Shown here: positions 1 to 64,000 of the stretch, one piece after another
Layout: each line of letters starts with the position of its first letter
How positions within the stretch are numbered: position 1 is the stretch's first letter
The notes under the pieces: model-generated
Databases searched by the model: none
Told to the model about the DNA's origin: nothing
The model's input: the letters and a program-made list of their open reading frames with translations, nothing else
Origin: an uncultured Mailhella sp.
Lineage (GTDB): Bacteria > Desulfobacterota > Desulfovibrionia > Desulfovibrionales > Desulfovibrionaceae
Assembly: GCF_944324615.1 (NCBI RefSeq)
Contig: NZ_CALUWY010000004.1
Span: 1-64,000, forward strand
Length of the DNA: 64,000 nucleotides
Reading direction: 5' to 3'
Program-made: the position numbers and the translations under genes

Positions 1-144
1 TTCTGCGGAACTTTTTTCGTACACCTTCATCAATCATTTGATAACATTTATTATTTTATAGAAAAAATTTTCGATTCCCTGTGCCTGAAAAGCCCTTTTC
101 CAGCCCGAAAAGGCCCTCCTGCGGGCGGAACGCCCCTTTTCAGG

Positions 145-184
145 CATGAAAAAACAGGGGGAAGGCCCGGCCTTCCCCCTGTTT
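145..184 (-). terminator. Rho-independent terminator of the split-Soret cytochrome gene
   Basis: A perfect 14-bp inverted repeat (152-165 with 171-184) has a 5-base loop. Read leftwards it is followed by a run of T (complement of the A-run at 148-154). It lies about 175 bases beyond the cytochrome stop. The rest of 1-358 holds no gene that I can support. Confidence 0.75.
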
Positions 185-358
185 ATGATGCACGACGCAG
201 GAACGTATTGTGCGGATGATATGCTTTCTTCCCGGAGACAGAGTCCCTTCACGGAACCGGTGTTACAGCTCCGGCCCCTTCACGGGCACACCTTATGCCG
301 GAGCTTTTTCCCGGAAGAAGCGAATATTTCTGAAATATACGTCCCCTGCCCGTGAGGC

Positions 359-1207
359 TTACGGATGATTGTGGAACTTGTCGGCCACGGCCTCGGAACC
401 GCTGTGGCAGGGAGTGCAGTCCATATTGCCCTTCTGGATGTCGGACATCTTGCCCTTGCCGTGGCAGGTGGTGCAGCCGGTCACGGATTCCTGCTTGCCG
501 AGAGCGCCCTTCCAGTCCTTGCCGGCCTCGATCTTGGCGTTGAGGATTTCAATGGCCTTGCGGCTCACGTCGGCGGTGATGCGGCCGCAGCGTTCACTGC
601 GTTCGGTGCTGTTGGCAGCAAGCTTGGTGGCATAGGACCAGCGGGACACGGAAACATGGCAGAGTACGGAATGGGCCACGCTGGTGGGCAGGTCACCCTT
701 CACGCCCTGGGCCGCATCGCCGGGATTGTAGACGGGGAAGGCCGTCTTTTCATACCAGCGGAACAGTTCGTTCACCATGGGCGTGGCTTCGCTACGCGGA
801 TAGAACACCGCAAAGGCCATGGCCGCACCGGCCAGAGCGCCGCAGATAGTGCCCCAGTCGGACATGCCGCCCTTGAAGCCTTCCATCATGGTAAAGGGGA
901 AGCAGTTGTACGGAGCACCGTATTTTTCGGCCATGGTGCCGATGATGCTGTAGAACACGCCGTAGCCGCAGCCGTAGCCCTTGTACCAGTACCCCTTGTA
1001 TGCCACGGCGCTGGCGGCCGCGATGTCGTCGATCTTCTTCGGGGTCCAGCCGAATTCCCCACCCATCTGACCGAAATGCCCGTCCTTGCCGGCGGACATG
1101 GCCGGGGCGGCAGGCGCCGCGATAACATTGCCAGACATGGCGGCCAGGGAACCGCCGACAACCAGACCGCCCATGGCGCCCAGCATGGCTCTTCTGCTGT
1201 AATCCAT
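359..1207 (-). CDS. Split-Soret cytochrome c (diheme, exported)
   Basis: This 282-residue protein has an N-terminal export signal of twin-arginine-like type (SRRAMLGA, then a hydrophobic stretch and AAPAAPA). Two c-type heme sites lie near the C-terminus (CTTCH and CTPCH). Upstream is a cysteine-rich region of the C_GCAxxG_C_C type (GYGCGYG, then TICGALAG). This layout is that of the split-Soret cytochromes of Desulfovibrio, which are periplasmic diheme electron carriers thought also to bind Fe-S. The start is the ATG of MDYSRR, because a GGAGA site precedes it; a 20-residue upstream extension has no such site. The physiological partner is unknown, and the nearby SDR and purine permease give no clue. 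The leftward terminator at 145-184 fits a monocistronic unit. Confidence 0.85.
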   Translation of the reverse strand: MDYSRRAMLGAMGGLVVGGSLAAMSGNVIAAPAAPAMSAGKDGHFGQMGGEFGWTPKKIDDIAAASAVAYKGYWYKGYGCGYGVFYSIIGTMAEKYGAPYNCFPFTMMEGFKGGMSDWGTICGALAGAAMAFAVFYPRSEATPMVNELFRWYEKTAFPVYNPGDAAQGVKGDLPTSVAHSVLCHVSVSRWSYATKLAANSTERSERCGRITADVSRKAIEILNAKIEAGKDWKGALGKQESVTGCTTCHGKGKMSDIQKGNMDCTPCHSGSEAVADKFHNHP

Positions 1208-1407
1208 ACTATTCTCCGAGGTAGAAAATGACTTACACATACCTTCCCTGTCTGGGGAAAGATACACGCTCGTACTATGTGATTAATGGAACATTATGTC
1301 AATAACAGACACCGACACAGACGCAATGTTGAAGCATCCCGCAGGATAAAACCGTCATGTCTCATCCTGTGCCTGCCCGGCGTCTTCCGCGCTCATGCGC
1401 CTGACCG

Positions 1408-2187
1408 TCAGTTCCCCTTCTCCCATGCGGCAAAGGGATTCTGCACGCAGTACTTGCCGCCGCTCGCCTCCACGCCGCAGCCGGTGATGAAACTTGCCGC
1501 ATCGGAGGCAAGGAACACCACAAGGCGTGCGATTTCCTCCGTACGGCCGTACCTGTTCTGCACGGCCTGCCGCTTCACCGCACCGTCGTCGTACTCTCCG
1601 ATGACGGCTGCGTTGATGCCGGTGAGCACGAAGCCCGGCATATAGGCCACCACGCGGATATGGTCGGGAGCAAGTTCTGCAGCCATGACCCTGGTCATCT
1701 GGCTTACGGCCGCCTTGGTCACGCCGTACGCGCCCCTTCCCCCCGTGGGCATGATGGAGGCATAGGAGGAAGCGTTGACGATGACGCCGCCGCCTGCCTT
1801 TCTCAAATAGGGAATGGCGGCGCGCGAACCGTAAAGCACACCGTCCACGTTCACGGCAAAGGTTTCCCGCCACATATCAAGGGGCATGTCTTCCAGATTC
1901 CCCTTGGGATAGATGCCCGCATTGTTCACCCATACGTCGATGCCGCCGAAATGCTCCGCCGCAGCCCGGGCCAGGGCCTCCATATCCTCGGGAGACGATA
2001 CGTCCGCGCGCACGGCAAGCACGGGCCTGCCCTCATATTCCTTGCGGAACTCTTCCAGCCTGCCCTCGGAACGGCCGCACACCACCACGCGGCTGCCTTC
2101 TTCCAGAAAAGCGTCCACACAGGATCTGCCTATGCCCGCAGTACCCCCTGTAACGACCACGACCTTGTCACGAAGTCCCAGATCCAT
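1408..2187 (-). CDS. SDR-family NAD(P)-dependent oxidoreductase
   Basis: This 259-residue classical short-chain dehydrogenase has the Rossmann motif TGGTAGIG (13-20), NNAG (88-91) and the catalytic Ser140/141-Tyr154-Lys158 set (YGVTK). The C-terminal segment ITGCGVEASGG matches the family's usual substrate-loop ending. The start is the ATG at 2187 behind AAGGAGA; the open frame further upstream lacks a ribosome site. The substrate cannot be told from sequence; SDRs of this kind reduce keto-acids, sugars or acyl-carrier ketones. It lies 121 bases after the AzgA permease on the same strand, so cotranscription is possible but not proven. Confidence 0.85.
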   Translation of the reverse strand: MDLGLRDKVVVVTGGTAGIGRSCVDAFLEEGSRVVVCGRSEGRLEEFRKEYEGRPVLAVRADVSSPEDMEALARAAAEHFGGIDVWVNNAGIYPKGNLEDMPLDMWRETFAVNVDGVLYGSRAAIPYLRKAGGGVIVNASSYASIMPTGGRGAYGVTKAAVSQMTRVMAAELAPDHIRVVAYMPGFVLTGINAAVIGEYDDGAVKRQAVQNRYGRTEEIARLVVFLASDAASFITGCGVEASGGKYCVQNPFAAWEKGN

Positions 2188-2308
2188 CACCGTTCTCCTT
2201 TTTTGTCCCTCAAGGCGCCCTTTGCGGAAAAATCCCTTCTGCAGGAGTCTTCTGCCGGGCGGAAACGTTTTCCCGCCGGATTCTCCGCCTCCGCGCTCCG
2301 GAACAGGT

Positions 2309-3625
2309 CTAACGCAAGGCAAAATTAATGACGAAGCACACCGAGACCACCCACATGATGAGGTTCACTTCCCTGGCCCGTCCGGTAAAAAGCCTGAGCA
2401 CCACATAGCTGATGAAGCCCATGCCGAAGCCTGTGGCAATGCTGCTCGTGAGAGGCATGGTGATGATGGTAAGGAAGGCGGGCAGAGCATCGGCCATGTT
2501 GCTGAAGTCGATGTTGCGCGTTTCCTGCACCATGAGCGCACCCACCACAATAAGCGCGGGAGCCGTGGCATAGCTCTGAACAATGCCCACCAGGGGAGCG
2601 AAGATAAGGCTGATGAGGAAAAGAACGCCCACGGTGACGGAGGTCAGGCCGGTGCGGCCACCTTCGGCCATGCCGGTGGAGCTTTCCAGATAGCTCGTCA
2701 CGGCAGGAGTGCCCAGCAGGCCGGAGAGCATGGTGCCGCAGGAATCCACCACCAGCGCCCTGTTCAGCCCTTCGATGCTTCCGTCCGCCTTCATCAGTCC
2801 CGCCTTGCGGGAAAGACCGATGATGGTTCCCATGGTGTCGAAAAGATCCACCATGGTCATGGTGAAGAGCACGGAGAAAAGGCCGTACTTCAGCGCGGCG
2901 ACGATATCGAGCTGCAGGAAGGTGGGCATGAAGCTCGGCACATCCAGGCTCATGACGCCGCCTATGCCGTGAGGCACAGGCCCCACTCCGGTGATCATGC
3001 CCGCCACGGAGGTGATCACGATGCCCAGCAGAATGGCACCGCGCACGTTGAGGATCATGAAAACCGTGGTGATCAGCAGGCCGAAGAGGGAAAGAAGCGT
3101 GGTGGGCCTGCCGAGATGCCCCATGCCCACAAAGGTGGCCTGATCCGGCACCACGACGCCCGCGCTCTTGAGCCCGATGAAGGCAATGAACATGCCTATG
3201 CCCACGGAGGTGGCCAGCTTGAGGTTGAGCGGCACGGCGCGGATGATCTGTTCGCGCAGCCTTGTCACGGAAAGCAGAAAGAACACCACGCCGGAAATGA
3301 ACACGGCGCCCAGGGCCGTCTGCCACGGCAGCCCCATGCCCAGCACCACGGTATAGGCAAAGAAGGCGTTGATGCCCATGCCCGGGGCAAGCGCTATGGG
3401 GAGATTTGCCCAGAGTCCCATGAAAAGCGTGGTCAGGGCGGCCCCCCAGATGGTGGCTGCAACGGCCGCCTCGCGGTCCATGCCCACATCCGCAAGCATG
3501 GAAGGGTTGACAAATATGATATAGGCCATGGACACGAACGTGGTCACGCCCGCCATAAGCTCCACTTTGACGCTGCTGCCGTGCTCTTTCAGTCTGAACA
3601 CCCTGTCGAGAACATTTCCTTCCAC
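2309..3625 (-). CDS. AzgA-type hypoxanthine/guanine/adenine permease (NCS2)
   Basis: This 438-residue inner-membrane protein has about 12-14 hydrophobic segments. The N-terminal signature AGVTTFVSMAYIIFVNPSML is typical of the AzgA/PbuG/GhxP branch of NCS2 purine:proton symporters. GMGINAFFAY in the early membrane region also fits. It begins with GTG behind a GGGGGA stretch. Members import hypoxanthine, guanine or adenine, and the specificity here is not resolved. No purine riboswitch is visible in the 478-base upstream gap, but a large inverted repeat sits there (3801-3843). Confidence 0.85.
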   Translation of the reverse strand: MEGNVLDRVFRLKEHGSSVKVELMAGVTTFVSMAYIIFVNPSMLADVGMDREAAVAATIWGAALTTLFMGLWANLPIALAPGMGINAFFAYTVVLGMGLPWQTALGAVFISGVVFFLLSVTRLREQIIRAVPLNLKLATSVGIGMFIAFIGLKSAGVVVPDQATFVGMGHLGRPTTLLSLFGLLITTVFMILNVRGAILLGIVITSVAGMITGVGPVPHGIGGVMSLDVPSFMPTFLQLDIVAALKYGLFSVLFTMTMVDLFDTMGTIIGLSRKAGLMKADGSIEGLNRALVVDSCGTMLSGLLGTPAVTSYLESSTGMAEGGRTGLTSVTVGVLFLISLIFAPLVGIVQSYATAPALIVVGALMVQETRNIDFSNMADALPAFLTIITMPLTSSIATGFGMGFISYVVLRLFTGRAREVNLIMWVVSVCFVINFALR

Positions 3626-3800
3626 GCTTTCCCCCGTACTCCGTCGTCATGTTGCTTTCCGCGCATCTCCCCTGCATCAGGACGGCTTAAAAACACAGAA
3701 CGGCTTTTCCCGCGAAAGGAAAAGTCCTCTTTTTCTCTGTACTCCGCCATGTGTCTGTCGTCCGGTGCGGAACCGGACGGAGGGACAGATACGCCTTTCT

Positions 3801-3843
3801 CCCTTTCCATGCAGAAGGGCTGTGCCGCACGGCATGGAAAGGG
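3801..3843. repeat. 12-bp inverted repeat in the azgA-pepD divergent gap
   Basis: CCCTTTCCATGC (3801-3812) is repeated inverted as GCATGGAAAGGG (3832-3843), with a 19-base loop. It lies in the 3626-4103 gap between divergently transcribed azgA and pepD, about 180 bases upstream of azgA. It could be a leader hairpin, a start-up attenuator or a dyad operator; there is no T-run making it a clear terminator. I see no gene in the rest of the gap. Confidence 0.5.
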
Positions 3844-4103
3844 CAGGTTTCTTCTTGCGCAGAAAAATAGCATGAACTTTTCCGTAAACCAATGTTAAAA
3901 TTACCACCTCGGCCGGGGAAATTTCTCCCGCGCCCTGCAGGATACAGCGAAAAAAAATATTTCTCCGAGGTACGGCCCGAAAGGAACATACGGACTGTAC
4001 ACACGAAGCCTTTCCCATGTACCATGCGTGCACCTGCGGGAGAGCCGGACGCTCCGGCCCCGCCCGGAAAGTTCAACAACAGGAAACACACAGGAGTTGC
4101 TCC

Positions 4104-5594
4104 GTGAACAGTGCCTTTTCCCCTGATAAGGAATATCTCAAATGGTTTGCCGCGCTGAGCGCCATTCCCCATGAATCCGGGAACGAGCGTGCGCTCGGCG
4201 AGTTTCTCGTTGCCTTTGCAAAGGAACGCGGCCTCTTCGTCATGAAGGACGCCACCGGCAACGTGCACATGAAAAAGCCCGGCACCGCCGGCATGGAACA
4301 GGCCCCGGCCGTCATTCTGCAGGGGCACATGGACATGGTCTGCGTCAAGGATGAAGGGCTGGACTTCGACTTTGCCAGAGATCCCCTGAAACTCATGACC
4401 GACGGAGAGAACCTGTTTGCCCAGGGCACCACCCTCGGCGCAGACAACGGCGTTGCCGTTGCCTATATTCTGGCCGTGTTCGACGCCGACCATATCCCGC
4501 ATCCTCCGCTGGAAGCCGTGATCACCGTGGATGAGGAAGTGGGCATGGGCGGAGCAACGGCCTTCGACGTTTCCCCGCTCAACGCCTCCCTGTTCATCAA
4601 CATGGATTCGGAAGAGGAAGGCATCTTCTGCGTGAGCTGCGCCGGAGGCAGAAGAAGCAGACTGAGCATTCCCGTGGAATTCGAGGATGCCTCGGCGCTT
4701 TCCCCCGCACAGGGCTGGGCACTCCGGCGCATCACCCTCGGCGGACTTGCCGGCGGACATTCCGGGCTGGAAATCATCCGTGAGCGCGGCAACAGCAACA
4801 GACTGCTGGCCAGAATGCTGGACGGACTGAAAAAAACCTTCCCCTGCCGTCTTGTCTCCCTTCAGGGGGGAACGGCGGCAAACGCCATTCCCAAGGAAAG
4901 CTCGGCCGTGCTGTTCATTCAGGCGGAGGATGAGGCTGTTCTGAAGGAAGTGAAGCGCTGGGAAGCCCTGTTCCGCCACGAACTGCGCGGTTCCGACGGC
5001 GCAGGCCTGTTCATCACTCTGGACAGGGCCGACGGCGAAGAACGCGTGTTCTCCCCGGAAAGCGAAAAGCGCGTTCTTTCGGCAGCGCTGCTCGTGCCCG
5101 ACGGCATAGCCTCCATGGACAAGAACATCACCTCCCAGAATCTTGTGGAAAGCTCCAACAACTTCGCCATGATCTGCATGGAAGAAGGTCGCGTCGTCTT
5201 CCAGTGCCAGACCAGAAGTTCCGTTGCCAGCAGAAAGGATGAACTCTGCCGCAGGATCGAAATTCTCGGCGACATGGTGGGGGGCAGCGTCGAACATTCG
5301 GGAGATTACCCCGCATGGGAATACAACCCCGATTCCCGTCTTCAGAGCATCTTCACAACGTCCTATGAAACGCTGTTCGGAAAGAAGGCGCGCGTGGAAG
5401 GCATTCATGCCGGCCTGGAATGCGGACTCTTTGCCGACAAGTTCCGGAAGCTCGGCCGCAGGGTGGACTTCATTTCCTTCGGGCCGACGGTGACCGGAGC
5501 GCATTCCACCAGGGAGAGGCTCCACCTCGCCTCTGCGGAAAACGCCTGGAAGCTCCTTCTGGACGTGCTGCAGCGCATAGGTGAGACAAAATAA
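4104..5594 (+). CDS. pepD: Aminoacyl-histidine dipeptidase (M20 family)
   Basis: This 496-residue cytosolic metallodipeptidase is close to the usual length of about 485. Its di-zinc motifs are GHMDMVCVKD, TLGADNGVAVA and DEEVGMGGA, followed by DSEEEGIFCVSCAGG. These are the PepD/carnosinase signature segments. It hydrolyses Xaa-His and other dipeptides. The start is the GTG at 4104, eight bases after CAGGAG; the longer frame from 4017 has no ribosome site. A strong terminator follows directly (5603-5632), so it appears monocistronic. Confidence 0.9.
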   Translation: MNSAFSPDKEYLKWFAALSAIPHESGNERALGEFLVAFAKERGLFVMKDATGNVHMKKPGTAGMEQAPAVILQGHMDMVCVKDEGLDFDFARDPLKLMTDGENLFAQGTTLGADNGVAVAYILAVFDADHIPHPPLEAVITVDEEVGMGGATAFDVSPLNASLFINMDSEEEGIFCVSCAGGRRSRLSIPVEFEDASALSPAQGWALRRITLGGLAGGHSGLEIIRERGNSNRLLARMLDGLKKTFPCRLVSLQGGTAANAIPKESSAVLFIQAEDEAVLKEVKRWEALFRHELRGSDGAGLFITLDRADGEERVFSPESEKRVLSAALLVPDGIASMDKNITSQNLVESSNNFAMICMEEGRVVFQCQTRSSVASRKDELCRRIEILGDMVGGSVEHSGDYPAWEYNPDSRLQSIFTTSYETLFGKKARVEGIHAGLECGLFADKFRKLGRRVDFISFGPTVTGAHSTRERLHLASAENAWKLLLDVLQRIGETK

Positions 5595-5602
5595 CGTTCA
5601 TG

Positions 5603-5632
5603 AAAAAGCCGCGCTTCAGGCGCGGCTTTTTC
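5603..5632 (+). terminator. Rho-independent terminator of pepD
   Basis: GCCGCGC/GCGCGGC stem (5608-5614 with 5620-5626), loop TTCAG, followed by a T-run. It starts eight bases after the pepD stop codon. Confidence 0.9.
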
Positions 5633-5774
5633 TCTGCCCCCTTCCGCGCTCTGCGGAACAATGACGCGGAAGGGGCTTTTCTCCCGCGGAATGTATCCCC
5701 GGCGCTCTCCCCGCTCCGGCGGCCTGCGCCATGTTCCGCCTTCTGCGCCGCATACGAAAAAAGCATACGGCCAT

Positions 5775-5813
5775 AAAAAAGCGGATGCCCGCCCCGGAGG
5801 GAGAGCATCCGCA
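5775..5813 (-). terminator. Terminator of the first NSS symporter gene
   Basis: The inverted repeat GCGGATGC...GCATCCGC (5781-5788 with 5805-5812) is followed, reading leftwards, by six T. It lies just beyond the stop at 5835. Confidence 0.85.
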
Positions 5814-5834
5814 AAAAACATTCATGCAGGCGCT

Positions 5835-7202
5835 TCAGGAGAAGAATTTCTGCACATAGCCCTGCACGAACACGAGCGCCACCACCAGGGGCAGAATCCA
5901 GGTGAGGTAGAAGCGCAGAGCACGGGGGAACTTCACGCCGCGCCCCGCATCGGTTTCCGCAATGAACCTGTCCCAGCCCCAGCCGAACTTATGGCAGCAG
6001 AACAGCATGAAGGTGATGGCGCCTATGGACAGAAGGTTGTTGCTGAGAATGAAATCCTCCAGATCCATGAGCGTACTGCCCTCTCCCAGAGGCTGCACGA
6101 AGGAAAGTTCGTTGAAGCCGAGCACGCAGGGCAGGGTAAGCAGGGTAAGCGCAACGCCGTTGACGATGGTGGACTTTCTGCGCGACCACTTCCACACGTC
6201 CATGCTGTAGGAAATGATGTTCTCGATCACGGTGATCACCGTGGTGAGCGCGGCTGCGCTCATGAACACGAAGAAGAGCGTCCCCCAGAAACGGCCGCCG
6301 GACATGGAGTTGAACACGTTGGGCAGGGTGATGAAGATGAGCCCGGGTCCGGAATCCGGTTCCACGCCGAAGGCGAAGCAGGCCGGGAAAATAATGAAGC
6401 CCGACATCATGGCCACAAAGGTATCCAGCCCCACGATCCACAGCGATTCCTGGGTGATGGTGTATTCACGCCCGAGGTAGCTGCCGAAAATGCACATGGA
6501 GCCTATGCCGAGGCCCAGGGTGAAGAAGGCCTGATTCATGGCGTCGTTCAGAAGGCTCCATATGCCCGCGTTCACCGCGCGTTCCCAGTCGGGAGCAAGG
6601 TAGAAGGCAAGGCCGTCCAGAGCGCCCGGCAGGGTGACGGCGCGCAGGGCAAGGCCCAGCATGATGACGAGAAGGCCGGTCATCATGATCTTGACCACGC
6701 GCTCTATGCCCCGGCGAAGGCCGAAGCTGCACACCAGAAAGCAGAGAATGGAAGTGAGAAAGGCCCAGAAGGTCATGCCCGCCGGGTCGGCCAGCATGGA
6801 CGTAAAGGCGGCGGGCATCTGATCGGGGGGAAGATCAAGCGCGCCTGCGGCCGTTCTCCACACATAAAAGAGCATCCAGCCCGCCACGGGGATATAGAAC
6901 ATCATGAGCAGGTAACTGCCCACCATGCTGATCCAGCCCATGCGGTGCCAGGATGAGCCCGCAGGTTCCAGCACCCTCAGGGCGTTGCCGAGGTTCTGCT
7001 GCGAGGCGCGGCCCACGGAAAATTCCATGATGAGCAGAGGCAGCGCCAGCATGAACAGAAAGAACAGGTAGGCGGCCACAAAAACGGCCCCGCCGTACTT
7101 CCCCGTGATGTAGGGAAAACGCCACACATTGCCGAGCCCGATGGCGCATCCGGCGGAAACAAACAGAAAGCCGATGCGGCTGGCCATCTTTTCTCGTTGC
7201 AT
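5835..7202 (-). CDS. NSS-family sodium:amino acid symporter (copy 1)
   Basis: This 455-residue protein has about 11-12 membrane segments and opens with the NSS/LeuT-fold helix-1 signature GCAIGLGNVWRFPYITGKYG. The unwound GN-RFP centre binds sodium and substrate in this family. Bacterial members such as TnaT, Tyt1 and MhsT import hydrophobic or aromatic amino acids with sodium; the substrate here is unknown. ATG at 7202 follows CTGGAG. It is the last of three tandem paralogs on this strand and has its own terminator. Its N-terminus (REKMASRIGF) is less like copies 2 and 3 than those are like each other. Confidence 0.88.
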   Translation of the reverse strand: MQREKMASRIGFLFVSAGCAIGLGNVWRFPYITGKYGGAVFVAAYLFFLFMLALPLLIMEFSVGRASQQNLGNALRVLEPAGSSWHRMGWISMVGSYLLMMFYIPVAGWMLFYVWRTAAGALDLPPDQMPAAFTSMLADPAGMTFWAFLTSILCFLVCSFGLRRGIERVVKIMMTGLLVIMLGLALRAVTLPGALDGLAFYLAPDWERAVNAGIWSLLNDAMNQAFFTLGLGIGSMCIFGSYLGREYTITQESLWIVGLDTFVAMMSGFIIFPACFAFGVEPDSGPGLIFITLPNVFNSMSGGRFWGTLFFVFMSAAALTTVITVIENIISYSMDVWKWSRRKSTIVNGVALTLLTLPCVLGFNELSFVQPLGEGSTLMDLEDFILSNNLLSIGAITFMLFCCHKFGWGWDRFIAETDAGRGVKFPRALRFYLTWILPLVVALVFVQGYVQKFFS

Positions 7203-7298
7203 GATTCACTCCAGAAAAGGAAGCACGCCCGGGGCGCCTTTATACGGCGCCCTCCGGGGCATGAAAAACGCCGCATGCGCCGGAGGCGGCAGGCGGCG

Positions 7299-7328
7299 GA
7301 AAGGGCCTGCCCCGAAGGGAGCAGGCCC
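7299..7328 (-). terminator. Terminator of NSS copy 2
   Basis: GGGCCTGC/GCAGGCCC (7303-7310 with 7321-7328) forms an 8-bp stem just past the stop at 7336, followed leftwards by TTTCC. A second hairpin, GGGCGCC...GGCGCCC (7232-7252), lies further into the same gap before copy 1. Confidence 0.65.
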
Positions 7329-7335
7329 GCAGTCA

Positions 7336-8700
7336 TCAGAAGAACTTCTGGATATAGCCTTCCACGAAGATGAACAGAAGCACCACGGGAAGAATCCAGG
7401 TCAGATAGAAGCGGAGGAACCTGGGGAACTTCATGCCCTCGCCGGCATCGGCTTCGGCAATGAACTTGTTCCAGCCCCAGCCGTAGCGCTGGCAGCAGAA
7501 CAGGCAGAAAATGAGCGAGCCGATGGGCAGAAGGTTGTTGCTGATGATGAAGTCTTCAAGATCCATGATGGTGGAACCTGCGCCCAGAGGCTGTACTTCC
7601 GACCACACATTGAAGCCCAGGATGCAGGGAAGGGTGCAGAGGGTGAGCACCACGCAATTCACCTTCACGGCCTTCTTGCGCGTCCATTCATAGGTATCCA
7701 TGAAATGGGAGATGATGTTCTCCAGCACGGCGATGACGGTGGTGAGCGCGGCCGCGCTCATGAACACGAAGAACAGGAAGCCCCAGAAGCGGCCCAGGGC
7801 CATGTTGTTGAAGATGTTGGGCAGCGTGATGAAGATGAGCCCGGGTCCGGAATCCGGTTCCACGCCGAAGGCGAAGCAGGCCGGGAAGATGATGAGGCCG
7901 GACATGAAGGCCACAAAGGTATCCAGGGAAACGATGAACACCGATTCCTTGGTCAGGGTGTTGTCCTTGTTGAGATAGCTGCCGAAAATGCACATGGCGC
8001 CGATGCCGATGCTCAGGGTGAAGAAGGCCTGGTTCATGGCGTCGTTGATGAGGGACATGATGCCCGCGTCCATGGCGCGCTGCAGATCGGGCACCAGGTA
8101 GAAGGCCACGCCCTCAAGGCTGCCGGGCAGCGTGATGGAGTGTATGGCAAGGCCGATGACGATGAGCAGAAGCCCGGCCATCATGATCTTGACCACGCGT
8201 TCCACACCCTTCTGAAGGCCCATGGCGCAGACGCCGAAACAGCCGAGTGAGGCAACCAGCGTCCAGAAAAGCATGGTACCGGGGCTGGAAAGCAGCCCGG
8301 TGAACACGCCGGGTACCTGATCCACGGGCAGGGCAAGGCCGCCCGTGATGGTGGCCCAGCAGTAATACATCATCCATCCTGCCACGGGGATGTAGAACAT
8401 CATGAGCGCATAGGAGCCTATGATGCTGAAGCAGCCGAAATAACGCCACTTCGATCCGGGAGTGAGTTCCTGGAAGGCCCGGGACATGTTGCGCCTTGAG
8501 GCGCGTCCCACGGAAAATTCCATGATGAGAATGGGCAGCCCCATGCCGAGAAGAAACACAAGGTAGGCGACAAGAAAGACCGCGCCCCCATATTTACCTG
8601 TAATAAAAGGAAAACGCCATACATTACCGAGCCCTATGGCGCAACCGGCGGAAAGGAACAGAAATCCCAGCCGGCTGGCGAGCTGTTCGCGTTGAGCCAT
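7336..8700 (-). CDS. NSS-family sodium:amino acid symporter (copy 2)
   Basis: This 454-residue LeuT-fold symporter has the helix-1 motif GLGNVWRFPFITGKYGG and about 11-12 hydrophobic segments. The start at 8700 (MAQREQLASRLGF) is chosen because AAGGAG precedes it and both paralogs begin the same way; the open frame continues 42 codons upstream without a ribosome site. Likely role: sodium-driven amino acid uptake. It has its own downstream hairpin, so the three copies can probably be expressed separately. Its sequence is closest to copy 3 by eye. Confidence 0.88.
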   Translation of the reverse strand: MAQREQLASRLGFLFLSAGCAIGLGNVWRFPFITGKYGGAVFLVAYLVFLLGMGLPILIMEFSVGRASRRNMSRAFQELTPGSKWRYFGCFSIIGSYALMMFYIPVAGWMMYYCWATITGGLALPVDQVPGVFTGLLSSPGTMLFWTLVASLGCFGVCAMGLQKGVERVVKIMMAGLLLIVIGLAIHSITLPGSLEGVAFYLVPDLQRAMDAGIMSLINDAMNQAFFTLSIGIGAMCIFGSYLNKDNTLTKESVFIVSLDTFVAFMSGLIIFPACFAFGVEPDSGPGLIFITLPNIFNNMALGRFWGFLFFVFMSAAALTTVIAVLENIISHFMDTYEWTRKKAVKVNCVVLTLCTLPCILGFNVWSEVQPLGAGSTIMDLEDFIISNNLLPIGSLIFCLFCCQRYGWGWNKFIAEADAGEGMKFPRFLRFYLTWILPVVLLFIFVEGYIQKFF

Positions 8701-8798
8701 ACCTTGTTTCTCCTTGGCGGGAATATTTTTTTTCGTATATGCCGAAACCTTGCGGGACGGCAACCTGAAATCCCCTCTGTCAGTCCGCCGTCCCTGCA

Positions 8799-8821
8799 AG
8801 GGAAGGGTCTCGCCCTTCCGC
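8799..8821 (-). terminator. Possible terminator of NSS copy 3
   Basis: GGAAGGG/CCCTTCC (8801-8807 with 8813-8819) lies directly after the stop at 8830, loop TCTCG. The T-run is poor (CTTGC), so termination is uncertain. Confidence 0.45.
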
Positions 8822-8829
8822 ATCATTTA

Positions 8830-10197
8830 TTAAAAGAACTTCTGAATATAGCCCTGGGCAAAGATGAACAGGAAGATCACCGGCAGTATCCAGGTAAGGT
8901 AGAAGCGCAGGAACTTCGGAAACTTCATTCCCCTGCCCTCGTCGGCCTCGGCCACGAAGTTGTCCCAGCCCCAGCCGTAGCGGTGGCAGCAGAACAGCAT
9001 GAACAGGAAGGAACCGAGAGGCAGAATATTGTTGCTGATGATGAAGTCCTCAAGATCCAGCACGCTGCTTCCCTTGCCGAAGGGCTCGAAACCGGACCAC
9101 ACATTGAAGCCCAGAATGCAGGGAAGCGTAAGGATGGTGAGCACGACGAAGTTGATGATGGTGGCCTTTCTGCGCGACCAGCCGTAACCGTCCATGAAAA
9201 AGGCGATGATGTTTTCCAGCACGGCAATGACGGTGGTGAGCGCAGCCGCGCTCATGAACACGAAGAACAGGAAGCCCCAGAAGCGGCCCCACGCCATGTT
9301 GTTGAAGATGTTGGGCAGGGTGACGAAGATGAGCCCGGGGCCTGCGTCGGGCGTGACGTTGAAGGCGAAGCAGGCCGGAAAGATGATGAGACCCGCGGTA
9401 AGGGCCACAAAGGTATCCAGCGCGACGATGATGACGGATTCCTGCGTCAGCGAACGATCCTTCTTCAGGTAGCTGCCGAAAATGCACATGCTGCCCATGC
9501 CCACGCTCAGGGTGAAGAAGGCCTGGTTCATGGCGTCGTTGACAAGGGCCATGAAGCCCGATTCCACGGCGCGGCCGAAATCCGGCCTGAGGTAGAATTC
9601 CATGCCCCGGCCGCCGCCTTCAAGGAAGCAGGAATGGATGGCCAGCCCCACCATGATGAACAGAAGGCCCAGCATCATGAGCTTGACCACACGTTCCACG
9701 CCCTTCTGCAGGCCCTGACCGCAGATGGCGAAGCAGGAGGCGGAAACCACCACCGTCCAGAACAGCATGGTCCACGGGCTGCCCAGCATGCCGCTGAACA
9801 CGGCGGGCACCTGCTCCGTGGGAACCTCCAGAGTGCCGTTCAGCATGAACCAGCAGTAACAGAGCATCCACCCTGCGATGGGAATATAGAACATCATGAG
9901 AAGATAGTTGCCGATGGGGCTCATGATGCCGAACTTATGCCACCATGTCCCCTTCGGTTCCAGCTTTTCCAAGGCATGGGCCATGTTGCGCTTCGACGCG
10001 CGGCCCACGGAAAATTCCATGATGAGCACGGGAAGCCCCACAAAAAGCAGGAAAAGAAGATAGACTACAAGAAATACGGCACCGCCGTACTTGCCGGTAA
10101 TGTATGGGAAACGCCACACGTTGCCGAGACCGATGGCACAGCCGGCGGAAAGAAGCACAAAGCCCAGACGGCTGGCGAGCTGTTCTCTTTGAAGCAT
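8830..10197 (-). CDS. NSS-family sodium:amino acid symporter (copy 3)
   Basis: This 455-residue protein shares the N-terminal pattern QREQLASRLGF and the GLGNVWRFPYITGKYGG helix-1 signature with its two downstream neighbours. The frame is open for another 262 codons upstream, antisense to the ClC gene, but only the ATG at 10197 has AGGAG in front and aligns with the paralogs. Role: probable sodium-coupled amino acid import across the inner membrane. It is the first transcribed member of the triplet. Confidence 0.88.
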   Translation of the reverse strand: MLQREQLASRLGFVLLSAGCAIGLGNVWRFPYITGKYGGAVFLVVYLLFLLFVGLPVLIMEFSVGRASKRNMAHALEKLEPKGTWWHKFGIMSPIGNYLLMMFYIPIAGWMLCYCWFMLNGTLEVPTEQVPAVFSGMLGSPWTMLFWTVVVSASCFAICGQGLQKGVERVVKLMMLGLLFIMVGLAIHSCFLEGGGRGMEFYLRPDFGRAVESGFMALVNDAMNQAFFTLSVGMGSMCIFGSYLKKDRSLTQESVIIVALDTFVALTAGLIIFPACFAFNVTPDAGPGLIFVTLPNIFNNMAWGRFWGFLFFVFMSAAALTTVIAVLENIIAFFMDGYGWSRRKATIINFVVLTILTLPCILGFNVWSGFEPFGKGSSVLDLEDFIISNNILPLGSFLFMLFCCHRYGWGWDNFVAEADEGRGMKFPKFLRFYLTWILPVIFLFIFAQGYIQKFF

Positions 10198-10354
10198 AAT
10201 CCATTCTCCTGCAAATGATTTCTTTAGGTATAGGCAAAAAAAGCCGGAAACGGCAACAACAAAAGTCTCTCTCCGGCCTGTTGAACGCCGCTTGCGCCGA
10301 AGGAAAGGCTGTACTACACCTTTTGAGCGCACACCTTTTCCCGCAGGGCACAAC

Positions 10355-11677
10355 ATGGACGAACGACACAACAAACGCTGGACGCGCTGGGCGAACCGGA
10401 GCCTGCTTGCGCTGGAGGGAACGCTCACGGGCGTTGCCTGCGCCTTTGTCATCTGCCTTTTCCGTCTTTCCCGCGACAGCGCCGCCCCCGTCATTGCAAC
10501 GTGGCTTTCCTCATGGAAGGAACACTGGTACACGGCCCCGCTCTGGCTCTTCGTTCTCGTGGCGGCGGCGCGCTTTCTGGGCTGGCTGGTGGGCAGGGTT
10601 CCGCTCATTTCCGGCAGCGGCATCCCGCAGACGGAACTCATCGTACGGGGCAGACTCCACATTTCGCGCAGGGAATGGCTCAGGATCCTGCCTGCGAAAT
10701 TCGCAGGCTGCCTCATCTCCACGCTGGGCGGCCTGTCTCTCGGCAGGGAAGGCCCCTGCATACAGATGGGCGCGGCCACGGCCGCACTTCTCACGGGACT
10801 CTGGGACCGGTTCTGGTTTTCCGGCCACATCCACATCGCCGCCGGTGCGGCGGCGGGCATGACGGCGGCCTTCGGTTCCCCCGTGGCCGGTCTGCTTTTC
10901 GTCTTTGAGGAAATGAAAAGCCGCTTCACCTGGGGCGGCTTCATCGCGGTGGGCTTTGCCGTCGCCTCCGCCGAAGTGATCACCCGCTTCGTGTTCGGCT
11001 TCGGCCTTGTCTTCCCCTTCAGCCATGTTCAGGCGCCCTCTCTTGCGGAATGCTGGCTGCTGCCCGTCATGGGCGTGGCCATGGGTGCGGCGGGCGTTTT
11101 CTACAACAAGGCCCTGCTCGGCACCAAGAACTTCGAGGCCGCGCATACGCCCCTGTCCCAGAACTGGCGCATCCTGCCCCCCATGCTGGTTGCCTTCGTG
11201 CTGGCCCTCACCTGCCCGGCCGTACTCGGCGGAGGAGAAGACCTTGCCGGAAGCCTCATCCGTTTCGCCGCCGATCCTTCTGCCGTACTTCTCTCCCTGC
11301 TGCTTCTCGCCGCTCTGAAAATCGCCTTTTCCCTGCTGAGCTATACCGGCAACGTGCCCGGCGGCATTCTCATGCCCATGCTCTGCATAGGCGCCCTTCT
11401 CGGCGCTCTGTGCGGGCAGGCCGCTCTCGGTGCGGGCCTTGTGGACGAAACGTCGTGGCAGAGCTTCATCATCTACGGCATGGCGGGCTTCTTCGTTTCC
11501 ATGGTGCGCGTTCCTCTGACGGGTATTGCCCTGGTCACGGAAATGTCCGGCGCGCTCTGCTGCCTGCCCGGCGCCTTCGTGGTGGCCTTCATCGCCTCAT
11601 GGACGGCGGATGCGCTCCGCTGCCCGCCGGTGTACGATTCCCTGCGCGCCGCCATCGTGGTTTCCAGAAAGAAATAA
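10355..11677 (+). CDS. ClC-family chloride/proton transporter
   Basis: This 440-residue membrane protein carries the three ClC anion-pathway signatures: GSGIP (87-91), GREGP with the gating glutamate Glu132, and a C-terminal GGILMP segment. The internal glutamate pair in LLFVFEEM, equivalent to the proton glutamate of the E. coli exchanger, is kept, which suggests a Cl-/H+ antiporter rather than a channel. No CBS domains follow. ATG at 10355 is preceded by GCAGGGC. It is divergent from the NSS genes and convergent with gyrA. Likely function: acid tolerance or anion homeostasis. Confidence 0.88.
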   Translation: MDERHNKRWTRWANRSLLALEGTLTGVACAFVICLFRLSRDSAAPVIATWLSSWKEHWYTAPLWLFVLVAAARFLGWLVGRVPLISGSGIPQTELIVRGRLHISRREWLRILPAKFAGCLISTLGGLSLGREGPCIQMGAATAALLTGLWDRFWFSGHIHIAAGAAAGMTAAFGSPVAGLLFVFEEMKSRFTWGGFIAVGFAVASAEVITRFVFGFGLVFPFSHVQAPSLAECWLLPVMGVAMGAAGVFYNKALLGTKNFEAAHTPLSQNWRILPPMLVAFVLALTCPAVLGGGEDLAGSLIRFAADPSAVLLSLLLLAALKIAFSLLSYTGNVPGGILMPMLCIGALLGALCGQAALGAGLVDETSWQSFIIYGMAGFFVSMVRVPLTGIALVTEMSGALCCLPGAFVVAFIASWTADALRCPPVYDSLRAAIVVSRKK

Positions 11678-11825
11678 GAAAAAAAGACAGCGTAAGGGGA
11701 AAACTTTAAAAAAGGCTTTCCCCTCCTCTCCCGCTTTCTTAGCCATTTCCCTGCCGACAGCAGGCAGACAAGACAGAAAAAGACCCCTCCCCTGTCGGTC
11801 CTCCCGGAATCCGGCATGGAAGGCA

Positions 11826-11862
11826 CAAAAAAACGCCGGCTCTCTGAGTCGGCGTTTTTTAC
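11826..11862 (+). terminator. Rho-independent terminator between clc and gyrA
   Basis: CGCCGGCTC/GAGTCGGCG stem (one G-T pair), loop TCT, flanked by A-run and T-run, so it may work in both directions. The sequence between the clc stop and this stem is strikingly C/T-rich but carries no gene. Confidence 0.85.
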
Positions 11863-11908
11863 GGCCTTTCCTGTAAAAACAAAAGTCTTTGAAGGAAGGG
11901 AGGGGTGC

Positions 11909-11952
11909 GGGGAGGGAGGGGAACTTTCTTCAGAAAGTTCCCCTTCCTCCCC
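11909..11952 (-). repeat. Large near-perfect inverted repeat after gyrA
   Basis: GGGGAGGGAGGGGAACTTTC (from 11909) is matched by its inverse ending at 11952, giving a stem of about 20 bp with one G-T position and a loop of only a few bases. It lies ten bases past the gyrA stop. It has no T-run, so it may be a transcript-end stabiliser or a dispersed palindromic element rather than a classical terminator. Confidence 0.7.
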
Positions 11953-11962
11953 GCTGCATACT

Positions 11963-14401
<2,439 letters not shown>

Positions 14402-14504
14402 TTTGGAATCCTTGCGTGCAGTTTGATTTTCCGTGAAGGGGAAGCCCCCTGCACGGCAGAGCGTATCTCTTCGCCGTGCAGGAACAGGTGAGGCTTCTCC
14501 TCAT

Positions 14505-17021
<2,517 letters not shown>

Positions 17022-17067
17022 TTATACCTTTCCGGCGCGCAAAATGGCTGCTGCAGCCTTCAGAAAA

Positions 17068-17093
17068 GGCAAGGCCCCGTGACGGGGCCTTTG
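17068..17093 (-). terminator. Terminator or attenuator between dnaN and gyrB
   Basis: AAGGCCCCG/CGGGGCCTT (17071-17079 with 17083-17091), followed leftwards by GCCTTTTC. It suggests dnaN transcripts largely end before gyrB. Confidence 0.7.
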
Positions 17094-17156
17094 CGCGCAT
17101 GGTGAACACGGAAAAAAAGCGGGAAAAGCGCATCCGCCCTCTTCCCGCAGGGAAGG

Positions 17157-18323
17157 CTATTCCTCTTCCGTATAATAGGAGGATTCGGCGATCTTCATGG
17201 GCATGAGAATGACGGTGTACTGCGCATCTTCCGAACCGGTGATGCCGCAGGGCCCTTCCGCGCCGGTGAACACATAATGCAGGCTCTGGGACTGGAAATG
17301 TCCGAGGATGTCCATGAGGCTGCGGGTGGGGAAGGCGATGAGCTCAAGGTCGCCCGAGAAGGAACCTTCCAGATGTTCGGTGGCGGAACCGGTTTCCTGC
17401 CCCTGGGCGGAAAGTTCCACTTCCTGCGGAGAGAAACGGAAATAGGTGCAGCGGTCGCTGTCGTTGTTGAAGATGAGCAGACGATCCAGCGCGTTCAGGG
17501 TTTCGCGCCGGTCCACGTCGAGCTGCGAGGTATTGTCGCCGTCGAGTCGTGCAAGGAAGCTCAGATGATCGGGATAGCTGAAGTTGGCGCTTCTCGGCAC
17601 GCTCAGGGTTTCACTGCCCGAACCGGTGCGGATGTGGAAACGCCGTTCGCTGATGTTCAGCATGACCTCGTCGCTGCCCAGCCACTTGCGCAGTTCGTTG
17701 ACATACTTCTTCTGGATGAGCAGGCCGTTCTCAGGAAGAAGATGCGCCAGATCGTCGTTGATGAAGCGCACCATGGCGAACTGATGCCCGTTCAGACCGC
17801 ATACATCCACCTTCCCGTTTTCTCCGGCCTTGAGGTACAGACAGGCCAGACCTTCGGCACTGTCGTCGTCGCTGATGCAGAAGGTCACCCTGTCGATGAC
17901 ATCCTGGAAGAAGTCGCCGGACCAGAGCACCGCACCTTCCTCGGGGAAGGGAGGCAGAGGCTGGAACCAGACCGGATCCACGGTGGGCAGTTTGTAGGAA
18001 CGGCGTCCCTGCTCCACGGAAAGAATGTGGGTGGACTCATCGAGCTTCAGGCTGATGTCTCCTCCGGGCAGACGGCGCAGAAGTTCCACAAAGGCGCGAC
18101 CGTTCACACCTGCCGTGCCTTCTTCCTGAATCTCCGCAGGATAGGTGCCGGTGAATTCGATGTTCACATCCGTGGACATGATGGTGAGTCTGTCCCCTTC
18201 GGGAGAACGCACGGCCTGAAGCCAGATGGAACGCAGATAGGCCGCACCGGCCTTGCTGGGAATGATGGATGCGGCTTTCTGAAGGCCTTCGATGATCTGT
18301 TCCTTTTTGACGGTCAAATACAT
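17157..18323 (-). CDS. dnaN: DNA polymerase III beta sliding clamp
   Basis: This 388-residue protein has the three-fold clamp architecture and the typical N-terminus MYLTVKKEQIIEGLQKAASI. The C-terminal ILMPMKI segment corresponds to the conserved MPMRL end of clamps. It loads onto primed DNA and tethers polymerase III. ATG at 18323 follows AAGGA. Upstream there is no dnaA, unlike the usual dnaA-dnaN order; instead there is a repeat-bearing gap of about 950 bases. Two inverted copies of TTTGTTCCTA lie 38-90 bases upstream of the start and may act on its promoter. Confidence 0.96.
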   Translation of the reverse strand: MYLTVKKEQIIEGLQKAASIIPSKAGAAYLRSIWLQAVRSPEGDRLTIMSTDVNIEFTGTYPAEIQEEGTAGVNGRAFVELLRRLPGGDISLKLDESTHILSVEQGRRSYKLPTVDPVWFQPLPPFPEEGAVLWSGDFFQDVIDRVTFCISDDDSAEGLACLYLKAGENGKVDVCGLNGHQFAMVRFINDDLAHLLPENGLLIQKKYVNELRKWLGSDEVMLNISERRFHIRTGSGSETLSVPRSANFSYPDHLSFLARLDGDNTSQLDVDRRETLNALDRLLIFNNDSDRCTYFRFSPQEVELSAQGQETGSATEHLEGSFSGDLELIAFPTRSLMDILGHFQSQSLHYVFTGAEGPCGITGSEDAQYTVILMPMKIAESSYYTEEE

Positions 18324-19184
18324 GGTTTTTCCTTGTAGTAGATGGTTAAAAGTCGGTCACTTTGTTCCTATCTATGATAACATGCCGTTTTTATTCCTTT
18401 TTATAGGAACAAAAACAGGAACGGAAAAGACATGACGCACAGCGGAAAGCCTGTGCGCAGGGGAAAAGGACGCTTTTTGTTCGTTTCTGTCGGCTTTGTG
18501 AACACGATGTGCGCATTTTTGTTCGTAACTTTGAATTGGTCAATATTTTTCACGGGATACATGGTAATTTCAGCGCCTTTCGGCAGGGTATGTTCCGCGG
18601 CGGAGGCTGCGCATTGCACAGAGGGGGCTTTCCGGAGGCTTTTGCCCGGAAGAGATGTGAACATACACTGATTTATCAATGTTTCCCACAGATTACATAA
18701 GTTAGGAACATTACGGAACAACGATGGGGCAGGGCGGAGAAACAAGCCGTGCGCCGCGCCTTTTTCCGCCGACATTCGCTGCGGAAGAAGAAAGGAACGG
18801 GGCATTGTTCGTAACTCTGCCGGGCATGTTCCCGGCAGGGAACGGGGGAGGCGGCCGGATGCTTTTGTTCCTTCACCGGCGGAACGGGGCAGCATGGGCG
18901 GCACCGGGGAAGGCGGGAATGCAGGCCGGAGAGAACAGGGAAAACGATGTGCGTCATCCATGGAGAGGAGGCCTTCCGCCGCAGAGCGGCCCGTTTTTCC
19001 GGCCGGAGACAGGCAGGAAGAACGGAGAGGGAAAAACAGGGGCGGAGAAAAAAAATTCCTTGCGTGCGTTGCCCGGAAAGCTGTGCGTAACATGGGGAAA
19101 TCTCATAGAAAAATACATCACAGGGCAAGGGGGTGTACAAGGTGGGACAGGGGGCCGGGCATAAAATTTTTTACCAGAAAACGC
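18324..19184. other. oriC: Gene-free region, candidate replication origin
   Basis: No credible gene lies here. Leftward dnaN-gyrB-gyrA and rightward genes diverge from it. Hand counts of gene-free DNA show a strand switch: 11701-11820 has 22 G and 43 C, while 18841-18960 has 50 G and 28 C. AT-rich patches occur at 18361-18415, 18525-18570 and 18660-18720. DnaA-box-like words exist only with mismatches (TTACGCACA complement near 19082; TTTCCCACA near 18682). No perfect TTWTNCACA was found, so this remains a candidate. Confidence 0.45.
18361..18872. repeat. Dispersed TTTGTTCSTA-like motif, both orientations
   Basis: TTTGTTCCTA at 18361-18370 and its exact inverse TAGGAACAAA at 18404-18413. TTTGTTCGTT at 18476-18485. 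TTTGTTCGTA at 18518-18527 and ATTGTTCGTA at 18804-18813; these two share TTGTTCGTAACT. TAGGAACA at 18703-18710, TACGGAACAA at 18712-18721 and TTTTGTTCCT near 18864. Iteron-like spacing is irregular. The binding protein is unknown. Confidence 0.55.
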
Positions 19185-19214
19185 TTGCATAAACAAGTGG
19201 TTTCTTGGTTATAT
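19185..19214 (+). promoter_or_regulatory. Possible sigma-70 promoter of the M23 peptidase gene
   Basis: TTGCAT (19185-19190) and TTATAT (19209-19214) are separated by 18 bases. They lie about 65 bases upstream of the chosen start. Confidence 0.4.
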
Positions 19215-19279
19215 ACCCGCTGGGCGATGCTTCCCTTCCTTACATTTTTTTGCTTTTCGCTCATGACACGGCGGTTGTT

Positions 19280-20791
19280 ATGATAAAAAAATATCAAATA
19301 TTCCGCGCGCTGCCGGCGCGTGCTCTCTGTTTTGTGCTCCTGGGCGCCGTTGCGGCGGGCTTTTTCCTTACACGGGACGATGAGGTTCCCGCACTGTTTC
19401 CTGCCGATGCGGCGCTGTTCTCCCAGGCCGTTCAGCCTCACGATTTTTCCCTGGGCATGGATGTGCCGGAACAGGGCACCATGCAGCTTGCCTCTCTGGG
19501 CAGCGGTCTTTCCCTGATGAAGGATCTCTGGAACGAGAGCGGCCTTGCCGGAAGTGAAGGCGAAAGCCCTGCTCCCCGGTACGACGATTCCCTTCAGGCC
19601 TTCCTCGACGCGCGCGAGGGCATGTGCATTCCGAACTATTCCGAAGCCGTGCCGTGGGAAAAGGACAGGCGCTACATGGTGGAGGATTCGGGCTGCGGCA
19701 CGCAGATCTTCCGCAGCGCCGTGCGCAGCGGCGACAATGCGGGGGCGCTTCTCTTCCCCTGGCTGGACAACAATGAAACGGATCAGGCCGTCCGGGCCGC
19801 ATCCGCCGTCTATCCTCTGACAAGACTCATGCCCGGGCACCTTTTCAGCGTGGAACGCAACACGCAGGATGAGAAGGTGATGCGCCTCATGTACGACATC
19901 GACGAGGCAAGCCGCCTTGTGGTGGAACGCGCGGAAGAGGGCTTTACCGCCCGTGTGGATGTTCTGGAATTTGATACGAAGCTGGTCAAGGTGAGCGGCG
20001 TCATCCGTTCCTCGCTGTTCGAGGCCATGGCCGACGCCGGGGAATCCGCCAATCTGGCCGTGCGTCTGGCCGAGGTGTTCACCCATCAGGTCAACTTCGT
20101 GAAGGACGTGCAGGAAGGCGACACCTTCGAGCTGGTGGTGGAAAAGAAGTATCTCGGCGATGAATTCCGCCGCTACGGCGATATCATCGCCGCGCGCTTT
20201 ACCAACGACGGAACGGCCTTCGAGGCCTTCCGCTTTGTGGACGGAAGCGGCAGAGCCCGGTATTTCGCCGCCGACGGCAGTTCGCTGGAAACGCAGTTTC
20301 TCAAGGCTCCGCTCAACTTCACGCGCGTGAGCTCCGGGTACACCATGCACCGCAGGCACCCCGTGTTCGGCAAGGTGCGCCCCCATCAGGGTGTGGATTA
20401 CGCCGCTCCCAAGGGCACGCCCGTCAAGGCGCTCGGCGCGGGCACGGTGACGTTCCGCGGCTGGAAGAACGGGTACGGCAACACCCTCATCATCCGGCAC
20501 AGCGGCGGCATTGAAACGCAGTATGCCCACCTTTCCCGCTTCGCCTCCTCCCTGAAGGTGGGGCAGAAGGTCGATCAGGGCGAGGTGGTGGCCTTTGTGG
20601 GCGCCACCGGCATCGCCACGGGGCCGCATCTTGATTTCCGTGTCAGGAAAAACGGTAAATTCGTCAACCCCGACACCCTTTCCGGCTCGCGTTCCGCTCC
20701 GGTGACGAAGAAGAGCCGCGACAAATTCAACGTGACCGTGGCGCAGGCCCGTTCTCTGCTCGACGGCGACATCGCCGTAGCGGAGAAGTAG
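19280..20791 (+). CDS. M23-family murein peptidase, membrane-anchored
   Basis: This 503-residue protein has one N-terminal membrane segment (about 12-30) and a long periplasmic region related to OapA/MepM-type proteins. The C-terminal LytM/M23 domain is at about 355-465. Metal motif HxxxD is present (His369, Asp373), as is the active-site YAHL (His417). The usual final HxH reads HLD (His450, Asp452), so one zinc-ligand histidine is replaced by aspartate. It probably cuts peptidoglycan crosslinks or acts as an activator. The start at MIKKYQ is chosen because the membrane anchor follows it directly; the ribosome site (GGCGG) is weak. Confidence 0.85.
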   Translation: MIKKYQIFRALPARALCFVLLGAVAAGFFLTRDDEVPALFPADAALFSQAVQPHDFSLGMDVPEQGTMQLASLGSGLSLMKDLWNESGLAGSEGESPAPRYDDSLQAFLDAREGMCIPNYSEAVPWEKDRRYMVEDSGCGTQIFRSAVRSGDNAGALLFPWLDNNETDQAVRAASAVYPLTRLMPGHLFSVERNTQDEKVMRLMYDIDEASRLVVERAEEGFTARVDVLEFDTKLVKVSGVIRSSLFEAMADAGESANLAVRLAEVFTHQVNFVKDVQEGDTFELVVEKKYLGDEFRRYGDIIAARFTNDGTAFEAFRFVDGSGRARYFAADGSSLETQFLKAPLNFTRVSSGYTMHRRHPVFGKVRPHQGVDYAAPKGTPVKALGAGTVTFRGWKNGYGNTLIIRHSGGIETQYAHLSRFASSLKVGQKVDQGEVVAFVGATGIATGPHLDFRVRKNGKFVNPDTLSGSRSAPVTKKSRDKFNVTVAQARSLLDGDIAVAEK

Positions 20792-20813
20792 CGCTCATCG
20801 CGTATCGTAAAGC

Positions 20814-20856
20814 AAGGGCTGGTTCCTCCCTGTGCCGGAGAAACCAGCCCTTCTCT
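20814..20856 (+). terminator. Terminator after the M23 peptidase gene
   Basis: GGGCTGGTT/AACCAGCCC (20816-20824 with 20842-20850), followed by TTCTCTT. Confidence 0.75.
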
Positions 20857-20890
20857 TGATGTTTCCCTCTTATGCCCGCAGGGGCGGAAG

Positions 20891-21997
20891 ATGATGACCA
20901 TGATGAACGAATCAGATTTTCAGCTGTCGAGCTACGATTACGAACTGCCGGAAGAGCGCATTGCGCAGTATCCGCCGAAGGAGCGCGGTGCCTCCCGCCT
21001 CATGGTGCTGGACAGGGAAAGCGGCAGGAACATCCATTCCACCTTTTCCCATCTGCCCGACTTTCTGCCGGAAGGGGCGCTGCTGGTGGCCAACAATTCC
21101 TGCGTGGTGCCTGCCCGCCTTTTCGGACACCGGCCTTCCGGAGGCAAGGTGGAACTTCTGCTGCTGACGCCGCCGCCCCTTCTCAAGGCCTGCGCCACGG
21201 AGGAGAACGGCTGGAAAAAGGCCCCGGCGGAAGTGCTGCTCCGTCCCTCCCGCAACATCAGAACGGGCGACCGCCTGCATTTTGACGACTGCATCGAAGC
21301 GGAGGTCGTGGAGAAGAAGGACTTCGGCAGGCACGACGTGGTGCTGTTCTGGAAGGGCGATCTGGTGGAGTGCATGAAGCGCATCGGCCGCCTGCCTCTG
21401 CCGCCCTACATCAAGCGCGAGCAGAGCGGCGAGGACATCGCCCGTTACCAGACCGTGTATGCCGACAGGGAGAAGTCCGGGAGCGTGGCCGCGCCCACGG
21501 CAGGGCTGCATTTCACCGAGGACATGCGTGAACGGCTTGCCCGGCAGGGCATAGGCTGGGCCGAGGTGACGCTCCATGTGGGCTACGGCACCTTCAGCCC
21601 CGTGCGGGAAAGCGATATCCGCGAGCACCCCATGCACAGCGAATATGTGGAAATTTCCCCGGAGAGCGCAAAAATGGTGCGCGATGCCCGCGCCGAGGGC
21701 CGCCCCGTCATTGCCGTGGGCACCACCTCCTGCCGCACGCTGGAAGGCTGCGCTTCCCAGAACGGCGGCGTCATTCCCGCGGAGGGCTGGCACGGCTGGA
21801 CCAATATCTTCATTTACCCCGGCTACAAATTCCATGTGGTGGACAAGCTCATCACCAACTTCCATCTGCCGCAGTCGTCCCTCATCATGCTGGTGGCGGC
21901 CCTGTGCGGCAGGGAACGCATCCTTTCCGCCTATGCCGAGGCCGTGCAGGAAAAGTACCGCTTCTTCTCCTACGGCGACGCCATGTTCATACGCTAG
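20891..21997 (+). CDS. queA: tRNA S-adenosylmethionine ribosyltransferase-isomerase
   Basis: This 368-residue cytosolic enzyme converts preQ1-34 of tRNA to epoxyqueuosine, using the ribosyl part of SAM. Signature segments are LPPYIKRE, GSVAAPTAGLHFTEDM, VTLHVGYGTFSPVR, VGTTSCRTLEG and TNIFIYPGYKFHVVDKLITN. Full family length. Several adjacent ATG codons (20891, 20894, 20903) follow GGGGCGG; the first is used here. It is flanked by terminators on both sides, so it appears to be a single-gene unit; tgt is not in the window. Confidence 0.95.
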   Translation: MMTMMNESDFQLSSYDYELPEERIAQYPPKERGASRLMVLDRESGRNIHSTFSHLPDFLPEGALLVANNSCVVPARLFGHRPSGGKVELLLLTPPPLLKACATEENGWKKAPAEVLLRPSRNIRTGDRLHFDDCIEAEVVEKKDFGRHDVVLFWKGDLVECMKRIGRLPLPPYIKREQSGEDIARYQTVYADREKSGSVAAPTAGLHFTEDMRERLARQGIGWAEVTLHVGYGTFSPVRESDIREHPMHSEYVEISPESAKMVRDARAEGRPVIAVGTTSCRTLEGCASQNGGVIPAEGWHGWTNIFIYPGYKFHVVDKLITNFHLPQSSLIMLVAALCGRERILSAYAEAVQEKYRFFSYGDAMFIR

Positions 21998-22018
21998 GGC
22001 GTTCTGACGGACATGTAT

Positions 22019-22056
22019 GAGGGCCATGCGCTTTTTCCGCGCATGGCCCTCTCTTT
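22019..22056 (+). terminator. Rho-independent terminator of queA
   Basis: Perfect 13-bp stem GAGGGCCATGCGC/GCGCATGGCCCTC (22019-22031 with 22039-22051), followed by TCTTTT-type tail. Confidence 0.9.
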
Positions 22057-22116
22057 TCATGTGCGGCTTTTGCCGGAAATGTCCCGGACAGGCCGTCTTT
22101 CGGGGATGTCCGCAGA

Positions 22117-22764
22117 TCAGAGTTCCTTGTGACAGAACCACCAGTCGAAGCCTTCGTATTCCTTCAGCCTTGTTCCGGCACTTTTCCGGTCTCCGGCCGG
22201 AGGCACGATGACGCGGTCGTCGATGAGCTCGTTGTGCGGCCAGCCTGCGGGCATGGCGCAGCCGCGGCTGTCGGAAATCTGCAAGGCTTCCAGGGCGCGG
22301 AGTATTTCATCCATGTTCCTGCCCACTTCCTGCGGATAATAGAGCATGAGCCGCACCATGCCCTGCAGGTCCACCAGAAAGACCGCGCGCACCGTGTTGT
22401 TGCCCTTGCCGGGATGGATCATGCCGAGCTTCATGGCTATTTCGCCCCGGTCGTCGGCAATGACGGGAAATTCGATGTTCACGCCGAGCTTTTCCTGTAT
22501 CCAGTCCAGCCACTTGATGTGGGAGAAGACCTGATCGACGGAAAGCCCCACCAGCATGGCGTTCAGCGCGGCAAATTTCTGAAGTCTGTTCTGAAAGGCC
22601 ACGAATTCCGTGGTGCATACGGGGGTGAAATCCGCAGGATGACTGAAGAAGACAAGTCATTTTCCCCGGCTGTCCTCCGGCAGGCTGATGGGACCGGAGG
22701 TGCTTTGGGCCTTGATGTTCGGGAAGGGATGCCCCAGCAGGAGCATGGTGCAGGTTGTTTCCAT
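22117..22764 (-). pseudogene. Peroxiredoxin (Prx6/AhpC-TSA type) interrupted by an in-frame TGA
   Basis: Read from ATG 22764 (behind AAAGGAG) the frame encodes a complete 1-Cys/Prx6-type peroxiredoxin of 215 codons. After ...EDSRGK comes TGA (22657-22659, codon 36), then [18 protein letters not shown] with the peroxidatic Cys50. Relatives have Trp at this place (GKW-LF-SHPADF), so one TGG-to-TGA change explains it. All other parts are intact, including the C-terminal WWFCHKEL with a second cysteine. It may be a recent nonsense mutation, a read-through site (TGA followed by C) or a sequencing error. A restart at GTG 22602 would lose the active site. Function if made: reduction of peroxides. 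Confidence 0.75.
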
Positions 22765-22779
22765 ACATGCTCCTTTTAT

Positions 22780-22794
22780 TGAAAATGATTTTCA
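22780..22794. promoter_or_regulatory. Fur/PerR-like 7-1-7 operator
   Basis: TGAAAATGATTTTCA is a perfect 7-1-7 palindrome 15 bases before the peroxiredoxin start, in an AT-rich stretch. Its form matches Fur-superfamily boxes (Fur TGATAATnATTATCA; PerR TTATAATnATTATAA). Next to a peroxide-detoxifying gene, PerR is the more likely user, which is inference. Confidence 0.65.
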
Positions 22795-22944
22795 TTTTTT
22801 ATTTAAAAACTTTTTCTTGTCAACAGGCATGGTTATGCTGTCATCATGGGTCGGTCAGGAAACGCATGTCACGGTCAGGAAGGCGGCCCGGCATGTGGAA
22901 GGAGCCGTGTATGCCGGCGCTGCAGCGCCGCGGAAGGGGGAACG

Positions 22945-23451
22945 ATGAAGGAACTTGTTTTCGTCAACGGTACCATGGGGGTGGGGAAAAGCACCGTATG
23001 TGCGGAGCTTCTTTCCCTGCTTGCTCCGGCCGTGTTTCTCGACGGCGACTGGTGCTGGAACATGTCGCCTTTTGTGGTGAATGAGGAAACGCGCGCCATG
23101 GTGCTGGACAATGCCGCCCATGTTCTGAACAGTTTCCTGCACTGTTCCGTGTACCGTTTTGTGCTTTTCTGCTGGGTGATGCACTCCCGCGATATTGTGG
23201 ATGAGGTGCTGGGCAGGCTCGACCTTGCCGGGGTGCGCTTCACCCTTGTCACGCTGACCTGTTCGAGGCAGGCCCTTGAGGCCCGCCTTCAGTCCGACAT
23301 CGCCCGGAAGAAACGAAGCCCGGGAGTGCTTTCCCGGAGTCTGGAGCGCCTGCCCCTGTATGCGGACATGGGAGGCGTCGTGGTGGATACGAGCGCCGTC
23401 ACGGCAGAGGAGGCCGCCCGGCGCATCGCACGGATGTTCATAAAAGTGTGA
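22945..23451 (+). CDS. Small P-loop kinase-like protein
   Basis: This 168-residue cytosolic protein has a Walker A motif GTMGVGKST at 9-17. It resembles AAA_33/shikimate-kinase-like nucleotide-binding proteins with a late Arg-containing lid (DIARKKRSPG). Such proteins phosphorylate small molecules or RNA ends, and no substrate can be named. ATG at 22945 follows GGAAGGGGG. It is divergent from the peroxiredoxin gene, so the Fur-like box lies upstream of both. Its stop codon is inside the hairpin at 23449-23477. Confidence 0.7.
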   Translation: MKELVFVNGTMGVGKSTVCAELLSLLAPAVFLDGDWCWNMSPFVVNEETRAMVLDNAAHVLNSFLHCSVYRFVLFCWVMHSRDIVDEVLGRLDLAGVRFTLVTLTCSRQALEARLQSDIARKKRSPGVLSRSLERLPLYADMGGVVVDTSAVTAEEAARRIARMFIKV

Positions 23452-23477
23452 CCAGTCTTATAAAGTTAGACTGGTCA
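23449..23477. terminator. Hairpin overlapping the stop of the P-loop gene
   Basis: Perfect 10-bp inverted repeat TGACCAGTCT/AGACTGGTCA, loop of 9. The first TGA is the stop codon. It lies between convergent genes and lacks a T-run, so termination is likely but inefficient by rule. Confidence 0.5.
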
Positions 23478-23501
23478 TACATAAGCCGGGCAGATACCGG
23501 A

Positions 23502-24149
23502 CTATCTGGCAATTTCCCAGATGGAGACGGGCACAGGTACATCCTGCTCCGTGAGCGGGGAGACGGGAAGCGTGCACAGGCGTTTGTGGCGCAGGCCGTG
23601 GTCGGGCAGAATGTCGAGCAGGTGATGGAACACGTCCCTGCCGGGTTCCGATATCCAGGCGCGGCCGCCCCTGGGCAGCATGGAGGCGAGAAAGGCCGCG
23701 ATGGGTCCGGCGAAGTCTTTTTCATACATGATGTCTCCGGCCCAGATGCGGGAGAAGCTTTCGGGCGGGAACGTGGGGTTGCGCCAGTCCATGACCGTGA
23801 AGTTCACGCCTTCGATGCCGTTGAGCACGGCATTGATTTTTGCGTATTCCAGGGCCTCCTTTTCATAATCCATGGCCGTGACCTCGGCTCCGAGCCACTG
23901 GCCGAGAAGGGCGGTGAAGCCCAGACCGCAGCCCATGTCGAGGCACGATCTGCCTTTGATGTCGTCCTGCATTTCCGCCAGCCATCCGGCCAGAGCCAGG
24001 GAAGAGGGCCATATTTCGTTCCAGTAGGGGGCCTCCTGTCCTTCCTTTTCGTCCATGGCGGCCCAGAGCTTGTCCATATCGGCGCGGCGTATGTGCCAGA
24101 TACGTCCGCAGGACTGGAAGAGGCGGTCGAAGGGGGTGAAGCGTTCCAT
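23502..24149 (-). CDS. Class I SAM-dependent methyltransferase (METTL/NNT1-like)
   Basis: This 215-residue protein has the SAM-binding motif I LDMGCGLGFTALL and a DYEKEALEYAKIN acidic loop. EIWPSSLALAGWL in the N-terminal part is characteristic of METTL-type lysine or small-protein methyltransferases. The following GDIMYEKD region corresponds to motif IV. ATG at 24149 is preceded by AAGGAAC; the much longer open frame upstream has low-complexity content. The target is unknown. It is convergent with the P-loop gene. Confidence 0.8.
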   Translation of the reverse strand: MERFTPFDRLFQSCGRIWHIRRADMDKLWAAMDEKEGQEAPYWNEIWPSSLALAGWLAEMQDDIKGRSCLDMGCGLGFTALLGQWLGAEVTAMDYEKEALEYAKINAVLNGIEGVNFTVMDWRNPTFPPESFSRIWAGDIMYEKDFAGPIAAFLASMLPRGGRAWISEPGRDVFHHLLDILPDHGLRHKRLCTLPVSPLTEQDVPVPVSIWEIAR

Positions 24150-24534
24150 GTATGTTCCTTGAGAGAGGGGTGAGGGTGAAGGGGGCGTCTTTTCCGGACG
24201 GAGTTTTCTCTCCGGCATTACCGGGAAGAAAGGCTCCATGCCTTTGCCTTGGAAAGGCGTCCGGAGCAATGCGGCGGGGCTGCCCTGCGGCCCGCATCTT
24301 CGCCGCTTCGGCAGTATATGCTGCTCTTCGTCTGCGGGGAAGAGCCGGGAAGGGGGGCGGCAAAGGGCTTGCCGGTCGTCTGCAATAAGGGTATCATGCC
24401 CCTTCACCTTGGCTTTTCCCGAAGGGGAGGCCGTGTTCATGGTGTCCGTCCGGGGCGTCGGTTTTCTTTGTTGCCCCTTTTGAAACGCCGTGTGCGCTGC
24501 CGACGCGCCACGCACAGAGCAAAGCAGGTTTGAC
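24150..24534. other. Gene-free gap between divergent units
   Basis: This 385-base stretch lies between the methyltransferase and the EPSPS-like gene, and must hold both promoters. I see no convincing gene, terminator or named operator in it. Confidence 0.5.
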
Positions 24535-26355
24535 ATGGATAATAGGGGTGAGGACAGAAAGGATTTCGCCAGGCGTCCCTTCAGAAAAAACGAGGGTGAA
24601 CGCGGCGAGAACCGCCGCAGAGAATATGCGGACGGCGGACGTCCGCGCCGTTTTGAGCGCGGAGACGACGAGAAGCGGGAAGGCCGCAGGGAATTTCGGA
24701 ACGATCGTCCGCGCACGGACCGCGCGGCTTCGCGCGGGCGCGATCTCGGCGCGCTCATGGATCTGGACAACGACATTCTGCATCTTGTGGTGCGCCGCGC
24801 CCAGATGCTTGCCCGCCTGCGCAGCGGCGGCCGCCTCGCTCCCGAAACGGAAAAGACTCTGCGTACCGCATGGGAAAGCAAGGCCGCGCGTCTTGCCCGC
24901 GACAACCGTCTTTCCCGCGATCTGTTCGTGCTTCTGCAGGCCATCGAACCCATGACGCGCATGGAGGAAGAGCAGGGCTACTACAATCTTTCTCCCAACG
25001 GCGAAGCCGTGGACATCCACATCCCTGCTCCTTCCGATACCGTGGCCGCCCGCTGCTGGCTGGCCGTGGCCGCCGCCTCCGGTCAGGAAACCACCCTTTC
25101 CCGCGTGCCCCTCACCGACGCCGTGGTGAGCTCCGTCAAGGTGCTCAATCAGCTGGGCGGTCTGCTGCGCTGGGAGGAAAACGGCGAGGTGCAGAGCCGT
25201 GCGGGCAAGGGACTTGTCCGCAACCTGGACAAGGTCATCCATGTGGGCGACGACGCCTTCAACCTCTGGCTCGTCATCGCGCTCTGCGTGGGCATGCCCG
25301 CAAGGCTCAAGCTTACGGGCGACAGCTCCCTGCGCTTCATCGACATTGCGCCCCTGCGTCATTTCCTGCCGCAGCTCGGCGTGCGCCTGACCAACGTCAT
25401 TCCTTCGCAGGACGGCCTGCCCGTGCGCATGGAATGCTCCGGCCTCATGCCCCGCGAAGTCCGCATTGCGGACGATCTGCCCGAAGATTTCGTGGCCGCG
25501 CTGGTGCTTGCCGCTCCCTTCTGGGAAGGGGACTGCAGACTGGTGCTGCCCGAGAAGGAACCCCGTCTTCTGCCCCTCGTGCTGGATGTGCTTTCCGGCT
25601 GCGGCGTGAAGTTCACCCGCAACGGGCGTGAACTCACCGTGGAACGCGGCGCAGTTTCCGTGCCCGCGCAGCCCGTGGTGCCCATGGACGCCGCCGTGGC
25701 GGCCACCATTCTCATGCTGCCCGGCTTCAACGGCGGCACGGCGGAGCTGGAAGGCGTGTGGGGCGGCGGTACCGCCTGCTCTCTGGTGGAAAAGATTCTG
25801 CGCGGCGCCGGACTCAACGTGAAGTACGGCGCGCAGAAGGTGACGTGCACCGGCAAGGAGCGCGAAACCTCCGCTCCCGCTCCCGAAGTCATGGCCGACG
25901 TGCTTGCCCTCTGCCCCTCTCTTCTGCCTCTGTGCACGGTGATCATGGCCGCTGCGGTGCATGAGGGTGCGAGTGTTTCCCTGCCCGCGCTTTCGGAAGA
26001 AGACAGGCATCTTGTCACGGCCTTCCTTGCCCGCTGCGGCGTGGTGGAAAAGGACGGCGTCCTTGCGGCCGTGGAAGACACCGTTCCCGGCTCCTGGGTG
26101 GCTCCTTCCGCGCACTGGGCCATGGCCTATGCCCTCGGCGCTTTTCTGAAGCCCAACCTGCACCTTTCCAACCCCGGTGTGATGACGAGCCTCTTCCCCC
26201 TGTTCTGGAACCTGTACAACACCCTTCCCCGCCCCGAACTCAAGCGCAAATCCGATCAGGAGGTAGAAGATGCCAAGCCCGCAAGAAGGAGAGTCATCGC
26301 CCAGGGAGTCTATGGAGAGCTTCCTCCTGAAGCCTCTGCCGGAGACGATTTCTGA
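24535..26355 (+). CDS. Arg-rich, chorismate-mutase-like/EPSP-synthase-like fusion protein
   Basis: This 606-residue protein has three parts. Residues 1-70 are Arg/Glu/Asp/Gly-rich and probably disordered. Residues 72-140 form an AroQ-like helical segment (LDNDILHLVVRRAQMLARL). Residues 155-565 resemble EPSP synthase, with LTGDSSLRFIDIAPL echoing the family's LTGD-RLR-RP. Key EPSPS motifs are altered: the GSKS site reads APSDTVAAR (165-173) and the NAGTAMR site reads GDDAFNLW (238-245). It may be a catalytically dead homolog or a very divergent AroA. ATG follows CAGG. A small gene overlaps its 3' end. If no other aroA exists in the genome, the divergent-enzyme reading gains weight. Confidence 0.7.
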   Translation: MDNRGEDRKDFARRPFRKNEGERGENRRREYADGGRPRRFERGDDEKREGRREFRNDRPRTDRAASRGRDLGALMDLDNDILHLVVRRAQMLARLRSGGRLAPETEKTLRTAWESKAARLARDNRLSRDLFVLLQAIEPMTRMEEEQGYYNLSPNGEAVDIHIPAPSDTVAARCWLAVAAASGQETTLSRVPLTDAVVSSVKVLNQLGGLLRWEENGEVQSRAGKGLVRNLDKVIHVGDDAFNLWLVIALCVGMPARLKLTGDSSLRFIDIAPLRHFLPQLGVRLTNVIPSQDGLPVRMECSGLMPREVRIADDLPEDFVAALVLAAPFWEGDCRLVLPEKEPRLLPLVLDVLSGCGVKFTRNGRELTVERGAVSVPAQPVVPMDAAVAATILMLPGFNGGTAELEGVWGGGTACSLVEKILRGAGLNVKYGAQKVTCTGKERETSAPAPEVMADVLALCPSLLPLCTVIMAAAVHEGASVSLPALSEEDRHLVTAFLARCGVVEKDGVLAAVEDTVPGSWVAPSAHWAMAYALGAFLKPNLHLSNPGVMTSLFPLFWNLYNTLPRPELKRKSDQEVEDAKPARRRVIAQGVYGELPPEASAGDDF

Positions 26356-26566
26356 GCTTGAGGCCCAGATGGACCTCATCTCGTCGGAACAGAAGCGCTG
26401 CTTTGAGGCGATACGGCGGCTCATGGACGCCGAAGACGTGGAAAAGGGCATTGTGTTTCCGCAGGAGATTCATGAGCTGCATCAGCGCAAGAACATGCTG
26501 GAAACCCACATGCAGTACCGCCGTGTGCGCATCAACCGCCTGAAGATGTGGAAGGGGATAAAGTAG
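26270..26566 (+). CDS. Small coiled-coil conserved-hypothetical protein
   Basis: This 98-residue charged protein is largely helical by composition (ETISELEAQMDLISSEQKR, then ELHQRKNMLETHMQYRRVRI). It is likely a coiled coil, with no recognised domain. It starts inside the upstream gene and overlaps it by 86 bases in another frame. A strong AGGAGGT site sits 5-6 bases before its ATG, which argues that it is real and translationally coupled. A terminator follows. Function unknown; a structural or adaptor role with the upstream protein is only a guess. Confidence 0.7.
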   Translation: MPSPQEGESSPRESMESFLLKPLPETISELEAQMDLISSEQKRCFEAIRRLMDAEDVEKGIVFPQEIHELHQRKNMLETHMQYRRVRINRLKMWKGIK

Positions 26567-26603
26567 TTCCTCCGCCCATCCGTTTCATCTGAGAGCCCGT
26601 TGC

Positions 26604-26632
26604 AACGCGGGAAGGTTCCGCCTTCCCGCGTT
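26604..26632 (+). terminator. Terminator after the EPSPS-like operon
   Basis: Perfect 12-bp stem AACGCGGGAAGG/CCTTCCCGCGTT (26604-26615 with 26621-26632), loop TTCCG. No T-run follows, so it may work partly as an RNA-stabilising hairpin. Confidence 0.65.
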
Positions 26633-26670
26633 CATGCGGGCTTCGGCATAAACGCTCCAGTGAGGATATC

Positions 26671-27369
26671 ATGAGCGAACAAACAAACTGCCGCCAGTGC
26701 GGAACCTGCTGCCGCAAGGGCGGCCCCGCACTGCACAAGGAAGACGCCCCCCTTCTGGAGGAGGGCGTGCTTCAGCTCCAGGATCTGTGCACGTTCCGCG
26801 CAGGCGAGCTCGTGCGCGACACCTCCAACGACCATGTGGTTCCCCTTCCTGAAGAAATCGTGAAGATCGCCGCGCCCTTCGGTTCCCGTCCCGACGACTG
26901 GACCTGCCGTTTTCTCATGGAGGACAACCGCTGTTTCATCCACGGCAGGCACCCTGCCGAATGCCGGGCGCTTTTCTGCGAAGATCCGGCGGCGCTTCTT
27001 TCCATGCAGGGAGAAGACAGGCTGGACCGCGCGGCCATTCTTGAGCTGCTTCATGCCCCTCAGTGGCTGGCCGATTCCGTGAAGGCGCATGAGGAACGCT
27101 GCAACTATGCCGACCTCACGGATATCGCCTCCCGCCTGGAAACGGAGGAAGAGGCGCGCCGCGCTCTTGTGCAGGTGGTGGAATACGACAGGGCCTTCCG
27201 GGAACTTATGATGGAAAAGGGCAACGTGCGCAGGGAAATGCTGGACTTTCTGTTCGGCCGTCCGCTCATGCACACGGTCATCATGTTCGGCATCGACGCC
27301 AGGCACAACGCCGACGGCGGCATTACCCTTGTGCAGACCACAAAAGCCACACTGAAGAGGCAAGCATGA
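26671..27369 (+). CDS. YkgJ-type cysteine-cluster protein (metal or Fe-S binding)
   Basis: This 232-residue protein has the CxxCGxCC motif at the start (NCRQCGTCCRKGG) and later cysteines in WTCRFL, RCFIHG and ECRALFC. This is the arrangement of the UPF0153/YkgJ family, thought to bind iron or zinc. ATG at 26671 follows TGAGGA. Its stop overlaps the start of hldD by 4 bases (ATGA), so the two are translationally coupled. Function within heptose metabolism is not evident. Confidence 0.8.
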   Translation: MSEQTNCRQCGTCCRKGGPALHKEDAPLLEEGVLQLQDLCTFRAGELVRDTSNDHVVPLPEEIVKIAAPFGSRPDDWTCRFLMEDNRCFIHGRHPAECRALFCEDPAALLSMQGEDRLDRAAILELLHAPQWLADSVKAHEERCNYADLTDIASRLETEEEARRALVQVVEYDRAFRELMMEKGNVRREMLDFLFGRPLMHTVIMFGIDARHNADGGITLVQTTKATLKRQA

Positions 27370-28346
27370 TCATCGTTACCGGCGGCGCCGGCCTCATCGG
27401 CGCGAACATGATATGGGAACTGAACAGGCAGGGCGAGGACGACATCCTTGTGGTGGACAATCTCGCCTCCACGGAAAAGTGGAAGAACCTCTCCCACCTG
27501 CGCTACAGCAACTACATGCACCGCGACAAATTCCTTGAGGAACTTCGTTCCGGCAAGAAGCTGGAAGGCGTGGACTGCGTGATCCACATGGGGGCCTGCT
27601 CCTCCACCACGGAACGCAACGCCGATTTTCTCATGGAGAACAACTTCCACTACACGGTGGAACTGTGCCTTGCCTCCCTGGAGGCCGGTGCGCGCTTCAT
27701 CACCGCAAGCAGCGCCGCCACCTACGGCGACGGGGAACTCGGCTTTTCCGATGCTCTGGACATCATGCCGAAGCTCCGCCCGCTGAACATGTACGGCTAC
27801 TCCAAGAAGCTGTTCGATTTGTGGTGCCTGCGTCACAAGCTTCTCGGCGAAGTGGTGAACCTCAAGTTCTTCAACGTGTACGGGCCGGATGAATACCACA
27901 AGGGCAGCATGATGAGCATGGTCTGCCGTGCCGTGCCGCAGGTGAAGGAAACCGGGAAGATCCGCCTCTTCAAGTCCGACAATCCCCAGTACGGCGACGG
28001 CGAATCCGTGCGCGACTTCGTGTACTCCAAGGACTGCGCGGCCCTCATGCGCTGGTTCATGGAAACGCCTTCCTGCAACGGCATCTTCAACGTGGGCACG
28101 GGCCATGCCCGCAGCTGGAACGACCTTGCGCGCGCCGTGTTCTCCTCCATGGACAGGGAAGAGAATATCGAATACTTCGACATGCCCGAACACCTCAAGG
28201 GCAAGTACCAGTATTTCACCGAGGCCGACATGTCCTGGCTTGAACGCGAGGGCTGCCCCGTGAAGTTCCATTCTCTGGAAGAAGGTGTGGACGACTACGT
28301 CCGCAACTATCTCATGCAGGATGATCCCTATCTCTGCACCCTGTAG
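27366..28346 (+). CDS. hldD: ADP-L-glycero-D-manno-heptose 6-epimerase
   Basis: This 326-residue NAD(P)-dependent epimerase of the extended SDR type makes ADP-L-glycero-D-manno-heptose for the lipopolysaccharide inner core. It shows the TGGAGLIGANM nucleotide motif, SSAATYGDG with the active-site Ser, and MYGYSKKLFD with the Tyr-Lys pair. FNVYGPDEYHKGSMMS is typical of HldD. It starts within the stop of the YkgJ-like gene and ends at a strong terminator. It implies a Gram-negative envelope with heptose-containing LPS. Confidence 0.93.
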   Translation: MIIVTGGAGLIGANMIWELNRQGEDDILVVDNLASTEKWKNLSHLRYSNYMHRDKFLEELRSGKKLEGVDCVIHMGACSSTTERNADFLMENNFHYTVELCLASLEAGARFITASSAATYGDGELGFSDALDIMPKLRPLNMYGYSKKLFDLWCLRHKLLGEVVNLKFFNVYGPDEYHKGSMMSMVCRAVPQVKETGKIRLFKSDNPQYGDGESVRDFVYSKDCAALMRWFMETPSCNGIFNVGTGHARSWNDLARAVFSSMDREENIEYFDMPEHLKGKYQYFTEADMSWLEREGCPVKFHSLEEGVDDYVRNYLMQDDPYLCTL

Positions 28347-28364
28347 TTTTCTGTGCGGAATACA

Positions 28365-28408
28365 GAGGCGGGCCTCTTCCCGGAATCGGGAGGAGGCCCG
28401 CTTTTTTA
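28365..28408 (+). terminator. Rho-independent terminator of hldD
   Basis: Long stem from GCGGGCCTC (28368-28376) to GAGGCCCGC (28393-28401), extended by an inner TTCCCG/CGGGAG stem, followed by six T. The 28409-28575 gap to the next, convergent gene holds a further GC hairpin (28491-28519) but no gene. Confidence 0.9.
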
Positions 28409-28575
28409 CGGCCCTGGCGGCGTGCCGTCTTTCAGAACGCGGAAAGGGTGGCAGGGAACCTTCGTGGCGTTCCGTACGGCAGTGGGCAGACCCGCCGCAC
28501 GGGGACATGGAGCGGCGGGCGTCTTCCGGAGCGCAGATGAGGCAGAATCAGAGCGCTGCGGGGTGACGTTGCCGC

Positions 28576-29433
28576 CTAGCCGCGTACAAGGTCCGTCCCC
28601 AGCAGCTTTTCCGCATTGCCGTGGAAGAATTTTTCCTTGTGCTCTTCGGAAAAGCCGAAGCGTTCCACGTCGCGGACAGCCTGTTCCATGTTGTAGCAGG
28701 GGTATGCGGAACCGAACAGGATTCTTTCCCCGTCCAGCCAGCGCATGGCTTCGCCGTACATGGCGTTGCCGGGCGCGTCGGGGTTCAGCATGTACAGATC
28801 AGGCAGCAGCCACACGTTGGGGCACACCAGGCAGATGTTGAAGACGTGGGGAATCCAGGGATAGCAGCCGTGCGCAAGCACTATCTGCAGTCCGGGGAAG
28901 TCGTTGGCCACATGCTGCACGGCCGTGGGATCGGAGTAGTCCAGATTGCCCTGAAAGAAGCTCATGGTGAGCACCACGGGCAGTTTTGCCTTTTCGCAGC
29001 GGGCGTAGACAGGATAGAGAGCATTGGCGTCGGCATACCGGGGCGGCATGCAGTAGGCCGGTTCCATGGCGAAACCCCGGAAGCCCAGTTCGATGCAGCG
29101 TTCCAGCTCATCCATGGTCGCCGATATGCCCCGGGACACGTCCAGACTTCCGAAGGGAATGATTCTGTCGGGGTACTCCGTGGCGAGGGCGTGAACGTCG
29201 TCGTTGGAGACGGAGGCCATATCGTCGGGAACCTGTCGGCCGATGGCCACGCCCTTCCGGATGCCGGCGGCTTCCGCCTCCTGCCAGAACAGGTCCATGG
29301 ATTTTTCCCGGGCGGCCCTGCTGGGGATGCCGTGATGCTTCTGAGGCGCGGTTTCATTGCAGACGGGAGCATAGATTCCCAGACGGGTAAAGCTTCTGTA
29401 GGGCGGCCTCAGGCGAAAATCGAAGATATACAT
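28576..29433 (-). CDS. Amidohydrolase-2-fold protein with most metal ligands missing
   Basis: This 285-residue protein resembles PF04909 TIM-barrel amidohydrolases/decarboxylases (VLAHG, ILFGSAYP, HGNAEKLLG). The metal set is degraded. The N-terminal HxH reads RLR (Arg7, Arg9) and the mid-barrel His is absent in VVLTMSF. The terminal Asp of FGSDYP is Ala; only the His in VLAHG remains. It therefore probably does not use the usual zinc chemistry and may bind a substrate or catalyse a metal-free reaction. It is the last gene of the GRE operon, 33 bases after the transporter, with AAAGGAC before its ATG. It could act on the GRE product or be an accessory subunit. Confidence 0.78.
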   Translation of the reverse strand: MYIFDFRLRPPYRSFTRLGIYAPVCNETAPQKHHGIPSRAAREKSMDLFWQEAEAAGIRKGVAIGRQVPDDMASVSNDDVHALATEYPDRIIPFGSLDVSRGISATMDELERCIELGFRGFAMEPAYCMPPRYADANALYPVYARCEKAKLPVVLTMSFFQGNLDYSDPTAVQHVANDFPGLQIVLAHGCYPWIPHVFNICLVCPNVWLLPDLYMLNPDAPGNAMYGEAMRWLDGERILFGSAYPCYNMEQAVRDVERFGFSEEHKEKFFHGNAEKLLGTDLVRG

Positions 29434-29466
29434 GGTTGTTGTCCTTTATTGAAGGGAAATGTCGGA

Positions 29467-30891
29467 TCAGAAGATGACCTTGCTCCAGAGGTAGCCGGAA
29501 ACCAGAAGGACGATGCACAGAAATGAGCAGCAGATGAAGCCGTGCAGAAATTCCTGCCGGAAGGAGACGCAGTCTCTCTGACCGAAGATGATGGCGTTGA
29601 TGGGGTTGGCGGCGGGGAAGAACATGGAAAGGCTGCTGCTCAGCACCACGAGGTAGGAAAGGATTTCGGGATGGATGGGCAGGCTGTCGCGTATGAAGCA
29701 GACGATGGTGACAAAGAGCGCGCAGATCACCATGTTGTTGGCGAAATTGGTGATGTAGGCGGCAAGGAATATGACCGTGGCCATGATGAGGGCCGTGGGC
29801 ATATTGTTCAGCAGGGCGGATACGGCGGAGGAAATGACGGCGTTCAGCCCGACGGTATCGGAAGAAATGGCGTTGGCGAGCGGGAACAGCACCACAAGGA
29901 TGAAGAACACGTTCCACGGGAAATAGGGAGCTATCTTGCCGACGTCGATGAGCGGTTCCCCTTCCACGCGCAGCATGAAGAGGATGCCGAGCAGAAGCAG
30001 GGAGAGTCCGCCGAGGCCCAGCATGGCGAAGATTCTGTACACGCCCCAGGACTGAGGCACCACTCCCGGCAGCAGAAGAAAGAGCAGTGTGCCCACCACG
30101 CCTGTGAGGGCGACTTTCTTCCGCAGGGAAAGCGTGACGTTTTCCTTGACGTGGACGTAGTTTCTGAGAGGAGAGAGGTCGACCTTCATGCAGTATTTGC
30201 AGAAGAGCACATAGGCTCCGATGCAGAGCACGCTGAGCGGCATGCAGAACAGGACGAAGTGCACCAGGTTCATTTCCGTGCCGGTGATGGCCTGATAGGC
30301 GCCCATGGCCACGATGCCGCTGCCCTTGAAGGGAAGGGCGGAGTCGCCGAAGCTCAGGGCGAAGCCCATGCCGACGAAGAATGCGGGAACGGCAGAGGAG
30401 TAGGGTTTTATGCCTGTTTTCTTCATGAGATCCCTGAAAAGCTCAAGGAAGATGACGAAAACGGCGATGCTCTGCGAGAGGAGGGCGGCGAGAAATCCTG
30501 CGATCAGGAAATAGAACAGGATGAGGAAGGGTTTGCCGCGCGCACTTTCCATGCCCAGCAGCCAGTCGAGGATGACACCCGTGAGGTCGGCCTGCTGCAC
30601 AAAGGCCGCCAGCAGAAGCAGCGAGAGAATCATGACCAGCGTCTGCGTGCCGAAGGCCGTCTGGAGCACGGTATTCATGGGCATGTAGTCCGTGCATCCC
30701 AGAGCGACCACGCCCACCAGCGAAGGCCAGGCCAGACCGACGTTCACCCACCCGTAGATGACGCCGACGAATACGCCGATGACCTGCATGCTGACATGGG
30801 TCAGAGGCTCGACGGGAGGCAGGAACTGGAACAGAAACATGAAGGCCAGAACTACGGCGCTGTGAAGGCAGTAGGAAAGATTCTTTGTCAT
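29467..30891 (-). CDS. DASS/SLC13-type anion:sodium symporter
   Basis: This 474-residue protein has about 11-12 hydrophobic segments and the DASS-type ending seen in di- and tricarboxylate or sulfate carriers (SLSMFFPAANPINAIIFGQ near the C-terminus). It probably imports the anionic substrate of the neighbouring glycyl radical enzyme. The start at 30891 follows AGGAGAAGG, 16 bases after the flavoprotein stop. DASS carriers typically take divalent anions, so the substrate may be a dicarboxylate or a carboxylated sulfonate. That is inference. Confidence 0.85.
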   Translation of the reverse strand: MTKNLSYCLHSAVVLAFMFLFQFLPPVEPLTHVSMQVIGVFVGVIYGWVNVGLAWPSLVGVVALGCTDYMPMNTVLQTAFGTQTLVMILSLLLLAAFVQQADLTGVILDWLLGMESARGKPFLILFYFLIAGFLAALLSQSIAVFVIFLELFRDLMKKTGIKPYSSAVPAFFVGMGFALSFGDSALPFKGSGIVAMGAYQAITGTEMNLVHFVLFCMPLSVLCIGAYVLFCKYCMKVDLSPLRNYVHVKENVTLSLRKKVALTGVVGTLLFLLLPGVVPQSWGVYRIFAMLGLGGLSLLLLGILFMLRVEGEPLIDVGKIAPYFPWNVFFILVVLFPLANAISSDTVGLNAVISSAVSALLNNMPTALIMATVIFLAAYITNFANNMVICALFVTIVCFIRDSLPIHPEILSYLVVLSSSLSMFFPAANPINAIIFGQRDCVSFRQEFLHGFICCSFLCIVLLVSGYLWSKVIF

Positions 30892-30907
30892 CGCAGCCTT
30901 CTCCTGT

Positions 30908-31513
30908 CTAGGCATGAAGTTTTTTCAGAAGCCAGGCCATGGATCTGCCGAGTTCATCCACATAATGCAGGCCGTCGCCGTCCTGATCGGAGCCGTGAGG
31001 CAGCGCGCCGTTGGAGGCATCCTGAGCCTGGGGCCAGTACACGTTGCCGGGCACGATCATCTGCGTGGTGAGAAAGAAGGCCTGCATGGCCTGAATGGCA
31101 TGGATGGAGCCGGAACGGTAGTAGGCGGAAAGCGCGGCCCCCACCTTGTTGCTGAACAGGCAGCGCGTCTTTCCGCTGCGGAGCGAGCCGCGGGCAATGA
31201 AGCCCGCACGGTCGATGAGGGCCTTCATTTCCGGCGTGACGGACCAGAAATAGGTCGGGGAACCGAGAAGTATGCCGTCGGCCTTCTTCATTTCCTCAAG
31301 CCATTCGTTGAGCGGGTCGTCGGTGAAGACGCACCGTTCCAGATTGTTTCTGCGGCAGGCCTGACAGGCTCGGCAGGGACGTATGCCGCTTCCGCCTACC
31401 TGAAAAAGTTTCGTTTCGATGCCTTCTTCTTCCAGAATATCGAGACAGCGGCGCAGGAGCATGAAAGTATTGCCGTTTTTCCGCGGACTTCCGTTGAATG
31501 CTGCTACGTACAT
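30908..31513 (-). CDS. Iron-sulfur flavoprotein-like NAD(P)H:FMN reductase
   Basis: This 201-residue protein has the flavodoxin/FMN-reductase fold: GSPRKNGNT near the N-terminus binds FMN phosphate and GSPTYFWS follows. Cys47, Cys50, Cys53 and Cys61 form a compact CxxCxxC-x7-C motif like that of iron-sulfur flavoproteins (Isf), which carry FMN and a 4Fe-4S cluster. It may supply electrons to the radical-SAM activase encoded immediately upstream. ATG at 31513 follows AAAGGAG. The gaps to both neighbours are short (20 and 16 bases). Confidence 0.82.
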   Translation of the reverse strand: MYVAAFNGSPRKNGNTFMLLRRCLDILEEEGIETKLFQVGGSGIRPCRACQACRRNNLERCVFTDDPLNEWLEEMKKADGILLGSPTYFWSVTPEMKALIDRAGFIARGSLRSGKTRCLFSNKVGAALSAYYRSGSIHAIQAMQAFFLTTQMIVPGNVYWPQAQDASNGALPHGSDQDGDGLHYVDELGRSMAWLLKKLHA

Positions 31514-31533
31514 GGGTTCTCCTTTGTATGTTC

Positions 31534-32448
31534 TTACAGTTGGTCGTCGTGAAGTTTTTCCGCGACTTCACGAAGTGTTGCGAAGGTTTCTTCCGGCAGG
31601 GAGGCTTCCCCCATGCCGGGGCGGCGTCCTATTCTCAGGTATTTCTGTTCTCCGTACCGGTGATAGGGCAGAAGTTCATGGCGCACGCCGCTGAAGCGCC
31701 TGACGAACCTGGCGATGGCCTCGATGTCTCCGGCGTTGTCGTTGAAACCGGGGATGACCGGGGTACGGATGGTGATGGGAAGCCGGGGAAACGCTTCACG
31801 GACACGGACGAAATTCTCCAGAATGCGTTCGTTGCTCACGCCGGTCCAGGCTCTGTGCTTGTCCGGGTCCATGCACTTGATGTCCATGAACATGGTATCC
31901 AGCAGCGCGGCTGCGGAGAGCATGGTTTCAACGGAGGTCTGTCCGCAGGTTTCGATGTTGGTCATCAGTCTTGCCCTGCGGGCCAGCCGCAGCACGGCAA
32001 GCGCAAAGTCGGGCTGATGCAGCGGTTCCCCGCCGCCGAGGGTCACGCCTCCGCCGGAGCGCACATAGAAGACCTGATCTTCCAGAAGCTGTCGGAGAAG
32101 TTCCCCCGCGGTCACGGTTTTTCCGTAGATGCCGAGGGCTCCGCCGGGGCAGGTCCGTGTGCAGAGGCAGCCCGGTTCTGGGCGGCAGAGCTGCCTCTGC
32201 ACGACAGGCGTGCCGTCGGTGAAGCGGATGGCCCCTCTGGTGCATACCTTTGCGCATGTTCCGCAGTGCAGGCAGTCCTGTACGGAGTAGGAAAGCTCCG
32301 GGACGGCATTCTGTGATTCGGGATTGCTGCACCAGCGACAGCGGAGAGGGCACCCTTTGAAAAAGACGAGCGTTCTTATCCCCTCACCGTCATGGACGGA
32401 AAACTTCTGCACATTGAAGATAAGTCCGCTCGTCTTTTCATCAGTCAT
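31534..32448 (-). CDS. Glycyl radical enzyme activase (radical SAM)
   Basis: This 304-residue enzyme makes the glycyl radical on its partner by reductive cleavage of SAM. It carries the radical-SAM CxxxCxxC motif at Cys33, Cys37 and Cys40, preceded by FSVHDGEGIRT. An inserted ferredoxin-like segment has Cys59/62/65/69 and a less regular second set, Cys88/94/96/100. GGGVTLGGGEPLHQ and the GxIxGxxD-like region complete the family pattern. Its ATG overlaps the GRE stop by four bases (ATGA), so the two are coupled. Activases with this ferredoxin insert serve CutC-, GldA- and IslA-type enzymes. Confidence 0.93.
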   Translation of the reverse strand: MTDEKTSGLIFNVQKFSVHDGEGIRTLVFFKGCPLRCRWCSNPESQNAVPELSYSVQDCLHCGTCAKVCTRGAIRFTDGTPVVQRQLCRPEPGCLCTRTCPGGALGIYGKTVTAGELLRQLLEDQVFYVRSGGGVTLGGGEPLHQPDFALAVLRLARRARLMTNIETCGQTSVETMLSAAALLDTMFMDIKCMDPDKHRAWTGVSNERILENFVRVREAFPRLPITIRTPVIPGFNDNAGDIEAIARFVRRFSGVRHELLPYHRYGEQKYLRIGRRPGMGEASLPEETFATLREVAEKLHDDQL

Positions 32449-34961
32449 CGTGCGGCTCCGAATTCGTTGTGGGCATTGCGGGAAATGATGTCATTCTGCA
32501 GCGCGGTGGAAAGTTCCACGAAGTAGGCGCTGTAACCGGCCACGCGCACCATGAGGTTGCGGTATTTCTGCGGGTCCTTCTGGGCGGCCAGCAGCGTTTT
32601 CTGATTGATGACGTTGAACTGCACATGCCAGAGCTTCAGATCGCAGAAGGCGCGGAAGAAGCTCACCAGGCGGCGGGTACCTTCATCGCCTTCCACGGCG
32701 CCCGGGGTGAACTTGATGTTGAGAAGACGTGCCGCGCGTGCCGTCGAGGCCCAGTTCTTGGTGTGGAAGTTGGAGAGCAGAACGGCCGTGGGACCGTTCA
32801 CGTCCATGCCCTGGGAGGCAGAGGATCCGTCGGAGACCGGCATGCCTGCAAGGCGCCCGTTGGGGCTGGCGGCCAGAACGCGGCCGAAGGGAATGTTGGC
32901 CGTAATGCTGACCATGCGCAGGTCCAGATGAACGCCGGTATGCTCGAAGTTCCGGGAAAGGATTTCCTGACAGGTCGCTTCGATGTCGCGTCCTATGGAA
33001 TCGGCGTAGGGATCGTTGTTGCCGTAACAGTGACCGGAACGCAGCATGCGGCGGATATGTTCCTTTCCCTCGAAGTTGCATTCCAGAGCGTCAAGCAGTT
33101 CGCGCATGATGAGGACCTTCTCGTCGAACACGAACTGTTTGACGGCGGCCAGGGAGTCCACCGCCGTGGCAAAGCCTATGCATTCCACAAAGCCGAGGTC
33201 GAGGGTGCCGGGAATGGAAAGCGGTGTGTCGAGGTCCATGCAGGCGGCAAAGGCCTTGTCGTGAAGTGCGTCCTCCAGCGGCGCGGCATAGGTCTGACCG
33301 CGCATCTGCTGGATCTGGTACTGGAGGAACAGGGCATAGCGCATCATGAACTGCAGCTGCGTCCTGAAGGCCCCCCAGAATTCCTCCCATGTGCGGAAGG
33401 AGCAGGGATCTCCCGTTTCCACGGAGAAGAGCTCTTCGCCGAAGCTCTTCAGGCGGCCGTTGAAAAGCGTGGTTTCCACGGCGGCCGTGCAGTTGGTCTG
33501 CGTGCAGGGGCTGGTATAGGAATCCACATTGGGCATGCGGATTTCCGTGCAGCCCGACGCGCAGTAATCCATGATGTCCAGAAGCGGAGCGCCCTTGGCA
33601 AGGTGCAGAGGAATGATTTCCTCATCGTTGTAGATCTTGGGGAAGCCCTGACCCACCTTGACGGTTTCCGCCACGGCCCACAGAAAAGCCTCGGGCGAAC
33701 GGGCGTGGATGCGGGCGGCGAGGTCGGGCTGCTGAAGCGGACATTCCCTGCGGGAGCGCAGGATGAGATAGCTCAGCTCGTTGGTGGCATCCTGTCCGTC
33801 TCTGGTCTGCCCGCCTACGGTCACGGCTTCCCAGTGGGCATAACCTTCATGCTGAGTGGCGGACTGGGCGGAAATGGGCAGGTTGACGAACTGGGCTTCC
33901 TGAAGCCACAGGCAGTCCAGCAGCTCCATCACCTGATCGTCGGTCAGCCGTCCGGCTTCCCTGTCAGCCTTGTAATAGGGGTAGAGGTACTGATCCAGCC
34001 GCCCGTTGCCGAGCATGAAGCCCACACAGCGTTCCAGCCTGACGAAGCTCTGAACGAACCACATGGACTGCATGGCCTGATGGAAGGTCCCGGCCGGCAG
34101 TTCCGGCACGCGGGAACAGTTTTCCGCAATGGTCTCCAGTTCGGCACGGCGCACGGGATCCTTTTCCACAGCGGCCAGACGCCGGGCCTGTTCGGCATGA
34201 CGCCGGGCCCACAGGATGATGGCATCGCAGATGGTCATCATCGCCTTGAGGAAGAACTGCTTCTCCCACATGTCTCTGGCGTTGTTCCTGTCCAGAGCGG
34301 CAATGCGCACTTCGGCTTCCGCACGGATGGCCGCAGCGCCCTTGCGGATGATCTTTTCATAATCGGGCACCCACTGAAGGCAGCCGTTCATGGAAGCCTG
34401 TTCGCCCACATAGGGACGGGGCACGCTGCCGTCGGCCGTGGCGTAGGTGAACTTCCTCATTTCCACGGGAACGGACTGGATGAGCTTTTTATGGAAGGCC
34501 TTGTCCTGCCAGTACGGAACGATGTTTTCCTTGACGAAGCGCAGATCATCGTCGTCGATATGAAGCGGAGCGCTCAGATTGTTTTTTGCGGCATCCAGTC
34601 CTTCCCCCATGATGTCGCCTATGATCTCGGGGTACAGCAGCCCGTAGCGGCCTTTATCCGTTCCCACGCGACCCACCAGCAGCTGCCCTTCCTCAATGTA
34701 CACGGGCAGTTTTTCCGCAAGGTGCTTCATGGCGAGGGCGTAGCGCAGAACAAGGGGCTGTCCTTCCGTTTCCTTCATGGATTCGGTGAAGTATTTCGCC
34801 CTCTTCACGTCCACATAGGGCACCATGTTTTTAAAGCAGCGTCTGAACATGTTCTGGAAACGGGCGTGACATGCGCTCTCTTCGCTGTTTCCTATATAAC
34901 TTCCCGATGCAATGGCTTTTTCCTGCGGGCTGTAGCTTACGGCCGACGATGATGCGTCCAT
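32445..34961 (-). CDS. Glycyl radical enzyme of unassigned substrate (sulfonate-lyase-like group)
   Basis: This 838-residue PFL-like enzyme has the radical Gly809 in RVAGYSAYF, the thiyl Cys471 and the acid/base Glu473 in ASGCTEIRMPN. The C-terminal KLWHVQFNVIN and RNLMVRVAGYSAYF resemble the isethionate/DHPS lyases and choline lyase. From memory of the isethionate lyase, its sulfonate pocket has an Arg and Gln four residues apart, and later Arg and Phe four residues apart. Here those places read Asn192/Gln196 and Arg682/Ile686, so part is kept and part changed. The start at 34961 follows CAGGAGAAGACC; the longer frame from 34985 is less likely. It heads a compact five-gene operon behind a sigma-54 promoter. 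Confidence 0.9.
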   Translation of the reverse strand: MDASSSAVSYSPQEKAIASGSYIGNSEESACHARFQNMFRRCFKNMVPYVDVKRAKYFTESMKETEGQPLVLRYALAMKHLAEKLPVYIEEGQLLVGRVGTDKGRYGLLYPEIIGDIMGEGLDAAKNNLSAPLHIDDDDLRFVKENIVPYWQDKAFHKKLIQSVPVEMRKFTYATADGSVPRPYVGEQASMNGCLQWVPDYEKIIRKGAAAIRAEAEVRIAALDRNNARDMWEKQFFLKAMMTICDAIILWARRHAEQARRLAAVEKDPVRRAELETIAENCSRVPELPAGTFHQAMQSMWFVQSFVRLERCVGFMLGNGRLDQYLYPYYKADREAGRLTDDQVMELLDCLWLQEAQFVNLPISAQSATQHEGYAHWEAVTVGGQTRDGQDATNELSYLILRSRRECPLQQPDLAARIHARSPEAFLWAVAETVKVGQGFPKIYNDEEIIPLHLAKGAPLLDIMDYCASGCTEIRMPNVDSYTSPCTQTNCTAAVETTLFNGRLKSFGEELFSVETGDPCSFRTWEEFWGAFRTQLQFMMRYALFLQYQIQQMRGQTYAAPLEDALHDKAFAACMDLDTPLSIPGTLDLGFVECIGFATAVDSLAAVKQFVFDEKVLIMRELLDALECNFEGKEHIRRMLRSGHCYGNNDPYADSIGRDIEATCQEILSRNFEHTGVHLDLRMVSITANIPFGRVLAASPNGRLAGMPVSDGSSASQGMDVNGPTAVLLSNFHTKNWASTARAARLLNIKFTPGAVEGDEGTRRLVSFFRAFCDLKLWHVQFNVINQKTLLAAQKDPQKYRNLMVRVAGYSAYFVELSTALQNDIISRNAHNEFGAAR

Positions 34962-35008
34962 GGTCTTCTCCTGAAAGGGATACATGTTGTGGAATGCCTT
35001 TCAGAAGA

Positions 35009-35024
35009 AGCAATAAGTGTGCCA
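35009..35024 (-). promoter_or_regulatory. Sigma-54 promoter (-24/-12) of the GRE operon
   Basis: Read leftwards: TGGCAC, five bases (ACTTA), TTGCT. This is a full match to the TGGCAC-N5-TTGCW consensus. It lies 48 bases before the GRE start, so transcription would begin near 34997. A sigma-54 regulator gene is the next gene upstream. Confidence 0.85.
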
Positions 35025-35071
35025 TGTGGGTAACGGCGCATAATAATGGGAGTTTTTTTTCAGGTATGAGT

Positions 35072-35117
35072 TTTTGTGGTAAAATTTCCAATTATTTGTG
35101 GATAAAATGCCACAAAA
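35072..35117. promoter_or_regulatory. Upstream activator dyads for the enhancer-binding protein
   Basis: TTTGTGG (35095-35101) and CCACAAA (35110-35116) form an inverted repeat with an 8-base centre. A direct copy, TTTTGTGG, is at 35072-35079. The pattern TTTGTGGNWAAAAT occurs twice in tandem. They lie about 50-95 bases upstream of the -24 element, as expected for an activator. 35118-35446 shows AT-rich A/T tracts but no gene. Confidence 0.6.
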
Positions 35118-35446
35118 CGTGAAATCTGGTGCATACGGACGGGCAAAGCAGCCGTTTCAGAACGGTTCTTCGGAGAAAAGCCGTCCCGGAGCTTGCCGGC
35201 GACTTTGTGAAAAAGAAGGATGATTATTTTTTATAAATAAAAAAACAATGAGATAGATTTGTTGTTCCTTGAAGCGCAAAGCCTGAGGACTCGTGGTGGT
35301 GCAAAAGCAACACACTTTTGAGAAGGATGGAAATACGGAGTTTTTTCTTTGTGTACAGGGGAAAGAACGCATTTCTGCCCGCCGTGACGCACGGCATGTG
35401 CTTTATGGCGCAAGAGAAGAGCCGCAGCGTCCGCGTCGCTGCCGCA

Positions 35447-35471
35447 GAAAAAGGGAGAAGGGTTCCTCCCG
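35447..35471 (-). terminator. Terminator of the GRE regulator gene
   Basis: Read leftwards: GGGAG/CTCCC stem (35453-35457 with 35466-35470) followed by five T. It separates regulator transcripts from the GRE operon. Confidence 0.7.
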
Positions 35472-35504
35472 GGGCAGCGGCCGTCCGCGGCCCTGCGGCA
35501 GGCG

Positions 35505-36944
35505 TCATTGTATGCTGTACTTGCGCATTTTTCTTGCGATGGTGGAGAAGTCCACCCCCAGATGCTCGGCCATGGCCCGGCACGTTCCATATCTGGCCCT
35601 GGCGTCGGCAAGCATTTTTCTTTCCAGAATCTCCATGGCCTCGGGGAGCGTCATTTCTCTGGTTTCCGCAAGTGCCGGTTCTGCTTCAGCGGCAGGCTTT
35701 TTCTGTTCGCGCTGGAGGTATCTGTCGAGATCTTCCGGGGTGATTTCGTTCCTGTCGGCAAGAACCACCAGCCTTTCCAGAACATTGCTCAGCTCCCGCA
35801 CATTTCCCGGCCAGGAATAGGAAAGAAGACGCGTCCATGCGCCGCTGGTCAGATACCGGGAGAATCCGTAGGCCTTGTTGTACTTTTCCAGAAAGAACGG
35901 AATGAACTTCATCAGATCCTGCTGTCTGTCCCGCAGGGGATGGAGCGACAGCGAAAAGACGTCCAGCCGGTAGAAAAGGTCGGAACGGAACAGTCCCTGC
36001 CGTACAAGAAGCGGCAGATTCTTGTTGGTGGCCGCGATGATGCGGACATGGCAGTCGATATCCCTGCGCCCGCCCACTCTTCGGAATTTTCCTTCCTGGA
36101 GAACCCGGAGCAGTTTCACCTGAAGCTGGAGGTCAAGATCACCTATTTCATCCAGAAACAGCGTTCCTCCGTCGGCTTCCTCAAACAGCCCCGGAGTGCT
36201 TCGCCATGCTCCCGTAAAGGCGCCTTTCTCATAGCCGAAAAGCTCCGATTCCATGAGTGCGGGCGGAATGGCTCCGCAGTTGAGCGCCAGCAGTCTTTTC
36301 TTGCTGCGGCTGCTTTTGCTGTGAATCAGCTTGGCAAGCACTTCCTTGCCTGTTCCTGATTCGCCGAGAATGAGGACCGGGGCTCCGGTCGGTGCGATCT
36401 TGTCCACCAGCCCGAGGAGCTGCCGCATCTCCGGGGATTCGGCAATAACGACGTTGGAGTCGGGAAAAAGCTCCGAAGTGGAGCTTTGCGGCGTCTGGAT
36501 ATGGCTTGTCCGGGATGAGGAAGTGATGATGAAGTGATACACGTCGGCAATATCGCAGGTCAGGGCGATGACGCCTTCAAGCTGCTCGTCGTCGTTTATC
36601 ACGGGAAAAGTGATGGACATGAAGGTCCGGCCGCTGTACTGGGTGACTTCTCCGATATGCCCTTTGCCGGATTCAATGACCTTTATGGCCGCCGGATTCA
36701 ATATCATGCCGTACTTTTTCAGGTCATAAAGGCTGCGCCCTATAAATTCAGGGGGAATGATCCTGGACTGCTGGGCTTCCTGATTGGCATAGACGATGAC
36801 CCCGTTTTTGTCGACGAAATTGATGGCAAAACGTGCCTTGTCGATGAAGTGAAAGAAATCGGGAAGCTCTATGCTGGAAAGAGCCCTGGGGATCGCCTGT
36901 ATCTTTTCGTGGAAACTGTCGATGGGCGTTTCTTTTTTGCTCAT
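35505..36944 (-). CDS. Sigma-54-dependent PAS/AAA+ transcription activator
   Basis: This 479-residue protein has an N-terminal PAS-like sensor (FAINFVDKNGVIVYANQEAQ) and an AAA+ domain with Walker A GESGTGKE. The sigma-54-contacting GAFTGA loop, GGTLFLDEIGDL (Walker B) and a Fis-type HTH at the C-terminus (CRAMAEHLGVDFSTIARKM) complete it. It should bind the dyads at 35072-35117 and activate the GRE operon when its PAS domain senses a ligand or metabolite. The start at 36944 follows AGGGA; ten codons further upstream are less likely. The gap 36945-37204 holds its promoter, with no gene. Confidence 0.92.
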   Translation of the reverse strand: MSKKETPIDSFHEKIQAIPRALSSIELPDFFHFIDKARFAINFVDKNGVIVYANQEAQQSRIIPPEFIGRSLYDLKKYGMILNPAAIKVIESGKGHIGEVTQYSGRTFMSITFPVINDDEQLEGVIALTCDIADVYHFIITSSSRTSHIQTPQSSTSELFPDSNVVIAESPEMRQLLGLVDKIAPTGAPVLILGESGTGKEVLAKLIHSKSSRSKKRLLALNCGAIPPALMESELFGYEKGAFTGAWRSTPGLFEEADGGTLFLDEIGDLDLQLQVKLLRVLQEGKFRRVGGRRDIDCHVRIIAATNKNLPLLVRQGLFRSDLFYRLDVFSLSLHPLRDRQQDLMKFIPFFLEKYNKAYGFSRYLTSGAWTRLLSYSWPGNVRELSNVLERLVVLADRNEITPEDLDRYLQREQKKPAAEAEPALAETREMTLPEAMEILERKMLADARARYGTCRAMAEHLGVDFSTIARKMRKYSIQ

Positions 36945-37204
36945 GCCGTCCCTGCCCCTGTTTATCGGGAACATACCGTATGGATGGAATTTTTCATAGT
37001 CCGGGCCGTGCAGCTTCAGAATATGCCCTCATGCTGTGAAGCTGTGATTCTGTCCGGCCGTATCCGGCATGAAGGCCGCGCATGCCTCACCCGCTTCGGC
37101 AAAGAAGGCGTGCGATCCGGGCGCTGCGCAGCCTGCATGCCGGGAAGAGAAGGCGGAAGAAGAGTCCGTCCTTCCGCCCGTTTTTCTGCCGCCACGCAAT
37201 GTGG

Positions 37205-37243
37205 AAAGCGGGTCTCCTCCCCGCATCCGGGGAAGAGGCCCGC
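37205..37243 (-). terminator. Terminator of the lipoprotein gene
   Basis: Read leftwards: GCGGGCCTC...GAGACCCGC outer stem and an inner CCCCGG/GGGG stem, followed by TTTCC. It lies about 27 bases beyond the lipoprotein stop. Confidence 0.65.
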
Positions 37244-37269
37244 CGCTTGATCCGTCAGGCGTGGAACGT

Positions 37270-38802
37270 TTACATTTCCACGGCTTCAAACACGGCCACG
37301 ATGCTGTTTTTCGAGCGAAGTTCCAGCATGGAGCCGTTGATGTTCCATTCGTTCACTCTGGCGAACATGGCATGGATGGCGCGGGCCTGTTCCTCCCCCT
37401 GGGGGCAGAGGCGCAGGGTGGAGCCTCCGTTGGAGAAGCTCATGCCCTGATCCTTTCTTTTCCATTCCATGAAGAAGTTGTTGCAGCCGTCGGAGCCGCT
37501 GGCCTGTCCGTTGTCGCGCAGGATAAGGTGGGGTTCGGGCTGATCGGGGAACTGTTCCACGGCCTTTCCGTCGATTTTACGCATGCGCCAGTATGTTCCG
37601 AGAAGAGGGGCGGAAGCGTAGTTTTCCGTGGAACATACGCCGCCTTTCTTGACGAGGAACACGTTGGAGGCTTCCAGCGCGCCTTCCTGAATGCGGCCTT
37701 CCAGTACCACGGAGGCGTTGCCGTTCTCCTGCATGATGTGGCTGAGCTGGCTGTACCCCTTGCCGGAAGGCAGAATGGGGATGTCTCTCTGGGAATTGCA
37801 TTCGGAGAACACGGGCCTGCCGCCCTGATTTCTGATTTCCCCTTCAATGAGAAAGCCCCTGGAGGGCCAGGGAAGATCCGCGGGCTGAAGCTGCACCCTC
37901 TGGGAGGAGAGACCGCTCAGAAGAAGTCCGCCCCCGGCCTCGCGCGTGGCGGTCACGGGCTTGAGCGCCCCCCGCGTGATTTCTATGGTGCGGTTCCTGT
38001 CCTTTTCCATCCAGGTGCCCATGTACTGATTACGGTCGCCGTCCTGGGTGAGCAGGGCGAGGCCCCCTTTTTCCAGATAAAGGTGTACGGTGCTTTCCTT
38101 GCCGGAAACGTGCAGCGTGCCCTTGTAGCTGACCGGCGCTTCCAGCGGCGGAAGCTGATTTTCGCCCGGCATGGTGCGGTAGAGCAGAACGCGGGGTTCA
38201 CCGGAAGACGTGATGTTTTCATCGGTCTGCGTGGCAAAGAGCGTTTCCCCGCTGCAGAGCACGGCGGCGGCAAGGCGCAGACTGGCTGGCGTGGTCTGTT
38301 CCAGATAATAGACGCAGAAGCCGATTTCTCCGCTCCCTGAGGCGGGCATGATGGATACGGCCACGGGCGTTGAGGAGTGCTGGGGGTAGAGCTGAACGTG
38401 CACCACCACCTGCGGGGGCAGGGCCATGCGTTCGCGGTAGAAGAGGGTACCCTTCAGTCTGCCCACTCTGGCGCGGCTTTTTTTCCACGTCACGGTCGTG
38501 CCGTCGGCATCGGTGAAGGTCAGGTTCCCTGCGCGGGATTCCTTGAGAACAAGCTTCTTTTCAAGAACTTCCCCGCCGGGGGAATCCATGGAGGCGAGGG
38601 TGAGCACGCCGTTTTCCAGCTTCCAGCTCACGCCGGACATGGCCGTCTGGCCGGGAAGGCCGAGGGTGCCGTCCTCATCGAGAAAATAGAGGTGTTCCTG
38701 CTCATCCACCCATGCGCCGCTGAGGTCGCGTGTGGTGCCCGAAGTGGCGACGCATGCGGCGAGAAGAAGCGAACAGAAAAGAAAAAGCAGAGATTTTCGC
38801 AT
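37270..38802 (-). CDS. YbaY/NlpE/META-type multi-domain lipoprotein
   Basis: This 510-residue exported protein has a lipobox LLAAC (Cys17). Residues 110-210 resemble YbaY (GTLFYRERMALPPQ-VVHVQL). About 225-290 resembles NlpE/META-like beta-barrel repeats (YKGTLHVSGKESTVHLYLEKGG). About 390-505 is a META/HslJ domain (LLGTYWRMRKIDG, GSDGCNNFFMEW, GSTLRLC). These domains belong to envelope-stress or copper-response lipoproteins. It lies 12 bases after rimO and follows AAGGAA, so it is probably cotranscribed. The role is inferred from domains only. Confidence 0.75.
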   Translation of the reverse strand: MRKSLLFLFCSLLLAACVATSGTTRDLSGAWVDEQEHLYFLDEDGTLGLPGQTAMSGVSWKLENGVLTLASMDSPGGEVLEKKLVLKESRAGNLTFTDADGTTVTWKKSRARVGRLKGTLFYRERMALPPQVVVHVQLYPQHSSTPVAVSIMPASGSGEIGFCVYYLEQTTPASLRLAAAVLCSGETLFATQTDENITSSGEPRVLLYRTMPGENQLPPLEAPVSYKGTLHVSGKESTVHLYLEKGGLALLTQDGDRNQYMGTWMEKDRNRTIEITRGALKPVTATREAGGGLLLSGLSSQRVQLQPADLPWPSRGFLIEGEIRNQGGRPVFSECNSQRDIPILPSGKGYSQLSHIMQENGNASVVLEGRIQEGALEASNVFLVKKGGVCSTENYASAPLLGTYWRMRKIDGKAVEQFPDQPEPHLILRDNGQASGSDGCNNFFMEWKRKDQGMSFSNGGSTLRLCPQGEEQARAIHAMFARVNEWNINGSMLELRSKNSIVAVFEAVEM

Positions 38803-38814
38803 AAAGTTTCCTTG

Positions 38815-40101
38815 TCAGGCCAGGGCGATGAGATCGTACTCCCTGGTTTCCAGGATGTCGGCTTCCACCATGGCGCCCCGTTCCACACCCGGGCCGCTGA
38901 CATAGGTCAGGCCGTCCACATCCGGGGCCTGGAACCATGTGCGGCCGGTGTAGAGGCCGGGCCATTCGTCGGAGCTTTCATCGACCAGCACTTCCATGCG
39001 CTGTCCGGCGTAGGAGGAAAGAATATCTTCGCTGATGGAGCTCTGCAGTTCCATGAGCGCATCCTTGCGGCTTTCCTTGACGTCGTCGTCGATCTGATCC
39101 GGCATGGAGGCGGCTTCCGTTCCTTCTTCAGGCTGGAAGGCGAACACCCCCATGTGGTGGAAGCGGTTCTTTTCCACAAAATCCATGAGCGTGCGGAAAT
39201 GTTCGTCGCTTTCTCCGGGGAAGCCCACCATCATGGTGGTGCGCAGGGCCGCTTCGGGGAACACGTCGCGTATGCGGTCCACCGCTTCCTGCGGGTTGCC
39301 GGAGAAGGGTCGTCCCATGCGCCTGAGCACGTCCGGGTGGGCGTGCTGCAGCGGCATGTCGAAATAGGGGACAAAGGGTTCGCCCGCCTCCTTCAGAAAG
39401 CGCAGAAGGTCGCGGGTGAGCCCGGCCGGGTACAGGTAGAGCAGGCGCAGGCGCCGGAGTCCGTCCAGGGAAAGGAGCTTTTCCAGCAGAAAACGCGGGT
39501 CCTTGCCGAAGTCCGTGCCGTAGGCCGTCACGTCCTGGGCCACAAGGATGAGTTCCTTCACCCCGTCCGCCACCAGGGCGGAAGCCTCCGTGACGAGCTT
39601 GTCCGCCTCTTCGGAGGCGTACTTGCCGCGTATGGAGGGGATGGCGCAGAAGGAGCAGTTGTGGCGGCACCCTTCGCCTATTTTCAGCCAGGCGTAGGAG
39701 GGGCCGGTGCTGAGCAGGCGGCCGGGAGCGGGAGCGTTCAGCCCGAGGGCATGGGAAAGCTGCGCCGCCCAGGTGTCGATATCGTCGGTGTGCAGCCACA
39801 GATCCACTTCCGGCAGTTCCGCCGTAAGGTCGGCAATGCCGTAACGTCCGGGCAGGCATCCCGCCACGGCAAGGAAGGGTCTTTTTCCCCGGGGAAGGGA
39901 ACCTATGTCTTCTATCATCTCCACGACGGCCTGCACGGATTCCTGCACGGCGGGAGCGATGAAGGCACAGGTATTGATGAACACAAGGTCGGCCTGTTCG
40001 GGCAGATTCACGGTAACGACGGGCCCGAGGGAACCCAGCAGCCGTTCGGTATCGACGCGGGTCTTGGGGCAGCCAAGGCTTTGGGAATAGATACGGAGCA
40101 T
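38815..40101 (-). CDS. rimO: Ribosomal protein uS12 methylthiotransferase
   Basis: This 428-residue radical-SAM enzyme thiomethylates an aspartate of ribosomal protein S12. The N-terminal UPF0004 cluster cysteines include those of SLGCPKTRVDTE, NTCAFI and GCLPGRYG. The radical-SAM CxxxCxxC is in GEGCRHNCSFCAIPSIRG, and a C-terminal TRAM-like part follows. GAAGG precedes the ATG. It is divergent from rdgB, and the lipoprotein gene follows it. Confidence 0.94.
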   Translation of the reverse strand: MLRIYSQSLGCPKTRVDTERLLGSLGPVVTVNLPEQADLVFINTCAFIAPAVQESVQAVVEMIEDIGSLPRGKRPFLAVAGCLPGRYGIADLTAELPEVDLWLHTDDIDTWAAQLSHALGLNAPAPGRLLSTGPSYAWLKIGEGCRHNCSFCAIPSIRGKYASEEADKLVTEASALVADGVKELILVAQDVTAYGTDFGKDPRFLLEKLLSLDGLRRLRLLYLYPAGLTRDLLRFLKEAGEPFVPYFDMPLQHAHPDVLRRMGRPFSGNPQEAVDRIRDVFPEAALRTTMMVGFPGESDEHFRTLMDFVEKNRFHHMGVFAFQPEEGTEAASMPDQIDDDVKESRKDALMELQSSISEDILSSYAGQRMEVLVDESSDEWPGLYTGRTWFQAPDVDGLTYVSGPGVERGAMVEADILETREYDLIALA

Positions 40102-40192
40102 ACTACCTTCGGAACAGGCCTGGACTTGTCAACAGGACTGGCCTGCGATATCCCTTTCTGCCATGAAAACCGCCTTTCGGCAAGGAGACCCC

Positions 40193-40825
40193 ATGGAAGC
40201 TTCCCGAACGCTCATACTCGCCACCCATAATCAGGGCAAGGTCAAGGAACTGCGCGAACCTCTGGCCCGTTTCGGCTTCCATGTGGAAAGCCTGCCGGAA
40301 GATTTCCCCGATATTGCGGAAACCGGCACCACCTTTGAGGAAAACGCCCTCATCAAGGCCCGTGCCGTGGCCGAAAGGCTGCATCTGCCCGCCGTGGCCG
40401 ACGATTCCGGCCTGGAGGTGGATGCGCTGGGCGGCGCGCCGGGCGTGTACTCCGCCCGCTACAGCCGGGACTGGCCTCTTCTGGAAGGAGAGAGCACGGA
40501 TGCGCGCAACAACAGAAAGCTCCTTGCCTCGCTGGAAGGCGTACCGGAAGAGAAGCGTACCGCGCGTTTTCGCTGCTGTATGGCCCTGGTCTATCCTTCT
40601 TCCCTGAAGGATGCTCCGGCCGACCTTGTGGCGACAGGCGCGTGGGAAGGGCGCATTGCCTGCGCGCCTTCCGGGGAGAACGGCTTCGGCTACGATCCGC
40701 TTTTCTTTGATCCTGAACTCGGGCGCACGGCGGCGGAGCTTTCCCGCGAGGAGAAGATGGCCCGCAGTCACCGGGGCAGGGCGCTTGCGCGTCTTCTTGA
40801 AGAGCTGGAAAAGCGCCGGGGCTGA
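40193..40825 (+). CDS. rdgB: Non-canonical purine NTP pyrophosphatase (ITPase)
   Basis: This 210-residue HAM1/RdgB enzyme hydrolyses ITP, dITP and XTP to monophosphates, keeping damaged purines out of nucleic acids. Signatures are LATHNQGKVKEL, FEENALIKA, ADDSGLEVDALGGAPGVYSARY and the C-terminal SHRGRALA. ATG at 40193 follows AAGGAGA with five-base spacing; the alternative at 40163 has no good ribosome site. Terminator follows. Confidence 0.95.
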   Translation: MEASRTLILATHNQGKVKELREPLARFGFHVESLPEDFPDIAETGTTFEENALIKARAVAERLHLPAVADDSGLEVDALGGAPGVYSARYSRDWPLLEGESTDARNNRKLLASLEGVPEEKRTARFRCCMALVYPSSLKDAPADLVATGAWEGRIACAPSGENGFGYDPLFFDPELGRTAAELSREEKMARSHRGRALARLLEELEKRRG

Positions 40826-40848
40826 CAGGCCCGCATGTTTTTCCGTAC

Positions 40849-40878
40849 AAAAGCCCGTCGCATTGCGGCGGGCTTTTC
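40849..40878. terminator. Bidirectional terminator between rdgB and the Crp/Fnr gene
   Basis: AAAAGCCCG...CGGGCTTTT stem with an inner CGC/GCG, flanked by A-run and T-run, between convergent genes. Confidence 0.85.
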
Positions 40879-40916
40879 CTGTCTTTTCTGCAGAAGTCGC
40901 GGCCTCAAGGATGGGC

Positions 40917-41627
40917 TCAGTCGGCGCGGCACAGGGCGCGCAGGGCCTCCTTGTCCAGTATTTCCAGCCTGGTGCGGGTAAATTCGCCGAGAATGCCCCG
41001 CTCCCGCAGGTCGTGGAGTATGCGGCATACCGTGCTTCGGTGCAGCCCGAGGGCCAGAGCAAGGTCGGACTGGGAGAATTTCGGCCGGAGGTGCAGGGAG
41101 GCGTCTTCCTGAAGGCGGAAGAGGTAACGGCAGACCAGGTGTTCCGGGGAAAGTCCCACACTTTCCTCTATCTGTCCGAAGAAGGCGCCGGCCTTCAGAA
41201 TGAGCGACTGCACAAGGTTCATCATGAGCTCGGGATGACTCAGGGTGAAGTTGCGGTCTTCCAGAAGATGCTTGGGGAAGAGGTAGACTTCGCAGTTTTC
41301 CATGGCCAGAAACGAGGCCGTGCTGAGGGGGGCGACGTGCATGCAGCTCAGTTCGCTGAAGATGCAGCCCGCCCCGATATGCAGGAAGATGCGTTCACTG
41401 CCGTTTTCCCCCAGGGAGGAGAGGCGTATCAGGCCCTTGTCGAGAAAGGCGAAGCGGTCGTTGCCGGGGGATTCCGTCCAGCGGCGGCCTCTGTCCAGCA
41501 GAAGGCGTTCTCCCATGGGGAGCACGCTGCGCCACACGCTGTTCTGCTCAAGCATGGAAATGACGTTGTTTTCCTTCCATACGCTGCCGGTGCCGGACGG
41601 CGTGCGGGTATTGCCTGAACGTTCCAT
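40917..41627 (-). CDS. Crp/Fnr-family transcription regulator
   Basis: This 236-residue protein has an N-terminal cNMP-binding-like beta barrel (FLDKGLIRLSSLGENG, GCIFSELS) and a C-terminal winged HTH (FSQSDLALALGLHRSTVCRILHDL). It lacks the Fnr cysteine set for a 4Fe-4S cluster, so it is unlikely to be an oxygen sensor of that kind; the ligand is unknown. ATG at 41627 follows CAGGACA. It lies downstream of the DASS gene on the same strand, separated by a terminator, and near the divergent arylsulfotransferase. Regulation of those genes is plausible. Confidence 0.88.
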   Translation of the reverse strand: MERSGNTRTPSGTGSVWKENNVISMLEQNSVWRSVLPMGERLLLDRGRRWTESPGNDRFAFLDKGLIRLSSLGENGSERIFLHIGAGCIFSELSCMHVAPLSTASFLAMENCEVYLFPKHLLEDRNFTLSHPELMMNLVQSLILKAGAFFGQIEESVGLSPEHLVCRYLFRLQEDASLHLRPKFSQSDLALALGLHRSTVCRILHDLRERGILGEFTRTRLEILDKEALRALCRAD

Positions 41628-41689
41628 GGTCTGTCCTGCCGGAAAAAGGTGCGAGAGGCATCCATGGTATTCCCGAAAGGGGCGTAAAA

Positions 41690-41722
41690 CAAGAGCCGCT
41701 CCTGCCTTGGCGGGAGCGGCTC
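41690..41722 (-). terminator. Terminator of the second DASS transporter gene
   Basis: AGCCGCTCC/GGAGCGGCT stem around 41694-41721, read leftwards followed by TCTTGTTTT. Confidence 0.75.
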
Positions 41723-41738
41723 CTGCGGGGAAGGCCCG

Positions 41739-43142
41739 TTATATGCCCATCATGGGCCAGATGACGGCTGCCGTAACGAGCACGGCCAGAGAGACGAGGA
41801 ACATGCGTATGGTCATGAGCACCAGCACATAGCGGATGCGCACATAGCCTGTGGCGAACATGATGAGGGCGGGAGCGAGTTCATAGGGCAGGAAGAACTG
41901 ATCCAGTCCGTAGAGGAAGCTGTAGAGCACGGGCTTGATGGGCATGCCGAGGCTCGTGGCTATTTCCGCCATGGGGATGCTGAGGCTTGTGGCTGCGGCC
42001 ACAGGCGTGAGCACCAGGTTGGAGAGCACGCCCACCCAGTAGGCGAAGAACGAGGCCAGAGGCAGATTCTGGATTTCCCGGAGAATGGGCATGAGCTGTT
42101 CCGAAAGCCATGCGGGGATGCCGAGGCTGCCCGCGATGATGCCTATGGCCATGCAGCCCGCGATGAAGAAGAGGATGGAGAACTGCACTTTTTCGATGTC
42201 TTCGCCGTTGAGCAGTCGGAACAGCGGCGTGAAGCCCAGCAGCACGATGGCGCAGAACACATAATAGCCGGGAATGTGGTGCAGCGGTTCGGAAACGAAG
42301 CCTATGAGCGCGGCCACAGTGAGCAGGAGCGTCTTTTTCTCGTCGCGGCTCATGGTGCCGAGCTTGTGCAGTTCCTCCGCGGCCACGGCGCGGCAGCTGG
42401 CAATGTGCACGGCAAGTTCCCGGCTGCCGAACACATGGAGGATGCCGTAGGCCGCCAGCGCATGAAGGGCCTGGAAGCCCATGTTCTCAAAGGCGAAGCT
42501 GAGCCAGGTGAAGGGCACGCCCATGTCCTTGACCATGAGCAGGCCGATGATGCCCGTGTTGTTGGGCAGATACATGGCCGAGGGGATGGCCGCGCCGAAG
42601 AAGGCCGCGAGAATGATGGTGGCGGAGGAGCGGGAGTTCTTGTCCAGTCTGAGGCTGGAGCACATGCCCTGGGCTATGGTCATGAAAATGATCATGACGG
42701 TGATGACGTCGGGAATGATGGCGGCAAGCACGAGCCCGGCCAGAAGAAAGGCCGCATACAGCCTCACGGGAGTGGTGCCTATTCTGGTGAGCAGCACCAG
42801 GGCGATGCGGTTTGCAAGGTTGCACTTGTCCATAAGCACGCCGAGCAGCATACCGCACATGCTGAGCCACGGAATGGGCGCCGTCCAGCCCACGAAGGCC
42901 ATTTCCGGCGAGGCCACGCCCGTGATGATGTAATACATGAGCAGCAGAACGACGGTGGCGAAGTTCGGCAGCAGGCTGGTGGCGAACATGGCGATGGCGA
43001 GAATGGTGCCGAACCAGTACATGTTCACCTGCGGCCTGGCAGGATCGTACAGCAGGAAGGTGGCCAGAGCTGCGACGCCGAAGCAGATGAGCCAGCTCAG
43101 CAGCTTGTTTCCCTTTAAAGAGGTGACGGAGACGGAAGGCAT
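41739..43142 (-). CDS. DASS/SLC13-like anion transporter (second copy)
   Basis: This 467-residue protein has about 11-12 membrane segments and the loop-rich pattern of the DASS/IT superfamily (SNLVLTPVAAATSLSIPMAE near the C-terminus; IPSAMYLPNNTGIIG mid-way). It is not closely alike to the GRE-operon DASS by eye. Substrate unknown; an organic anion or sulfate ester is plausible because an arylsulfotransferase gene diverges from it. ATG at 43142 follows AAGGAG. Confidence 0.8.
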   Translation of the reverse strand: MPSVSVTSLKGNKLLSWLICFGVAALATFLLYDPARPQVNMYWFGTILAIAMFATSLLPNFATVVLLLMYYIITGVASPEMAFVGWTAPIPWLSMCGMLLGVLMDKCNLANRIALVLLTRIGTTPVRLYAAFLLAGLVLAAIIPDVITVMIIFMTIAQGMCSSLRLDKNSRSSATIILAAFFGAAIPSAMYLPNNTGIIGLLMVKDMGVPFTWLSFAFENMGFQALHALAAYGILHVFGSRELAVHIASCRAVAAEELHKLGTMSRDEKKTLLLTVAALIGFVSEPLHHIPGYYVFCAIVLLGFTPLFRLLNGEDIEKVQFSILFFIAGCMAIGIIAGSLGIPAWLSEQLMPILREIQNLPLASFFAYWVGVLSNLVLTPVAAATSLSIPMAEIATSLGMPIKPVLYSFLYGLDQFFLPYELAPALIMFATGYVRIRYVLVLMTIRMFLVSLAVLVTAAVIWPMMGI

Positions 43143-43719
43143 GGGTGCTCCTTGAATTATTTGAGGTGACGGTGCGCTGAATCCTCAGCCAGTGTTTCCT
43201 TTCTCAAACTGCCGGGAATGATAAACGCGCTTTTTTCTTTCGCGCTGTCCTTTTAAAGACATTTTTTACAAGCGATGCGAAAAAATTCCCCTGCGCGCGG
43301 AATATACGGCACAAGGCGTCGCATTCCGGCAGAAAAAAGCGCGGAACAGGGGGCGTACAGGGGACGGTACGATCCTTTTTGGGGGAGGCACAGGTTCAGA
43401 AACGGCCGTAAAAATAGCGGAGAAAACTGCGAATATTCACCAAAAAAATATATAAAATCACCAGAATAATGAAAAATCAGCGGAAAGGAAAGAAAAAAGC
43501 GATATTGTCGCATGGGAGACATAAAAAAAAGGGCAGGCTGGTATGCTTTAACTATGGGAAGAAAGGAACAAATCCGGCGTTTCCGGCGGAGCTTTCCGGC
43601 CGCGCTCCGAAGGGTGTTCCTCTTCCCGGGCGTGAGGCCCTGTTTTACGTCCGCAGGCCCTGAGCCGTTTTTTCATGCAACTTTTCCCGCGCTCCCTCGG
43701 AGCATACAGGAGGCAAACC
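43143..43719. other. Divergent regulatory gap, AT-rich
   Basis: 577 bases without a supported gene lie between the DASS and arylsulfotransferase starts. It has A-tract-rich DNA at 43430-43535 and a dyad ATTCC-N9-GGAAT (43285-43303). A 64-codon frame at 43469 has no ribosome site. It must hold both promoters; a Crp/Fnr-type operator could not be identified with confidence. Confidence 0.5.
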
Positions 43720-45168
43720 ATGGGTTATCCTACCATTTATCCTACCGGCGTCACCGTGTACAAGCCTGAGAAGGCATGGAGCGGCTATACCGTGTTTCCT
43801 CTGGAAAACGACGGCTCTCTGCTCATCGACATGAACGGCAACGAGATCCGCAAGTGGAAGAATCTGCACGGTTTTCCCGTGAAGCTCTTCCCGGGCGGGC
43901 GTCTTGTGGCCAGTTCCGGCATGCGCAACCCCAAGTACGGTCTTCAGGATCAGCGCGACCTCATCCAGGTGGATTTCGACGGTCATATCGAATGGCAGTG
44001 GAATCAGGCCGAGTTCATCACCGACCCGGGGGAGGAACCCCAGTGGATGGCCCGTCAGCATCATGACTTTCAGCGTGAGGGCAATCCCGTGGGCTACTAT
44101 GTGCCCGGCATGGAACCGCGCATCGACGGCGGCAACACCCTTGTGCTGGCCCACAAGGACGAACATGTCCCCTTCATTTCCGACAAGCTCCTTCTGGACG
44201 ACGTGGTGTACGAGGTGAACTGGGAAGGGGACATCATCTGGGAATGGCACTGCAGCGAGCATGTGGAGGAAATGGGCTTTTCCGAAGAGGCGCGCAACGC
44301 CATGTGCCGCAACCCCAACTACCGCGGCGGCAGTCTGGTGGAGGATTCTCCGGCCATAGGCGACTGGATGCACATCAACTCCATGTCCGTGCTCGGCCCC
44401 AACCGCTGGTATGATGCCGGCGATGAGCGTTTCCACCCCGACAACATCATCATGGACGGTCGCGAGACCAACATCATCTTCATCATCAGCAAGGAAACGG
44501 GAAAGATCGTCTGGAAGGTCGGCCCCGACTACAATGCCACGCCGGAATTGAAGAAGCTCGGCTGGATCATCGGTCAGCATCATGCGCACATGATTCCCCG
44601 CGGCCTGCCCGGGGAAGGCAACATTCTCGTGTTCGACAACGGCGGCTGGGCCGGATACGGCGCGCCGAACCCCGGTGCGAAGGACGGCACCAAGTCGGCG
44701 CTGCGCGACTATTCGCGCGTGCTGGAATTCAACCCCGTGACGCTGGAAATCGTGTGGCAGTACACGCCCCACGAAGCCGGTTTCGTGGTTCCCCTGGACG
44801 CCTGCCGCTTCTACAGCCCCTTCATCAGCTCCGCCCAGCGCCTGCCCAACGGCAACACGCTCATCACCGAAGGTTCGGACGGCAGAGTGTTTGAAGTCAC
44901 GCGCGAGCATGAAATCGTGTGGGAATACATCTGCCCCTACCGCACGGCGGAAAACGGCAAAATGAACTTCGTGTATCGCGCCTACCGCGCTCCCTATGAA
45001 TGGGTGCCTCAGCTGGAAAAGCCCGTGGAAACGCCTGTTCTTCCCCTGGACAACGCATCCTTCCGCGTGCCCGGAGCCGCGCCTCTGGGCATAAGGGAAA
45101 CCGTGGTCATCGAAGGCGCCATCGACGGTTTCGCCAATGCCGGAACCTGCGTGGCCGCCACGGAATAG
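43720..45168 (+). CDS. Arylsulfotransferase (ASST-like beta-propeller)
   Basis: This 482-residue protein is of the arylsulfate sulfotransferase type. It has repeated propeller blades with the motif W-G-I-W-W (WEGDIIWEWHCSEH, ETGKIVWKVG, HEIVWEYICPY). The histidine-rich GQHHAHMIPRG is where the sulfated active-site His of this family is expected. These enzymes move sulfate groups between phenolic esters without PAPS. No signal peptide is seen, unlike periplasmic AssT of enterobacteria. The start at 43720 follows a strong AGGAGGC. It is monocistronic with two hairpins after it. Confidence 0.82.
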   Translation: MGYPTIYPTGVTVYKPEKAWSGYTVFPLENDGSLLIDMNGNEIRKWKNLHGFPVKLFPGGRLVASSGMRNPKYGLQDQRDLIQVDFDGHIEWQWNQAEFITDPGEEPQWMARQHHDFQREGNPVGYYVPGMEPRIDGGNTLVLAHKDEHVPFISDKLLLDDVVYEVNWEGDIIWEWHCSEHVEEMGFSEEARNAMCRNPNYRGGSLVEDSPAIGDWMHINSMSVLGPNRWYDAGDERFHPDNIIMDGRETNIIFIISKETGKIVWKVGPDYNATPELKKLGWIIGQHHAHMIPRGLPGEGNILVFDNGGWAGYGAPNPGAKDGTKSALRDYSRVLEFNPVTLEIVWQYTPHEAGFVVPLDACRFYSPFISSAQRLPNGNTLITEGSDGRVFEVTREHEIVWEYICPYRTAENGKMNFVYRAYRAPYEWVPQLEKPVETPVLPLDNASFRVPGAAPLGIRETVVIEGAIDGFANAGTCVAATE

Positions 45169-45190
45169 TTTGCCTCCTTCCCCCTGCCTG

Positions 45191-45254
45191 CCGGGCCGCT
45201 TTTGCGGCCCGGACGAAGAAAGCCCCTCTCCTGTCTTCAGAAGAGGGGCCTTTT
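45191..45254. terminator. Tandem terminators between assT-like gene and mgsA
   Basis: First stem CCGGGCCGC/GCGGCCCGG (45191-45199 with 45204-45212). Second stem GCCCCTCT/AGAGGGGC (45222-45229 with 45242-45249), followed by TTTT. They serve convergent genes. Confidence 0.8.
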
Positions 45255-45272
45255 CGTTTCCGGAGGCGGAGC

Positions 45273-45713
45273 TTACTTGTTCTTCACGGGGAAATGGATG
45301 TGGGGCGTGTAGGTGTAGCTTTCGCTGAACAGCGGGGAAGTGATGATGAAATCGGCCGTGGCGCGGTTGTTGGCGATGGGGATGTCGTACACCTGGGCGA
45401 TGCGCAGCAGGGCCTTCACGTCCGGGTCATGGGGCTGGGCGGTGAGCGGATCGGAGAAGAAGACGATGATGTCGATATGGCCTTCCGCCACCTGCGCGCC
45501 TATCTGCTGATCGCCGCCCAGGGGGCCGCTGAGGTAGGGCGTGACGGGCAGGCTCGTGCGTTCGTTGATGAGGCGCGCCGTGGTGCCGGTGCCGCAGAGA
45601 AAATGGCGGGAGAGAATCTGGCTGTGGTCCGCGCACCATTCTATGAGGCTTTCCTTCATATTGTCGTGGGCGATAAGGGCGATGTGCTTGGTGGCGCTCA
45701 TGGTCTTTTCCAT
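45273..45713 (-). CDS. mgsA: Methylglyoxal synthase
   Basis: This 146-residue enzyme converts dihydroxyacetone phosphate to methylglyoxal plus phosphate, an overflow bypass of lower glycolysis. Motifs are CGTGTTARLI, SGPLGGDQQIGA (catalytic loop with Asp) and FFSDPLTAQPHDPDVKALLR. The start at 45713 follows GAGGAA; four codons further upstream there is a GTG without support. It is convergent with the arylsulfotransferase. Confidence 0.93.
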   Translation of the reverse strand: MEKTMSATKHIALIAHDNMKESLIEWCADHSQILSRHFLCGTGTTARLINERTSLPVTPYLSGPLGGDQQIGAQVAEGHIDIIVFFSDPLTAQPHDPDVKALLRIAQVYDIPIANNRATADFIITSPLFSESYTYTPHIHFPVKNK

Positions 45714-45837
45714 GCTTTTCCTCACTTTGTTGTCCGGCCGGACCTTCCGGCTCGCGTTATGTTCTTTTCTGCATTGCGGCCAGCATAGGCAGATTGTGTG
45801 AACCCTTCATGAAGGCAAACATGTTTCCTTACGCTTT

Positions 45838-46854
45838 TCAACAGGAAAAATGGTCGAATCCCGCCGACTGCGGGCCGTGCCCGTTGAGCGTGAGGGGGCC
45901 TTTCCGCACCGTTCCCAGCATGAGGGAGGGCGTGGCAAAGCCTGAAAGAACACGGGCCAGCTCCGGCCAGAACGGCGCGGGGCAGGTCCCGACAAGAGCA
46001 TAATCCTCTCCGCCCTCAAAGGCAAAGTCCGGGGCGGAGATGCCGTTTTGCGCGGCATGGCGCAGAAGTTCCGGGGCAAGGTCGTCCGGGGAAAGGACGA
46101 TGTCCGCGCCGAGTCCCGTTCTTCCGCCTGCGAGAAGGCGCGGCAGATCGCGGGCGAGTCCGTCGGAAACATCCATGAGTCCGAGGCGCTGCTCAAGATG
46201 ATGCTGCAGGGCGAAGCGGGCAAGGGCCATGCCTTCTTCCGCCAGAGGCACGGGGCGCAGGTGCGCGGCGCAGGCTTCCGGCCAGTCCGCCTTCACCTGT
46301 TCGCAGGCGGCGTCATCGCTGCACGCTTCCAGCAGAGTCAGGCCGAGGCGCGCCATGCCCACGGTGCCCACAAGGAAGATGATGTCCCCTTCCTGCGCCA
46401 TGCCGCGCCGGAGCCCGAGGGGCAGCTCTTCCGGCAGGTTTCCCCATGCCGTGACGCAGATGTTGAGGAGGCTGGAGCGCGCAAGATCGCCTCCGGAAAG
46501 GGCGAGGGAGAAGCGGTCGCACAGCTCCTTCATGCCGCGGCAGAATTCCGAAAGCCACGCTTCGTCTTCCTTTCCCGTGAGGGTCAGCCCTATGGAAAGG
46601 CCCGCAGGCGTGGCGCCGCTTGCGCCTATGTCGCTTATGTTCACGGCAAGGGCCTTGAAGCCCGTGTCGAAGGGGGTGAAATAGCGCCTGCGGAAGTGCG
46701 TGTCCTCCGCAAAGATGTCCGTGCTCACGGCAAGGGGGCCGCCCCGGCGCAGCACGGCGCAGTCGTCTCCCCTGCCCAGCATGAGGGAGGGATGGTCCAC
46801 GGGGAAGAAACGGTTCACCAGGGCAAGGATGTCGTCTTCACTGGCCGGTTTCAT
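45838..46854 (-). CDS. thiL: Thiamine-monophosphate kinase
   Basis: This 338-residue AIR-synthase-fold kinase phosphorylates thiamine monophosphate to the diphosphate cofactor. Motifs: GRGDDCAVLRR near residue 28, AVSTDIFAEDTHF, ALAVNISDIGASGATP and the late FAFEGGEDYALVG. Its ATG overlaps the stop of the upstream helicase (ATGA), so engB-helicase-thiL behave as one operon. The thiamine role is established for the family. Confidence 0.93.
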   Translation of the reverse strand: MKPASEDDILALVNRFFPVDHPSLMLGRGDDCAVLRRGGPLAVSTDIFAEDTHFRRRYFTPFDTGFKALAVNISDIGASGATPAGLSIGLTLTGKEDEAWLSEFCRGMKELCDRFSLALSGGDLARSSLLNICVTAWGNLPEELPLGLRRGMAQEGDIIFLVGTVGMARLGLTLLEACSDDAACEQVKADWPEACAAHLRPVPLAEEGMALARFALQHHLEQRLGLMDVSDGLARDLPRLLAGGRTGLGADIVLSPDDLAPELLRHAAQNGISAPDFAFEGGEDYALVGTCPAPFWPELARVLSGFATPSLMLGTVRKGPLTLNGHGPQSAGFDHFSC

Positions 46855-49157
46855 GACTGCTCCAGGGTAAGATAGTCGGCAAGAATGATTTTCAGCCCGA
46901 ATCCCGGGAAATGGACGCGGTACTTGTCCGGCGGAATTTCCTCCACGATCTTGCCCCGGCCGAAGAGGCGGTGCCAGCAGAAGCCGAGTTTCCTTTTTTC
47001 GGTTTTTGCCTCGGGGGATTCCTCCAGCGTGCTTCCGCTCCGCGCCGCCTCGCGCACGGCCGCCATATAGGCGTCGTCCGCATCCTCGCGGGAACGGGGC
47101 GTGAAGCCGTCCTCCCTTTCCACGAGAGGCCAGTCGTCGTTCCGGCGCCGGCGCATCGTCTGCGCGTCCTCGTCATCGCCGGTATGCCGGCGCCGCTTCA
47201 GGGAAGCGCCGAAATCCGCGACGGAAGGCGCGCTCTGCATCTTCCGCTTCGCCAGCACGCCGCCGTAGTTCTCGTAGATTTCCTCCATCAGGTCCGGGGG
47301 CAGTTCGCGTATGAAGGGGCTGGGGGAGGCGGGTTCCCTGTCCCCGGAGGAGCGGCTGTAGATGCTGAGGGGCGAGAAGAGATCCAGCGTGTCCTTGGCG
47401 CGGGTGCAGGCCACATACATGAGGCGGCGTTCCTCTTCAAAGTCTTCCGGCCGCACCAGGGCGTGACGGGAGGGGAAGCGGTCTTCCACAAGGTCGATGA
47501 TGAGCACGGCCGACCATTCCAGTCCCTTGGAGGAATGCACGGTGGAGAGGGTGATGCGCTCGTCCTCCTCTTCCTCCACGGGAGCCTCTTCCGGGGTATC
47601 CAGCGAAAGATCGGCGATGAAGAGCTGAAGATCGTCGTAGGTGGCGGCGATGGTGGACATTTCCTCAAGGCCCTGAAGGCGGCGGGGCCAGTCGTCGGGG
47701 AAAAGTTCCTCCATCTTCGGGCGGTAATGTTCCAGAATGCGGCCTATGACCGTTTCTGGCGCGGGGTGCTCCATGCGCAGGGAGGCGATGAGCGCCATGT
47801 TGTCCTGAAAGTCCGGCCAGCGCGAGGAGGCTTTTTTCAGGGCGGCCTCGTCGCTGCCCGAGGCCAGGGCGAACAGCTTGCGCGAGGTCTTGGGGCCTAT
47901 GCCCCGGGACAGCGCGGCGATGCGGTCGAAGGAGGGCAGATCCAGCGGATTGCTCACCAGTCGGGCGAAGGCCATGACATCCTTCACATGGGCGGCCTCG
48001 GCGTAGCGCAGGCCGCCGTATTTGCGGAAGCCTATGCCGCGTTTGTTGAGCTCCAGTTCCAGATGATAGGACTGGTAGCCGGAACGGAAGAGCACGGCGA
48101 TTTCCCGCGCGGGCACGGTGGCGAGCAGTTCTTCGATGCGGCGTGCGGCAAGCTGGGCCTGACTCAGATCGCTCAGAGGGCGGTACAGGGTGACGGCGGC
48201 TTCGGAGGGCTTTTCCCTGCGGGAGAAAAGATGCTTGCGGTAGCCTTCGGAGCTGTGGGAAAGCAGGCTGTTGGCCACGTCGAGCACAGGCTGCACGGAA
48301 CGGTAGTTCTCCTCCAGCCGGATGATGCGCGTATTGCGGAACAGCCTGGGAAAATCAAGGATGTTGTGCACCGTGGCGCCCCGGAAGGCGTAGATGGACT
48401 GTGCGTCGTCGCCCACGGCCATGATGTTGCCCTCTTCGCCGGCCAGCATGCGGACAAGGCGTGCCTGCACCTTGTTGGTGTCCTGGTATTCGTCCACCAT
48501 GATCTGCCCGAAACGCATCTTCTGGGCCTCAAGAATGTCGGGCTTGTCGATGAAGAGCTGCTCCAGCTCGAAGAGCAGATCGTCGTAGTCCAGAAGGGCG
48601 TGTTCGCGCTTGTAGGCCTTGTAGGCTTCCCCGAGCTTCATGAGGTCGGAGGCGTGGGGCAGAAGATGCTGCGCCTCGCGGGAGAGCACTTCCTCAAGGC
48701 TCATTTCCTTGTTCCGCGCCTTGCTGAGCAGGCCGAGCACGGCCTGCGTGCGGGGAAAGCTCCTGTCGCCCTTGCCGACGGCCAGACTTTCCTTGCAGGC
48801 CTGTATGGCGGCGGTGCTGTCGGCGGTGTCCATGACGGAAAGACTGCCGCCCGTCCAGTCCGGGGCCCAGCGGCGCAGGATGGAGAAGGCGAAGCTGTGA
48901 AAGGTGCCCCCCTGCACGCCGAAGAGCTGTTGATCGAGAAGATTCGCGGCCCTGTGCAGCATTTCCTGCGAGGCCTTGCGCGTGAAGGTGAGAAGCAGCA
49001 TGGAGCGCGGGTCCACGCCCTGTTCGGCAAGCCAGGCCAGGCGGTACACGATGGTGCGGGTCTTGCCGGAACCTGCGCCTGCGATGACCAGCATGGGGCC
49101 TTCCGGCGCGGTGACGGCGGCTTTCTGCGCTTCGTTGAGGAGGGATATGTCGAGCAT
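46851..49157 (-). CDS. UvrD/PcrA/Rep-family DNA helicase (SF1)
   Basis: This 768-residue ATP-dependent 3'-5' helicase has Walker A AGAGSGKT, motif II VDEYQDTN, motif III GDDAQSIYAFRGA, motif V TVHSSKGLEW and motif VI YVACTRAKD. The C-terminal tail is basic and acidic low-complexity (RRRHTGDDEDAQTMRRRRND). It probably works in repair or replication restart. It starts six bases after the engB stop, overlaps thiL, and has only a weak ribosome site, consistent with coupling. Confidence 0.92.
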   Translation of the reverse strand: MLDISLLNEAQKAAVTAPEGPMLVIAGAGSGKTRTIVYRLAWLAEQGVDPRSMLLLTFTRKASQEMLHRAANLLDQQLFGVQGGTFHSFAFSILRRWAPDWTGGSLSVMDTADSTAAIQACKESLAVGKGDRSFPRTQAVLGLLSKARNKEMSLEEVLSREAQHLLPHASDLMKLGEAYKAYKREHALLDYDDLLFELEQLFIDKPDILEAQKMRFGQIMVDEYQDTNKVQARLVRMLAGEEGNIMAVGDDAQSIYAFRGATVHNILDFPRLFRNTRIIRLEENYRSVQPVLDVANSLLSHSSEGYRKHLFSRREKPSEAAVTLYRPLSDLSQAQLAARRIEELLATVPAREIAVLFRSGYQSYHLELELNKRGIGFRKYGGLRYAEAAHVKDVMAFARLVSNPLDLPSFDRIAALSRGIGPKTSRKLFALASGSDEAALKKASSRWPDFQDNMALIASLRMEHPAPETVIGRILEHYRPKMEELFPDDWPRRLQGLEEMSTIAATYDDLQLFIADLSLDTPEEAPVEEEEDERITLSTVHSSKGLEWSAVLIIDLVEDRFPSRHALVRPEDFEEERRLMYVACTRAKDTLDLFSPLSIYSRSSGDREPASPSPFIRELPPDLMEEIYENYGGVLAKRKMQSAPSVADFGASLKRRRHTGDDEDAQTMRRRRNDDWPLVEREDGFTPRSREDADDAYMAAVREAARSGSTLEESPEAKTEKRKLGFCWHRLFGRGKIVEEIPPDKYRVHFPGFGLKIILADYLTLEQS

Positions 49158-49163
49158 GGCGGA

Positions 49164-49829
49164 TCAGTCGAGGGAAGGAGCGTCGTTTTCAGGTTCTGCG
49201 GGAAGTTCCGGCTCCGGCGCGCCCGCTTCGCGCAGTTTCTCCCAGAGTTCGTCGAGGCCGAGGCGCGTCACGGCGGAAACCACGAGGGGCTTCTGCCCGC
49301 CGAGGATTTTTTCCCAGGCCTTCTGCTGGGCGGAGCGCTCCTTCAGGGTGCACTTGTCCGCCTTGGTGAGCACGGCGATGACGGGCAGGTTCCTAGCCCT
49401 TGCAAAGTCGGCCATGACGCGGTCCGATTCCTGCGTGGGGATGCGGCAGTCGATGAGCAGCACGAGCGCGCGCAGCGAGCGCGTTTTTTCAAGATAGGTC
49501 TGGATGAGGGCCGCCCAGTTGCGCCGCTCCTCATGGCCGCGCCGGGCGTAGCCGTAGCCGGGCAGGTCGGTGAGGCAGAAGCCGTCGGGCAGTACCTTGA
49601 AAAGATTCACGGAACGGGTCTTGCCCGGTTCGGAACTGACCTTGGCCAGCTTTTTCCGGCGGGCCAGGGCGTTGATGAGGGAGGATTTGCCCACGTTGGA
49701 GCGCCCGGCAAGGGCGAGCTGCGGCATGTCGTGCGAGGCCTCTTCCAGCTGTTCCAGCGTGTACAGGGTGGCCAGAAGTTCCAGAGAGGGTTCCGGTCTT
49801 TTCTTTTTTTCAGCGGACGGGTCGGTCAT
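49164..49829 (-). CDS. engB: Ribosome-biogenesis GTPase EngB/YihA/YsxC
   Basis: This 221-residue GTPase assists large-subunit ribosome assembly. G1 is GRSNVGKSS, the switch region follows at KTRSVNLF, G3 is DLPGYGYA and G4 is TKADK. ATG at 49829 follows GAGG; 14 earlier codons are not supported. It has an acidic proline-rich C-terminal extension (EPELPAEPENDAPSLD). It is the first gene of engB-helicase-thiL and diverges from efp. Confidence 0.94.
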   Translation of the reverse strand: MTDPSAEKKKRPEPSLELLATLYTLEQLEEASHDMPQLALAGRSNVGKSSLINALARRKKLAKVSSEPGKTRSVNLFKVLPDGFCLTDLPGYGYARRGHEERRNWAALIQTYLEKTRSLRALVLLIDCRIPTQESDRVMADFARARNLPVIAVLTKADKCTLKERSAQQKAWEKILGGQKPLVVSAVTRLGLDELWEKLREAGAPEPELPAEPENDAPSLD

Positions 49830-50049
49830 GGCGTGCCTCGTGAGTTGACAAAGTGAGCCTCTATCGGACAATATATCTTGCTTTGCGGAAAGAGCTGAGA
49901 TTAGCCTGCTCCGGCTGAAAAGGCAAATATTCCGCGGAGGCTCCCCGCAGGGCGGGGGGCGGGTTTTCCCACTGGGGAACTTGACGGGCCGCAGAAGGCC
50001 CGTTTCGGATGTTTATAAAAAAAATACCGTATTTCTGCCTGGAGGCATC

Positions 50050-50607
50050 ATGTATTCCACGACTGACTTTCGCCGCGGCCTGAAGATCGAGATCGACGGC
50101 ACCCCTTATGAAATCGTTGAATTCCAGCACTTCAAGCCCGGCAAGGGCGGCGCCATGGTGCGCACCAAGCTGCGCAACATCCTGAACGGCCGCGTGGTGG
50201 ACAACACCTTCCGTTCCGGCGAAAAGGTGGGCAAGCCCGACATGGAACAGCGCGACATGCAGTACCTGTACCGCGAAGGCACCGACCTCATCTTCATGGA
50301 CATGACCACCTACGAGCAGATCTCCCTGCCCGAAGCCGACACCGACGGCAAGGCCGACTGGCTGCTGGAATCCCAGCAGTGCCGCGTGCTGCTCTACAAC
50401 GGCCAGCCCATCGACATTGAAATTCCCGTGAGCCTCGTCATGACCGTGACCAAGACCGAACCCGGCGTGAAGGGCGACACCGTTTCCAACGTGACCAAGC
50501 CCGCCACCCTGGAAACCGGCGTGGTCATCCAGGTGCCGATTTTCGTGAACGAAGGGGATCGCGTCAAGGTCGATACCCGCACCCGCGAATATCTCGGCCG
50601 CGATTAA
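50050..50607 (+). CDS. efp: Translation elongation factor P
   Basis: This 185-residue factor relieves ribosome stalling at polyproline. It has the modification loop [15 protein letters not shown] with the target lysine, and the C-terminal OB domain with [10 protein letters not shown]. The start at 50050 follows TGGAGGC. A terminator is directly downstream. No EpmA/EpmB homolog is in the window. Confidence 0.96.
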
Positions 50608-50624
50608 TCCGGTTTTTTTCCTTT

Positions 50625-50668
50625 TGCGCTGCCGGCAGGACGTTTCGCGCCCTCCCGGCAGCGTTTTT
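50625..50668 (+). terminator. Terminator of efp
   Basis: CGCTGCCGG/CCGGCAGCG (50627-50635 with 50655-50663), then TTTTTC. Confidence 0.88.
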
Positions 50669-50739
50669 CATTTTTTTGCGGAGAGAGAGCCCCGGAAAGC
50701 TTTTTCCACACGGCGCGCACCGCATGAAGGGGATCATGA

Positions 50740-53556
50740 ATGTACGGACACAGGCTGATACGCGAACTGCTCGGACTGCTTTTTCTTTTCTGCGGTCTGC
50801 TCATGCTGCTCAGTCTCTGGAGCTATCATGCCGGTGACCCGACCTTCAATCAGGCCGTGAGCATACAGGCTTCGTCCATACACAATGCGGCCGGTCTGTT
50901 CGGTGCGTATCTGGCCGGTTTTCTGGTGGACAGCTTCGGCATCGGCTCTTTTCTGTGGGTGATCTTTTTCCTCGCCGTGGGCGCGGGCCTGGTCTCCCGC
51001 TGGCTGGTGCTCAAGTGGTACCGCTGGCTGGGCTACCTTCTGCTTTTCGCCTGCGTGCTCGTCACCTCCTCCGCCTTCGACATCGTGCTGCACGGCATAC
51101 ACGGCGGGGGCATCACGGGGCAGTGGCTTTCCGCGCTTTCGCTGGTCTTCTTCAGTCCTTCAGGCTCGCTTCTTCTGTGGCTTTTCGTGTTTCTCATCGC
51201 CATGGAACTGTCCTTCAGCATTTCCTGGCTGACGCTCATTTCCCGCCTCATCTCCTGGACCATGCGGAAAATCCCCTCCTTCGGCACCACCTATGATCTG
51301 CCCGTGCCGCATGTTCCCTCCTCGCTGAAGCACCTTGCCGCAAAATTCGGCGGGGCAAAGGTCAGGGCTCCCCGCCCGCGTGCCGTGCTGGACATCATCG
51401 CAGGCAGAAAGAAGAAGGAGGAGCCCGCGCAGGAGCGTCCTGCGCTGGAGCTGAACCTGCATGAGGAGGCCCCGGAGAAGAGCGCGCAGCAGAGCCTGGG
51501 GGAAGAGGACGTGCGCGACCTTCTGCATCTTGTGGAAGGCCCGGCAGCGGAAAAGCATGTGCCCGAAGCGCAGAAGGAGGCTCCCCTCAGCGTTACGGTG
51601 GAGGAGGAAGAACCTGTTTCCCCGCCCGTCGCCGCGCCTGCGAAGGAGGAGGACTTCATTCTGGAACTGGAAGAGCCGGTGAGTGCTCCCGCGGCGGAGA
51701 GCGCCGCGGAGAAGGAGCCTGCCGCAAGCCTTCCTCCCGCAGAGGAACCTGCTCCCGAACCTGTTCCGGAAGCGGCGGCTCAGCCGGAAGCTTCCGTGGA
51801 GGAGCCGGAAGAGGAACTCGGTTCTTCCGTTCTGGCGGCGGCCCTTTCCGCTCAGTCCTCTCTGGGTGGCGAGGATTTTCCCGCCGTGGTCGTTTCCTCC
51901 TGTACGGCGGAAAACACCGCGCAGAAGGAACCCGTTGCGGCATCTTCTCCGGCGGAGCCGGAGGAAAAGGATGAGGAATACGCCTCTGTGGACAGCGCCG
52001 TGGCCGGTGCCATGGCCGCACAGAAGGAGCCTGTGCCCGCAGCGCCCGCGCCGGTACTGCCGAAGCGCAGGGAACTTTCCCTGCCGCCCCTTGATCTGCT
52101 CTCTCCCCTGCCGGAAGACGACCTTGCCAACCGTCCCGACAGCGTCACCCTGGCGCGGCAGGGCAGTGCGCTCATCACCTGCCTCAAGAATTTCAACGTT
52201 CACGCCACGCTGGCCCGCATCACCCCCGGCCCCGTGGTCACCATGTTCGAGGTGCGTCCCGCCCCCGGCGTGAAGGCCACGCGCATCACCAACCTTGCCA
52301 ATGACCTCGCCATGTCGCTCAAGGCCGTGTCCGTGCGCATGCAGGCTCCCGTGCCGGGCACGGACACCGTGGGCGTGGAAGTGCCCAATGAAAAGCGCGC
52401 CACCGTGCATTTTCGCGAAATCGTGGAAAATGAGAATTTCCGTCAGGCCAAGTCGCTCCTTACCGTGGCCCTCGGCAAGGATACCGGCGGCAGACCCGTT
52501 TCCGCCGATCTTGCCAAGATGCCCCACCTTCTGGTGGCAGGCGCCACCGGCGCGGGCAAGAGCGTGTGCCTGAACGCCATCATTCTCAGCCTGCTCTACC
52601 GCGCCAGACCCGACGAAGTGCAGATGATACTGGTGGACCCCAAGCGCGTGGAACTTTCCATGTACGCCGACCTGCCGCACCTTGTGCACCCCGTGGTCAC
52701 GGATATGGATCTGACCAAGAACGCGCTGCTCTGGGCCATCGACGAGATGAACCGCCGCCTTTCTCTGTTCTCCAAGGTGAAGGTGCGCAACATCACCGGC
52801 TACAACGAGCGTCAGGCACGCCTGCGCGCCGAGGTGGAGGCCGGAGGCTCCATGCCGCTGGATCCGGAAACCGGGGAACCGGAAGACCTTTCCAACATGC
52901 CTTTCCTGGTCATCATCGTGGATGAACTCTCCGACCTCATGATGGTGAAGCGCAAGGAAGTGGAAGGCAGCATCGTGCGCCTAGCCCAGCTTGCCCGTGC
53001 GGCGGGCATACATCTCATCATCGCCACCCAGCGCCCCAGCGTGGACGTGGTCACGGGCATCATCAAGGCGAACTTCCCCTGCCGCATCGCCTTCAAGGTG
53101 ACGAGCGGACAGGATTCGCGCACCATTCTCGACGGTGCGGGCGCGGAAAAGCTTCTCGGCATGGGCGACATGCTCTTCAAGCCCAACGGCGGCATGATAC
53201 AGCGCCTGCACGGGGCCTTTGTCAGCGACGACGAGGTCTCGGCCGTGGTGGAATACTGGAAGAGGCAGCAGCAGCCCAACTATAAGGTGGATTTTGCGGA
53301 ATTCGGCAACGACGCCTCCGAAGACGCTGAAGATTTCGGTCAGCCCGCCTCCCGGGGCAACGACATTGTGGATGATCCCATCTATGCCGAAGCCATACAG
53401 TTCGTGCTGGACAACGGCAAGGTGTCCATTTCCCTGCTTCAGCGCCGCTTCCGCATCGGCTTCAACCGCGCGGCGCGCTTTGTGGAACAGATGGAGAAGG
53501 ACGGCCTGCTGAGTCAGGCCGACGGCACGCGCCCGCGCAGCGTCGTTCACCGCTAA
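50740..53556 (+). CDS. ftsK: DNA translocase FtsK
   Basis: This 938-residue septal translocase pumps chromosomal DNA and promotes dimer resolution during division. It has four N-terminal membrane segments (about 8-185), then a long Ala/Pro/Glu-rich linker (about 220-460). The motor domain has Walker A GATGAGKS (about 602) and Walker B VIIVDELSDLMM. The gamma winged helix is at the end (LLQRRFRIGFNRAARFVEQM). ATG at 50740 follows GAAGGGG. folD starts 35 bases later. Confidence 0.96.
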   Translation: MYGHRLIRELLGLLFLFCGLLMLLSLWSYHAGDPTFNQAVSIQASSIHNAAGLFGAYLAGFLVDSFGIGSFLWVIFFLAVGAGLVSRWLVLKWYRWLGYLLLFACVLVTSSAFDIVLHGIHGGGITGQWLSALSLVFFSPSGSLLLWLFVFLIAMELSFSISWLTLISRLISWTMRKIPSFGTTYDLPVPHVPSSLKHLAAKFGGAKVRAPRPRAVLDIIAGRKKKEEPAQERPALELNLHEEAPEKSAQQSLGEEDVRDLLHLVEGPAAEKHVPEAQKEAPLSVTVEEEEPVSPPVAAPAKEEDFILELEEPVSAPAAESAAEKEPAASLPPAEEPAPEPVPEAAAQPEASVEEPEEELGSSVLAAALSAQSSLGGEDFPAVVVSSCTAENTAQKEPVAASSPAEPEEKDEEYASVDSAVAGAMAAQKEPVPAAPAPVLPKRRELSLPPLDLLSPLPEDDLANRPDSVTLARQGSALITCLKNFNVHATLARITPGPVVTMFEVRPAPGVKATRITNLANDLAMSLKAVSVRMQAPVPGTDTVGVEVPNEKRATVHFREIVENENFRQAKSLLTVALGKDTGGRPVSADLAKMPHLLVAGATGAGKSVCLNAIILSLLYRARPDEVQMILVDPKRVELSMYADLPHLVHPVVTDMDLTKNALLWAIDEMNRRLSLFSKVKVRNITGYNERQARLRAEVEAGGSMPLDPETGEPEDLSNMPFLVIIVDELSDLMMVKRKEVEGSIVRLAQLARAAGIHLIIATQRPSVDVVTGIIKANFPCRIAFKVTSGQDSRTILDGAGAEKLLGMGDMLFKPNGGMIQRLHGAFVSDDEVSAVVEYWKRQQQPNYKVDFAEFGNDASEDAEDFGQPASRGNDIVDDPIYAEAIQFVLDNGKVSISLLQRRFRIGFNRAARFVEQMEKDGLLSQADGTRPRSVVHR

Positions 53557-53591
53557 CCCATGCATCCGGCAAGGCCGGAAAAGGAGCAGCC

Positions 53592-54449
53592 ATGATACTT
53601 GACGGCAAGGCCACCGCGGCCGCCATACGCGCCGCCCTGCGTGAGAACATAGCAAAGGACAGGGAAAAGGCGGGGCGCGCGCCCTGTCTCGCCGTGGTGC
53701 TGGTGGGGGAAGACCCCGCCTCCCAGGTGTATGTGCGCAATAAGGAAAAGGCCTGTGCCGATGCCGGCATAGACACGGCCTCCTACCGCAAGCCCGCCTC
53801 CATTCCGCAGAAGGAACTTGAGGCGTTCATCGCCTCCCTCAATGCCGACCCGGCCGTCGACGGCATACTGCTTCAGCTTCCCCTGCCCGAAGGGCTGGAT
53901 GCGCGCCCCTGCATCGACGCCATCAGCCCGGAAAAGGACGTGGACGGCCTCACTGCCGTGAATCAGGGCCGCGTGGCCATGAACGTGCCCGGGCTTCGTC
54001 CCTGCACGCCTGCGGGCATACTGGCCATTCTCGACCGGTACGGCATTTCCGTGAGCGGCAAAAGGGCCGTGGTCATCGGCAGGAGCAATCTGGTGGGCCG
54101 CCCCATAGCCCTCATGCTGGGCAGCCGCGACTACAACGCCACCGTGACCATGTGCCATTCCCGCACGCCGGATCTTGCCGCCATATGCCGTGAGGCCGAC
54201 ATCATCGTCGCAGCTCTCGGCAGGCCCCGCTTCGTCACGGCCGACATGGTCAGGCCCGGAGCCGTCATCATCGACGTGGGCATCAACCGCGGGGCGGACG
54301 GCAGACTCTGCGGCGATGTGGACTACGACAACGTGGCGCCCATAGCCTCGGCCATCACGCCCGTGCCCGGCGGCATAGGGCCCATGACCATTTCCCAGCT
54401 TCTGGTCAATACCGAAAAGGCATGGAGAAAGAAGCTGCTGGAAAAGTAA
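53592..54449 (+). CDS. folD: Methylenetetrahydrofolate dehydrogenase/cyclohydrolase
   Basis: This 285-residue bifunctional enzyme interconverts methylene- and formyl-THF. Signatures are YVRNKEKACADAGI with the catalytic Lys, GILLQLPLP, SPEKDVDG, GRSNLVGRP and the final TPVPGGIGPMT. AAAAGGAG precedes the ATG. Given its position 35 bases after ftsK it is likely cotranscribed, and it ends at a strong terminator. Confidence 0.95.
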   Translation: MILDGKATAAAIRAALRENIAKDREKAGRAPCLAVVLVGEDPASQVYVRNKEKACADAGIDTASYRKPASIPQKELEAFIASLNADPAVDGILLQLPLPEGLDARPCIDAISPEKDVDGLTAVNQGRVAMNVPGLRPCTPAGILAILDRYGISVSGKRAVVIGRSNLVGRPIALMLGSRDYNATVTMCHSRTPDLAAICREADIIVAALGRPRFVTADMVRPGAVIIDVGINRGADGRLCGDVDYDNVAPIASAITPVPGGIGPMTISQLLVNTEKAWRKKLLEK

Positions 54450-54465
54450 GCCGTGCATGCTGTTT

Positions 54466-54497
54466 TCGCCCGGGGTCTTTGCCCCGGGCGATGTTTT
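54466..54497 (+). terminator. Terminator of folD
   Basis: CGCCCGGGG/CCCCGGGCG (54467-54475 with 54482-54490) followed by ATGTTTTTT. Confidence 0.88.
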
Positions 54498-54529
54498 TTA
54501 AACGGATTTTCTGCGCGAGGCGCCTTTTC

Positions 54530-56137
54530 TCAGGAGATTTCCGGTTCCTTTCTGGCCTGACCGTAGGGAATATGGAGCTTGTCGAGCCTTGCGCGCATGG
54601 TGTTGGGCTTGATTCCGGCAAGCATGGCCGCGCCGTGGGGGCCGGAAATGCAGCCGTTGCACAGCTGCAGAAGCCTTGAGAAGTATTTGCGCTGAAGGTC
54701 GTCGAAGGAAGGCACGGTTTTTCTGTCCTGCCAGTCCTGAGGCCCGCTTTCCTTGCCGGTACGGAAAATGACCGCGCCTGTCTGCAGGCCGCGCACGAAG
54801 CCTTCCGTCACCACGTTGATGAGCTCCCGCACGTTGCCCGGCCAGGCGTAGTTCAGAAGCTTATGCATTTCTCCCGCCGCAAGCACGGGTACGGGCACCC
54901 CGTACCGGGCCGCCTCCTTGTGCAGGATGCGCTGCACGAGCAGGGGAATGTCGCCCGGGCGGTTTCTGAGGGGCGGAATGTGCACCGTCACCCCGGCGAG
55001 GCGGAAGTAGAGATCCTCGCGGAAGGTGCCCTGCTGCACCATCTGCTGAAGGTCCTTGTTGGTGGCGCAGACGATGCGGAAATCCACGGGAATGGGCGCA
55101 CTGCCGCCCAGCCGTTCCACGGTGTGATTCTGAATGACGCGCAGCAGCCTTGTCTGCGCGTCGAGGGGCAGTTCCCCTATTTCATCAAGAAAGAGCGTGC
55201 CGCCCTGTGCGCGTTCGAAACGGCCCTTGTAATCCTTGAAGGCCCCGGTGAACGCGCCCTTGGTGTAGCCGAAGAGTTCGCTGTCCAGAAGCGTGGGCGC
55301 AATGCCGCCGCAGTTTACCGCTACAAAGGGCTTGTCTCCGCGGGGGGAGAGCCTGTGCAGCTCCGTGGCGAAAAGGTCCTTGCCCGTGCCGGTCTCCCCG
55401 GTGAGCAGCACCGGAATGTCGAAGGGCGCGAGCATGCGTATTTCCCGGGCCACGTCCTTGAGGCCGGAGTTTGCGCCCACAATGTCGGCAAAGCCGCTGA
55501 TCTGCTTGCGCAGAACGCGGTTGTTCTCCTGTGTCAGTTCGAGAACTTTTTCCATGCGCTGCTGCTGATAGTGGAAGCGGATGATGAAGTAGAGCGGCTT
55601 CCACAGCTTTTTCAGAAAGCGTATTTCCTCTGCGGAGAACTCGTTTTCACTGGAGCAGCCGAAATAGATGCTGCCCTGTACCTGCCCTCCGTACAGAAAA
55701 TAGAAATACAGACAGGGCGATTCGATTTTCACCTGACTGGTGATGATGTTGAAGAAGGCATCCATATCTTTGCTTGACTTGATATAGAATACCTTGTCAG
55801 AACTGAACTTCGCTCTGTGTTCGAAGATGCGGTTGATCTGTGCGCGCGTCGGGGTCTTGATGTTCTTGAAAAGGCGTACGCCCTCGCGGGAAATGTGGAT
55901 GTGATTGCTCTCCTGGCTTTCGTAGGGCGGCGTGTAGAAGAGATAGGTCAGAGGCAGGATGTCGGCCAGATAGAGAAAGATCGCATTCAGACTTTCCTCC
56001 AGCGAATCCCCCTGAATGAGCCTTTCCACGACGCCGAGATAGGTTTCGCAATGTTCCATTATATCGGAGTCGTTTTCAGCTAATTCCGAAATATGGGAAG
56101 AGAGATCCGATATTTCGGAACCTGATTTCTTACTCAT
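54530..56137 (-). CDS. Sigma-54-dependent GAF/AAA+ activator
   Basis: This 535-residue regulator has an N-terminal sensor of GAF type (about 30-200) and a linker helix. The AAA+ domain shows Walker A GETGTGKD, the GAFTGA loop, GGTLFLDEIGEL and RPGDIPLL. The C-terminal HTH (GAAMLAGIKPNTMRARLDKL) is Fis-like. ATG at 56137 follows AGAGG. It is transcribed away from the flavin reductase-TRAP genes and probably controls them. No perfect -24/-12 promoter was found upstream of them. Confidence 0.9.
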   Translation of the reverse strand: MSKKSGSEISDLSSHISELAENDSDIMEHCETYLGVVERLIQGDSLEESLNAIFLYLADILPLTYLFYTPPYESQESNHIHISREGVRLFKNIKTPTRAQINRIFEHRAKFSSDKVFYIKSSKDMDAFFNIITSQVKIESPCLYFYFLYGGQVQGSIYFGCSSENEFSAEEIRFLKKLWKPLYFIIRFHYQQQRMEKVLELTQENNRVLRKQISGFADIVGANSGLKDVAREIRMLAPFDIPVLLTGETGTGKDLFATELHRLSPRGDKPFVAVNCGGIAPTLLDSELFGYTKGAFTGAFKDYKGRFERAQGGTLFLDEIGELPLDAQTRLLRVIQNHTVERLGGSAPIPVDFRIVCATNKDLQQMVQQGTFREDLYFRLAGVTVHIPPLRNRPGDIPLLVQRILHKEAARYGVPVPVLAAGEMHKLLNYAWPGNVRELINVVTEGFVRGLQTGAVIFRTGKESGPQDWQDRKTVPSFDDLQRKYFSRLLQLCNGCISGPHGAAMLAGIKPNTMRARLDKLHIPYGQARKEPEIS

Positions 56138-56315
56138 TTTATAACCTCTTGATAATAAAGGAGAACTAGTATGGTATGAAATTAGCATAGAGAAAGGTGA
56201 AAAGGCAAGCCTTTTCGCCCTTACTCTAATACTTATGGAATCCGGTCATGCGGGTTCCCATGGCGCATGGGAAACGCCGGTTCCGGCCGGAGGGCCAAAC
56301 ATCGGGAGGAATTCG

Positions 56316-58307
56316 ATGAAACCACTGTACAAGGAAAAGTATCCCCATGTCTTTACTCCGCTCACCGTCGGCAAGAAGGGACAGGTGACCTTTAAACACC
56401 GCATCATGGTTCCTCCCATCGGTTCTCAGGGCGACATCGTGGACTCTCATCATCGTCTGAACCGCGACGGTGTGGAATTCTACATGCACTGGGCCCGCGG
56501 CGGCGCGGCCTGCATCACCGTTCCCATGGAAATCCCCGCCAACGGCGGCCATCGCGGCGACCTGGTGCTGGATGACGAAGTGGACGGCTTCATTTACATG
56601 CACAATCTGCAGCGCCCCGCGCACATGTACGGCACCAAGACGCTGTGCGAAATCTACCATGCCGGCTGCTGCATGCTTCCCTGGCCGGGATATGAGCTCA
56701 TCAGCTCCAGCGCCTTCATGTACAACGGCCGCATGACGAAGGCCATGGACAAGAAGGACATGGACGATGTCAAGAAAATGTATGTGGATGCCGCCGTGCT
56801 CGCCATGCGTTCCGGCTTCGACGGTATTCTGCTGCATTACGGCCACGGCTGGCTGATGAACAACTTCCTGTCGCCTCTGTGCAACAAGCGTACCGATGAA
56901 TACGGCGGCTCCGTGGAAAACCGCTGCCGCTATCCTCTGGAAGTCATCAAGGCCATCCGCGACGCCATCGGCTACGACATGATCATCGAAGTGCGCCTCA
57001 ACGGCGACGACAAGAAGGAAGGCGGCATCACCCCCGACGACTGCGCGCAGCAGGCCCTGATCTTCCAGGACTATGTGGACATGATCCATGTCTCCTGCGG
57101 CACCCGTCTCGACGCCCATGCCCGTCCGAAGATGCATCCCACCTGCTTCGTGCCCGAAGCTCACAACGCCGAAGCCGCCTATACCCTGAAGAAGGCCGGC
57201 GTGAAGGTGCCCGTGGGCGTGGTGGGCGCCATCGGCAGTGCCGCCACGGCGGAAAAGCTCATTGCCGAAGGCAAGTGCGACTATGTGCTCATCGGCCGTC
57301 AGTCCGTTGCCGACCCGTACTGGTTCAATAAGGTGCGCGAAGGCCGCGAAGAAGACATCCGTCCCTGCATCCGTTGCGACTACTGCCTGGACGGCGGCCG
57401 CCGCGGCTCCCTGACCACGGAAGTGAACATTTCCGACACCGCCACCTTCGACGGTCACTGCTCCGTGAACCCCCTGTATCGTCAGGGCCAGTACAAGGAA
57501 TACATGCTGCGCGAAACCACGCCCAAGAAGGTGGCCGTGGTGGGCGGCGGCGTGGCCGGCATGCAGGCGGCCCTCAAGGCTTCCGAACGCGGCCACAGCG
57601 TGACGCTCTTCGAGAAGGGCGACAGACTGGGCGGCCAGCTGGCCATGTATCCCGACCATCTGTGGTTCAAGAACCATGTGCGCGACCTGCGCGAATACTT
57701 CATCACCCAGCTTGCCAAGAGCAACGTCACGGTGCTTCTGAACACCGAAGCCACCCCGAAGCTCATTGAAGAAGCCGATTTCGACGCCTGCATCGTGGCC
57801 GTCGGTGCCACGCAGAACGTACCGCCCATCCCCGGCATCGAACATGCCATGCTCGCGTGGGACGTGTTCGGCAATGAAGACAAGATCGGCAGGAAGGTCG
57901 TCATCGTGGGCGGCGGTTCCGTGGGCTGCGAACTTTCCATTCAGCTCGGCGGCAAGGGCCACGAAGTCACCGTGGTGGAAATGACGAAGTGGCTGGCTGC
58001 CAATTCGCAGATTTCCGAACGCATGAGCCTTGAGGAACACATGGGCCTCAACCATGTGACGGCTCTCACCGAAACGCGCTGCGTGGGCATTTCCGACAAG
58101 GGCGTGACCGTGTGCGACAAGGACGGCAAGGAAACCCTGATTGAAGCCGACACCGTCATCGTGAGCGCCGGTTCCCGTTCTCTCGCGGCGGAAAGGGACT
58201 CCTTTGCCGATACCGCCTTCGACGTTATCAATGTGGGCGACTGCGACAGTGTGGGCACCATCAGAACCGCCATCGAATCCGGCTGGGATGCCGCTGCCCG
58301 CCTGTAG
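56316..58307 (+). CDS. Old-yellow-enzyme/2,4-dienoyl-CoA-reductase-like flavin and Fe-S enzyme
   Basis: This 663-residue enzyme has an FMN TIM-barrel (about 1-340), a cysteine cluster and a C-terminal FAD/NAD(P) domain with VGGGVAGMQAAL and VIVGGGSVGCELS. The barrel holds HYGHGWLMNNFLSP and KRTDEYGGSVENR, the FadH/BaiCD signature. The Fe-S cysteines are 351, 354, 357 and 382, spaced C-x2-C-x2-C-x24-C rather than the usual C-x2-C-x3-C-x11-12-C. It probably reduces an activated alkene. The start at 56316 follows CGGGAGGAA. It is divergent from the GAF regulator and upstream of the TRAP genes. Confidence 0.85.
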   Translation: MKPLYKEKYPHVFTPLTVGKKGQVTFKHRIMVPPIGSQGDIVDSHHRLNRDGVEFYMHWARGGAACITVPMEIPANGGHRGDLVLDDEVDGFIYMHNLQRPAHMYGTKTLCEIYHAGCCMLPWPGYELISSSAFMYNGRMTKAMDKKDMDDVKKMYVDAAVLAMRSGFDGILLHYGHGWLMNNFLSPLCNKRTDEYGGSVENRCRYPLEVIKAIRDAIGYDMIIEVRLNGDDKKEGGITPDDCAQQALIFQDYVDMIHVSCGTRLDAHARPKMHPTCFVPEAHNAEAAYTLKKAGVKVPVGVVGAIGSAATAEKLIAEGKCDYVLIGRQSVADPYWFNKVREGREEDIRPCIRCDYCLDGGRRGSLTTEVNISDTATFDGHCSVNPLYRQGQYKEYMLRETTPKKVAVVGGGVAGMQAALKASERGHSVTLFEKGDRLGGQLAMYPDHLWFKNHVRDLREYFITQLAKSNVTVLLNTEATPKLIEEADFDACIVAVGATQNVPPIPGIEHAMLAWDVFGNEDKIGRKVVIVGGGSVGCELSIQLGGKGHEVTVVEMTKWLAANSQISERMSLEEHMGLNHVTALTETRCVGISDKGVTVCDKDGKETLIEADTVIVSAGSRSLAAERDSFADTAFDVINVGDCDSVGTIRTAIESGWDAAARL

Positions 58308-58320
58308 GAACAACCTTTAC

Positions 58321-58411
58321 CGGGAAGACGCGTATGCGTCTTCCCGCCATGGAAGCGAAGGAAGGGCGCTCCGGCGCGGCAGGCAGTCTCCGCACTGCCG
58401 GAGCGCCTTTT
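58321..58411 (+). terminator. Two hairpins after the flavin reductase gene
   Basis: CGGGAAGACGC/GCGTCTTCCCG (58321-58331 with 58336-58346), then GGCGCTCCGGC/GCCGGAGCGCC (58365-58375 with 58397-58407) followed by TTTTCC. The second looks like a true terminator. Confidence 0.8.
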
Positions 58412-58455
58412 CCGGGTTTTACCACCGAATGTCCATTTTGCGAGAAGGAGTCCTC

Positions 58456-59463
58456 ATGAATCTGCGTTCCGTTCTTTGTGTGGTTCTTGCCGTTACCGGT
58501 ATGATGCTGTCGCCTCTGTCTTCGGATGCCAAGACCGTCTTCCGTCTGGCCAACACCGGCGGCCCCAATGACGACTATACTTACGGCTGTGAACAGTTCG
58601 CCAAGAATTTGAATGAAATCTCCAAGGGAGAATTTGAAGTGCGCGTGATGAACAACGGCGTTCTCGGCAACGACCGTGTCGCCACGGAAATGGCGCAGCA
58701 GGGTTCTCTGGACTTCAGCCTCATCGGCCAGAGCCAGCTCAACCTGTTCATCAAGCCCCTTCTGGCCATGGATCTTCCCTATATGGTGGCATTTGAAAAG
58801 AACCGCCAGTTCCTCGAAGCATTCGACCCATACACTGGCCCTCTCTACAAGTATGTGGACGGCGAAGCGCAGAAGGCCGGTCTGAAGCTTGTCATGACCC
58901 TTGACACCCCTTTCAGAAGCTATGCCTTCACTCCCCGTTCCGGCGTGGAGAATCTGTCCAGCGTGCGCGGCGTCAAGGTGCGCGTGACCATGTCCCCTAT
59001 TGAAAAGGCCTTTGTGAATGCCCTTGCCATGAACCCCTGCGCCGTGGGCTGGACCGAAGTGTACACCGCCCTTCAGCAGGGTACCGTGGACGGCGAAATC
59101 ATCAACTTCGGCACCTTCGCTTCCTTCAATAGAGCCGAAATCGAAGACCGTTTCCTTGTTACTCGCCACAATATGGCCAAGATCTTCGTGGTCATGAACA
59201 AGGCGAAGTACGACGCCCTTACTCCCGAACAGCAGAAGATGATCCTCGACGCCGGCCGCAAGTCCCAGATGGAAGAATGGGACATGAGCCAGGAATTCGA
59301 ACGCAAGGGGGAAGAATACTGCAAGCAGCACAACATCAAGCTCATCGAACTCACCGATGCGGAAAAGGCTGAGATCGTGAAGAACCTCCAGCCCCTGTAT
59401 GACGAATATACCAAGAACATCGATCCTGCGTTCATCAAGCTCATCCAAGACGTACAGAAGTAA
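58456..59463 (+). CDS. dctP: TRAP transporter periplasmic solute receptor
   Basis: This 335-residue exported protein has a signal peptide (LRSVLCVVLAVTGMMLSPLSSDA) and the DctP receptor fold. TRAP-specific residues include the arginine in VRGVKVRVTMSPIEK, which usually forms a salt bridge to a substrate carboxylate, so the substrate is probably an organic acid. MNPCAVGWTEVYTALQQGTVDGE is a family signature. ATG at 58456 follows GAAGGAG. A hairpin at 59489-59509 separates it from dctQM. Confidence 0.9.
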   Translation: MNLRSVLCVVLAVTGMMLSPLSSDAKTVFRLANTGGPNDDYTYGCEQFAKNLNEISKGEFEVRVMNNGVLGNDRVATEMAQQGSLDFSLIGQSQLNLFIKPLLAMDLPYMVAFEKNRQFLEAFDPYTGPLYKYVDGEAQKAGLKLVMTLDTPFRSYAFTPRSGVENLSSVRGVKVRVTMSPIEKAFVNALAMNPCAVGWTEVYTALQQGTVDGEIINFGTFASFNRAEIEDRFLVTRHNMAKIFVVMNKAKYDALTPEQQKMILDAGRKSQMEEWDMSQEFERKGEEYCKQHNIKLIELTDAEKAEIVKNLQPLYDEYTKNIDPAFIKLIQDVQK

Positions 59464-59488
59464 TGCTCCATTACTGAAAATCTTTTCC

Positions 59489-59509
59489 GACCGGAGGGGT
59501 CCTCCGGTC
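59489..59509 (+). terminator. Intercistronic hairpin between dctP and dctQM
   Basis: Perfect 9-bp stem GACCGGAGG/CCTCCGGTC (59489-59497 with 59501-59509). A T-run follows only 10 bases later. It may keep dctP message more abundant than that of the permease, as in many binding-protein operons. Confidence 0.6.
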
Positions 59510-59541
59510 GCATACCCGTATTTTTTCTTCAGGAGCCCGCT

Positions 59542-61392
59542 ATGGTAACGTTTCAGAAAGTCCTGCGCTGGCTGGATGAAAGCGGCGAAAAGCCCATCAT
59601 CGTCATAGCCTGCGTAGCATCATGCCTGCTTATTCCGTATCAGGTTTTCGCCCGCTATATTCTCGGCACATGGCTCAAGGTGAACGTCGATACCTCTCCC
59701 GTGGAGGAACTCGCCCTGTTTTGCCTGATATGGTGCACCTACTTTGCCGTTCCGCTCGTTATCAAACGGCGTGAAAATATTCGCATGACGGCGTTGATAG
59801 ACTGGCTGGTTCCTCAGAAGTATCATAATTTTATTCTGATGTTCAACAACATCGCCACACTGGCGCTTACCGTCACCATCATGTGCTTGGCCGTGCGCCT
59901 GATCCGCCTGCAGTTCCAGTTCCCGCAGGAAACGCCTACGCTCCGCATACCGTACTGGATTCCTTACTCCGTGCTTCTCTTCGGTTTCTTTGCCCAGAGC
60001 GTTCGCGTCATTCAGGATACGCTGAAGCTTATCCGCGAAGAAGGCTGGATGAAGTTCCTCCTGTCGCTATTTTTTCTCGTCTCGGTAGCCGCGCCGGTGG
60101 TATGCTTTGAGCACAGCATCATCTTCGTGCTCATGGTTTCACTGTTTGGCGGCATGATTCTGGGCATTCCCATTGCCGTAGTACTGGGCCTTTCCGGAGC
60201 TCTCGCCGTACATGCTTCTGGCTTTCTGCAGTTGAACATCATCGCACAGACAGCCTACAACTCTTTGGATTCCTTCCCTATGCTGGCCGTTTTCTTCTTT
60301 GTGCTGGCCGGTATCTTTATGGGTAAGGGCGGGCTTTCCGGTCAGCTTATCGGCCTTGCCGACATGATGATAGGGCGCCGTACCGGCGGCTTGGCCATGG
60401 CCACGGTCATTGCATGTACCTTCTTCGGAGCCATTTCCGGTTCCGGCATCGCCACCTGCGCGGCCATCGGCATGATCACCATTCCCGCCATGGTGGAACG
60501 CGGCTATTCCAAGGCCTTCGCCGGGGCCATCGTAGCGTGCGCCAGCGCCATCGGCGTCATGATTCCCCCGAGCAATCCCTTCGTGCTTTACGGCGTCATC
60601 ACCAATGTGTCCATCGGCAAGCTTTTTGTGAGCGGCATCATGCCCGGTATCATTACCTGCGTGATGCTTTGCATGACAGCATGGTATATTTCCAAAAAGA
60701 ACGGTTGGAAAGGCGAGGACAAGGTCTATACTTGGGGTGAAATCGGCCGTGCCGTATGGGAAGCCCGCTGGGCGCTCATGGTGCCTGTCATTATTCTTGG
60801 CGGTATTTACGGCGGTATTATGACGCCTACGGAAGCGGCGGGCGTGGCCGCGTTGTACGGTTTCCTAGTGGGTATGTTCGTACTCAAAGGGATCACCCGC
60901 GAGAATTTCATCGAAATTCTGGTAGACAGCTCCGTCACCGCCGCCACGGTGCTTTTCCTTGTGGCCATGGCCAGCGTGTTCGGTTATGTGATGGCTATCG
61001 AGCAGGTTCCCGACGCCATCTCCGAATGGATGATGTCCATTACGTCGAACAAATTCGCCATGCTGCTCATCGTGAACATTCTTCTGCTCATTGTGGGCGC
61101 GCTCATGGAATCGGCTTCGGCCACCCTGATTCTCGCGCCCATCCTCATGCCCATGATGATAAAGCTCGGCGTGGACCCGGTGCACTTCGGCGTCATCATG
61201 GTGTGCAACCTGTCCATAGGCTTCATTACCCCGCCTGTGGGACAGAGTCTGTTCGTGGCGGCAGCCATTTCCGACGAACGAACGGAACGTATCGCAGTGG
61301 CGGCAGCTCCGCTGCTTGCGTCCATGCTTGTCATGCTGCTTATCGTTACCTATATTCCTGAAGTATCGCTTTTCCTGACGCGCTTCATGTAG
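59542..61392 (+). CDS. dctM: TRAP transporter fused small/large permease (DctQM)
   Basis: This 616-residue membrane protein joins the small Q subunit (about 1-165, four segments) and the large M subunit (about 175-616, about 12 segments). The M part has VLAGIFMGKGGLSGQLIGLADM and GAISGSGIATCAAIGMITIPAM. It also has MIPPSNPFVLYGVITNVSIG and VCNLSIGFITPPVGQ, as in DctM. It forms a sodium-driven import system with the DctP receptor. ATG at 59542 follows AGGAG. Confidence 0.93.
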   Translation: MVTFQKVLRWLDESGEKPIIVIACVASCLLIPYQVFARYILGTWLKVNVDTSPVEELALFCLIWCTYFAVPLVIKRRENIRMTALIDWLVPQKYHNFILMFNNIATLALTVTIMCLAVRLIRLQFQFPQETPTLRIPYWIPYSVLLFGFFAQSVRVIQDTLKLIREEGWMKFLLSLFFLVSVAAPVVCFEHSIIFVLMVSLFGGMILGIPIAVVLGLSGALAVHASGFLQLNIIAQTAYNSLDSFPMLAVFFFVLAGIFMGKGGLSGQLIGLADMMIGRRTGGLAMATVIACTFFGAISGSGIATCAAIGMITIPAMVERGYSKAFAGAIVACASAIGVMIPPSNPFVLYGVITNVSIGKLFVSGIMPGIITCVMLCMTAWYISKKNGWKGEDKVYTWGEIGRAVWEARWALMVPVIILGGIYGGIMTPTEAAGVAALYGFLVGMFVLKGITRENFIEILVDSSVTAATVLFLVAMASVFGYVMAIEQVPDAISEWMMSITSNKFAMLLIVNILLLIVGALMESASATLILAPILMPMMIKLGVDPVHFGVIMVCNLSIGFITPPVGQSLFVAAAISDERTERIAVAAAPLLASMLVMLLIVTYIPEVSLFLTRFM

Positions 61393-61445
61393 TCCTTTCT
61401 TCTTGCCGCACATGAGGGCGAGGTAAGCCTTGCAGGAGGAAAACG

Positions 61446-61483
61446 GCCCCGGGCTTTGCGTTGAAGCAAGGCCCGGGGCTTTC
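61446..61483 (+). terminator. Terminator of the TRAP operon
   Basis: GCCCCGGGC/GCCCGGGGC stem (61446-61454 with 61471-61479), then TTTCC. Confidence 0.8.
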
Positions 61484-61616
61484 CTGGGTTCCCATAAGAA
61501 CGCCCTTGCCGGATGGCGCGCCTTTGCATTCTCATAAGGAGTTTGTTTTCAGAAAAGCGGCACATGCCGGGAAGACACTCCGAAAGAAAGAAGGAATGAC
61601 GTGAAAAGGTGATGAA

Positions 61617-62510
61617 ATGAAACAGATGGTGCTGCTTCTTCCCGTCGCGGCGGGAATCATGTTCGGTTCCGTGGGCGTATTTGTACGGATCTTGACGACG
61701 CACGGCATGGATAATGCCACCATAGTGTTTTTAAGGGCGGTTTTCGCGGCGCTGGCGATGTGTTGCGTCGTTCTTGTCTGCGATGCCTCCCTGCTGAAGA
61801 TACGGATAAAGGATGTCGTTCAGTTTCTGGGGACAGGCATTCTCGGCATGATGGGGCTTAACCTGTGCTATAATGTGGCCATCAACGAGCTTACGTTGTC
61901 CCTTGCCGCCGTTCTTCTAAGTACCGCGCCGTTCTTCGTTATTTTTCTTGCCGCGTTGCTGTTTCATGAGAAGATCACGCCGAAAAAAATATTCTGTCTG
62001 TGCCTTGCGGTTGCCGGTTGTGTTCTGACAAGCGGGCTGCTTGAACGGCGGACGGGGCTGAGGATTTCCTCATCGGGAGTTTTCTTCGGGCTTTTGTCTG
62101 CGTTGTTCTATGCGCTGTACGGTATCTGTTCAAGGATGGCCACGGACAGACATTATCATACCTATACGATCATCTTTTACAGCGTCGCTTTTACAGCCCT
62201 GGTGCTGCTGCCGTGGGCGGATACGGCGAAGATTGGTGAATTCGTTTCCGGCAATGCGGTGCCACACCTCTTTTTTCTTCTTCTTCATGCTCTGGTTACG
62301 TCCGTATTGCCGTATATGTTCATAACCTGGGCGCTGCTGTATGCCGAAGCGGGGAAGGTATCCATACTGGCTTCCGGCGGGGAACCGACGGGAGCGTTAT
62401 GCTTCGGCGTCATGCTTTTTTCGGAAATTCCCACGGCGTCGATGCTGCTGGGGCTTGTCATCACGATTGGTGCTCTGACTTTTGTATGCTGGAATACACA
62501 AAAGAATTGA
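61617..62510 (+). CDS. EamA/DMT-family transporter
   Basis: This 297-residue membrane protein has ten hydrophobic segments in two repeated EamA halves (the first opening VLLLPVAAGIMFGSVGVFVRIL; the second GVFFGLLSALFYALYGICSRM). DMT proteins of this kind export metabolites such as amino acids or purines. Substrate unknown. ATG at 61617 follows AAAAGGTGATGA. It is followed by ydfG with an 78-base gap. Confidence 0.85.
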   Translation: MKQMVLLLPVAAGIMFGSVGVFVRILTTHGMDNATIVFLRAVFAALAMCCVVLVCDASLLKIRIKDVVQFLGTGILGMMGLNLCYNVAINELTLSLAAVLLSTAPFFVIFLAALLFHEKITPKKIFCLCLAVAGCVLTSGLLERRTGLRISSSGVFFGLLSALFYALYGICSRMATDRHYHTYTIIFYSVAFTALVLLPWADTAKIGEFVSGNAVPHLFFLLLHALVTSVLPYMFITWALLYAEAGKVSILASGGEPTGALCFGVMLFSEIPTASMLLGLVITIGALTFVCWNTQKN

Positions 62511-62588
62511 TGCCGCTTCCCCTGGGGGGCATGTCAAAGGCATCTTAAACACATCCGCTTCGCAAGCAGGAATATCCGGGGATCAGGT

Positions 62589-63359
62589 ATGAGCAACGTC
62601 ATCTGCATTACCGGGGCCACCTCCGGCCTGGGGCGCGCGGCAGCGCGGCTTTTCATCGACAACGGCTGGCGTGTCGTCGGTACGGGAAGGCGCAGGGAGC
62701 GCCTCGAAAAGATGCGCGGGGAACTGGGGGTGCATTTTTTCGGTCTCTGCTTCGACATACAGAGCCGTGAAGAGACGAAGGCGGCCTTTGACGGCCTGCC
62801 GGAGGATTTTTCCGCCGTGGACGTGCTGTTCAACAACGCCGGGCTCTTTGCGGGCGATGGACGCGTGCAGGACGGGGATACGGAAGCCTGGGAAACCATG
62901 GTGAACACCAATATTCTCGGCCTTCTTTACTGCACGCGGCTGCTTTTGCCCGGTATGCTCGCCCGCGGCCGCGGGCATGTGGTCAACGTGGGCTCCGTGG
63001 CCGGAAGCCGGGCCTTTCCCACGGGCAACGTCTACGGCGCGAGCAAGGCCTTTGTGCGCCATCTTTCCGACAACATGCGCGCCGATCTTCTGGGCACGCC
63101 CGTGCGGGTGACGTGCATTGCTCCCGGGCGCACGCGCACGGAATTTTCCCTGGTGCACAACGCGGGCAACGCGGAAAAGGCCGAAAAGGAATACGCCACG
63201 GGCCGTCCGCTGGATCCTGAGGACATTGCCCGCGCCCTTTTGTGGGTGGTGGAGTGCCCCGTGCACATGGACGTGAGCTATATGGAGCTTATGCCCACCG
63301 GTCAGGCCGACGGAGGTCCCCGTTTTTCCGATGTGACCTTTCCTTCGGATGAAGCATGA
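62589..63359 (+). CDS. ydfG: YdfG-type 3-hydroxy acid/serine dehydrogenase (SDR)
   Basis: This 256-residue NADP-dependent SDR has TGATSGLG at 9-16 and NNAG, and the Ser-Tyr-Lys set in VNVGSVAGSRAFPTGNVYGASKAFV. The GTPVRVTCIAPGRTRTEFS stretch and the C-terminal SYMELMPTGQ are specific to the YdfG subgroup, which oxidises L-allo-threonine, serine and 3-hydroxy acids. CAGGT precedes ATG 62589. A terminator follows. Confidence 0.88.
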   Translation: MSNVICITGATSGLGRAAARLFIDNGWRVVGTGRRRERLEKMRGELGVHFFGLCFDIQSREETKAAFDGLPEDFSAVDVLFNNAGLFAGDGRVQDGDTEAWETMVNTNILGLLYCTRLLLPGMLARGRGHVVNVGSVAGSRAFPTGNVYGASKAFVRHLSDNMRADLLGTPVRVTCIAPGRTRTEFSLVHNAGNAEKAEKEYATGRPLDPEDIARALLWVVECPVHMDVSYMELMPTGQADGGPRFSDVTFPSDEA

Positions 63360-63480
63360 GTGAGGGCCGGAGGCGTGTCGTCGGGAAAGATATATGATGG
63401 TGTGGATAACGGACCACAGGGGAAAAACAGCCAGCTGTAAGAGCCTTGAACGATAACAGAGCGGACGACACGCTTTTGCC

Positions 63481-63507
63481 CCCGTGTCCGCCGAAGGCGG
63501 GCACGGG
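63481..63507. repeat. Strong hairpin between ydfG and pnp
   Basis: CCCGTGTCCGCC/GGCGGGCACGGG (63481-63492 with 63496-63507), loop GAA. It precedes the terminator at 63511-63551. Role unknown; it may stabilise transcript ends. Confidence 0.6.
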
Positions 63508-63510
63508 ATG

Positions 63511-63551
63511 AAAAAGCCGCCCCGGAACAGTACAGTTCCGGGGCGGCTTTT
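63511..63551. terminator. Bidirectional terminator between ydfG and pnp
   Basis: GCCGCCCCGGAAC/GTTCCGGGGCGGC (63516-63528 with 63535-63547), with A-run before and T-run after. It serves convergent genes. Confidence 0.92.
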
Positions 63552-63576
63552 CTATGCTGTTTCAGCCCGCGAAGGA

Positions 63577-64000
63577 TCAGTCGTCCTTGCGTTCATGGCG
63601 GCGTTCGCCTCTGTCGCGGCGTTCACCGCGGCGTTCACGACGTTCGCCGTCACCGCGTTCACCACGGTCGGAGCGTTCGCGGCGGGCGGGACGGGCCGTA
63701 TCTTCGGGGTTCCATTCAATGCCCTGCTCTTCGAGGAGCACGGCCTTGCGGCTGGCACGGATGCGGTCGCCGTTGATTTCAATGACCTTGACCACCATGT
63801 CTTCGCCGAGGTGGGCCACATCTTCGGTCTTTTCCACGCGGTTGGTGTCCAGCTGGGAGATGTGCACCAGAGCTTCCAGGTTGGGCAGGATTTCCACGAT
63901 GGCGCCGATGTCCATGATGCGCTTCACCTTGGCAGTGTAGTTCTTGCCGAGTTCCGCGTGCTGGTCGTAATAGAGCACCATTTCCTTGGCGGCCTGCATG
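63577..64000 (-). CDS. pnp: Polyribonucleotide nucleotidyltransferase, 3' end (cut by window)
   Basis: About 140 C-terminal residues are in the window; the gene continues beyond 64000. They contain the S1 RNA-binding domain of PNPase (YTAKVKRIMDIGAIVEILPNLEALVHISQL, then RIRASRKAVL). The tail after about residue 100 of this fragment is Arg/Glu/Gly/Asp-rich and looks disordered, likely RNA-binding. PNPase degrades RNA 3'-5' and can be part of a degradosome. The visible Met at the window edge is internal, so the true start is outside. Confidence 0.88.
   Translation of the reverse strand, partial: MQAAKEMVLYYDQHAELGKNYTAKVKRIMDIGAIVEILPNLEALVHISQLDTNRVEKTEDVAHLGEDMVVKVIEINGDRIRASRKAVLLEEQGIEWNPEDTARPARRERSDRGERGDGERRERRGERRDRGERRHERKDD

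Follow-up and report, generated by a model that had tools for sequence, protein, structure and literature searches.

An open reading frame in the genome of an uncultured Mailhella species (Desulfovibrionaceae; NCBI RefSeq assembly GCF_944324615.1) joins two folds of the shikimate pathway in a single protein, and it raises the question of whether that protein still serves the pathway or has been turned to another use. The window analysed here is the whole stretch of 64,000 nucleotides at the start of contig NZ_CALUWY010000004.1. The initial annotation had proposed a fusion of shikimate-pathway folds behind an Arg-rich head, with both the GSKS-type and the NAGTAMR-type sites lost, and had offered two readings of it: a pseudoenzyme with an RNA-related or regulatory function, or the sole, divergent AroA of its lineage.

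Domain architecture

The reading frame and its domain layout were as first described, and the coordinates of the coding sequence were exact. The features of the locus are as follows.

24535–26355, + strand: coding sequence of the CM-EPSPS-like protein, 606 amino acids plus stop, with the genus-conserved start MDNRGED
24535–24732, + strand: Arg-rich low-complexity head, residues 1–66, from composition, comparison of N-termini and an AlphaFold (AF2) pLDDT of 25–30
24733–24978, + strand: chorismate-mutase (AroQ)-like helical domain, residues 67–148, from CM_2 matches in orthologues and alignment with PheA chorismate mutase (CM) domains
25012–26232, + strand: EPSP-synthase-like domain without active-site residues, residues 160–566, from Pfam and TIGRFAM matches and the family profile
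26258–26263, + strand: AGGAGG, a Shine-Dalgarno-like sequence for the downstream gene, within the CM-EPSPS-like coding sequence
26270–26566, + strand: partner gene encoding a 98-aa coiled-coil-like protein, overlapping the CM-EPSPS-like coding sequence by 86 bases
26275–26295, + strand: basic motif KPARRRV, residues 581–587, with varied Arg codons (RRRI[KR] near the C-terminus in the family)

The head contains 20 Arg among its 66 residues, with 23 positive and 17 negative charges. Comparison of N-termini indicated that it is kept within the window's genus, that some other Desulfovibrionaceae carry charged heads of different sequence, and that most other families have only a short head or none. 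An AlphaFold model built from five close sequences was poor (pLDDT 44), and the fold assignment therefore rests on sequence profiles; three helices are predicted in the chorismate-mutase-like region of this low-confidence model.

The EPSPS-like part of the protein matches PF00275 with 58.4 bits over residues 166–559 (Pfam cut-off 22.8), and 16 of the 24 aligned orthologues are matched by the Pfam EPSP_synthase model. A profile of the 24 orthologues aligns to residues 5–417 of E. coli EPSPS (E 1e-22), so that this part of the protein is complete. The aroA equivalog model TIGR01356 gives 60.5 bits and does not reach its cut-off of 287.25. For the N-terminal domain, no Pfam chorismate mutase match was obtained with the window protein by itself; since CM_2 (PF01817) is matched by 18/24 aligned orthologues, with a best E-value of 3.3e-11, the chorismate-mutase-like domain is real.

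Fusions that join a shikimate-branch enzyme ahead of an EPSPS domain are already represented by TyrA-AroA (PRK14806/NF011381). In the present protein, the N-terminal partner is instead chorismate-mutase-like rather than a prephenate dehydrogenase and the active-site residues have been lost; the TyrA-AroA fusion model scores only 22 bits against it (cut-off 902).

Loss of both active sites

The positions of the EPSPS active site were transferred from the alignment with E. coli EPSPS to 46 family members. K22, S23, R27, G96, R100, R124, S169–Q171, D313, K340, E341, R344, H385, R386 and K411 are all replaced across the family, mostly by varied residues. The only catalytic or ligand position tested that is still conserved is D242, which is retained in 40 of the 46 members. 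The loss noted earlier for the GSKS-type and NAGTAMR-type sites thus reaches nearly every active-site position and is family-wide. Compared with EPSP synthase AroA (PF00275/TIGR01356), the protein shares a two-lobe fold that is complete by profile and the D242 equivalent, but it has lost the other tested catalytic and ligand residues and carries in addition a chorismate-mutase-like domain, a head and a basic tail.

The chorismate-mutase-like domain was aligned with the PheA CM domains of the same order. Two of the six residues in the set R11, R28, K39, R51, E52 and Q88 have invariant counterparts in the family, R88 corresponding to R28 and E106 to E52. The equivalents of R11, R51 and Q88 have been lost in the family, and that of K39 is missing from the window's genus. 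The domain shares the three-helix N-terminal region of AroQ-type chorismate mutases, but it is attached to an EPSPS-like domain instead of PDT, PDH or DAHPS. With active sites eroded in both domains, the earlier suggestion of a pseudoenzyme appears likely to be right.

RtcA, the RNA 3′-phosphate cyclase, and Rcl1 have an EPSPS-related fold, and Rcl1 is a catalytically dead member that works on RNA. Rcl1 provides a precedent for a dead EPSPS-related protein, whereas the CM-EPSPS-like sequence lies clearly on the AroA side: no RTC family was found among the Pfam matches at E ≤ 1 for the window protein and its orthologues.

Canonical shikimate-pathway genes in the same genome

Three genes of the EPSPS superfamily were found in the genome, namely a canonical aroA, a murA and the CM-EPSPS-like gene. 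The canonical aroA is located on contig C28, scores 382 bits with TIGR01356, above the cut-off, and immediately follows a CM-prephenate dehydratase gene (pheA) that has the usual CM residues. The murA gene was identified from its sequence and from its place in the murA clade of the tree. An above-cut-off aroA was likewise found in 54 of 59 relatives, the other five having only fragments or weaker MurA-like matches. The search for canonical aroA and pheA that the initial annotation had called for thus found both, side by side, and its reading of the CM-EPSPS-like protein as the sole AroA of the lineage is ruled out. Although homology to EPSPS above the Pfam cut-off could be taken to favour a divergent working AroA, sole or back-up, the presence of the canonical gene and the replacement of K22, R124, D313, E341, H385 and K411 make such an enzyme barely credible. 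Because the active-site residues have been lost, complementation of an aroA mutant by this protein is judged from sequence to be very unlikely.

Distribution, phylogeny and selection

Orthologues occur in 55 of the 59 related genomes and in six families of the Desulfovibrionales; the window's genus is represented mostly by incomplete assemblies. A profile was run against 395 genomes of the phylum, which within the Desulfovibrionales covered the window's own family only. Family members scored 353 bits or more, and all came from that family. Outside it, the best match reached 162 bits and only AroA/MurA-type matches were found; the stronger of these cover only profile positions ~80 to 545 and are mostly frames of ~430 aa, as expected for AroA and MurA. 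No orthologue was therefore detected elsewhere in the phylum among the 395 genomes searched.

When canonical AroA and MurA are included in the tree, the CM-EPSPS-like family groups as one clade (100/100), its stem measures 2.15 changes per column, and its terminal branches have roughly double the length of canonical AroA branches. The family as defined here is a single clade with common invariants and an overlapping small gene downstream, and all three were found for the window protein. The invariants are R88, E106, W113, P154, P166, R284, P296, E300, L393, G407, P465, P555 and W558. Values of dN/dS estimated by a counting method from nine relatives, which are approximate with some dS near saturation, were 0.04–0.36 in the head, chorismate-mutase-like and EPSPS-like regions outside the overlap, and 0.09–0.36 in the head itself.

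Five complete or near-complete genomes (G023, G027, G271, G335 and G449) are without the CM-EPSPS-like gene, so that some lineages can do without it; in G027, sat and the small gene flank a site from which it is cleanly absent. Its absence from a few lineages, together with evolution faster than that of AroA, might suggest a decaying pseudogene or a spurious reading frame. There are, however, no stop codons in the window's frame or in the copies of near relatives, the gene is conserved across six families, and dN/dS stays well under 1 in all main regions, which refutes this explanation and leaves it almost no probability. The family has a single origin, is under purifying selection and cannot be regarded as a recent fusion or as a decaying pseudogene.

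An alternative is an enzyme with a new activity, in which the EPSPS-like cleft and the CM-like pocket would catalyse a new reaction through R88, E106, K202, N205, R284, R298 and E300. Many polar residues are invariant over deep divergence, two CM ligand residues have been retained, and D242 is still present in most members. Against this, the active-site columns are variable with no replacement constellation, the family's branches have the doubled length described above, and Pro, Gly and Trp are frequent among the invariants, as would be expected for maintenance of a fold. We consider a neofunctionalised enzyme, including one that uses residues outside the aligned old site, unlikely.

The overlapping small gene and the C-terminal motif

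The 98-aa product of the overlapping gene matches no Pfam family. It has a conserved coiled-coil-like pattern, and in most of the order the CM-EPSPS-like gene overlaps a gene of this kind for a product of ~85–100 aa. The small gene was found in 50/59 relatives, in 48 of them together with the CM-EPSPS-like gene; seven genomes have the CM-EPSPS-like gene without it, and two (G023 and G027) have the small gene alone. Since each occurs without the other, the two proteins are not obligate partners, and the small protein is likely a partner of a non-obligate kind. In the two genomes without the CM-EPSPS-like gene, the small gene persists ahead of aconitase (L083 of G027, 4365–4730; L117 of G023, 2870–3150), which indicates that it acts by itself or together with another partner. 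An apparent fusion of the two genes in G023 was rejected, as the 561-aa frame is a stop-to-stop artefact over a GDP-mannose dehydratase-like gene.

A basic motif resembling RRRI[KR] is found at or near the end of most family members. Its Arg codons vary, and orthologues that no overlapping gene follows still have it; the motif is therefore selected as protein, and the same observations rule out that it is a hidden Shine-Dalgarno sequence of the next gene. This motif and the genus-level Arg-rich head are the only hints of the RNA-related or regulatory role raised at the outset.

Gene neighbourhood and sulfate activation

Outside the window's genus, the usual gene order is qmo-aprA-aprB (divergent), sat, the CM-EPSPS-like gene, the small gene, aconitase and a PPIase; the orientation of sat relative to the CM-EPSPS-like gene differs among lineages. 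Neighbours were named from sequence similarity and from reading of the proteins, and aconitase, ATP sulfurylase and AprA were also confirmed by family searches. The conserved neighbourhood with sat/aprBA/qmo, aconitase and a SurA/PpiD-like PPIase was observed at loci L041, L046–L050, L052–L056, L058, L059, L066, L068–L071, L073, L074, L076 and L077.

In the window's genus (the window's own genome, G000, and 18 others), ATP sulfurylase was found in 0/19 genomes and no aprA was above the cut-off, pointing to a loss of sulfate activation in the Mailhella-like lineage. The CM-EPSPS-like gene is nonetheless kept in 18 of these sat-lacking genomes, and most genomes of the genus have an aconitase elsewhere. 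Over all 59 genomes, the CM-EPSPS-like gene is present in 23/24 that lack sat and in 32/35 that have it, and the two genes do not co-vary (Fisher p 0.64, with relatedness ignored). A functional link to sulfate activation is weakened by its retention in the genomes without sat. As lineages without sat and aprA keep the gene, its role is independent of sulfate activation, and the gene probably stands next to sat because of its ancestral placement and not out of functional necessity.

The neighbourhood also bears on whether the protein is a regulatory subunit of aromatic biosynthesis, that is, a dead mimic of AroA and PheA that would bind AroA, PheA or chorismate/prephenate and so tune flux. Its domains originate from that pathway, and CM domains are regulatory modules in some DAHP synthases. 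The conserved neighbours are nevertheless sat, apr, qmo, aconitase and PPIase rather than aromatic-pathway genes, and the substrate-binding residues have been lost; a role of this kind seems quite improbable.

A proposed non-catalytic role

We consider it reasonably probable that the protein is an ancient, catalytically dead CM-EPSPS protein, a paralogue of AroA repurposed for putative binding or scaffolding. An ancient AroA paralogue carrying an N-terminal AroQ-type chorismate-mutase-like domain would have lost both catalytic centres ahead of the radiation of the Desulfovibrionales. Its fold would then have been retained for a non-catalytic task instead of making EPSP or prephenate. Duplication of an adjacent pheA-aroA pair is a plausible, conjectural origin for the arrangement. 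The EPSPS-like body and the helical domain may form a binding platform, with the Arg-rich C-terminal motif, and in the window's genus also the head, contacting a polyanion or an acidic partner. The overlapping small protein could be a partner produced in concert with it.

The gene's ancestral position beside sat-aprBA-qmo and ahead of aconitase and PPIase suggests that it serves cytoplasmic energy metabolism in a housekeeping or assembly capacity. More speculatively, and with considerable doubt on our part, this order-specific, doubly dead shikimate-fold protein could help, with its putative coiled-coil partner, to assemble or regulate the core energy metabolism of the Desulfovibrionales (the sat/apr/qmo neighbourhood, aconitase and PPIase), or bind RNA through its basic tail, which would be a new function for a bacterial EPSPS-fold pseudoenzyme.

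If the binding reading is true, two folds of one pathway have lost catalysis together and been kept for another role, in a deep and lineage-defining case beside the central genes of sulfate reduction. We found no description of the protein in the open-access literature, an absence that is not proof of novelty. D. vulgaris locus tags led to none either, and DVU1063 encodes a flagellar regulator. Annotation by best Pfam match would, throughout the Desulfovibrionales, turn the gene into an EPSP synthase or a chorismate mutase and so give each genome a false second AroA.

Flanking genes in the window

A plasmid search gave no match. Downstream of the gene pair, positions 26671–28346 of the window encode a CxxCxxCC (PF03692) protein and a nucleotide-sugar epimerase (HldD-like). 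Upstream, positions 22846–23451 encode a small AAA_18-type P-loop kinase-like protein with weak similarity to shikimate kinase and to chloramphenicol phosphotransferase.
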